Shown here piece after piece: positions 1 through 37,188 of a stretch of DNA of 37,188 bases; position 1 is the stretch's first letter, and every line of letters begins with the position of its first letter. Where the stretch lies: assembly GCA_021299375.1 (NCBI GenBank), contig JAJTGR010000082.1, positions 1 to 37,188 of the forward strand, written 5' to 3'. The position numbers and the translations under genes are program-made. Source of the stretch: Gemmatimonadota bacterium (lineage in GTDB: Bacteria; Gemmatimonadota; Gemmatimonadetes; Gemmatimonadales; Gemmatimonadaceae). The notes below the pieces were generated by a model. That model was not told the origin of the DNA, did no database searches, and saw only the letters and a list, made by a program, of their open reading frames with translations.

Positions 1-42
1 CTGGCCACCCCCTCGTGCTTTTCCCGCCGTGCTCCGTGGACT

Positions 43-205
43 CACCGTCCTCGGTGCCCTCCGTGTGGGCCCTTTCACCGTGCCCTCACCGACCTCGGTT
101 CCCTCTGTGTGGGCCCTTTCACCGCGCCCTCACCGTCCTCGGTGCCCTCCGTGTGGGCCCTTTCACCGCGCCCTCACCGTCCGCGGTGCCCTCCGTGAGG
201 GTTTT
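43..205. repeat. 44-bp tandem repeat array, 3 full units plus a partial, each with a small hairpin
   Basis: Units start at 43, 87, 131 and 175; the last is cut after about 30 bp. Units 1 and 3 differ by one base; unit 2 has several changes. Every unit opens with an inverted repeat: CACCG-TCCT-CGGTG in units 1 and 3, CACCG-TCCG-CGGTG in unit 4, and a stem shortened to ACCG-ACCT-CGGT in unit 2, so the stem core survives while loop bases vary. The array lies just past the clpP stop, so transcripts of clpP would carry several stem-loops in the 3' end. There are no unique spacers, so it is not a CRISPR. The repeats create a long open frame on the plus strand that looks non-genic. Confidence 0.9.
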
Positions 206-217
206 CCGCGCAGCGTC

Positions 218-832
218 TCAACGCCCAGCCGGCACCAGCTCCGCCTGATGCTGGATGACGTTGTCCACGAGGCCGTAGACCTTGGCGTCTTCCGCGCTCA
301 TGAAGCGGTCGCGATCGGTATCTCGCTCGATCTGCTCGATGGGGCGGCCGGTGTGCTTCGACATGAGCTCGTTCATCTTCGAACGGAGATACAGGATCTC
401 CTTGGCCTGAATCTCGATGTCCGAGGCCGAACCGCCGCCGCCATTCTGCGACGGCTGGTGGATCATGATGCGGCTGTGCGGCAGGGCGCTGCGGTGACCG
501 GCGGCGCCGGCGCAGAGCAGGAACGCGCCCATCGAGGCCGCCATGCCCATGCACGTGGTGTGCACCGGCGCCTTGATGAACTGCATGGTGTCGTACATCG
601 CGAGACCCGCCGACACGGAGCCGCCCGGCGAGTTGATGTACAGGTGGATCGGCTTCTCGGGGTTGTCGGCCTCGAGAAACAGCAGCTGTGCGATGATGAT
701 GTTCGCGACGTCGTCCGTGACGGGCGACCCCAGGAACACGATGCGATCCATGAGCAAGCGCGAGAAGATGTCGTACGTCCGCTCGCCGCGGCTGGAGCGC
801 TCGATGATATACGGCATGTAGATCGATGCCAT
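218..832 (-). CDS. clpP: ATP-dependent Clp protease proteolytic subunit ClpP
   Basis: Serine peptidase (family S14) that forms the barrel-shaped chamber of Clp proteases and degrades substrates fed by a Clp ATPase in the cytoplasm. The 204-residue product is full length. From the chosen start, the catalytic triad is visible: Ser100 in [10 protein letters not shown], His125 in SRIMIHQP and Asp175 in the DRDRF motif. The N-terminal [18 protein letters not shown] segment is the usual ClpP start. ATG at 832 is preferred because GGAG lies about 9 nt upstream; a GTG at 874 that overlaps the tig stop (GTGA) would add 14 residues. The tig-clpP order is conserved in bacteria; the usual next gene, clpX, is not visible in the 217 bases that remain to the left. 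Confidence 0.97.
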
Positions 833-870
833 GCTGCCTGTCTCCGGTACGTGGGTGGCGTCGCGGGCGC

Positions 871-2115
871 TCACGCGGCCGTGACGGTGTTCTTCTCGAG
901 CAACCAGGTGAAGACGCGCTCCTCGGTGATCTCGCGCTCGATTTCCTGCAGGCGCCCCTGCTTCTGCAGTTGCGCGTACACCTGGCCCGGATCAGCGTTC
1001 CGGGCCTTGGCGAGTGTCTCGACGCGCGCATCGACATCGGCCGCCGAAGCCTGCAGCGACTCGCGCTCGGCCAGCGTGTCGATGATCAGGTCCCGCCGCA
1101 CCTGGTTCTCGGCCATCGGCATGAACTCCTTGGCGAACGTCTGCTTCTGGGCCTCGGGCACACCGTACATCTGCATGTACCCGTCGACGAGCTGCATGAC
1201 CCACGCCTTGGGTACATCGAACGGATTCGTGGTCACGATCTGCTGGATGAGCTGACCGCGCACGTCGGCGTCGGCCTCGCGCTTGCTCTGTTCGGCCATG
1301 TCGGTGCGCACGGCCTCACGCAACGCATCGATGGTATCGAAGTCGCCGACTTCGCGCGCGAAGGTGTCATCGAGCACAGGCAGTGACTTGCGCTTGACGT
1401 CCTTCACCACGACACGCACGAGCTTGGCGACGCCGCGCTGCGACTCATCGGGGAAATCGTCGGGCCAGCGCACCGATCGCTCGGTGGTGCCGCCCGGCAC
1501 TGTCTCCATGATCAGCTCTTCGATACCGGCGATCGCCTGGCCGCCGCCGAGCACGATGCGGTACTCCTTGCCCTCGGGGAGGGTGCCGTCGGCGTCGGCG
1601 GTGGAGAGCAGCACGGTGACCATGTCACCCGGCGCCGCCTTCTCCTCGACCGGCGTCCACTCGGCCTTCTGCTCGCGGATCCGCTCGATCTGCTCCTCGA
1701 CGAGGGCGTCGGTCACGGCGGCATCGCGGCGGGTCAGCGTGAAGCCGTCAATCTGCTCCAGCGCGAGCTCCGGGCGCACTTCGCAGTGCAGCTCGAACTC
1801 GAGCGGCTGGCCGGGTTCGGCCTTGAGGTCGTGCACGTGGGGCTGCGCAGCCAGCTTGAGTCCTTCACGCTCGATGGCCGTGCGGAATGCCTCGTTGATG
1901 ACGATCTCGATGGCTTCCTGGCGCACGGCCTCGGGGAACTTCTTGCGCACCATGGACGGCGGTGCCTTGCCCGGGCGGAAGCCGGGGAGTCGCACCTGCG
2001 TCGCGTACTTGCGCGCCGCCTGGTCTTCGTAGGTCGCCACCGTCTCGGCCGGCACCGTGATCTGCAGGCGCCGGGAGACGCCAGCGGTCTCGGTCGGGGT
2101 AATGGTGATGTTCAT
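871..2115 (-). CDS. tig: Trigger factor, ribosome-associated chaperone and prolyl isomerase
   Basis: Ribosome-bound chaperone that shields nascent chains; family proteins also have peptidyl-prolyl isomerase activity. At 414 residues it is slightly shorter than E. coli Tig (432). The ribosome-docking signature GFRPGKAPP sits at residues 45-53 of the N-terminal domain. A central FKBP-type region follows (around 150-240), including a [13 protein letters not shown] stretch typical of FKBP folds, and then a helical C-terminal domain rich in E, R and Q. ATG at 2115 gives the standard MNITITPTE-like N-terminus; no strong Shine-Dalgarno sequence is visible. The stop overlaps a possible GTG start of clpP, so the two are almost certainly co-transcribed. 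Confidence 0.96.
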
Positions 2116-2207
2116 CGGGGCAAATCTAGTGGGGTGGGGGTCGGCGAGAAACCGCGCCGCCAGCGCCCGCCCCGACGCGTCATGGCCGTGACATCTCCGG
2201 AAACACC

Positions 2208-2233
2208 AAGCGGGCCGCCGAGGCGGCCCGCTT
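2208..2233 (-). terminator. Strong hairpin terminator after crtI
   Basis: A perfect 11-bp inverted repeat (AAGCGGGCCGC, loop of 4, GCGGCCCGCTT) lies 17 nt past the crtI stop. Reading on the minus strand it is followed by TTGGTGTTT, a short T-rich tail. It separates the carotenoid genes from tig. Confidence 0.8.
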
Positions 2234-2250
2234 CACCGCCGACCGGTCTC

Positions 2251-3765
2251 TCAGACCGGGGCGAGCGTCGGCGCCGGGGTCGGCGCGGTCTTCCTGGCCG
2301 GGGCACCGCCGATGAGTTCGGCCACGATCTTCCCGCTGGCGATCACGCCGGGCAGGCCGGCGCCGGGGTGGGTCCCGGCGCCGCAGAAGTAGAGGTTCGA
2401 GATGTCCTTGCTCTGGTTGTGCGGCCGCATGTAGGCGGACTGCGTCAGCACCGGCTCGGGGCCGAACGCGCTGCCCATGTAGCTGTTGAGCGTCCGCTCG
2501 AAATAGCGTGGGTCGATACGCCGCTCGGTCACGAGGTGCTGCGACAGCTCCGGGAGGTAGCGATCCTCGAGGTACTGCATGATGCGGTCGCGATAGCGCT
2601 GCCCCACGGCTTCCCAGTCCGTTCGGCTCCCGAGATGTGGGACCGGCGAAAGCACATACCAGCAGTCATGTCCCGGCGGCGCCAGCGATGCGTCGGTCGC
2701 CGTGGGGCGGTGCAGGTAGAGCGAGAAGTCATCGGCAAGGATCTTCCGCTCGAAGATGTCCTCGAGCAGCGACTTGTAGCGGGGGCCCATGATGATCTCA
2801 TGGTGCGCGATGTTGTCGTACTGCCGGTTGGTACCGAAGTAGATCACGAACAGCGACATCGAGTGCCGCAGGTTCTCCACCCTGCGGTTGCTCATGCTGG
2901 GGCGCTTCTCGGGTGGCAGGAGCGTACGATACGCCTGCACCAGATCGCCGTTGCACACCACAGCCTCCGCACGCAGCTGCTCACCACCGACCAGCTTGAC
3001 GCCATTGGCGCGGCGGTTGTCGCCGACCAGGATTTCCTGCACCTCACTCTCGTACCGGATGCGGCCTCCGAGATCCTCGAATGCCTGCACCAGAGCACGC
3101 ACGAGGGCGCCCGTGCCGCCCATCGCGAAAAGCACGCCCCACTGCTGCTCGAGCTTGTGGATGAGGGCGTACATGGACGAGGCGCGGTACGGGTTGCCGC
3201 CCACCAACAACGGGTGAAAGGAAAAGACCTGCCGCAAGCGCTCGTCCTTGAGATACTTGTCGGCCAGCCCGGCCACGGAGATGTCGGAGCGGGTGCGGAT
3301 GAGCTCCGGCAACACCTTCACCATCGACCCGAGTGACAGGAAGGGCTTGTCGATGAGCGGCATGCCGACGTTGAAGATCTCCCACGCCTTCTCACGAAAG
3401 CGCAGGTAGCCGTCCACATCGTCCGGCGAGAACTCGCGCACCTGCCGCACGAGTGACTCCTTGTCGCCGTTGTAGTGGAAAACCGTACCGTCCTCGAACC
3501 GAATGTTGTAGAAGGGATCGAGGAGGACGAGCTTGATGTAGTCGGCGGTCGTGCGGCCCGTGAGCGCGAACAACTCGTCGAGGACCCAAGGCGCCGTGAT
3601 GATGGTCGGGCCGGCGTCGAAGGTGAAGCCGTCCTGCTCGAACACGTAGGCTCGGCCACCAGCCTTGTCGAGCTTCTCGACAATGGTGACGTCGTGACCC
3701 TGAGCCTGCAGACGGATGGCAGCGGCCAACCCGCCGAATCCACTGCCGATGACGACAATGCGCAT
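2251..3765 (-). CDS. crtI: Phytoene desaturase CrtI
   Basis: FAD-dependent desaturase that introduces double bases of conjugation into phytoene to give acyclic coloured carotenes such as neurosporene or lycopene; membrane-associated. The 504-residue length is typical. The N-terminal dinucleotide-binding motif GSGFGGLAAAIRL is at residues 7-19, followed by the E-K-x5-GGRA segment of CrtI proteins. The C-terminal FAD signature GAGTHPGAGLPGV begins at about 462. The tail after it is Pro/Ala/Thr-rich and probably disordered. How many desaturation steps it performs cannot be read from sequence. It is last in the carotenoid cluster, 43 bp after a small membrane protein gene. ATG 3765 is the only sensible start, directly before the FAD motif. 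Confidence 0.96.
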   Translation of the reverse strand: MRIVVIGSGFGGLAAAIRLQAQGHDVTIVEKLDKAGGRAYVFEQDGFTFDAGPTIITAPWVLDELFALTGRTTADYIKLVLLDPFYNIRFEDGTVFHYNGDKESLVRQVREFSPDDVDGYLRFREKAWEIFNVGMPLIDKPFLSLGSMVKVLPELIRTRSDISVAGLADKYLKDERLRQVFSFHPLLVGGNPYRASSMYALIHKLEQQWGVLFAMGGTGALVRALVQAFEDLGGRIRYESEVQEILVGDNRRANGVKLVGGEQLRAEAVVCNGDLVQAYRTLLPPEKRPSMSNRRVENLRHSMSLFVIYFGTNRQYDNIAHHEIIMGPRYKSLLEDIFERKILADDFSLYLHRPTATDASLAPPGHDCWYVLSPVPHLGSRTDWEAVGQRYRDRIMQYLEDRYLPELSQHLVTERRIDPRYFERTLNSYMGSAFGPEPVLTQSAYMRPHNQSKDISNLYFCGAGTHPGAGLPGVIASGKIVAELIGGAPARKTAPTPAPTLAPV

Positions 3766-3808
3766 GAACCGGAATGCTGAAGGAGCAGAGCGCCCGCCCC
3801 GCCGCGTG

Positions 3809-4099
3809 TCAGCGACGAAGCAGGACGGCGATGTGCCAGAGGTGAACGACCAAGGCGCAGAGCATGGCGATGGCGAATCCTTCCGGCGACGGCTCGGGTC
3901 GGCGATGGAAGATCATCGCGGCGACCAGTGAACCGCCGGCCCCCAGGAACGACACGATGCGCGCCGTGTTCGGTGATCCGAGTGGCGACTTCGGGTTCCG
4001 TCGCTGCCAGATCACCAGCACCGCCGCCTCGATGACGATGAGGACGAGGATGCCGATGGGCAGGGCATCAGAATCGAAGATGGGGACGAGGCGATCCAT
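3809..4099 (-). CDS. Small three-helix membrane protein of unknown function in the carotenoid cluster
   Basis: I do not recognise a family. From ATG 4099 the product has 96 residues with three likely membrane helices (about 8-27, 47-63 and 73-93), joined by a basic loop (WQRRNPK) after helix 1 and HRRPEPSPEG before helix 3, and ends in LLRR. A longer open frame to 4198 would add a Pro/Arg-rich leader that overlaps two hairpins and looks non-coding. No clear Shine-Dalgarno sequence precedes ATG 4099, so the start is uncertain. Its position between cruF and crtI suggests a role linked to carotenoid synthesis or membrane placement, but that is inference from context only. Confidence 0.65.
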   Translation of the reverse strand: MDRLVPIFDSDALPIGILVLIVIEAAVLVIWQRRNPKSPLGSPNTARIVSFLGAGGSLVAAMIFHRRPEPSPEGFAIAMLCALVVHLWHIAVLLRR

Positions 4100-4125
4100 A
4101 CCGCAGTCGAAGGAGCTAACGCAGA

Positions 4126-4147
4126 CCCGGGCGAGAGTGTGCCCGGG
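4126..4147. other. GC-only stem-loop upstream of the small membrane protein
   Basis: CCCGGGC (4126-4132) and GCCCGGG (4141-4147) form a 7-bp stem with an 8-nt loop, 26 nt upstream of ATG 4099. It has no T-run on either strand. It may be a 5' leader structure or part of a double terminator with the hairpin at 4186-4211. Confidence 0.45.
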
Positions 4148-4185
4148 GGGCCCTGAGTTGGGCGCACGAGGTGGCCGGTTCCAAG

Positions 4186-4211
4186 AACGGCCGGGCATGT
4201 GCCCGGCCGTT
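4186..4211 (-). terminator. Terminator-like hairpin after cruF
   Basis: A perfect 12-bp inverted repeat (AACGGCCGGGCA ... TGCCCGGCCGTT) with two unpaired central bases, 32 nt past the cruF stop. On the minus strand the stem runs into TTCTTGG, a weak T-rich tail. It would separate crtB-cruF from the two downstream genes, or attenuate between them. Confidence 0.65.
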
Positions 4212-4243
4212 GTGCCCTGCTGCCACGGGGGCGAGGGGTGGGG

Positions 4244-5206
4244 TCAGTTCCCCGACACCGCCACCTGACCAAGGGGCGCCGACGGTGCCGTGCCCGGCGA
4301 GGGCAGGGGCATCGGGGCGTTGCGCAGGGCGGCCCACAGCGGGAGACCCATGGCGATGGTGCCGAGGACGCCCGCCAGCACCATGTCCTGGCGGAGGCAG
4401 ATGACGATCGGCAGGAGACCGTTCACGGCGTACAGCGTGATCGGCAGGCGGTGCGGCGACACCTTGGTGGCCCACATCGACGGGGGTACCAGCGCGAGCA
4501 TCACGCGGGCGACGAGGATGCCGGTGAGCAGCCACCCGAGCCAATTGGTGATCGGCATGCCAAAGAAAATGGGCTTGCCGATGAACTGCTCGAAAGCGCT
4601 CCGGTCGGACAGATCACCGATCTGCCAGAACCAGTGGTTGGTCTTGACCATGGCAGGATCCATGGATACGTCCCACAGCGTCAGGACCAAGCCGCCCATG
4701 AAGGCCCACCACCACTTGGAGGTGCGGTCGTCCTTGGCCGGCAGGAATCGGCCGCAGATGGCCAGCGACGCGACCAGCATGTAGAACCACGACGTGGGGA
4801 TGTTGAACGGCACGCGGTCGAGGATCTTGTAGCCCAGCTGGCTCGAGTACTCGTAGGCTCCGAACGGGTAGTCGGTGACGGTGCCCGCGTACTCGGAGAG
4901 GAACGCGAGAGCAAATGACACCAGGAAAACGGGAAGGGCGCGGGCCACCCCGATCGTGTGCGCCAGGAACGCGAGGCCGGCGATGGCACCCAGCGTGACC
5001 GTGGTCGCCCCCCCATAGGTGAAGCCCATGGCCATCACCTTCTGGTTCTGCGGGGTCTGGAGCCACTCCGGGTACGGCGGCACCAGAAACGTCGCGAACG
5101 CAAACGCGGAGAATGCCGAGAAGAACGCATGTCCGAGGAGCGCGGCAGCCGCGATCCGGAACAACGTGGACGGCGCGGTATCCCGAAGGTCGGTGGAGTG
5201 AGTCAT
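4244..5206 (-). CDS. cruF: CruF-type carotenoid 1,2-hydratase (DUF422/COG2324 family)
   Basis: Integral membrane enzyme that adds water across the C-1,2 double bond at the acyclic psi end of carotenoids, making tertiary hydroxyl groups; the family also includes bisanhydrobacterioruberin hydratase. The 320 residues contain about seven to eight hydrophobic segments. Recognisable family stretches are EYAGTVTDYPFGAYEY, then VPFNIPTSWFYM, WDVSMDPAMV and FFGMPITNWLGW, whose Asp, Glu, Tyr and Trp residues are the likely active-site set. The C-terminal 25 residues are Pro/Ala-rich. ATG 5206 follows a GAGGGG ribosome site that overlaps the crtB stop, so translation is probably coupled to crtB. With CrtI and CrtB and no cyclase nearby, it points to acyclic hydroxylated carotenoids. 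Confidence 0.9.
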   Translation of the reverse strand: MTHSTDLRDTAPSTLFRIAAAALLGHAFFSAFSAFAFATFLVPPYPEWLQTPQNQKVMAMGFTYGGATTVTLGAIAGLAFLAHTIGVARALPVFLVSFALAFLSEYAGTVTDYPFGAYEYSSQLGYKILDRVPFNIPTSWFYMLVASLAICGRFLPAKDDRTSKWWWAFMGGLVLTLWDVSMDPAMVKTNHWFWQIGDLSDRSAFEQFIGKPIFFGMPITNWLGWLLTGILVARVMLALVPPSMWATKVSPHRLPITLYAVNGLLPIVICLRQDMVLAGVLGTIAMGLPLWAALRNAPMPLPSPGTAPSAPLGQVAVSGN

Positions 5207-5218
5207 GCGAACAGCCCC

Positions 5219-6202
5219 TCAGGCAAGACGGATCAGGGTATCGGTATTGGCCGACGCCGTGTTGGGTTCCCAGACGATGCGCGGCCCGTGCCCCAGCGCC
5301 GACAAGTCCGGGGTGGGGGCCCGATAGCGCCAGGCGTTCCACAGAATGCCCACGCGGGCCAGGCGACCGATGCGGGCACGTGACGAGATGGTGTCGTACC
5401 CTTGGGCTTCGATGGCGTTCAGAATGCCGGCATAGCCCGTGGCGCACGCCGCGGCACAGCGCTGGGCGTCGGATGCAAGCAGTGCGATGCCTGGCATGGC
5501 GGCGTCGTAGAGCGCTCGCGCCCGGCTCACCTCGAAGGCCATCAGGCGGGCCCACCCGGGTTCACGCACCAGCGACGCCCCACGAGTCAGCACGTCCTGC
5601 GGGGTGAGCCCGAAGCGGGCCATATCCTCGGCCGGCAGGTAGCAGCGACCGCGGTGGGCATCCTCCCCAACGTCCCGGAGGATATTGGTCAGCTGCATCG
5701 CCGTGCCGAGCGTCCGTGCGTACTGAATGGCCTTGGTCCGCATGGCCGGGCCAGCCGGCACACCGAACACGTAGGTGCACATCTCGCCGACCGAGCTGGC
5801 GACCCCCTCACAATACTGCTCGAGTTCGGCCCACGTCGCATAGGTGTGGGCCTCCAGATCCCGACCGACCCCGTCCAACAGTTCAAAGAGCGGATCGGGG
5901 GCCACGTCGTAGGCGCGGGTGACCCATGCCATTTCGCGGAAGATGGGGCCGCTGGGGCGCCCGTCGAGGGCGGCCTGCAGTTGGTCCCGATACGCATCGA
6001 GCTGGACCCGGAGCGCGGCCAGATTCCCCTGATCGGCCTGATCGACGAGATCGTCGGCCACCCGGCAGAACGCATACAGGGCATAGGCGGCGCGGCGTTT
6101 CTCGGTGGGGAGCAGCTTGCTCGCGAGCGAGAACGTCCGGGCGTGTACCAGGGTGATTCGGGCGCACTCGGACGCGTCCGTCATCGGGGCGGGCGCGATC
6201 AT
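5219..6202 (-). CDS. crtB: Phytoene synthase CrtB
   Basis: Condenses two geranylgeranyl diphosphates into 15-cis-phytoene, the first committed step of carotenoid synthesis; squalene/phytoene synthase family. From ATG 6202 it has 327 residues. The first Asp-rich Mg-diphosphate motif is DDLVD at 50-54 and the second is DVGED at 177-181 in LTNILRDVGED, followed by the RGRCYLP segment. The dehydrosqualene versus phytoene choice cannot be settled from sequence, but the crtI and cruF partners favour phytoene. The start is uncertain: ATG 6202, ATG 6184 and GTG 6277 are all open and none has a good ribosome site. The family core starts with ITLVHARTFSLAS, so either ATG suffices. Confidence 0.94.
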   Translation of the reverse strand: MIAPAPMTDASECARITLVHARTFSLASKLLPTEKRRAAYALYAFCRVADDLVDQADQGNLAALRVQLDAYRDQLQAALDGRPSGPIFREMAWVTRAYDVAPDPLFELLDGVGRDLEAHTYATWAELEQYCEGVASSVGEMCTYVFGVPAGPAMRTKAIQYARTLGTAMQLTNILRDVGEDAHRGRCYLPAEDMARFGLTPQDVLTRGASLVREPGWARLMAFEVSRARALYDAAMPGIALLASDAQRCAAACATGYAGILNAIEAQGYDTISSRARIGRLARVGILWNAWRYRAPTPDLSALGHGPRIVWEPNTASANTDTLIRLA

Positions 6203-6307
6203 GCCACCATGGTCGTGGGACGCCGAGGACTCATCGGAGCGGTGCCGGGCAAGGATGACGAAGGTGGCGCAGCGCACCCGGACGAGAGCGCTGCCGCACA
6301 GTCAACG

Positions 6308-6332
6308 CGCAGGAAAAAAACAGGTTCCTGCG
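6308..6332. other. Stem-loop with A/T-run loop upstream of crtB
   Basis: CGCAGGAA (6308-6315) pairs with TTCCTGCG (6325-6332) around a 9-nt loop; a run of seven A bases (6314-6320) spans the 3' end of the left arm and the loop. It is flanked on both sides by GTCAAC. It could be a leader structure in the crtB transcript or a protein-binding site. Confidence 0.5.
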
Positions 6333-6448
6333 TCAACCGCAAAGGGCTCGAACGCCGAGCCCGCCGTCTATGACCAAGGTGCGACTGATTGGACCGGGTG
6401 TCAACATGACTGGACACCATCACCTGTAAACCCTGGGATGAATGACGA

Positions 6449-6480
6449 GGGATGCGTGACAGGGATGCGTGACAGGGATG
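6449..6480. repeat. 13-bp direct repeats, two perfect units plus partial
   Basis: GGGATGCGTGACA occurs at 6449-6461 and 6462-6474, followed by GGGATG at 6475-6480 (one G run shifted) and preceded by a related GGGATGAATGACGA at 6435-6448. Spacing near one helical turn plus a few bases suggests a possible operator or simple slippage duplication. Confidence 0.7.
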
Positions 6481-6762
6481 AGTCGTGGGACGCGCCGGCG
6501 GAGGCGACGCCCCACCATCGGCCGCGGGCTTCCGTACGCCTCGCCGCTCAGGGCTCACAATCGGCCGATCGTCGACAGCATGACCGCCGGTGTCACGCGG
6601 CGCCACCACGGGACGGTGCTTCGCCATCATTCAGGGGACCATCAGCCGGCTCTCCCGACCGGACGAAACGAAGCGGGCGTCAGAGGCGCCGATGGCCGGG
6701 CACACGAGCCAGCGCACAACGTGTGGCGTCTCCCGCGGGACATGGCCGGGGTGACCGGCGCC

Positions 6763-6791
6763 TTGACGCGGTCCGTGCGCTCTGGCACGTT
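6763..6791 (+). promoter_or_regulatory. Candidate sigma-70 type promoter for the nuo operon
   Basis: TTGACG (6763-6768) and CACGTT (6786-6791) are separated by 17 bp, placing a transcript start about 100 nt before nuoA. The -35 is good and the -10 poor, as is common in GC-rich genomes. Confidence 0.3.
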
Positions 6792-6896
6792 GCGTGCGGT
6801 TGCTCAGTCTGGCGGTTCGCTGTGAACCAATGGACCTACCTCTCCTCCGGCGTCCCGTCGGTCGCCGTCCGGAATCCCGGCACCCGTGCCTGTGCG

Positions 6897-7262
6897 ATGA
6901 CCCCCTACATCACGTTCCTGCTCTATGCGGTCGCCATCGTCGGCTTTGTCGGCCTGGCGCTGACGCTGAACGCGGTGCTGGGGCCCAAGCCGGCTGCCAC
7001 GTCCACCAAACTCGAGCCCTTCGAGTGCGGCGCCACGCCAGTGGAGCTGGTGAACGTGAAGGCCGTGCCCATCAAGTATTACGCCGTGGCCATCGTCTTC
7101 ATCCTGTTCGACCTGGAGACGATGTTTCTCTTCATCTGGACGCTGGGCGCCCGACCGCTGTCGGGCTTCATGGTGTTCACTTTCTTCCTCTTCGCCGCCT
7201 TGCTGGTCCTCTGCCTTCTATATGTATACCGGGCGCGGATTCTCGAAGCGGTGACGGAGTAA
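6897..7262 (+). CDS. nuoA: NADH-quinone oxidoreductase subunit A
   Basis: Small membrane-arm subunit of complex I near the quinone site. The 121 residues show three membrane helices (about 5-27, 62-82 and 90-110). The conserved loop between helices 1 and 2 reads KLEPFECGATP, followed by YYAVAIVFILFDLETMFLF, the family's most conserved helix with acidic residues in FDLE. ATG 6897 is chosen because it begins just before helix 1; an in-frame GTG at 6822 would add 25 unconserved residues. No strong ribosome site is visible. It opens the fourteen-gene nuo operon, three bases before nuoB. Confidence 0.96.
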   Translation: MTPYITFLLYAVAIVGFVGLALTLNAVLGPKPAATSTKLEPFECGATPVELVNVKAVPIKYYAVAIVFILFDLETMFLFIWTLGARPLSGFMVFTFFLFAALLVLCLLYVYRARILEAVTE

Positions 7263-7265
7263 CCG

Positions 7266-7820
7266 ATGTACGGCAAGCGCCTCCCCATCGTGGACGCGGC
7301 GGGATCGCCCGCGGCCCAGGCGTCCGGCGGCTCCACGCACACCAAGCACGCGACCTTCGAGTACCTCACGACCCGGAAGGACGAGCTGGTCGGCTGGGCC
7401 CGCAAGTTCTCGCTGTTCCCCTATCCGTTCGTCACCGCCTGCTGTGCGATGGAGTTCATGGCCGTGAGCGCCTCGGCGTACGACACCGACCGCTTCGGCG
7501 CCGCCCTGCCGCGGTTTTCGCCCCGCCAGGCCGACCTGCTGATGGTGGTCGGCACGGTGACCCAGAAGCAGGCCCCCATCCTGCTCAAGGTCTACGAGCA
7601 GATGTGCGAGCCCAAGTGGGTCATGGCCTTCGGCGTGTGCGCGAGCACGGGCGGGTTCTACCAGAACTATGCGTCGCTTCCAGGGATCGATCGGATCATT
7701 CCCGTGGACATCTACGTGCCCGGTTGTCCGCCGCGCCCCGAGATGGTCATCGATGGCATCATGCGCCTGCAGGAGAAGATTGCGAACGGGCGCCATCCCA
7801 TCGTCAATGAGCGGTTCTGA
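7266..7820 (+). CDS. nuoB: NADH-quinone oxidoreductase subunit B
   Basis: Peripheral-arm subunit that holds cluster N2, the last iron-sulfur centre before quinone. The 184 residues contain the four N2 ligands: the tandem Cys59-Cys60 in FVTACCAMEF, Cys125 in FGVCASTGG and Cys154 in VPGCPPRP. The N-terminal 30 residues are Ala/Gly/Ser-rich and poorly conserved. ATG 7266 lies three bases past the nuoA stop. Length and motifs match the family with no oddity. Confidence 0.98.
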   Translation: MYGKRLPIVDAAGSPAAQASGGSTHTKHATFEYLTTRKDELVGWARKFSLFPYPFVTACCAMEFMAVSASAYDTDRFGAALPRFSPRQADLLMVVGTVTQKQAPILLKVYEQMCEPKWVMAFGVCASTGGFYQNYASLPGIDRIIPVDIYVPGCPPRPEMVIDGIMRLQEKIANGRHPIVNERF

Positions 7821-7823
7821 GTC

Positions 7824-8312
7824 GTGAGCCTCCCGGTCCTCGACCAGCTGCAGCAGCACTTTGCCGTGGCGTCGCGCGGTATCCAGCACGGGGTGCTCGT
7901 TTTCGAGCTCGATCCGGATGCCCTCGTGTCCACGGTGCAACAGTTGCGTGACGCGTTCGGCTTCGACCTGTTTCTCGACGTGACCGCAGTGGACTGGCCC
8001 GATGCCGCGCTGCGGTTCGAGGTGGTGTATCACCTCTACTCCACCATCCACAAGGTCCGCGTCCGACTCAAGCTGCGGGTGAGCGGCAAGGCGCCCGTCG
8101 TCGACACGCTGATCTCCCTGTACGGTTCAGCGCACTACATGGAACGCGAGTGCCACGACATGTATGGCATTCGCTTCCGGGGAAACCCGGACCTGCGTCC
8201 GATCCTGCTGTACGAGGGATTCGTCGGCCATCCGCTGCGGAAAGATTATCCGAAGCAGCAGGAGCAGCCGCTGGTACCGTACCTCCCGCCGCAGGGCGCC
8301 CTTGTCCGCTAG
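7824..8312 (+). CDS. nuoC: NADH-quinone oxidoreductase subunit C
   Basis: Peripheral-arm scaffold subunit of complex I (30-kDa family), without cofactors. At 162 residues it carries the signature region ERECHDMYGIRFRGNPD followed by LLYEGFVGHPLRKDYP near the C-terminus. It starts with GTG at 7824, three bases past the nuoB stop. NuoC and NuoD are separate genes here, unlike the NuoCD fusion of enterobacteria; the two frames overlap by about 11 nt. Confidence 0.96.
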   Translation: MSLPVLDQLQQHFAVASRGIQHGVLVFELDPDALVSTVQQLRDAFGFDLFLDVTAVDWPDAALRFEVVYHLYSTIHKVRVRLKLRVSGKAPVVDTLISLYGSAHYMERECHDMYGIRFRGNPDLRPILLYEGFVGHPLRKDYPKQQEQPLVPYLPPQGALVR

Positions 8313-9534
8313 TCCGATCCCCCGCCCGCCCATCGCCAACCCGGTCTCGACGTCGTTCACGCCGTCGCGCGATGACACGGTCGTCGTCAACATCGGACCA
8401 TCGCACCCGGCCACCCACGGGACCGTCCAGATCATCGCCGAGCTGGATGGCGAGAAGGTCGTACGCACCGATGTGCACTGCGGTTATCTGCATCGCGGAT
8501 TCGAGAAGGAGTGCGAGGATCACACCTGGCACAACCTCATCCCGTACGTCGACCGCCTGAACTACTGCTCGGCGCTGATCAACAACTTCGCCTACTGCGA
8601 TGCCGTCGAGCAGCTCATGGGCATCGAGATCACGCCGCGCACCCGCTTCCTGCGCACGCTGCTGGCCGAGTACTCGCGCCTGGCGGACCACCTCACGTGT
8701 GTCGCCGCGCAGCTCATGGAGCTCGGCGCGATGACCGGCTTCCTGTATCTCGTCACGGTGCGTGACGCAATGTATGAACACCTCGCCGCGCTCACCGGTG
8801 CCCGCGTGACGTATTCGTACGGCCGTATCGGCGGACTCGCCTTCGATGTGCCGGACGGGTGGTTCACGCGCCTGCGGGCCATCCTCACCGAATACGAGGA
8901 GTACATCGACCGCGTGCACGGGCTCGTCGACCGCAACCGCATCTTCATCGATCGCATGCGGAACGTGGGTGTGCTCAGCACGCAGGAGGCGCTGCACTGG
9001 GGCTTCACCGGCCCCATCCTGCGATCCACCGGGGTGCCGCGTGACCTGCGCAAGGACACGCCGTACCTCGCGTACGGTGAGCTGGACTTCGACGTGCCGG
9101 TCGGCATCAAGGGTGACAACTACGACCGCTATTTCGTGCGCATGCGGGAGATGGACGAGTCGGTGTACATGATTCGCCAGTGTATCGATCTCATGCCCGA
9201 CGGTCCGATCAATGTGGACGATCGGCGCTGCGTGTTCCCCGAGAAGGAGCTCGTGTACACCGAGATCGAGTCGCTCATCAATCACTTCAAGCTGGTGATG
9301 GAAGGGCCGGTCGTGCCGGCCGGCGACATCTACGTGGCGCACGAAGGCGCCAACGGGGAACTCGGCTTCTACCTCGTGAGCACGGGTGAAGGCGTTCCCC
9401 ACAAGGTGCACGTGCGCTCGCCGAGCTTCGTGCACATGGGCGGTGTGCACCGCATGCTCGACGGCTACCAGCTCGCCGACATCGTCACCACCTTCGGCTC
9501 GGTGAACATGATCGGCGGAGAGTGCGACCGATGA
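8302..9534 (+). CDS. nuoD: NADH-quinone oxidoreductase subunit D
   Basis: Peripheral-arm subunit lining the quinone cavity (49-kDa family, related to NiFe-hydrogenase large subunits). The family core starts with VVVNIGPSHPATHG, continues through HCGYLHRGFEK and ends with the near C-terminal DIVTTFGSVNMIGGECDR. No ATG or GTG lies between the nuoC stop and the core; I chose TTG 8302, with AGGG about 6 nt upstream, giving 410 residues. An ATG at 8164 is open but would overlap nuoC by 149 bp and add 46 residues of Cys/Arg/Ser-rich sequence unlike the family. The C-terminus overlaps nuoE by ATGA. Confidence 0.95.
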   Translation: MSASPIPRPPIANPVSTSFTPSRDDTVVVNIGPSHPATHGTVQIIAELDGEKVVRTDVHCGYLHRGFEKECEDHTWHNLIPYVDRLNYCSALINNFAYCDAVEQLMGIEITPRTRFLRTLLAEYSRLADHLTCVAAQLMELGAMTGFLYLVTVRDAMYEHLAALTGARVTYSYGRIGGLAFDVPDGWFTRLRAILTEYEEYIDRVHGLVDRNRIFIDRMRNVGVLSTQEALHWGFTGPILRSTGVPRDLRKDTPYLAYGELDFDVPVGIKGDNYDRYFVRMREMDESVYMIRQCIDLMPDGPINVDDRRCVFPEKELVYTEIESLINHFKLVMEGPVVPAGDIYVAHEGANGELGFYLVSTGEGVPHKVHVRSPSFVHMGGVHRMLDGYQLADIVTTFGSVNMIGGECDR

Positions 9535-10007
9535 ACGGGATCCAGCATCTCATCCCCGAGTTCGAGCAGTGGAAGCGGCGATATCCGGCCGGTTTCGAAG
9601 GATCGCTGACCATCCCCTGCCTGCGTCGCATCCAGGAGGAGCGGGGGTATATCGCCGACTCCGATATCGACGAACTGGTCGCCTACCTCGGCGTGCCCCG
9701 CACCCAGGTGGACGAAGTGCTCGGGTTCTACACCCAGTTCACCCGGGAGCCTCTCGGGCGGTACCACCTGCAGGTGTGTCACAACGTCTCCTGCGCGCTG
9801 CGCGGCGCCGAAGGCCTCGTGCGCTATCTTTGCGGCCGCCTGGGCATCCAGCCCGGTGAGACCACGCCCGATGGCCGATTCACGCTGTCCACCGTAGAGT
9901 GCCTCGCGTCGTGCGGCACGGCCCCGATGATGATGGTGAACGATGCCTATCACGAGAACCTCACGCCGGCCGTCGTGGACGCGCTGCTCGAGGAGCTTTC
10001 GCGATGA
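9531..10007 (+). CDS. nuoE: NADH-quinone oxidoreductase subunit E
   Basis: Thioredoxin-like [2Fe-2S] subunit of the NADH dehydrogenase module (24-kDa family, cluster N1a). From ATG 9531 it has 158 residues with four ligands: Cys83 and Cys88 in QVCHNVSC, Cys124 and Cys128 in VECLASCG. An N-terminal helical bundle (about 1-70) precedes the ferredoxin fold. ATG 9531 overlaps the nuoD stop (ATGA) and has GGAG about 10 nt upstream; a GTG at 9522 would add three residues. A second NuoE-like protein, FdsG, is encoded elsewhere in this window. Confidence 0.97.
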   Translation: MNGIQHLIPEFEQWKRRYPAGFEGSLTIPCLRRIQEERGYIADSDIDELVAYLGVPRTQVDEVLGFYTQFTREPLGRYHLQVCHNVSCALRGAEGLVRYLCGRLGIQPGETTPDGRFTLSTVECLASCGTAPMMMVNDAYHENLTPAVVDALLEELSR

Positions 10008-11368
10008 GCGCGCCCGCCACGCCGGAGCTGAGCGGCCGGAAGTTCTTCATGAACTTTCCCGTCACCGAGACATCGCATTCGCTGGCCGCGTATCGCGCTC
10101 GTGGGGGCTACGAGGCGCTCGCCAGGGTGCTGCGCGGCATGGCGCCGACCGAGGTGACCCGGGAGGTCACGGCGGCGGGGCTCCTCGGGCACGGTGGCGC
10201 CGCCTTCCCGGCCGGCCGGAAGTGGGGCGTGGTGAAGCTCGACGATGGTGAGCCGCACTATGTGTGCATGAATGCGGACGAAGGTGAGCCGGGCACCTTC
10301 AAGGATCGCTGGCTGCTGGAGCACGTGCCCCACATGGCCCTCGAAGGGCTTATCATCGCGTCGTATGCGCTGATGGGGCGCCATGGGTTCATCTACATCC
10401 GCGGCGAATTCGACCTGCCGTGGCGACGCATGCGTGACGCCATCGAGGAGGCGTATGCGGCCGGGTTGCTGGGCGAGAACATCATGGGGTCGGGGTACTC
10501 GCTCGACGTGGTGCTCTACCGTGGCGCCGGCTCGTACGTGTGCGGCGAAGCCTCGGCCATGCTGGCGTCGCTCGAGGGCAAGAAAGGATGGCCGCGCAAC
10601 CGCCCGCCGCGCCTGACCGTCAAGGGGCTGTATCAGCGTCCGACCGTGGTGAATAACGTCGAGACGCTGGCCAACGTCCCCGTCATCCTTTCGATCGGTG
10701 CGGCCGAGTTCAAGAAGGTCGGGGTGGGGAAGAGCACCGGCACCCAGATGATTTCCATCTCCGGGCATATCGCGCGGCCGGGCGTCTACGAAGTCGAGTA
10801 TGGCTACTCGTGGGAGAAGTTCCTCTACGAGGATTGCGGCGGCATGCAGGAGGGGAAGGCGCTCAAGTGCGTGATTCCCGGCGGTGTATCGACCAAGATC
10901 CTCGACGCGAACGAGATCAAGGGCGTGACGCTCGATCATGATGCGGCGCTCAAGGCCGGATCGCAGATCGGCTCGGGGGGCATGATTGCCGTGGCCGAGG
11001 GCACGTGCATGGTACGGCTGGCGCGCGTCATTCAGCGCTTCTACCACCACGAGTCCTGTGGGCAGTGTACGCCGTGCCGCGAGGGCATGGGGTGGATGGA
11101 GCGCATCCTCGATCGCATCGTGCGCGGCGAGGGCCGCCTCGACGACATCGATCGGCTCTACACCATCTCGAATGCCAACGACGGCACCACCATCTGCAGC
11201 CTCGGCGACTCCGCCGGGTACGCCTGCTCGGCAATCCTCGACCACTACCGCGAGGAGTTCGAGTACTTCATCAGGAACGGTCGCTCCATGTATGATGGCC
11301 GCTTGACCGTGGTCGATCCGTTCGCGGGCGCCGTGCCGGTGCCGCTTCAGGCAGGGGTTGGCGCATGA
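10004..11368 (+). CDS. nuoF: NADH-quinone oxidoreductase subunit F (FMN, NADH-binding)
   Basis: Binds NADH and FMN and carries cluster N3 (51-kDa family); entry point for electrons. The 454 residues include the Gly-rich GHGGAAFPAGRKW at 62-74, the FMN-contact NADEGEPGTFKDR at 90-102, and N3 ligands Cys352, Cys355 and Cys358 in SCGQCTPCREG with Cys398 in ICSLG. ATG 10004 overlaps the nuoE stop as ATGA. A paralogous domain set is present in FdsB. Nothing unusual apart from GEASAMLASLEG where many homologues have GEETALL. Confidence 0.98.
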   Translation: MSAPATPELSGRKFFMNFPVTETSHSLAAYRARGGYEALARVLRGMAPTEVTREVTAAGLLGHGGAAFPAGRKWGVVKLDDGEPHYVCMNADEGEPGTFKDRWLLEHVPHMALEGLIIASYALMGRHGFIYIRGEFDLPWRRMRDAIEEAYAAGLLGENIMGSGYSLDVVLYRGAGSYVCGEASAMLASLEGKKGWPRNRPPRLTVKGLYQRPTVVNNVETLANVPVILSIGAAEFKKVGVGKSTGTQMISISGHIARPGVYEVEYGYSWEKFLYEDCGGMQEGKALKCVIPGGVSTKILDANEIKGVTLDHDAALKAGSQIGSGGMIAVAEGTCMVRLARVIQRFYHHESCGQCTPCREGMGWMERILDRIVRGEGRLDDIDRLYTISNANDGTTICSLGDSAGYACSAILDHYREEFEYFIRNGRSMYDGRLTVVDPFAGAVPVPLQAGVGA

Positions 11369-12906
11369 AGGGGAACAACGAGCCGGTCGACGCCAACCGC
11401 ACGATCGACTTCTTCATCAACGGCCAGCCAGCCACCGCGTTCGCCGGCGAGACGGTCATTCAGGCCGCGCGCCGCGCCGGTGTGGCGATCCCCCACTTCT
11501 GCTGGCACCCCGAGCTGTCGGTCCCCGGCAACTGCCGCATCTGCATGGTGGAGGTGGAGCAGGAACGCGGCGACCCGTGGTTCGACATCGGCTGCAACAT
11601 GCCGGTCACTGCCGGCATGCGCGTACTCACCGAGTCGGAGAACGTGAAGCGGCTCCGCCGCGACACGATGCAGTTCATCACGCTCAATCACCCGGTGGAC
11701 TGCGGGATCTGCAACAAGGCCGGCGAGTGCATCCTGCAGGACTACCACTACGAGCACAACGGCCGCGCCTCGCAGTCGATCGACCGGAAGAACCACGCCA
11801 CGAAGTTCTTCCCGCTGTCGGACCGCATCATGCTGGACAACGAGCGCTGCATCATGTGCACACGCTGTGTCCGGTTCACCCACGAGGTGTCCAAGTCGCA
11901 TGCGCTCGGTGCCGTCCATCGCGGGGATCATGCGCTGATCCGCCCCGCCGAGGACGCGAACTTCAACGAGGACATGTACTCGGACAACGTCATCGACATC
12001 TGTCCGGTGGGGGCACTCCTCTCGCGCACGGACCTCGATCATTCGCGGGTGTGGTACACGAAGCCCACGCCGTCGGTGTGTCCGGGATGCTCGCGGGGGT
12101 GCAGCATCAACCTCTGGCATCGCAAGCCGGAGTGGGCGTTCAAGGCGCTGGATGCGCGCCTGAACACCCGCATCGAGCGCGTGACGCCGCTGGACAATCC
12201 GGCGGTGAACGGGCCGTGGGTGTGCAACAAGGCGCGCGACCTGGCGGCGATCTTCGAGCGGCCGCGGGCCACGCAGGCCATGGTGCAGGGGCGGGCCGTC
12301 GCGCTGGGCGAGGCAACCGCGGCGGCGGCCGCGCTGCTGGCGACGGCGAAGCGAGTGGTCGCGCTGGTTTCGAGTTGGGGTTCGAACGAGGAACTGGCGG
12401 CCTTCGCCGACGCCTTCACCGCTCGCCTCGGCCGTGACATGATGGCGTACGTGAAGCCGGATCATCTTCCCCAGCCCGGGGAGGTCGTGGCGGACGACCT
12501 TCTCATCCGGGCGGACAAGAACCCCAACACTCGTGGGGCGACGGCGTACTTCCCGATGCTCCCCGCGCAGCCTGCGGCGCTGCTGGCAGGTGCCGACCTC
12601 GTGCTCGTGTGGGGCGAGGGCGTGGCGCCGACGTCGATTCCCGTCGGCCCCAAGGTCATTCGCCTGGATGCGTATGCGCAGGAGCACAACGCCCAGGCCG
12701 ATGTCTTCGTGCCCATCAGCATTCAGACCGAGCGGCACGGACACTACACCAACTTCGAAGGTGCCGTGACGGGCTTTGCGCCGTGCTTCGCCCCGGCACC
12801 CACGGTGGGGCACGCCGAGCAGCTCTTCAGGGCGCTGTCGACCGCGCATGGCAAGCCCACCGCCTCGACCAACGCGGGGAAGGTCGCGAAGGGAGCCCGC
12901 ACATGA
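11365..12906 (+). CDS. nuoG: NADH-quinone oxidoreductase subunit G, short form
   Basis: Iron-sulfur relay subunit of complex I (75-kDa family). Ligand sets are all present: [2Fe-2S] Cys46, 57, 60 and 77; His109 with Cys113, 116 and 122; [4Fe-4S] Cys162, 165, 168 and 213. A further Cys239-x2-Cys-x3-Cys246 with Cys287 matches the extra N7-type cluster known from some bacteria. At 513 residues it is much shorter than E. coli NuoG (about 900): after the N7 region only about 220 residues of reduced molybdopterin-oxidoreductase-like domain remain, with no Mo ligand motif. ATG 11365 overlaps the nuoF stop (ATGA). The gene is not broken; the stop overlaps the nuoH start. Confidence 0.96.
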   Translation: MKGNNEPVDANRTIDFFINGQPATAFAGETVIQAARRAGVAIPHFCWHPELSVPGNCRICMVEVEQERGDPWFDIGCNMPVTAGMRVLTESENVKRLRRDTMQFITLNHPVDCGICNKAGECILQDYHYEHNGRASQSIDRKNHATKFFPLSDRIMLDNERCIMCTRCVRFTHEVSKSHALGAVHRGDHALIRPAEDANFNEDMYSDNVIDICPVGALLSRTDLDHSRVWYTKPTPSVCPGCSRGCSINLWHRKPEWAFKALDARLNTRIERVTPLDNPAVNGPWVCNKARDLAAIFERPRATQAMVQGRAVALGEATAAAAALLATAKRVVALVSSWGSNEELAAFADAFTARLGRDMMAYVKPDHLPQPGEVVADDLLIRADKNPNTRGATAYFPMLPAQPAALLAGADLVLVWGEGVAPTSIPVGPKVIRLDAYAQEHNAQADVFVPISIQTERHGHYTNFEGAVTGFAPCFAPAPTVGHAEQLFRALSTAHGKPTASTNAGKVAKGART

Positions 12907-14057
12907 CCAGCATCTGGCCCGACGTCGTCGTGTCGATCGTGTTCATCACCTATGCGATCGTCATGCTGCTCAGCTTCGGCGGGCTGCTCACGTGGGTGGA
13001 GCGCAAGCAGTCGGCGGTGATGGCGGATCGCGTCGGTGCCAACCGCGCCTACCTCCGCATCCCGTTCACGAACATCAAGTTGGTGTGGCTCGGGCTGTTC
13101 CACGGCATGGCCGACGGCCTCAAGATGCTGCTGAAGGAGAACTTCAAGCCGCGGACGCACGACACGGTGGGGTACTTCCTCGCCCCGTTCATCGTGTTCA
13201 CGCCGGTGCTGCTGGTGTTTGCCGTGGTGCCATTCGGCGGAACCATCGTGCCGGGACACTTGCTGCCGGTGCTGGCGTCCTGGTTCGGTGATCGGGCATA
13301 TCCCATGCAGATCGCCACGCTCGATGGTGGGCTGCTGATCGTCTTTGCCTTCAGCAGTGTCGGCATCATTGGCGCGATGCTCGCGGGCTGGGCATCGGAG
13401 AACAAGTTCTCGCTGCTGGGTGGGCTACGCGCCGGGTCGCAGATGATCTCCTATGAGCTCGTCATGGCGCTCACGGTGCTCGGGCTCATTCTGGTGTACG
13501 GAACGCTCGACCTCGGGGCGATCGTCCGGCAGCAGTCGGGGACCATCGGCGGGGTGCTGCCGGCGTGGGGGATCTTCTACCAACCGCTCGCTGCGGTCCT
13601 CTTTCTGACGGCGGCGATCGCCGAGAACAAGCGGATCCCGTTCGACCTGCCGGAAGCGGAGTCGGAGCTCATCGCGGGGTACTTCACGGAGTACAGCGCG
13701 ATGAAGCTCGGGCTGTTCATGTTCTCCGAGTTCATCCAGATCGCCGTGGTGGGTGCGCTGTTCGCGACGCTGTTCCTTGGCGGCTACAACCTGCCGTACA
13801 TGACGGATGCCGGGTTCACCTTCCCGGGTGGGCGGGTGGTCGAACTGAGTCAGGCGGTGCGTGTGCCGCTGCAGCTGCTCACGTTTCTGGGGAAGGTCGC
13901 GTTCCTGTGCGTGGTGCAGATCCAGATCCGGTGGACGTTGCCGCGGTTCCGGTATGACCAGATGCTTGGGCTGTCGTGGAAGCTCCTGTTGCCGGTCTCG
14001 CTGGCGAACCTCGCCGTGACCGTGGTGGTGCGTTGGCTCACGGGGAGTGCGTCATGA
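12903..14057 (+). CDS. nuoH: NADH-quinone oxidoreductase subunit H
   Basis: Membrane-arm subunit that with NuoB and NuoD forms the quinone chamber. The 384 residues have about eight to nine helices. Family signatures: WVERKQSAVMADRVG near residue 35, the acidic loop AENKRIPFDLPEAESELIAGY and the following TEYSAMKLGLFMFSEF. ATG 12903 overlaps the nuoG stop (ATGA). The segment around residues 105-135 (VVPFGGTIVPG) between helices is a little long. No cofactor is expected. Confidence 0.97.
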   Translation: MTSIWPDVVVSIVFITYAIVMLLSFGGLLTWVERKQSAVMADRVGANRAYLRIPFTNIKLVWLGLFHGMADGLKMLLKENFKPRTHDTVGYFLAPFIVFTPVLLVFAVVPFGGTIVPGHLLPVLASWFGDRAYPMQIATLDGGLLIVFAFSSVGIIGAMLAGWASENKFSLLGGLRAGSQMISYELVMALTVLGLILVYGTLDLGAIVRQQSGTIGGVLPAWGIFYQPLAAVLFLTAAIAENKRIPFDLPEAESELIAGYFTEYSAMKLGLFMFSEFIQIAVVGALFATLFLGGYNLPYMTDAGFTFPGGRVVELSQAVRVPLQLLTFLGKVAFLCVVQIQIRWTLPRFRYDQMLGLSWKLLLPVSLANLAVTVVVRWLTGSAS

Positions 14058-14680
14058 GTACACCGCCGAAGGTCCGGCCACTCCGGTACGCACGGAAGCA
14101 GTATTGGAACGAGGCGGAGATGTCGTGGTATGAGCGCGCGTACCTGCCCGAGGTATTCAAGGGACTGGCGATCACCACGGGCGTGTTCCTGCGCAACATG
14201 TTCAAGTGGGTGACCGGGCGACGTGGCGCGGTCACCACGTACTACCCCGAGGAGAAGCGCAAGGACTTCGCCCCGCGCAACCGCGGGAAGCACATCCTCA
14301 CCCAACGGCCCGACGGCTCGCCCCAGTGCATCGCGTGCAACATGTGCGCGACGGTCTGCCCGGCGAAGGTCATCGAGATCGAGCCTGGATTCGACCCGAA
14401 CGATCCGGCGCATCCGAAGTATCCGGTGCGTTTCGAGATCGACTACTCACGCTGCGTGTTTTGCGGCCTGTGCGTGGAGGCCTGCCCCGAGGATGCCATC
14501 CGGATGCAGGAGGATGTGCCGAACCTCGTGTCGGACAATCGCTACGACATGTGGCTGACGATGGATGAGATGCTCACCTGGCGGCCGCAGTCGGATGTCG
14601 CCAAGCCGTATCCGCCCAAACCTGTTCCGCTCTCGGTGGGTGAGAGCGTGCGGCGGGGGCGCGACCGATCGACACCGTGA
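14054..14680 (+). CDS. nuoI: NADH-quinone oxidoreductase subunit I (two [4Fe-4S])
   Basis: Ferredoxin-like subunit (23-kDa family) holding clusters N6a and N6b that pass electrons to N2. Of 208 residues, the ligands are Cys92, 95, 98 and 102 in CIACNMCATVCP and Cys134, 137, 140 and 144 in CVFCGLCVEACP. An N-terminal amphipathic region (about 30-60) anchors it to the membrane arm. The C-terminal 30 residues are Pro- and Arg-rich. ATG 14054 overlaps the nuoH stop (ATGA), and its own stop overlaps the GTG start of nuoJ. Confidence 0.97.
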   Translation: MSTPPKVRPLRYARKQYWNEAEMSWYERAYLPEVFKGLAITTGVFLRNMFKWVTGRRGAVTTYYPEEKRKDFAPRNRGKHILTQRPDGSPQCIACNMCATVCPAKVIEIEPGFDPNDPAHPKYPVRFEIDYSRCVFCGLCVEACPEDAIRMQEDVPNLVSDNRYDMWLTMDEMLTWRPQSDVAKPYPPKPVPLSVGESVRRGRDRSTP

Positions 14681-15189
14681 TTCTTGCCCTGTTCGGGGTG
14701 ATCGCGTTCGTGAGCGCCGCCTCGATGCTGGTCCTGCGGGAGCCGATGCGCGTGGCGCTGGCCCTGATCGCCTCCATGACCTCACTGGGCGCCATCTATG
14801 GCCTGATCGGTGTGCACTTCATCGCCGCCTTCCAGGTGCTGATCTACGTCGGGGCCGTGATGGTCTTCATGGTCTACGTCATCATGCTGCTGGAGGTGCG
14901 CGAGGCGCCGGGGCGAACGCGGTTTTCGCGCCTGGCGCTCCCCGGGGTCATCGCCGGGGCGCTGCTCAGCGCTGTGCTGGGCATCAGCGTGATGCGTGGC
15001 CGACCGGTGGCGGTCGACGGCGTCACGCCGACAGCTGGTGGCACCTTCACTCTCACGCAGTTTTCCGCGGAGTTCCTGAGCTCCTACTGGCTCGAGTTCG
15101 AACTCACCACGGTGCTGCTGGTCGGCGCCATCGTCGCGGCGCTTGCCGTGATTGCCGTGAGCCGCCGGCAGGGTGGGCACCGTGGATAA
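14677..15189 (+). CDS. nuoJ: NADH-quinone oxidoreductase subunit J
   Basis: Membrane-arm subunit (ND6 family). The 170 residues show five hydrophobic helices; helix 3 contains QVLIYVGAVMVFMVYVIML, the family's conserved glycine-containing stretch with a pi-bulge region in known structures. A polar periplasmic-type loop (about 106-128) separates helices 4 and 5. The start is GTG 14677 in a GTGA overlap with nuoI. The 3' end overlaps nuoK by a few bases. Confidence 0.95.
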   Translation: MILALFGVIAFVSAASMLVLREPMRVALALIASMTSLGAIYGLIGVHFIAAFQVLIYVGAVMVFMVYVIMLLEVREAPGRTRFSRLALPGVIAGALLSAVLGISVMRGRPVAVDGVTPTAGGTFTLTQFSAEFLSSYWLEFELTTVLLVGAIVAALAVIAVSRRQGGHRG

Positions 15190-15484
15190 GGTGCAGGCCC
15201 TGCTGTGGCTATCCGGTGCCCTCTTCACCTTCGGGCTGCTTGGCATCGTCATCCGGCGCAACGCCCTGATCATGCTGATGTGCATGGAGCTCATGCTCAA
15301 CGGCGTGAACCTCAGCCTCGTCACGTTCGCGCAGCAGCGCGGGGACACGGCCGGGGCGGTGCTGGTGTTCCTCGTCTTCGTGGTAGCCACGGCCGAGGTG
15401 GCCCTGGCCATCCCGATCATCCTGCTGTTGGTGCGGCACCTGCGGTCGCTCGACGTCGACCGCTACTCCGAGCTCAAGGGCTAG
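15182..15484 (+). CDS. nuoK: NADH-quinone oxidoreductase subunit K
   Basis: Small membrane-arm subunit (ND4L family) of 100 residues and three helices. The two buried glutamates of the proton path are visible: Glu in LMCMELMLNGVNL (helix 2) and Glu in VATAEVALAIPI (helix 3). I chose GTG 15182 because AGGG lies 8 nt upstream; GTG 15173 is also open and would add three residues, but then AGGG touches the start. The start overlaps the nuoJ stop by 8 nt. Confidence 0.95.
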   Translation: MDKVQALLWLSGALFTFGLLGIVIRRNALIMLMCMELMLNGVNLSLVTFAQQRGDTAGAVLVFLVFVVATAEVALAIPIILLLVRHLRSLDVDRYSELKG

Positions 15485-15490
15485 TCGCGC

Positions 15491-17378
<1,888 letters not shown>

Positions 17379-17386
<8 letters not shown>

Positions 17387-18917
17387 TGTGCTCTTGCTGA
17401 ATCTCCTGTTGTGGCTCCCCGTGGCGGGCGCCCTGCTGCTGGGCGTGGTTCGAGCGAACACGTCGATGGTCCGGCTCGTCACCACGGGCGTGATGGCGGT
17501 GCAGTTCGTGCTGGCGCTGGTGCTCTACCTGCAGTTCGACGGCGGGGTGGCAGGACTGCAGGCGGCCACCACCATCCCGTGGATTGGCGATTGGGGCGTC
17601 TCGTATGCCATCGGCCTCGACGGCATCAACATCCTGCTGGTGCTGCTGACGGCGTTTCTCGGGCCGCTGGTGATCCTCGGCGCCTGGCACGCCATCGACC
17701 AGGACGTGACCCTCTTTCACGTCCTGGTGCTCCTGTTGCAGTTCGCGATGATGGGCGCGTTCCTCGCGCAGGACCTCTTCCTGTTCTACGTGTTCTGGGA
17801 GGCCATGCTCATCCCCATGTTCCTGATCATCGGCATCTGGGGAGGAGCGCGTCGCAGCTACGCCACGGTCAAGTTCGTGCTGTACACCGCGTTCGGCAGC
17901 ATCCTGATGCTGGCCGCCGTGATCTACCTGGTGTGGTCGCTCCAGCGAGCCGGCGGCGTCGCGTCGTTTGCGTTCGCCGATCTCATGCGGGTGTCGCTGC
18001 CGCTGCCAGTGCAATCGTTGCTCTTCGGGGCCTTCGCGCTGTCATTTGCGATCAAGGTGCCGATGGTGCCCCTGCACACCTGGCTGCCCGATGCCCATGT
18101 CGAGGCCCCCACTCCGGGGTCAGTGATCCTGGCGGGGGTGCTGCTCAAGATGGGCACCTACGGTTTCATCAAGCTTGGCTTTCCGCTCTTTCCGGATGCC
18201 ACCCGCGCATTCACGCCCCTGCTCATGACGCTGTCCGTGGTGAGCATCGTGTACGGGGCCTGTCTGGCCCTGGTGCAGACGGACATCAAGAAGATCATCG
18301 CGTACTCCTCCATCAGCCACCTTGGCTACGTCATGCTCGGCCTGCTGAGCCTCGAGCTGGCCGGAATCCAGGGGGCCATCGTGCAGATGGTCAGCCACGG
18401 TCTGGTGGCGGCGGGTCTGTTCCTGCTGGTCGGCATGGTGTACGAGCGCTGTCATACACGGGAACTGGCGGCCTATGGTGGCCTCGCCAGGCAGATGCCG
18501 GTGTATGCCACGTTCTTCGTCGTCTTCACGTTGGCGTCGGTTGGCCTGCCCACCACCAGCGGCTTCACCGGAGAGTTCCTGGTGCTGCTCGGGGCGTTCA
18601 CGGCCGGCTGGTCGCGTCATGTGGAAGGCAGCAACGTGTCACTCTACCTCGCGGCGACGGCGGTGACCGGTGTGGTGCTCGGGGCGCTGTACATGCTGCG
18701 TTTTGCGCTGACGTTCCTGTTCGGTCCGGTGAAGGCGCCGCACCGACCGCTTGCCGATCTGTCGTTGCGCGAGTCGAGCATCCTTGGCATCCTCGCCGCG
18801 TCGATCTTCGCCCTCGGCCTCTTTCCGGATGGCGCCCTGCGCAAGACGGAACGGGCCGCTCTGCAGTACCAGCAGCGTATGACCACCCCGAGCGCATCCG
18901 CCAATGCCCAGCCGTGA
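17379..18917 (+). CDS. nuoM: NADH-quinone oxidoreductase subunit M, proton-pumping antiporter-like
   Basis: Second antiporter-like subunit (ND4 family), 512 residues and about fourteen helices. The conserved glutamate is in FYVFWEAMLIPMFLIIGIWGG, the conserved lysine in FAIKVPMVPLHTWLPDAHVEA, and the APTPGSVILAGVLLKMGTYG signature follows. It starts at GTG 17379 inside the last codons of nuoL (8-nt overlap) and ends overlapping nuoN by 14 nt. The C-terminal 30 residues after the last helix are polar. Confidence 0.97.
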
Positions 18918-20289
18918 TGCGTTGATCGCCCTCCTGCCCGAGCATCTGCTGCTTGGCGGGATGATTGCCCTGATCATCGTGGCCCTGCTGCGCCAGGGGC
19001 GCGCCTTGTCGCTCGGCATCTCGGTCGCCTTCGTCACGGCAGCCGCCGCGGTCGCCTTCTGGCTCGCCGGCACCGGGCTCACCGCGCAGCCCTTCCCTGG
19101 GCAGTTTTCGGTGACGCCGCCCATCCTGGTGGCCAAGGGGGCGTTGCTGGGGCTGGCCATCCCGGTGCTGCTGATGTCGCGCACGGAGTTCGAGGACGGC
19201 GAGTTTCCCCTGCTGCTGCTGTCATCGCTGTACGGCCTGAGTCTCCTGCCATCGGCGGACAGCGCGCTGGTGTTGTTCCTCGGGCTCGAGATGATGTCCA
19301 TCCCGGTCTATGCGCTGATCGTGCTGGCGTTTCGCCGGCCGCAGGCGGCGGAGTCGGCCCTCAAGTACCTGGTGTTGAGTGGCGCGGCGACCGCCACATT
19401 CCTGATGGGCGTCTCGCTGCTCTATGGCACGACGGGTACGATGGGCGTGGAGGCTCTCGGGCAGGCACTCGCTGCCGGCGACCTGTTGGGGCGTTCCGCG
19501 GTCGTGCTGGTGGTGCTCGGGCTCTTCCTCAAGGCGGCGGTGGTCCCGTTCCATGCATGGGCCCCGGATACCTACGAGGGGGCGAGCGTCCCGGTCACCG
19601 CATACATGGCCACGTTGTCCAAGGCGGCTGCGCTCATGGTGGGGCTCCGCATGTTCACCACGGTGAACGTCACTGGCCCCATGGCGGACCTGCTTGCCGC
19701 GCTCCCCTTCGTGTCGATCGTGTGGGGGAACATCGCGGCCATTCGCCAGCAGAGTATGCGTCGGATGATCGCGTACTCGTCGATCGCCCATGCCGGGTAC
19801 CTCTTCTATGCATTCCTGGGCCACACCGACGGCCGCTTCGAAGCCGTCACGTTCTATGTGATTGCCTACTCGGCGGCGAACCTGCTGGCCTTTGCGTTCC
19901 TGCCGCCCCATGACGATGATGCGATGCGCGATCGCCTCGATTCGCTCGACGGGCTCTTTCACCGCGATCCCTTCGCGGCATCGCTGATTGCCGTGGCCAT
20001 GCTGTCGTTGGCGGGGCTCCCGCCCCTCCCTGGCTTCACGGCCAAGTTCCTGATCTTCCGCACCGTGGTCGCCGCCGGCTTCGGCACGTACGCCGTGCTG
20101 GGCCTCGTGGGCAGCTTCCTCGGCCTGTTCTTCTACCTCCGCGTCATCCAGCGGATGTTCATGACCGCCAGCAGCGCCGAGCGCCGCGAAGGGCGTGGCA
20201 TCGGCCTATCCCGGATGGCCGGCGTGCTGTGTCTGGCCGCCACGGTCGTGCTGACGATCGTGCCCGGCTGGCTGCTCGCGCGGATCTGA
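18904..20289 (+). CDS. nuoN: NADH-quinone oxidoreductase subunit N, proton-pumping antiporter-like
   Basis: Third antiporter-like subunit (ND2 family), 461 residues and about fourteen helices. Signatures: the glutamate in LGLEMMSIPVYALIVL, the lysine in FLKAAVVPFHAWAPDTYEGA, and SVPVTAYMATLSKAAAL. It starts at ATG 18904, overlapping nuoM by 14 nt, and completes the A-to-N order. No terminator-like hairpin was found in the 18 bp between it and the malic enzyme gene. Confidence 0.97.
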   Translation: MPSRDALIALLPEHLLLGGMIALIIVALLRQGRALSLGISVAFVTAAAAVAFWLAGTGLTAQPFPGQFSVTPPILVAKGALLGLAIPVLLMSRTEFEDGEFPLLLLSSLYGLSLLPSADSALVLFLGLEMMSIPVYALIVLAFRRPQAAESALKYLVLSGAATATFLMGVSLLYGTTGTMGVEALGQALAAGDLLGRSAVVLVVLGLFLKAAVVPFHAWAPDTYEGASVPVTAYMATLSKAAALMVGLRMFTTVNVTGPMADLLAALPFVSIVWGNIAAIRQQSMRRMIAYSSIAHAGYLFYAFLGHTDGRFEAVTFYVIAYSAANLLAFAFLPPHDDDAMRDRLDSLDGLFHRDPFAASLIAVAMLSLAGLPPLPGFTAKFLIFRTVVAAGFGTYAVLGLVGSFLGLFFYLRVIQRMFMTASSAERREGRGIGLSRMAGVLCLAATVVLTIVPGWLLARI

Positions 20290-20307
20290 CGTGCATTCGG
20301 AGACTTT

Positions 20308-21969
20308 GTGACCGCGTCCATGACGACCAAACGGGGGGCCGCGCTCCTCAACGACCCCGAGCTGAACAAGGGGACCGCCTTCACGGAAGCCGAACGGGAG
20401 GCGCTCGGACTGCGCGGCCTGTTGCCCCCGCGTGTGATGACGCAGGATGAGCAGGTGGCCCGCATCCTGCCCGGGTTGCGGGCGCGGCCGACGCCGCTCG
20501 ATCAGTATGCCTACCTCGTTTCGCTGCACGACCGCAACGTGACGCTCTTCTATCGCCTCGTGATCGAGCATCTCGAGGAGCTGATGCCGGTGCTCTACAC
20601 GCCCACGGTGGGACAGGCATGCGAGGAGTTCGGTCGCGTGTTTCGCCGGAGCCGCGGGCTGTACATCTCGGCGGAAGATGCGGGACGGGTGCGGGACGTG
20701 TTGGCCAATTGGTCGCATGATGATGTGCGCATGATCGTCGTCACGGACGGCGAGCGGATCCTCGGCCTCGGCGACCTTGGGGCCAACGGCATGGGTATCC
20801 CGATCGGGAAGCTCATGCTGTACACCGCGTGCGCCGGCGTCTCCCCGGAGCGGTGCCTGCCGATAACACTCGACGTGGGCACCGACAACACACTGCTGCG
20901 CGAGAGTACGGCGTACATCGGCCTGCGCCAGCCGCGCCTGCGCGGCGCGGCCTACGATGCGCTGCTGACGGAGTTCATCGACGCGGTGCAGGAGCGCTTT
21001 CCGATGGCGTGCCTGCAGTTCGAGGACTTCGGTAACCACAACGCCTTCACGCTGCTCGAGCACTGGCGCGATCGGATCTGCACCTTCAATGATGACATCC
21101 AGGGCACGGCGTCCGTGACCCTTGGTGGGCTGCTGTCGGCGTCGCGGCTCACGGGCATCCCGCTCCGCGACATGCGATTGCTGTTCCTCGGGGCTGGCGA
21201 GGCGGGCATTGGCATCGGCGACCTCGTGGTCGAGGAGATGGTCGAAGAGGGGATGGCGCTGGAGGACGCGCGACGGCGTTGCTGGTTCGTCGACTCCCGG
21301 GGACTGGTGGTGCGGTCGCGCACCGACCTGCCTGCGCACAAGCAGCGATACGCGCACGAGCATGCACCAGTGCAGTCGTTGCTCGAGGCTGTCGACTCCA
21401 TCCGCCCCCACGCGATCATCGGTGTCTCGGGGCAGCCGAGTACGTTCACGCCGTCGGTGCTGGCCGCCATGGCACGATACCACGAGCGGCCGATCATCAT
21501 GGCGCTCTCGAACCCCACCTCGAAGGCGGAGTGCACGGCTCGCGAAGCGTACGCCGGCACCGAGGGGCGCGCCGTGTTTGCGAGCGGCAGCCCGTTCGCT
21601 CCTGTGACGTACAAGGGGCGCACCCATGTTCCGGGGCAGGGCAACAACGCCTACATCTTCCCGGGTGTCGGGCTTGGCGTGATCGTGGCTGGCGCCTCAC
21701 GGGTGACGGATTCCATGTTCGCGGCGGCAGCGCGGACGTTGGCGGCCATGGTCTCCGAGGACGACTTGGCGGTGGGACGCATCTATCCCAGCCTGTCGCA
21801 CATTCGCCGGGTGTCTCACGCCATTGCGATCGAGGTGGCGCGTATCGCGTACGACCAGGGGCTCGCCCGCCACGAGCGGCCTGCTGATCTGCCGGCGGCC
21901 GTGTCGGCGGCGATGTACGAACCGGTCTACCGCTCGCTGCTGGGTCACACCGACCACCCGGCAGGCTGA
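20308..21969 (+). CDS. Malic enzyme, large NAD(P)-dependent type
   Basis: Oxidative decarboxylation of L-malate to pyruvate, CO2 and NAD(P)H; cytoplasmic. The 553-residue length places it in the MaeA/eukaryote-like group rather than the MaeB type. Motifs: YTPTVG at 97-102, DGERILGLGDLG at 147-158, the catalytic lysine in GIPIGKL (Lys168), metal ligands Glu239-Asp240 in FEDFG and Asp263 in FNDDIQGT, and the nucleotide-binding GAGEAGIGI at about 295. The cofactor choice (NAD or NADP) cannot be fixed from sequence. GTG 20308 has GGAG about 6-7 nt upstream; an in-frame ATG at 20320 is an alternative. It lies 18 bp after nuoN on the same strand and is probably co-transcribed. Confidence 0.95.
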   Translation: MTASMTTKRGAALLNDPELNKGTAFTEAEREALGLRGLLPPRVMTQDEQVARILPGLRARPTPLDQYAYLVSLHDRNVTLFYRLVIEHLEELMPVLYTPTVGQACEEFGRVFRRSRGLYISAEDAGRVRDVLANWSHDDVRMIVVTDGERILGLGDLGANGMGIPIGKLMLYTACAGVSPERCLPITLDVGTDNTLLRESTAYIGLRQPRLRGAAYDALLTEFIDAVQERFPMACLQFEDFGNHNAFTLLEHWRDRICTFNDDIQGTASVTLGGLLSASRLTGIPLRDMRLLFLGAGEAGIGIGDLVVEEMVEEGMALEDARRRCWFVDSRGLVVRSRTDLPAHKQRYAHEHAPVQSLLEAVDSIRPHAIIGVSGQPSTFTPSVLAAMARYHERPIIMALSNPTSKAECTAREAYAGTEGRAVFASGSPFAPVTYKGRTHVPGQGNNAYIFPGVGLGVIVAGASRVTDSMFAAAARTLAAMVSEDDLAVGRIYPSLSHIRRVSHAIAIEVARIAYDQGLARHERPADLPAAVSAAMYEPVYRSLLGHTDHPAG

Positions 21970-21981
21970 GGCAGCCCGAGC

Positions 21982-22569
21982 TTAGCGCGGCACCGAGGCG
22001 GCGGCGCTGAGCTCCTCCGGCGAGTTGATGTTCCGGAACGAATCGGCGATGTCCGAGGCATCGAGCACCGCCGGTTGCTGCGCGGCAACACAGCCGTGAA
22101 CGGACCGCGCGCCACTGGCAAGGTACGCGTCGATGGCGGTCGCGACGGTGGTCGGGCCGAGCAGAAAGAGGCACTGCGCGCGGTGACCATCAGTCGGAAT
22201 GGCGCAGGACGCCGTGCCGAGCGCACCGGCCAGCCGCCCCACCAGTGACCGATCGAGAAACGGTGCGTCACCGGGGCAACAGAAGAACCATGGCGTGGTC
22301 ACGTGCGGCAGCACGGCAGCGAGACCGCCGAGCGGGCCAAGCGCTGCGGTGGTGTCGGCAATCACGGCGTCTCCCCACTGTCCGTATGCCTCGTGCGCCC
22401 GGTTGGCGCTGATGATGATGCGGGCGACCTGCGGCGCGAGCCGTTCGCGTATGGTCTCGACCAGCGACGTTCCACCGAGCCGCTGCAGCGGTTTGTCCAC
22501 GCCGCCCATGCGTCGCGCCTGGCCCCCGCAGAGGATGATGCCGGTGATTGCGTGCGGCGGAATGAACAT
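21982..22569 (-). CDS. mobA: Molybdenum cofactor guanylyltransferase MobA
   Basis: Attaches GMP to molybdopterin to make the guanine dinucleotide cofactor needed by FdsA-type formate dehydrogenases. The 195 residues fit the family. The nucleotide-binding LCGGQARRMGGVDKPL starts at residue 13, and the metal-binding Asp lies in FCCPGDAPFL near residue 98. A GPLGGL segment follows the family pattern between them. The gene follows fdsD by 15 bp and is last in the formate dehydrogenase operon. Its stop is 12 bp from the stop of the convergent malic enzyme gene. Confidence 0.93.
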   Translation of the reverse strand: MFIPPHAITGIILCGGQARRMGGVDKPLQRLGGTSLVETIRERLAPQVARIIISANRAHEAYGQWGDAVIADTTAALGPLGGLAAVLPHVTTPWFFCCPGDAPFLDRSLVGRLAGALGTASCAIPTDGHRAQCLFLLGPTTVATAIDAYLASGARSVHGCVAAQQPAVLDASDIADSFRNINSPEELSAAASVPR

Positions 22570-22584
22570 GCGACGGCTGCGCCG

Positions 22585-22815
22585 CTATTCGGGCCCACCG
22601 GCGCGCAGGTGCCCGGCCGCCTTGAGCACCAGCGGATGCAGCGGGACCGCCGATGGGGCGAGGCCGTTCGCTGTCGCCAGGAGATCCTTGCGCATCGACG
22701 GCGGCCAGAACTTCTCGAGGTGATCCCGGATTCCCTCGATGGCATCCTCCTCGGGATACACCGCGAAGAACTGGGCAATCTGATTGGCCATGCGAACGAC
22801 GTCATCCGCTTCCAT
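22585..22815 (-). CDS. fdsD: NAD-dependent formate dehydrogenase delta subunit FdsD
   Basis: Small 76-residue protein of the FdsD family, found only with soluble NAD-linked molybdenum formate dehydrogenases and thought to help assembly or stability. Visible features are the N-terminal VRMANQIAQFFAVYP, then a helix with DHLEKFWPPSMRKDLL, and the C-terminal LHPLVLKAAGHL, which match the family pattern of IAxFF and FWxPxMR. The ATG at 22815 shares one base with the fdhD stop (TGATG). A longer frame continues upstream inside fdhD and is not coding. Confidence 0.9.
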   Translation of the reverse strand: MEADDVVRMANQIAQFFAVYPEEDAIEGIRDHLEKFWPPSMRKDLLATANGLAPSAVPLHPLVLKAAGHLRAGGPE

Positions 22816-23654
22816 CACGTGAGTCCGGTGTTGGGCGTGTCGAGAGGGAAGTGCACGATCGACGGACCGGCGTCTCGTTCGGGCAAGACGCAGGCGAGGG
22901 GCAGGGCAAGCGACCGAGCCCACGTGAGGGCCAGGCTGGTTGGTGCCGACAGCGTAGCCAGCAGCTGCGTATTGGCGGTGACGGCCTTGTACACGAGTTC
23001 GTAGCTGCACCGGCTGCTCATGACAATGAACCCCGGCTCCGCCAATCGAGAGGCCCGGGCGAGGGCGCCGATGAGCTTGTCGAGTGCATTGTGCCGACCG
23101 ACATCTTCGCGCACCAGCGAGATGGCACCATTCGGCTGGCACCATGCGGCAGCATGCACGGACCGCGTTTGGGCATTGAGTGGCTGGTGGGCTGGGAGTG
23201 CCAGTACGGAGGAGCGGATGGCCGCTTCGGTGATGGCAGTGCGCGGTACGGCTTCGCCCGCCCGCTGGTGCCACTGCGCCAGCGACGCGATGCCGCAGAG
23301 GCCGCAGGCGGTGGAACTTGCGAGAGTGCGCGCTCGCACGGCCTCGAGGTCGAGAGCAGACTCCTGCACGATCATGTTCACCGACACGTCCTGCAGATAG
23401 GTCGACAGGTCGATGCCCACGACGGCGTTTGGATCACGAAGGACGCGCTCGGTGAGCGCGAGACCCACCGCGAGATCCTCGAGGTTGGAGGGCGTCGCCA
23501 TCATCACGGTCCATGGCAGGCCGTTGAAGGTGATCGCCACGGGGGACTCAACCGCGATGCCCCAGGTCGCGTCCGCTCGGGTGCCGTTGGCGTGACCTAC
23601 GGTAATGGGCTGTGCGCGCCAGGAGGCGACGTCGGCCACTGGCGCGTCAGTCAA
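22815..23654 (-). CDS. fdhD: Formate dehydrogenase accessory sulfurtransferase FdhD
   Basis: Transfers sulfur from a cysteine desulfurase to the molybdenum cofactor before its insertion into formate dehydrogenase. The 279 residues carry the catalytic Cys117-x2-Cys120 in ACGLCG and the conserved EDVGRHNALDKLIG motif that binds the cofactor, followed by the SSRCSYELVYKA segment. The N-terminal 40 residues hold the usual E-x-PVAITFNG strand. The start at 23654 overlaps the 3' end of fdsA by 8 nt. The same gene is called fdsC in the fdsGBACD operons of Cupriavidus and Rhodobacter, an order followed here. Confidence 0.95.
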   Translation of the reverse strand: MTDAPVADVASWRAQPITVGHANGTRADATWGIAVESPVAITFNGLPWTVMMATPSNLEDLAVGLALTERVLRDPNAVVGIDLSTYLQDVSVNMIVQESALDLEAVRARTLASSTACGLCGIASLAQWHQRAGEAVPRTAITEAAIRSSVLALPAHQPLNAQTRSVHAAAWCQPNGAISLVREDVGRHNALDKLIGALARASRLAEPGFIVMSSRCSYELVYKAVTANTQLLATLSAPTSLALTWARSLALPLACVLPERDAGPSIVHFPLDTPNTGLT

Positions 23655-26400
23655 CCGGTTGCACCTCGACGGCGGTGACCTTGTACTCCGGACAGTTGGT
23701 GGCCCAGTCGGAGAACTCGGTGGTCACCACGTTGGCCGCCGCTTCCGGATGATGGAACGTGGTGTACACAACGCCCTCCGGTACGCGGTCGCTCACGTGC
23801 GCATGCAACGTGATGGCGCCCTTTCGACTCGAGAGGAGCACGCCATCACCGGAACTGATGCCACGAAGCTCCGCGTCGTGCGGGTGAATCTCCAGCAGAT
23901 CTTCCGGGTGCCACACCGTGTTGGCGGTGCGGCGCGTTTCGGTGCCGACGTTGTACTGCGACAGGATGCGCCCCGTGGTGAGCAGCAGCGGGAAGCGTCG
24001 CGTGGACCTCTCGTCGGTGGGCACATACTGCGTGATGAGGAAGCGCCCGCGCCCGCGCACGAACTGCCGTTCGTGCATGATGCGCGTGCCGAGGGGCGCC
24101 TCCGCATTGCAGGGCCACTGCACGCTGCCCACCTGGTCGAGGTACGCGAATGATACCCCGGCGAAGCTTGGGGTCAGGGCCGCGATCTCGTCCATGATCT
24201 CGGCGGCGCTTCCGTACTGCATGGGATAGCCCATGGCCGTGGCGAGGCGGCACACGGCCTCCCACTCGGAGAGCCCGGTGCGCGGCGGCATGGCCGGACG
24301 TACACGGTTGATGCGGCGCTCGGCGTTCGTGAACGTGCCGTCCTTCTCGAGAAACGCCGTGCCGGGGAGAAACACGTGGGCGTACTTCGCCGTCTCATTG
24401 AGGAAGAGGTCTTGCACGACCACGCATTCCATGGCCGCCAAGGCCTCGGTCACGTGTCTGGTGTTGGGATCCGACTGCGCGAGGTCTTCGCCTTGAATGA
24501 ACAGCCCGCGGAACTGCCCGGTAATGGCTGCGGCCAGCATGTTCGGGATGCGCAACCCGGGCTCCGGATCGATGGGCACATCCCACGCGGCCTCGAACGC
24601 GGCGCGCGTGGCGTCGTCGCCGATATGACGGTACCCGGGCAACTCGTGCGGGAACGAACCCATGTCACACGATCCCTGCACATTGTTCTGGCCGCGCAGC
24701 GGATTCACCCCTGTGCCGTCGCGCCCGATCTGGCCAGCGGCCATGGCCAGATTGGCGATACCGAGCACCATGGTGCTCCCCTGACTGTGCTCGGTGACGC
24801 CAAGCCCGTAGTAGATGGCCGCGTTCCCCCCAGTGGCATAGAGCCGGGCGGCAGCGCGCAGGTCTGCCGCCGGGACTCCCGTGAATGGCTCGGTGGCCTC
24901 CGGCGACTGCTCGGGCTGGACGATGAACGCCCGCCACTGCTCGAATGACCGCGCGTCGCACCGGTCCTCCACAAAGGGCCGGTTCACCAGCCCCTCGGTC
25001 ACGATCACGTGTGCGAGCGCGTTGATGACGGCGACATTGGTGCCCGGGCGCAGTTGCAGGTGGTGGGCGGCTGCGATGTGCGGGCTCCGCACCAGGTCAA
25101 TGCGCCGCGGGTCGATCACGATCAGCTTCGCGCCCTGCCGCAGCCGACGCTTCATGCGGGCGCCGAATACCGGGTGCGCATCGGTGGGGTTGGCACCGAT
25201 CACCATGATCACGTCGGCGTGTTCGACGGACTTGAAGTCCTGGGTGCCGGCGGAGGTGCCCAGGGTCTGCTTGAGGCCGTACCCGGTCGGGGAGTGACAG
25301 ACGCGTGCGCAGGTGTCGATGTTGTTGTTCCCAAACGAGGCGCGGATCATCTTCTGCACCACGTACACTTCTTCGTTGGTGCAGCGGGACGAGGAGACAC
25401 CGCCGATGGCCTCGCGGCCATGCCGTCGCTGGATGGACCGGAAGCGCGTGGCCGCAAAGTCGATGGCCTCGTCCCATGAGGCCTCACGCCACGCGTCGGC
25501 GATACGCTCGCGAATCAACGGCGTGAGCATGCGGTCCCGGTGCGATGCATACCCCCACGCGAAGCGCCCCTTCACGCAGGAGTGCCCCTCGTTGGCCCCG
25601 CCATCGTCGTCAGGCACCATGCGTACGACCTCGTTGCCCTTGAGCTCCGCCTTGAACGAGCAGCCCACGCCGCAGTAGGCGCAGGTCGTCTTGACGGTGC
25701 GGTCGGGCTGGCCGGCCTCGATGACGGTCTTTTCCATGAGCGTCGCCGTTGGGCAGGCCTGCACACAGGCGCCGCAGGACACGCACTCGGAGGCGAGGAA
25801 TGCCTCGTCCATGCCGGCACTCACCTTGGCGGCAAAGCCACGATCGGTGATGCTCAGCGCGAAGGTGCCCTGGATTTCGTCGCAGGCGCGTACGCAGCGC
25901 GAGCAGACGATGCACTTGCTGGGGTCGAAGGTGAAGTACGGGTTGGACTCGTCCTTCGGCGCCTGCAGGTGAGTGGCGCCGTTCGGGTCGTACCGCACCG
26001 CCCGAAGCCCGACGGCGCCCGCCATGTCCTGCAGCTCGCAGTCACCGTTCGCCGCGCAGGTCAGGCAATCCAGCGGATGATCGGAGATGTACAGTTCCAT
26101 CACGTTGCGCCGCACGCGGGCCACCGTGGGGGTCTGTGTGTGCACCACCATGCCTGCTTCTGCCGGCGTGGTGCACGACGCGGGGAGGCCTCGGCGTCCC
26201 TCGATTTCCACCACACAGAGACGGCAGGACCCGAACGGCGCGAGCGAATCGGTGGCGCACAACTTCGCGATGCCGACGTGTACCTGTTTCGCGGCCTGCA
26301 TCACCGACGTGCCGGCGGGTACCGCGACCGGGATACCGTCGATCGTCAGGTGGACCAACGGCGCGACCATCGCGGACTCGTCACGGGCCGGAACAATCAC
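23647..26400 (-). CDS. fdsA: NAD-dependent molybdenum formate dehydrogenase alpha subunit FdsA
   Basis: Catalytic subunit that interconverts formate and CO2 at a bis-MGD molybdenum centre. The 917 residues read as: [2Fe-2S] Cys48, 59, 62, 76; His108 with Cys112, 115, 121; ferredoxin-type Cys163/166/169/173 and Cys206/209/212/216; then the Mo-domain [4Fe-4S] Cys240, 243, 247, 275. The Mo ligand is Cys368 in ARVCHSPTG with the neighbouring His369, so it is a cysteine enzyme, not a selenocysteine one. The C-terminal molybdopterin-binding domain (LLLTTGRILSQYNVGTETRR) is intact. GTG 26400 is chosen: it overlaps the fdsB stop as GTGA and has GGAGGT 6 nt upstream. Confidence 0.96.
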   Translation of the reverse strand: MIVPARDESAMVAPLVHLTIDGIPVAVPAGTSVMQAAKQVHVGIAKLCATDSLAPFGSCRLCVVEIEGRRGLPASCTTPAEAGMVVHTQTPTVARVRRNVMELYISDHPLDCLTCAANGDCELQDMAGAVGLRAVRYDPNGATHLQAPKDESNPYFTFDPSKCIVCSRCVRACDEIQGTFALSITDRGFAAKVSAGMDEAFLASECVSCGACVQACPTATLMEKTVIEAGQPDRTVKTTCAYCGVGCSFKAELKGNEVVRMVPDDDGGANEGHSCVKGRFAWGYASHRDRMLTPLIRERIADAWREASWDEAIDFAATRFRSIQRRHGREAIGGVSSSRCTNEEVYVVQKMIRASFGNNNIDTCARVCHSPTGYGLKQTLGTSAGTQDFKSVEHADVIMVIGANPTDAHPVFGARMKRRLRQGAKLIVIDPRRIDLVRSPHIAAAHHLQLRPGTNVAVINALAHVIVTEGLVNRPFVEDRCDARSFEQWRAFIVQPEQSPEATEPFTGVPAADLRAAARLYATGGNAAIYYGLGVTEHSQGSTMVLGIANLAMAAGQIGRDGTGVNPLRGQNNVQGSCDMGSFPHELPGYRHIGDDATRAAFEAAWDVPIDPEPGLRIPNMLAAAITGQFRGLFIQGEDLAQSDPNTRHVTEALAAMECVVVQDLFLNETAKYAHVFLPGTAFLEKDGTFTNAERRINRVRPAMPPRTGLSEWEAVCRLATAMGYPMQYGSAAEIMDEIAALTPSFAGVSFAYLDQVGSVQWPCNAEAPLGTRIMHERQFVRGRGRFLITQYVPTDERSTRRFPLLLTTGRILSQYNVGTETRRTANTVWHPEDLLEIHPHDAELRGISSGDGVLLSSRKGAITLHAHVSDRVPEGVVYTTFHHPEAAANVVTTEFSDWATNCPEYKVTAVEVQPVD

Positions 26401-27965
26401 GTCGTCACCTCCACGGTAGCCGATTCCCGAGGCAAGGGGGCCAGGAGGTCGGCGGCAAAGTGCGTCATCACGCTGCGCACGGGCATGGGGGTCAGGCCGC
26501 CCAGGGCGCACAGGGAACCCAGTTCCATGGTCTCGCACAGCTCCTCGAGCAGCGCCCACTGCTCGCGCGAGCGCTCCTGTCGACGAAGCCGCTGAATGAC
26601 TTCCACGCCGCGCGTGGAGCCGATGCGGCACGGGGTGCACTTGCCGCACGACTCATGGGCGCAGAAGGCCATGGCGAACTCGGCCTGGGCACCCATGTCC
26701 GCGGTTTCATCGAAGGCAACGATGCCGCCGTGACCCAGCATGGCACCGATCGCGGCGAACGATTCGTAGGCCAGGGGCGTGTCCCATTGGCTCGCTGGCA
26801 GGTAGGCGCCGAGCGGCCCCCCGACCTGCAACGCCTTGAGGGGGCGACCGCTGGCTGAGCCGCCGCCGAAGCGGCTCACAACATCACGCAGAGGCATGCC
26901 GAACGGGAGTTCGATGAGGCCACCACGGGCGATGTTACCGCCCAGCTGGAAGGGCATGGTACCCTTGGATCGTTCTACCCCGAGCGAGGCATAGTGTGCG
27001 GCGCCCTTGGCAAGGACATCGCTGGCTGCCGCCAGGGTGAGCACGTTGTTGATCACCGTGGGCTGGCCGAAGAGCCCGGCGATGGCCGGGAGCGGCGGCT
27101 TGGCCCGCACCACGCCACGCTTCCCCTCCAGACTCTCCAGGAGCGCGGTCTCCTCGCCGCAAATGTACGCACCACCGCCTACCCGCAACGCGAGGTCGAA
27201 CCGGTGCGGCGATCCGAGTACCGACTCGCCCAGCAGGCTCGCCTCGCGCGCGATCGCCAGGGCATGCTCCATGACGCGAATGGCGTGAGGATACTCCGAA
27301 CGCAGGTAGATGAAGCCGCGCGTCGCCCCCACCGCCAGGCCGGCAATGAGCATCCCCTCGATGAGCTGGAACGGGTCGGCCTCCATGAGCAGGCGGTCGG
27401 CGAACGTCCCGGAGTCGCCTTCGTCGGCGTTGCACACCACGTACTTCTGGCGTGCGTCGGCCAGGCGCACCGTGTTCCACTTGATGCCGGCGGGAAACGC
27501 CGCCCCGCCACGGCCGCGCAGCCCCGAGGCGGTGATCGCCTCGACAATGGCCTGCGGGGTGAGCCGCAGAGCGCGCTCGAGGCCGAGCAGGCCGCCATGC
27601 GCCACATACTCCTCGAGCGACAGCGGGTCGATCACCCCAGCCCGGGCGAAGGTGAGGCGCGTCTGGTCGCGGAACCACGGAAGTGATTCGACGAGGCCGA
27701 TGGAGAGCGGATGGTGCCCATCGGGTAGGCCCGCGGCGAAAAGCTCCGGCACCTGCTCCGGCGTCAGCCGCGGAAACCCGAGGCGCCCCTCGGGCGTGTC
27801 CACTTCGACCAGCGGTTCCAGCCAATAGGCGCCCCGTGATCCGTTGCGTACGACCTGCGCATCGATACCGCCACGCGCGCACTGTTCGGCAACGGCGTCC
27901 GCCACGGCGTTGGCGCCCACAGACTGGGCGCCGGTGTCGTTCGGTACATAGATCCGTACCGTCAC
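26397..27965 (-). CDS. fdsB: Formate dehydrogenase beta subunit FdsB (NADH/FMN, NuoF-like)
   Basis: Diaphorase subunit that moves electrons between NAD and the iron-sulfur chain of FdsA. The 522 residues consist of an N-terminal thioredoxin-like domain (about 1-80), then the NuoF-like core with GRGGAAFPAG at 151-160 and NADEGDSGTF at about 179-188, and a [4Fe-4S] site with Cys440, 443 and 446 in SCGKCTPC and Cys486 in GSLCALGG. GTG 27965 overlaps the fdsG stop (GTGA), with GGGAGCGG about 8 nt upstream; the longer open frame upstream is inside fdsG. It is clearly a separate paralogue of the NuoF encoded at 10004-11368. Confidence 0.95.
   Translation of the reverse strand: MTVRIYVPNDTGAQSVGANAVADAVAEQCARGGIDAQVVRNGSRGAYWLEPLVEVDTPEGRLGFPRLTPEQVPELFAAGLPDGHHPLSIGLVESLPWFRDQTRLTFARAGVIDPLSLEEYVAHGGLLGLERALRLTPQAIVEAITASGLRGRGGAAFPAGIKWNTVRLADARQKYVVCNADEGDSGTFADRLLMEADPFQLIEGMLIAGLAVGATRGFIYLRSEYPHAIRVMEHALAIAREASLLGESVLGSPHRFDLALRVGGGAYICGEETALLESLEGKRGVVRAKPPLPAIAGLFGQPTVINNVLTLAAASDVLAKGAAHYASLGVERSKGTMPFQLGGNIARGGLIELPFGMPLRDVVSRFGGGSASGRPLKALQVGGPLGAYLPASQWDTPLAYESFAAIGAMLGHGGIVAFDETADMGAQAEFAMAFCAHESCGKCTPCRIGSTRGVEVIQRLRRQERSREQWALLEELCETMELGSLCALGGLTPMPVRSVMTHFAADLLAPLPRESATVEVTT
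26407..26412 (-). promoter_or_regulatory. Ribosome binding site that fixes the fdsA GTG start
   Basis: GGAGGT on the minus strand, six bases before the GTG at 26400 and inside the last codons of fdsB. It decides for this start over the ATG eleven codons in. Confidence 0.8.
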
Positions 27966-28465
27966 GGTGTCCGCTCCCGCGTGGCCGACCGCGCCGTCGC
28001 CACCAGAGCATCGAACCGTGGCGACGTCACGCGCCCATGCACCACGTCTCCGATGCGGATGCTCGGTGCCAAGGCGCAGTTGCCCAGGCAATACGTGGCC
28101 TCGAGATGAACCCGGCCATCTGACGTGGTGTGGCCGAGGGCCACCCCGAGGTGGCGGTGTGCATGCTCGGCAAGTGCCCGACACCCCATGGCCTGACAGG
28201 CCTCGGCCATGCACACCTGGACCACGGTGTCGCCGACTGGCGCAAGGCGCAGGTCGTGATAGAACGTCACCACGCCATAGACCTCCGCTCGCGAGCGGTT
28301 GAAGGCCTCGGCGATCGTGCGGATGGCCTCTTCTGGCACGTACCCCAACCGCGCCTGCACCAGCTGTAGTGCAGGCAGCAGGTGCTCGGGTTCCCGGGGC
28401 ACCCCGGCGAGCAGCGCGTCGACCTCGCGCTGCTCGCGTGTCTGCAGCTCCCGCGGATCAGCCAT
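27962..28465 (-). CDS. fdsG: Formate dehydrogenase gamma subunit FdsG (NuoE-like [2Fe-2S])
   Basis: Thioredoxin-like [2Fe-2S] subunit of the diaphorase part of NAD-linked formate dehydrogenase. The 167 residues have the ligands Cys85 and Cys90 in QVCMAEACQAMGC and Cys126 and Cys130 in TYCLGNCA. The N-terminal helical part with LLPALQLVQARLGYVPEEAI is typical of NuoE-like proteins. ATG 28465 lies only five bases past the korB stop, so the formate dehydrogenase genes are an extension of the kor operon; no promoter or hairpin fits in that gap. Confidence 0.94.
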   Translation of the reverse strand: MADPRELQTREQREVDALLAGVPREPEHLLPALQLVQARLGYVPEEAIRTIAEAFNRSRAEVYGVVTFYHDLRLAPVGDTVVQVCMAEACQAMGCRALAEHAHRHLGVALGHTTSDGRVHLEATYCLGNCALAPSIRIGDVVHGRVTSPRFDALVATARSATRERTP

Positions 28466-28470
28466 GCGGC

Positions 28471-29526
28471 CTACCGGTAGCGCTCCATGAGCTTGTCCAT
28501 CGCGGCCGACCCCGGACAGAGCGTCTCGAAGGGCAGGTCGACCAGCGGCGTCTCCGGTGTGCGGAGGTAGTCGTGCATGTCGCGGCCGTTCTCATCCACG
28601 AACAGGAGCCCCGTGGCGATTTCGCCACGCGTCTGGCACTCCCGGACATGTACGTAGGCCGACTCGCGGTTGGTGGGGTCATAGTCGGACGCCGTGGATC
28701 GCAGCTTCACGCGGGCACCATCGTGCATGGTGACCACGCGCACCTCTTCGTCCGTCTCCGGCACGGTGATCTCGCGCTGCAGTGGGACGAAGTCGGCGTG
28801 TACCGCCTCCACCTCGTGTTCGCGCGTGAACGCGTAGCTCTTGGTGGAGCCCTCGTGATCGTTGAAGCTCACGCACGGGGAGATCACGTCGATGATGGCG
28901 AACCCCTTGTGTGCGATGCCGGCCTTGATGATGGGCACCAACTGCCTCTTGTCACCCGAGAAGGAGCGGGCGACGAACGTCGCCCCCAGGGTGAGGGCCA
29001 GCAGCACCGGGTCAATCGGGGACTGCTCGTTGGCTTCACCCTTCTTGGACTTCGAGCCGATGTCTGCCGACGCCGAGAACTGCCCCTTGGTGAGCCCGTA
29101 TACGCCGTTGTTCTCCAGGACGTACAGCATGTTCACATTGCGCCGAATGGCATGCGACAGCTGTCCGAGGCCAATGGAGAGTGAATCGCCGTCACCGGAG
29201 ATGCCGATGTACGTGAGGCCACGATTGGCGGCCGAGGCGCCGGAGGTAACCGAAGGCATGCGCCCGTGCACGGAGTTGAAGCCGTGCGACTGCTTCATGA
29301 AGTACGCGGTCGTCTTGGACGAGCAGCCAATGCCGCTCATCTTGCCCACGCGGTGCGGTTCGAGGTTGAGCTCCCACCCGGCCTGCACGATGGCGGCGGT
29401 CACGGAGTCGTGGCCGCAGCCCGCGCAGAGCGTGGACATGGCTCCCTCGTAATCCCGCACCGTGAGCCCGAGGGCATTGGTGCGGGAGCTGGGATGCCGA
29501 ACCGGCGGCTTGGCAATCGAGGTCAT
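28471..29526 (-). CDS. korB: 2-oxoacid:ferredoxin oxidoreductase beta subunit
   Basis: Thiamine-diphosphate-binding subunit of a 2-oxoacid (probably 2-oxoglutarate or pyruvate) ferredoxin oxidoreductase. The 351 residues show cluster ligands Cys34 and Cys37 in CAGCGH and Cys68 in GIGCSS, the ThDP/Mg motif GDGDSLSIG at 111-119 with Asn139-140 and GLTKGQ at 144-149, and a further Cys in DVISPCVSFND. It has no ferredoxin domain of its own. The ATG at 29526 overlaps the korA stop (ATGA). The substrate cannot be decided; the two-subunit KorAB form with a fused gamma domain is most often annotated as 2-oxoglutarate-specific. Confidence 0.92.
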   Translation of the reverse strand: MTSIAKPPVRHPSSRTNALGLTVRDYEGAMSTLCAGCGHDSVTAAIVQAGWELNLEPHRVGKMSGIGCSSKTTAYFMKQSHGFNSVHGRMPSVTSGASAANRGLTYIGISGDGDSLSIGLGQLSHAIRRNVNMLYVLENNGVYGLTKGQFSASADIGSKSKKGEANEQSPIDPVLLALTLGATFVARSFSGDKRQLVPIIKAGIAHKGFAIIDVISPCVSFNDHEGSTKSYAFTREHEVEAVHADFVPLQREITVPETDEEVRVVTMHDGARVKLRSTASDYDPTNRESAYVHVRECQTRGEIATGLLFVDENGRDMHDYLRTPETPLVDLPFETLCPGSAAMDKLMERYR

Positions 29527-31322
29527 GCGGTCACCCCGGCAACGGAGCTGGAGACGGCATCCACGACGACCTTCGCCGTGAGCGGCATGCCGCCGTAATC
29601 GAGAATGGAGTGCATGGCATCGCGCGGGATGCCCAGTTCGATGGCGAGCAACGCGCGCAGCTGGGCGTCGCGGTTCTGCTCGATCACGTAGGTGCGTTCG
29701 TGGCGGTCGAAGAACGCCTTCACCTCGGCGCCGAACGGGAACGACCGGATGCGCATCACATCGACGATGATGCCCTGCGCCCTGAGGATATCGGCCGCTT
29801 CGCGTACGGCCGCATCGCAGCCGCCGATCGTCACCAGGCCGATCTCGGCGCCGTCCTGCAGCGTGAACGCCGGCTTCGGCATCGCGGTCGCCGCGTGCTC
29901 GAACTTGCGCTTGAGCCGGTCGACCAACTCCTGATATGCGTCCGAGTCCTCAGTGTAGGCGGCATGCTTGTCGTGCCCCGACCCGCGCACGAAATAAGCG
30001 CCCTTGCCACCCACGCCGGGGAGCGTTCGGGCGGCGATGCCGTCGCCGTCCACATCGAGGTAGCGCGAGAACTTCTGGATCTTCTCGAGATCGGCGGCGT
30101 GGAGCACCTTGCCGCGGTCAGGGCGGTAGCGGTCGTCCCAGCTGAAGCGCTTGACCATCCAGTCGTTCATGCCGATGTCGAGATCGGTGGCCACGAACAC
30201 CGGGGTCTGGAAGCGCTCGGCGATATCAAACGACTCCACCGCCATCTCGAACGCTTCGCCCGGGTTGGCGGGGAAGAGAATGAGATGCTTGGTGTCGCCG
30301 TGCGAGGCGTAGGCCAGTGACATGAGGTCGGCCTGCTGCGTGCGTGTGGGCATGCCCGTGGCCGGCCCGCATCGCTGCACGTCGAAAAAGACCGCGGGGA
30401 TATCGGTGTAGTACGCGAGTCCGATGAACTCCTGCATGAGGGAGATGCCTGGTCCCGACGTGTTCGTGAAGGCCCGCGCACCGGCCCAGCCGGCGCCGAT
30501 GACGATGCCGGCCGCAGCCAGTTCATCTTCGGCCTGCAGGATGGCGTAGTTGTGCACGCCGGATTCCTTGTCCACCCGGAACTTCTCGCAGAACATCTTG
30601 AAGCCTTCCATCAGCGCCGTGGCCGGCGTGATGGGATACCAGGCACCCACCGTGGCGCCGGCATAGACGGCCCCCAGGGCACAGGCGGTGTTGCCGTCAA
30701 TGAGAATGGAGTCGCGGGTGGCGTCCATCCTTTCCAGGTGGAATGGGAGCGGGCAGGCAACGTGGGCCCTGGCGTACTCGTAGCCGAGCTGGATGGCTTT
30801 GTGATTCGAGTCGAGCAGCTTGGGCTTCTTGCCGTACTTCTCAGCGAGCATGCCGCTCACCACCTCCATGTCGATGCCCAGCAGGGCCGCGAGCGAGCCC
30901 GCGTACACGATGTTGCGGAGCAGGGTGCGGTCGCGGTCGCCCTGGAAGTTCTCCACGCAGATACGCCCGAATGGAATACCGAGGATGGTGATGCCCTCGC
31001 GTACCAGGTCGGGCTCGAGCGGCCATGATGAGTCGTACAGCAGGTAGCCGCCCGGGCGGACGGTGGCGACGTCCTTGGCGTAGGTGGCCGGGTTGAGCGC
31101 CACCACGAGGTCCACCTCGCTCGGCCGGGCCGTGTAGCCATCCTTGCTGACGCGGATCTCGTACCACGTGGGCAACCCCTGGATATTGGACGGGAAGATG
31201 TTCTTGCCCGTGACCGGGATGCCCATGCGGAAGATCGCCTGCATCAGCAGGCCGTTGGCGCTGGCCGATCCGGTGCCGTTGACGGTGCCGATCTTGAACG
31301 CGAAGTCGTTGATGCCGCTCAT
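29523..31322 (-). CDS. korA: 2-oxoacid:ferredoxin oxidoreductase alpha subunit with fused gamma domain
   Basis: Partner of KorB. The first 190 residues are the gamma domain (KIGTVNGTGSASANGLLMQAI, FPSNIQGLPTWYEIRVS), which in other lineages is a separate subunit. The alpha part follows with the pyrimidine-binding WYPITPATALME, then TSGPGISLMQEFIGLAYY and DVQRCGPATGMPTRTQQADL, and a transketolase C-terminal-like domain with VIEQNRDAQL near 560. The total is 599 residues. ATG 31322 overlaps the korC stop (ATGA); the longer open frame upstream lies inside korC. Coenzyme A-binding residues cannot be assigned with confidence. Confidence 0.93.
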   Translation of the reverse strand: MSGINDFAFKIGTVNGTGSASANGLLMQAIFRMGIPVTGKNIFPSNIQGLPTWYEIRVSKDGYTARPSEVDLVVALNPATYAKDVATVRPGGYLLYDSSWPLEPDLVREGITILGIPFGRICVENFQGDRDRTLLRNIVYAGSLAALLGIDMEVVSGMLAEKYGKKPKLLDSNHKAIQLGYEYARAHVACPLPFHLERMDATRDSILIDGNTACALGAVYAGATVGAWYPITPATALMEGFKMFCEKFRVDKESGVHNYAILQAEDELAAAGIVIGAGWAGARAFTNTSGPGISLMQEFIGLAYYTDIPAVFFDVQRCGPATGMPTRTQQADLMSLAYASHGDTKHLILFPANPGEAFEMAVESFDIAERFQTPVFVATDLDIGMNDWMVKRFSWDDRYRPDRGKVLHAADLEKIQKFSRYLDVDGDGIAARTLPGVGGKGAYFVRGSGHDKHAAYTEDSDAYQELVDRLKRKFEHAATAMPKPAFTLQDGAEIGLVTIGGCDAAVREAADILRAQGIIVDVMRIRSFPFGAEVKAFFDRHERTYVIEQNRDAQLRALLAIELGIPRDAMHSILDYGGMPLTAKVVVDAVSSSVAGVTA

Positions 31323-33112
31323 ACGGTGGCCAATCCTGTCAGCATGCCGGCGTAGGGTTTCTTGAGGTCGAAGAGCTGCATGTCCCACGCCGCGGTCGGG
31401 CAGCGTTCGGCACAGAGGCCGCAGTGCAGGCACACGTCTTCATCCTTGACCATCACGCGCTTCGTCTGCGGCAGGCTCTCGGAGACATAGATGTCCTGGT
31501 CGAGGTTGAGCGCGGGCGCCGACAGGCGCGTGCGCAACTCGTCGACTGGTGAGCTGTTGGTGGTGATGGTGAGGCAGTTGGTGGGGCACACGTCCACGCA
31601 GGCGTCGCATTCGATGCAGGCCGAGGCGGTGAAGTGCGTCTGGATGTCGCAGTTCAGGCAGCGCGACACTTCGCTGGCGATCTGATCCGCCGTGAAGCCC
31701 AGCTCGACTTCCACGTGCAGGTCGGTGAAGCGCTTGTGCAGCTCCTCGTGCTGCATCTTGGCACGCTTGGCGGCATCGTAGTCGTTGTCGTAGGCCCAGC
31801 TGTGCATGCCCATCTTGGCGCTGCTCAGCGTCATGCCGTACGGTGGACGCTCGGCCACATTGCGCCCCATGCACTGCAGGTCGATGGAGATCGCCGCCTG
31901 GTGCCCGTGCGCCACCGCCCAGATGATGTTCTCCGGCCCCCACGCCGCGTCACCGCCGAAGAACACCTGCGGGTGCGTGCTCTGGTGCGTGGTCTTGTCA
32001 ACCCGGGGCATGCCCTTGGGGTCGAACGCCACGCCGATGTCGCGCTCGATCCACTCGAACGCGTTGTCCTGGCCAATGGCAAGAATCACGCTGTCGCAGG
32101 GAATGATCGTCGTGCCGGTGACGGTGCTCGTCTGCTTGCCGGTGGCGTCCTCCGTCCACTGGAGGACGTCGAATTCCATGCCCACGAGGCGACCGTTCTC
32201 CACCACCATGCGCTTCGGCGCGTGGTTCTCGATGATCTCGACCTGCTCTTCCTCGGCGTCCTCGAGCTCCCACGGCGAGGCCTTGAAATGCTTGCGGCCG
32301 CGGCGGGCCACCACCTTGACGTCGGTGGCGCCAAGACGCTTGGCGGTGCGGCAACAGTCCATGGCCGTGTTGCCCACGCCGATGATGACCACCCGCGGCT
32401 CGATCTGCGTGACGTGCTTGAAGTGCACGTTGGCGAGCCATTCGATACCAAGGTGCACCTGCGACGGCGCATCCCAGCGGCCGGGGATGTCGAGCTCCTT
32501 GCCCTTGGGGGCGCCGCTGCCCACATAGACCGCGTCGTACCCCTCGTCCAGCAGCGCCTTGAGGCTGGTGACCGGCGTGTTGTAGCGCATCTGCGCCCCC
32601 ATGTCGATCACGTAGCCGCACTCCTCGTCGAGCACCTGCACCGGCAGGCGGAACGACGGGATGTTGATGCGCATCAGCCCACCCGGTTTGTCGTTCTTCT
32701 CGTAGATCGTGACGTCGTAGCCGAGGGGGAGCAGGTCGTTGGCGACGGTGAGTGCCGACGGGCCGGCACCCACGAGGGCGACGCGCTTGCCGTTCTTGAC
32801 TGCCGGCGCCTTGGGCAACCGGTCTTTGATCTCGTCGCGATGGTCGGCGGCAACGCGCTTGAGGCGGCAGATGGCGACCGGCGTTTCCTCGACGCGCCCG
32901 CGGCGACAGGCGGGTTCACAGGGGCGGTCGCAAGTGCGGCCGAGGATGCCGGGAAAGACATTCGATTCGCGGTTGAGCAGGTACGATTCGGTGTACCTGC
33001 CCTGGGCGATGAGGCGGATGTAGCCTGGCACGTTGGTGTGGGCCGGACAGGCCCACTGGCAATCCACGACCCGGTGGTAGTATTGCGGGTCGGAGACGTC
33101 GGTTGCTGCCAT
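31319..33112 (-). CDS. GltD-like NAD(P)H oxidoreductase with C-terminal 2x[4Fe-4S] ferredoxin domain
   Basis: FAD protein related to the glutamate synthase small subunit and to NfnB/SudA-type NADPH:ferredoxin oxidoreductases. Of 597 residues, the N-terminal cluster region has Cys18, Cys22, Cys61, Cys65, Cys69 and Cys82; the FAD motif is GAGPSA at 115-120; the NAD(P) motif GVGNTAMDCC is near 250. GltD usually ends after about 480 residues; here a ferredoxin domain follows with CIECDACVDVCP and CLHCGLCAERCP (561-572). It is first in the kor-fds operon, so the likely role is electron exchange between NAD(P)H and the ferredoxin used by KorAB (inference). I refer to it as KorC for convenience. ATG 33112 has AGGAG 9 nt upstream. 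Confidence 0.88.
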   Translation of the reverse strand: MAATDVSDPQYYHRVVDCQWACPAHTNVPGYIRLIAQGRYTESYLLNRESNVFPGILGRTCDRPCEPACRRGRVEETPVAICRLKRVAADHRDEIKDRLPKAPAVKNGKRVALVGAGPSALTVANDLLPLGYDVTIYEKNDKPGGLMRINIPSFRLPVQVLDEECGYVIDMGAQMRYNTPVTSLKALLDEGYDAVYVGSGAPKGKELDIPGRWDAPSQVHLGIEWLANVHFKHVTQIEPRVVIIGVGNTAMDCCRTAKRLGATDVKVVARRGRKHFKASPWELEDAEEEQVEIIENHAPKRMVVENGRLVGMEFDVLQWTEDATGKQTSTVTGTTIIPCDSVILAIGQDNAFEWIERDIGVAFDPKGMPRVDKTTHQSTHPQVFFGGDAAWGPENIIWAVAHGHQAAISIDLQCMGRNVAERPPYGMTLSSAKMGMHSWAYDNDYDAAKRAKMQHEELHKRFTDLHVEVELGFTADQIASEVSRCLNCDIQTHFTASACIECDACVDVCPTNCLTITTNSSPVDELRTRLSAPALNLDQDIYVSESLPQTKRVMVKDEDVCLHCGLCAERCPTAAWDMQLFDLKKPYAGMLTGLATV

Positions 33113-33502
33113 GAGGCGGGGCTCCTGGGGGAGGAAAGGGCTATTGGGCTAGCATGGCCCCGGGACCAAGCGTCGGCAAGCGGGAAAACCCGGATTTTCG
33201 GGTTGCCGGCCCGAGGACGATCAATGGCCGCCGTCTTTGGCGCGATCGTGGGCGGGGGCAGGGTACGTGGAGCCGCGCTCCATCTGGCCGTGCGCGGCCA
33301 GCGAGTGCCGGCGTCCGGGCGGCAGGCCGTGGGGGACGCGTTCGGGGGGCGCATGGAGTGCAGGGCGTCGTCCGGCCGGCTCAGGGGGTGGCCGCGTCGT
33401 CCGGGTTGCTACGGCGGCCGGTGGGCCCGAAGTCCTGCCGTTGTCGGCCTGCTCGGGACGCGGGCGAGACCGGCGCTGGCGACCTCGCCGGACGGTTCGG
33501 GC
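33113..33502. other. Intergenic region upstream of the kor-fds operon
   Basis: About 390 bp without a credible gene. It should hold the minus-strand promoter of the operon: TTGCCG at 33179-33174 with ATGCTA-like bases about 18 bp on is the best I can see and is weak. A small hairpin lies at 33187-33204. Plus-strand frames across it show only Arg/Gly-rich shadow sequence. Confidence 0.4.
33187..33204. other. Small stem-loop AACCCG-GATTTT-CGGGTT
   Basis: A perfect 6-bp inverted repeat with a 6-nt loop, about 75 nt upstream of korC. A GGCAA/TTGCC pair lies outside it. It may be a leader structure or an operator; no T-run follows. Confidence 0.4.
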
Positions 33503-34233
33503 TCACGGTGCCGCCGGGTCGTCCTGCATGAGCCCGAGCAGGTTGCCGTCGAGATCCTTGAAACACGCGAGCCATCCCACCGCAGGAATGGGCGTCTTCG
33601 GCAGCGCCACCGGTGCGCCAAGCGCGGTGGCCTGGGCCAACGTATCGTCCACCGAGGGTACGTTCACGGTCACGACGGTGGCGTTCACCGGGTGGCCATC
33701 GGTCGGTGCCTCACCGCGCCGGGGCACGATGCCGCCGTCGATGCCCGGCACTCCGTGTCCCGTGGTCACCGTCCAGTAGGGCATGTCGCCCCACCGCGCG
33801 ATGTGCCATCCGAAGAGCGCGCGGTAGAAGGCCGCGCTCGCCTCGGGGTTGGTGGCGTGGATCTCGACGTGCACCACGCGTGGTGTCGAAGGCGATGGCG
33901 TACCGCGCTCGCGGAAGAACGCCATGAGGTCGGTACTCGGTGGCGGCGCCGCGCCCAGCAGGCCCAGAAGGGTGGTGACCTGCCCGCGATGGTAGGTGGC
34001 GTGGTTCACCACGTGCAGGAGCATCTGCCACAGGGCGTTCGCGCTTTCGACGCCGGCGAGGTTGTGGTGCCGATGCACGGTGTGCAGCCCCTGGGCTGTG
34101 AGCGTACCGAGCCGAAGGAGCCGCCGACCGGACGCGCGTACGCTTCGGCGTCAAGGGTGGCGCAGGCATCGAGCACGCGGTCGCCGGCCCAGAAGTGAAA
34201 ATCGACGAGGGCCTGAAGGTCGGCGAGGTCCAT
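33503..34233 (-). pseudogene. Disrupted DinB-VOC fusion gene
   Basis: ATG 34233 starts a DinB-family protein (MDLADLQALVDFHFWAG ... GGSFGSVR) in one frame. Near 34080-34102 similarity moves to another frame, which continues GVESANALWQMLLHVVNH and ATYHRGQV, the metal-binding His helix of DinB, then a full VOC/glyoxalase-like domain (VVHVEIHATNPEASAAFYRALFGW to LLGLMQDD). Between GSVR and LWQMLLH family members usually have about 70 residues; only about 22 codons remain, so both a frameshift and an internal deletion of roughly 50 codons are inferred. The VOC part alone is intact and could be translated from GTG 34078. Confidence 0.7.
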
Positions 34234-34361
34234 GGGGTGCGGGGCTGGGGCTGGGGCTACTCGGCGATATCCGCTCACGTGGGGCCTGCGGAACACGGCC
34301 CCGCTGCTGGCCACGGCGGACGGTCTTTCCACGGCGCTTGTGGCCCGTGGGTGTCCCCCGT

Positions 34362-34944
34362 TCAGTCCACTCGCTGGGAGGCCCACGCCGCATCGCCAGG
34401 TGCGGTGAGCAGCGTCATCGTGTCGTGCCCAACGCCCGGCAGCAGGCCGTGTTTGCGATGCCAGACCGGATCCTCGCCGTCGCGCAGACCGATGCGTGCC
34501 GAACCATGCCCATCCTTGGTGAACATCTCGAGTGTGCGCCAGTCCCGTGTTGCGCGGGCGCGAAACCGTACATCCAGGTCGTTCATGGGATGGAACGCCA
34601 GTACCGTCCCCATCGGGATGCGGCCGTCTTCGGCGTTCGCGCACATCCTCCACGTCATGCCCTTGGCGAACACCACCAACATCGGCGGGGTAAGTCCGGT
34701 GCGGCCAGTGACGCGATACCGACGAGACCGCCTCCCGTCCCGTGCAGGCAGGACAGCACGGGATGACGATAAGTTGGGATGGCGTCGTAGTTCGGGGGAA
34801 GAAAACCGTGAAGGGACACGTTCGTCCCAGCGGCTTCACGCTGATGGAGGCGATGCTCTGGGGCAGCGGATTCAGGATGGGATCGTCCTGCCCGAACGGG
34901 CTCCCGGCACTGCCGCCAACGGTGAAGGCGGTGATCGCACTCAA
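34362..34944 (-). pseudogene. Decayed PF00756-type esterase
   Basis: Three frames read in turn give one recognisable esterase D/PF00756-like protein. Frame 1 from 34944 gives KPLGRTCPFTVFFP; frame 2 gives PNYDAIPTYRHPVLSCLHG; frame 3 gives PPMLVVFAKGMTW, IPMGTVLAF and ATRDWRTLEMF to a stop at 34362. The first break sits at a run of five G (plus strand 34794-34798) where six would restore the frame; the second, around 34680-34700, also seems to have lost several codons. The nucleophile motif expected after ATRDWR (G-F-S-M-G-G) reads MFTKDGHG, so the catalytic serine is gone. This argues for true decay rather than a sequencing error alone. Confidence 0.75.
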
Positions 34945-35003
34945 CCAGGCAGGATGGGTCTACGGTACGTGCCGGTGCCGCACACGCGCACGCGGTATGC
35001 GGT

Positions 35004-35948
35004 TCACGACTGCCCTCTGCGTCGTTGTCCAGCGGTACTCGACTGGATGCCCGTGAGGCGGTCGCGCACCCCCTCGACCAGACGTCGTTCACCCGGCCGG
35101 AGCGAGGCCACCAGATCGTCCGCCTGTCGCTCCCAGGCGGTGCGGTCGTCCGCACGGGAGGCGGTGTCCATCGCGGCAAGGTGCGGAGAGACACGTCCCG
35201 CCAGCTCGTCGAGCATGGTCGCGATGCCTCGCCTGGCGCCTACTGCCCCGAGGCGACCGCGGCGCCCGGAACGGTCGTTGGTCACATCGGTCGAATCCGC
35301 GCGCCGGTGAAGGATGTCCACGAGCGTGGCCACGAGCTCGAATCGTGAGACATCGGACGCGGACTGCAGCCAGCATGGATTCGGCGGCACTCGCCCGGCG
35401 GTCAGGAACGGCAGGACGAAGTTGTTGCCTGCGAACGGACCAGAGGGCGACGGCACGAACCACACGTGCAGCATGTGCAAGGTGTTGCCGCGGCCACCAC
35501 CCAACCCGGGATGGTCATGCCACGTGGCGAGGGGGCTCTCGAAGAGCTTGGGCATCGTCGCGTCGACCGGTCCGCGAAACGCATAGGCGACGCCCACGAG
35601 GCTGTCCCGCCCGTCGATGCGGGCGAACAGCAGGTGGTCTGGCGCGTTCGCCTGCACAGCGTCCTGCATGCGTGCCCGGTTGATCCAGTGTACGCCCATG
35701 GTGGGAATGTCCCCGAACTGCGGCGCGAAGCCGGCCGCCGCCGCGGCACCGGTGCCGGTCAGCGACGCGGTGGCACGACGCAGCTGTGCGATGGCCGAGC
35801 GATCTGGCGACGACAGCCCGGTCCACGGTGGCGCCGCCAACGTGCGGCAGTCGACCGGCGTGCTGGTGTGGCCGTGGTGGCCAGGATGGTCGTGCTGGGC
35901 TGCGAGTGGGGCCGGGCATGCAACGAGGAGCAGCCCGAACCGGGCCAT
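35004..35948 (-). CDS. Secreted protein of unknown function, His-rich N-terminus
   Basis: I do not recognise a family. From ATG 35948 it has 314 residues; ATG 35978 would add ten. A signal peptide is clear (MARFGLLLVACPAPLAAQ, cleavage probably after AAQ), followed at once by HDHPGHHGH, a possible metal-binding stretch. The middle region contains GVHWINRARMQDAVQANAPDHLLF, AYAFRGPVDATMPKLF, TWHDHPGL and LHMLHVWFVPSPSGPFAGNNF, with many His, Trp and Pro residues. The C-terminal third is helical and Arg-rich. It lies 47 bp or more after a secreted beta-barrel-like gene on the same strand. Envelope location is well supported; a metal-related role is a guess from the histidines. Confidence 0.75.
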   Translation of the reverse strand: MARFGLLLVACPAPLAAQHDHPGHHGHTSTPVDCRTLAAPPWTGLSSPDRSAIAQLRRATASLTGTGAAAAAGFAPQFGDIPTMGVHWINRARMQDAVQANAPDHLLFARIDGRDSLVGVAYAFRGPVDATMPKLFESPLATWHDHPGLGGGRGNTLHMLHVWFVPSPSGPFAGNNFVLPFLTAGRVPPNPCWLQSASDVSRFELVATLVDILHRRADSTDVTNDRSGRRGRLGAVGARRGIATMLDELAGRVSPHLAAMDTASRADDRTAWERQADDLVASLRPGERRLVEGVRDRLTGIQSSTAGQRRRGQS

Positions 35949-36025
35949 CCAGCGGCGAGCGCAAGAAGTGCGGTGCATACGGACGTGTCGTGCAGGAAGG
36001 AGGGCGGGAGATCTGCTGGGATGGA

Positions 36026-36577
36026 CTATCGCCGGCGTCGTCCGCCGTCGCCTATCGGGACGCTAACGCCAGCCACGAGGCGGAAGCGCACCCCATCGTT
36101 GGGGAAGGTCCAGCGTCCTTCGATGAACGGGCGAACGGCACCGCCCGGCGTTCTCGGCTCGAAGCCCGCCAGGAGGTTCGGTGCGGCCCGTGTGCCGCGC
36201 TCGCCCGTGTCCCGGTCATCCGCTCGTAACAGGCCGATGCCGCCACCCACGTACAATCCGCGAAGCGGGATGGTGAGGTCGGCGTTCAGCTGCCAGTCCG
36301 TGGCGCTGTCCCCGAGGAACACATCGCCGCTCGGGACGACGGCCAGGCGACGCGCCACCGGCAGGCGCAGCTGTGCACCGACACTCCAGCGGTCGACGGC
36401 TGCATCGTACCCGCCCCGGATCCCGAGCGAAGTCGTGGGAGCGCCGAGGGCGCCAAGGGCGATTCCGCCGCGCCCACCGGGGGTGGGCCGGGGACGCGGC
36501 CGGCGCTGCCCATCGGCCGTGAATGGAAGGAAGGCGCTCAGGGACACCAGTAGAGTTATCGGCAGTCGTGTTCGCAT
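36026..36577 (-). CDS. Small outer-membrane beta-barrel-like protein
   Basis: 183 residues from ATG 36577: signal peptide MRTRLPITLLVSLSAFLPFTADGQ, then a basic Pro/Arg linker, then alternating hydrophobic/polar strands (GIRGGYDAAVDRWSVGAQLRL, DWQLNADLTIPLRGLYVGGGIGL, APNLLAGFEPRTP, VRFRLVAGVSVPIG) typical of an eight-strand outer-membrane barrel. No specific family or function can be named. A longer open frame to 36832 has no family-like sequence before the signal peptide. No good ribosome site is seen. It may form a pair with the secreted protein downstream. Confidence 0.7.
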   Translation of the reverse strand: MRTRLPITLLVSLSAFLPFTADGQRRPRPRPTPGGRGGIALGALGAPTTSLGIRGGYDAAVDRWSVGAQLRLPVARRLAVVPSGDVFLGDSATDWQLNADLTIPLRGLYVGGGIGLLRADDRDTGERGTRAAPNLLAGFEPRTPGGAVRPFIEGRWTFPNDGVRFRLVAGVSVPIGDGGRRRR

Positions 36578-36903
36578 GGAGGGCTCGCCGCGGGGGCAGG
36601 TCAGCAACGAGAGTCGGGCGCATACACTCGGCCATTCGACGGCGGGAGTGGTCGGTGCGTTAATCCGCGGATTCAGCCAGGACATCGCAAAGGCGGGGGC
36701 GCGCCCGCCGCCTGTCCGCAGTTGTGACGTCGGGTTCGCCGAGGTCGCGTGGGCGTTGCTGGTGACGCCGGCGCGCGGAGCACCAGGTGGCGGACATAGG
36801 GGGGGAACTGGCGAGGCGTGTCTCACCTCCACTGGTCAACGCGGCGGCGGTCGCCAAGCCAACGGCCACGTGGTCCATCGGTTCACCCTTTTCCCACACC
36901 TCC
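36578..36903. other. Divergent intergenic region, no gene seen
   Basis: About 326 bp between the beta-barrel gene (minus) and the serine hydrolase gene (plus). It contains a perfect 12-bp palindrome AATCCGCGGATT at 36662-36673. Otherwise I see nothing in it; promoters for both genes must lie here but no clear pair of hexamers stands out. Confidence 0.5.
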
Positions 36904-37188
36904 ATGCACTTCCTGTTGCGTTCGGGCCTGTCGCTGGCAGCCACATCGATGCTGGTGCTGCTCGGGACTGCCTGCGGCACCACTGCCAGCCCGTCGTCGC
37001 CTTTGCTGACGGTCGAGGCGACACAGGCCGTGGGCCCCACCGCCGAGGCGATTGCCGCCGCCAAGTCGTACAGCACGTCGATGGGCGGCCAGACATTTCT
37101 CGTGCTGCACCGTGGGCAGGTGCTCGACGAGTCGTACACGAACGGGGGCAGCGCTGACCGCGCCCAACTTCTCGCCAGCGCCACGAAG
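36904..37188 (+). CDS. Lipoprotein serine hydrolase, beta-lactamase/class C-like, partial (cut by window end)
   Basis: The open frame from ATG 36904 runs to the window edge, 95 residues. It has a lipoprotein signal (SMLVLLGTAC, lipobox with Cys24), a Ser/Thr/Pro linker, then QTFLVLHRGQVLDESYTNG, the first strands of a serine beta-lactamase-like fold, and finally LLASATK, where Ser-x-x-Lys (SATK) is the expected nucleophile motif of class C beta-lactamase and esterase relatives. The rest, including the Tyr-x-Asn motif, is outside. An antibiotic-resistance role should not be assumed; most such lipoproteins are esterases or peptidases of unknown substrate. Confidence 0.75.
   Translation, partial: MHFLLRSGLSLAATSMLVLLGTACGTTASPSSPLLTVEATQAVGPTAEAIAAAKSYSTSMGGQTFLVLHRGQVLDESYTNGGSADRAQLLASATK

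Follow-up and report, generated by a model that had tools for sequence, protein, structure and literature searches.

The window, a stretch of 37,188 nucleotides from a Gemmatimonadota bacterium, begins with a tandem array that adjoins the clpP gene of a tig-clpP pair (Table 1). This arrangement, which an earlier note made from the sequence alone had described, was confirmed by Tandem Repeats Finder and by Pfam matches for both genes. The array has a period of 44 with 92% matches and no indels, and it scored 280, compared with scores of 41-69 for the other four arrays of the window. Its units start at approximately positions 41, 85, 129 and 173, and a gap of 16 bp separates its end from that of the clpP ORF. 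Within the array, the CACCG/CGGTG stem of each unit was found as the note had described it, with 5, 4, 5 and 5 pairs in units 1 to 4, unit 2 (CGGTT) retaining a 4-bp core. The RNA folding of positions 60-205 was mildly better than that of shuffled sequences (z of -2.6 and -2.5 on the two strands), and Rfam gave no match over the array; one sub-threshold match in positions 1-900 lay elsewhere. The window corresponds to positions 1-37188 of contig C22, so that the array sits at the very start of the contig, and its left part and anything further left lie beyond the contig. Four further contigs of the same genome (C115, C106, C36 and C20) begin in the same repeat. Additionally, the window contains a second, smaller tandem repeat at positions 6435-6480 (period 13, GGGATGCGTGACA, 3.5 copies) and, beside tig at positions 2251-6277, an apparent carotenoid cluster with genes matching the amine oxidase/desaturase family, Caroten_synth and SQS_PSY.

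Table 1. Features at the start of the window.
Feature	Position	Strand	Basis
Degenerate start of a further unit (GTGCTCCGTGGA) preceding the array	28..40	+	Sequence; the partner left arm is outside the window, as the contig begins here
Tandem array of 3.7 units of 44 bp, each unit being the right arm of a dispersed palindrome	41..201	+	Tandem Repeats Finder, genome-wide matches, sequence
Unit composition: 9-bp steps CTCACCGTC CTCGGTGCC CTCCGTGTG and linker GGCCCTTTCACCGCGCC	41..201	+	Sequence
clpP, neighbouring gene outside the element	218..874	-	PF00574, 1.8e-82
tig (trigger factor), neighbouring gene outside the element	871..2115	-	PF05697, 3e-39, and PF05698

Using positions 1-260 of the window as the query, we found 36 matches on 13 contigs of the same genome, many of which formed inverted pairs consisting of a minus-strand copy followed by a plus-strand copy. 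The earlier note had offered a mobile-repeat family as one option for the array and a genome-wide search for the 44-bp unit as a check, and this search favors that option. The dispersed element is a palindrome of approximately 100 bp with arms of approximately 44 bp, built in 9-bp steps that read, in order, CCTCCGTGC CCTCACTGT CCTCGGTGC CCTCCGTGT. The unit of the array is one arm of this scattered inverted-repeat element, and the array is not a feature of clpP. In particular, the clean copy on C41 is a single 102-bp palindrome with a long, nearly unbroken stem (z of -16.3 against dinucleotide shuffles). Tandem growth of the arm was also observed on C115 and, in both arms, on C69, and on C36 and C20 the whole palindrome of approximately 124 bp was repeated instead of one arm; the copy number of the unit arrays differs from place to place. 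Slippage or unequal recombination between arms is the probable source of the tandem growth beside clpP and of that on C69 and C115.

The earlier note had taken the retention of the CACCG/CGGTG stem as a hint of selection on RNA structure, and the other copies in the genome did not support this. Among 59 other unit copies, collected by a mismatch scan from 13 fetched stretches of the same genome, only 16 retained all five stem pairs, and the variation in the stem columns was approximately three times that in the remaining columns of the unit (0.18 versus 0.063). Selection on the small stem was rejected because its columns are the most variable of the unit; what recurs is the long palindrome formed between the two arms. 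The idea of strong co-evolution between arms in this genome was set aside as well, as the similarity of own arms over other arms showed no clear excess among 10 elements (p of 0.14). One copy, on C62 (L019:7700-7927), lies within the ORF of an error-prone DNA polymerase (NF004225). Alignment of the query with the solved relative 2hpi runs up to residue 456 and resumes at residue 654, leaving an extra stretch of approximately 200 residues that is absent from solved relatives; because the approximately 76 codons of the element fall inside this stretch, as computed by hand, the copy looks like an in-frame insertion in the polymerase gene.

We compared the clpP locus across the genus. Of its 29 other genomes, 28 matched the clpP part of the query, and the array was included in the match in 0 of these 28, which indicates that the copy beside clpP is species-specific. 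Absence from other strains, together with a lack of effect on RNA ends, had been named in the earlier note as a sign of neutral slippage; the absence was found in these relatives, and the neutral reading of the unit itself did not survive its dispersal in inverted pairs on 13 contigs. The expectation that the gene pair usually continues to clpX did not hold in this genus, where a ClpX-type Walker motif was found downstream of clpP in 5 of 28 loci, three of the loci having short flanks. In the relatives, the region downstream of clpP carried a CTCCGTG-family palindrome (L385), other periodic palindromes (several loci) or plain terminator-like hairpins (others). A second site, the convergent-gene site that holds the C41 element, was empty (11-43 bp) in L364, L366, L367 and L371, was filled with different periodic palindromes in L352-L356, L358 and L361, and carried a longer insert in L359; the occupation of this site thus varies between species. 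The empty orthologous sites were too diverged to fix the junction of a target-site duplication, and one possible 8-bp direct repeat was seen by eye at L246. We also observed in the genus of the window further periodic palindromes of unrelated sequence (the CCCACAAC, ACGACTC, GCAGACGG and GGAGGCAGG types) that occupy the same intergenic sites and enclose no gene (L352-L356, L358 and L361; L391, L394 and L396-L402).

On C69, the left array (56.69-57.0 kb, minus strand) and the right array (57.43-58.07 kb, plus strand) enclose a gene of 127-129 codons, the product of which matches PF13366 at 1.8e-34. All 19 arm-associated or related proteins that we profiled match both TIGR04256, the GxxExxY family, and PF13366 (PDDEXK_3), with 145 bits for the L181 protein against a TIGR04256 cut-off of 35 and 120 bits for the C69 protein against a PF13366 cut-off of 22. 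The same profiling assigned the gene between the repeats to this nuclease family and found no transposase domain in it. Residues invariant in the 19 sequences include G26, G28, E31, Y34, D71, E81, Q95, Y99, N112 and F113, and K83 is nearly invariant. Judged from these motifs, the GxxExxY protein is predicted to be a single-domain PD-(D/E)XK nuclease with the conserved D, E-x-K and a supporting acidic residue. Cas4 was the next best family, matched by 8 of the 19 proteins in Pfam and by 9 in one PADLOC model. A search of the PDB by sequence returned no solved relative, and an AlphaFold model from a three-row alignment had a pLDDT of 43, too low to be of use.

The association between this gene and inverted repeats was examined by a test that presupposes no motif, in which the 200-bp flank preceding each gene was compared with the reverse-complemented 200-bp flank following it and both flanks were searched for hairpins, each against shuffles. 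The pass threshold (best shuffle plus 2 or 3) was set before the control was run and was not tuned afterwards; flank windows were 200 bp for the 86-locus set and the controls, 250 bp for the two unselected sets and 150 bp for the arm-model set. Of 86 GxxExxY loci, 64 passed (43 by terminal inverted repeats and 31 by hairpins, some by both). Among the controls, 1 of 24 ParE loci passed (Fisher test, 2.6e-10), as did 7 of 86 other ORFs lying over 500 bp away (7e-20). The control counts cover the testable cases, after the loss of 6 from 30 ParE loci and of 14 from 100 ORFs sampled. Loci of the same genus are not independent of one another, and L114 and L242, which have the same arms, are likely one place counted twice in the 86. 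In the genomes reached from the arm-pattern loci described below, the 30 best GxxExxY loci included 14 with a fixed arm motif no further than 150 bp from the gene, on both sides and inverted in 11 of them; around ParE in the same genomes, it occurred within 150 bp at 0 of 30 loci and at approximately 1.4 kb at 2 of 30. The set centred on the genus of the window was weaker (16 of 53 within 150 bp), and this genome has four GxxExxY genes, at three of which (L053, L054 and L055) the flank test found no inverted repeat or hairpin.

In genomes that were not selected by the repeat, 40 of 55 testable GxxExxY genes lay between inverted repeats, mostly with the 9-bp step. Flanking terminal inverted repeats were found at 21 of 26 loci of the Burkholderiales order, from which 3 of 29 loci had been dropped (two with short flanks and one with no hit), and at 19 of 29 Bacteroidota loci, a few of which had long repeats of low identity without a clear 9-bp step. 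In both unselected sets the gene fills the loop, with median gaps to the arms of 5.5-20 bp and a total length of 471-486 bp. The arms differ by lineage and follow one template, as in CACAGAGGA, CGCAAAGGN, CACGAAGGA, CGCCAAGGA, CACAGATNN, CACGAATGA and ACAGGATTT. A 9-column model of 146 arms gave a log-likelihood of 593, compared with at most 250 for shuffled arms, and a period of 9 was the best of periods 6-12, with 10 and 11 near it (556 and 550).

A generic arm pattern searched over one genome per species matched at least 119 stretches, and the groups among the matches listed were Gemmatimonadetes, Acidobacteria, Proteobacteria, Planctomycetes, Verrucomicrobia, Chloroflexi (Anaerolineae), Bacteroidetes and Cyanobacteria. 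Following 50 of these loci led to 49 genomes, 42 of which contained PF13366. Record titles place 14 of the 49 among the betaproteobacteria, and PF13366 was present in 11 of those. A profile match was not found in the other 7 of the 49 repeat-bearing genomes, nor in G042 and G058. By comparison, PF13366 was present in 23 of 150 genomes from a single order, in 3 of 14 named controls and in 75 of 148 genomes of a Bacteroidota sample; co-occurrence alone is weak in the last group because PF13366 is common there. Among 61 genomes around the window, nearly all of its genus, 34 contained PF13366, and co-occurrence was not clear, with the gene in 7 of 9 repeat-positive genomes versus 27 of 52 repeat-negative ones. 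Carriage by viruses was rejected, as two scans of viral contigs contained no GxxExxY relatives, and carriage by plasmids was likewise discarded, with 8 of 72,556 records, all below 60% identity. Some record names look wrong: a bin titled 'Kuenenia stuttgartiensis' (L073/L076, G068) gave matches at coordinates identical to those of G010, a member of the window's genus, so that the two look like one genome, and a 'Janthinobacterium' bin (L126, G104) shares its genus with Iodobacter records.

We found that gene-bearing and gene-less copies form one family in each genome. In 12 genomes, the outer tag, the 8 bases beyond the last arm block, agreed at 5.13 of 8 positions between gene-bearing and pattern loci of the same genome and at 3.30 of 8 between genomes, an agreement reached by 0 of 20,000 permutations. 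A left arm on the minus strand with a right arm on the plus strand was seen in 43 pairs, versus 7 in the opposite order. In the genus of G104, whose loci are titled Iodobacter or Janthinobacterium, a query of the element with its flanks gave 59-132 matches per genome, mostly short arm copies on both strands, and each of three genomes searched (G104, G075 and G107) had one PF13366 gene. At one orthologous site in this genus, some form of the element is present in all 8 genomes with both flanks. In six of them it spans 570-660 bp; in G107 it measures 450 bp and its gene is shortened, and in G405 a decayed copy of 232 bp remains. Some species have AAATCTTGAACC as the outer tag at this site, others CCAAGTCTGTAG or a similar sequence, and each tag is common to both arms. 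This architecture recurs across several phyla, where each genome has its own variant of the arm and an outer tag common to both forms of the copy.

Further observations concern the surroundings of the gene. Five species retain a hairpin beside GxxExxY; of its 49 pairs, 8 have changed on both sides, and the covariation term is a modest 0.2. At one syntenic site in the L184-L217 set, the GxxExxY DNA no longer aligns in several species, the flanks of which are 77-87% identical, and the comparison suggests fast evolution or replacement of the gene. At L254:1858-1911, an arm is translated as the start of a GxxExxY protein (MKTNHRGTEDTEV), and some annotated N-termini of the family may be translated repeat. 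Another type of palindrome (GGAGAAGCGGAG...CTCCGTTTCTCC) stands beside the GxxExxY gene at L212:1917-2400 and L223:1976-2090, with several tandem copies in G005 and one in G015.

An element with a small nuclease gene between its arms in many bacterial groups suggests a little-known class of mobile DNA. These repeats are probably, with appreciable room for doubt, a mobile element family resembling REPINs and RAYTs and driven by a predicted Cas4-like nuclease instead of a transposase; the architecture is observed, and mobilization by the nuclease is inferred from it. The gene-bearing copy would be the driver and the short palindromes its non-autonomous offspring, as is thought of RAYT and REPINs. 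In single-stranded or supercoiled DNA the arms would extrude a hairpin, at or near which the nuclease would cut; the cut piece would then be copied or re-inserted by host repair, chiefly in intergenic positions and close to terminators. In most cases it is the purine-rich strand (GGAGG/AGAGG) that reads inward, as in AGAGGAAAGCGCATG of L236, so that either arm could supply the gene in the loop with a ribosome-binding site. The array beside clpP would be a by-product, an arm grown by slippage or unequal recombination. A wider proposal, on which we would not quite wager evenly, holds that this is an unrecognised mobile class of many phyla, with a small Cas4-like PD-(D/E)XK gene in the loop of a palindrome and arms in 9-bp steps on a template of approximately N-C-N-C-N-R-A-R-R, which spreads gene-less hairpins without a transposase; many unnamed CTCTGTG, CTTCGTG, CTTTGCG, CTTGGCG and ATCCTGT repeats of bacterial genomes would then be one superfamily. 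The layout of a resident gene with gene-less hairpins is already known from REPtrons.

The palindromes could instead be spread by a RAYT-type or IS transposase, or by template switching between palindromes during replication, with GxxExxY as a passenger that prefers or tolerates a palindrome. The seven repeat-bearing genomes without PF13366 are consistent with this explanation, as is the intergenic site in the genus of the window that holds several unrelated, gene-less periodic palindromes, and RAYT genes, too, can have long terminal inverted repeats as flanks and dispersed copies (PMC3733652). In 40 of 55 unselected loci, however, the repeats enclose GxxExxY and no other gene, at median gaps of 5.5-20 bp from the arms, and the outer tag of the gene-bearing copy agrees with that of the gene-less copies in its genome. 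A passenger would not be expected to belong to one family in Proteobacteria, Bacteroidota and Gemmatimonadota alike, and we consider this explanation unlikely.

Somewhat less likely still is the possibility that the palindromes are host structures, mainly bidirectional terminators or RNA-stability hairpins, which GxxExxY, as a domesticated nuclease, trims or polices and which ordinary recombination spreads. The elements do lie between genes, often converging ones, some copies end in a T run (the C26 copy, GGGCTTTTTTT), plain terminator-like hairpins occupy the clpP site of other species, and the hairpin beside GxxExxY is kept in five species with paired changes. Against these points, the occupation of sites is unstable between species, one copy stands in frame in a polymerase gene, the covariation is modest (term of 0.2) and not significant among the copies of this genome, and the position of the gene inside the loop is left unexplained. 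Neutral local slippage of a chance 44-bp unit beside clpP, without wider meaning, would account for the absence of the array from the 28 relatives and for arrays that differ in copy number between places. It cannot create inverted pairs on 13 contigs; as the origin of the unit it is refuted and, taken as the whole explanation, it is highly improbable, but it holds for the tandem growth.

These results point to a likely source of a widespread, unnamed kind of intergenic repeat. They also place the GxxExxY proteins, for which the annotation of many genomes names no function, in a biological context for the first time. Should the nuclease drive the spread, mobilization would be carried out by an enzyme that is not a transposase, with gene and arms contained in approximately 500 bp. 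Such arrays can also break assemblies and pass for gene-specific regulatory structures. The open-access literature that was covered, on GxxExxY, PF13366 and TIGR04256, on CACGGAGG and palindromes, on PDDEXK proteins with palindromic repeats, on small dispersed repeats and on repeats of Gemmatimonadetes, gave no account of this association; for an arm 16-mer, the titles concerned connexin 26 and the optic cup.

Several known systems share features with this element. In Rickettsia palindromic elements, a palindrome lies in frame inside a protein gene, and the C62 copy in the error-prone DNA polymerase gene may be likened to them by description. The GxxExxY proteins share acidic, ExK and QxxxY residues with Cas4, which we take to be a Cas4-type motif; their match to Cas4 is far weaker (at best 4e-5 versus 4e-44), and no CRISPR locus was present in the loci read. 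All 19 arm-associated proteins belong to the GxxExxY family (TIGR04256, PF13366), and those parts of the papers found by its name that were available give no repeat context. As in MITEs, there are terminal inverted repeats, many copies and no gene in the short form, whereas the gene between the same repeats here belongs to a nuclease family and has no transposase domain. The BrickBuilt elements of Porphyromonas gingivalis are described as short, non-coding, intergenic and multi-copy, with inverted ends and 23-bp tandem units (PMC4596501). Our short copies resemble them in these respects, except that the gene-bearing relative encodes a predicted nuclease, not a transposase, and that the 9-bp units form the arms themselves. 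The closest description is that of the REPIN/RAYT systems, in which a resident gene shares inverted repeats with many gene-less hairpin copies that are extragenic and occur as hairpin doublets and tandem arrays (PMC3116915; PMC3733652). Like REPINs with their RAYT (REPtrons, or 'TIRtrons' where flanked by terminal inverted repeats), the present family combines one resident gene with many small hairpins and dispersed inverted doublets outside genes (43 versus 7 pairs). In contrast, its gene encodes a predicted PD-(D/E)XK nuclease (19 of 19 matching TIGR04256/PF13366) rather than an HUH tyrosine transposase, its arms are longer and run in 9-bp steps, and its ends, inspected in this genome and 12 others, carry forms such as AACAGCCCACACGG and AAATCTTGAACCACAG in place of a GTAG or CGTC end tag.
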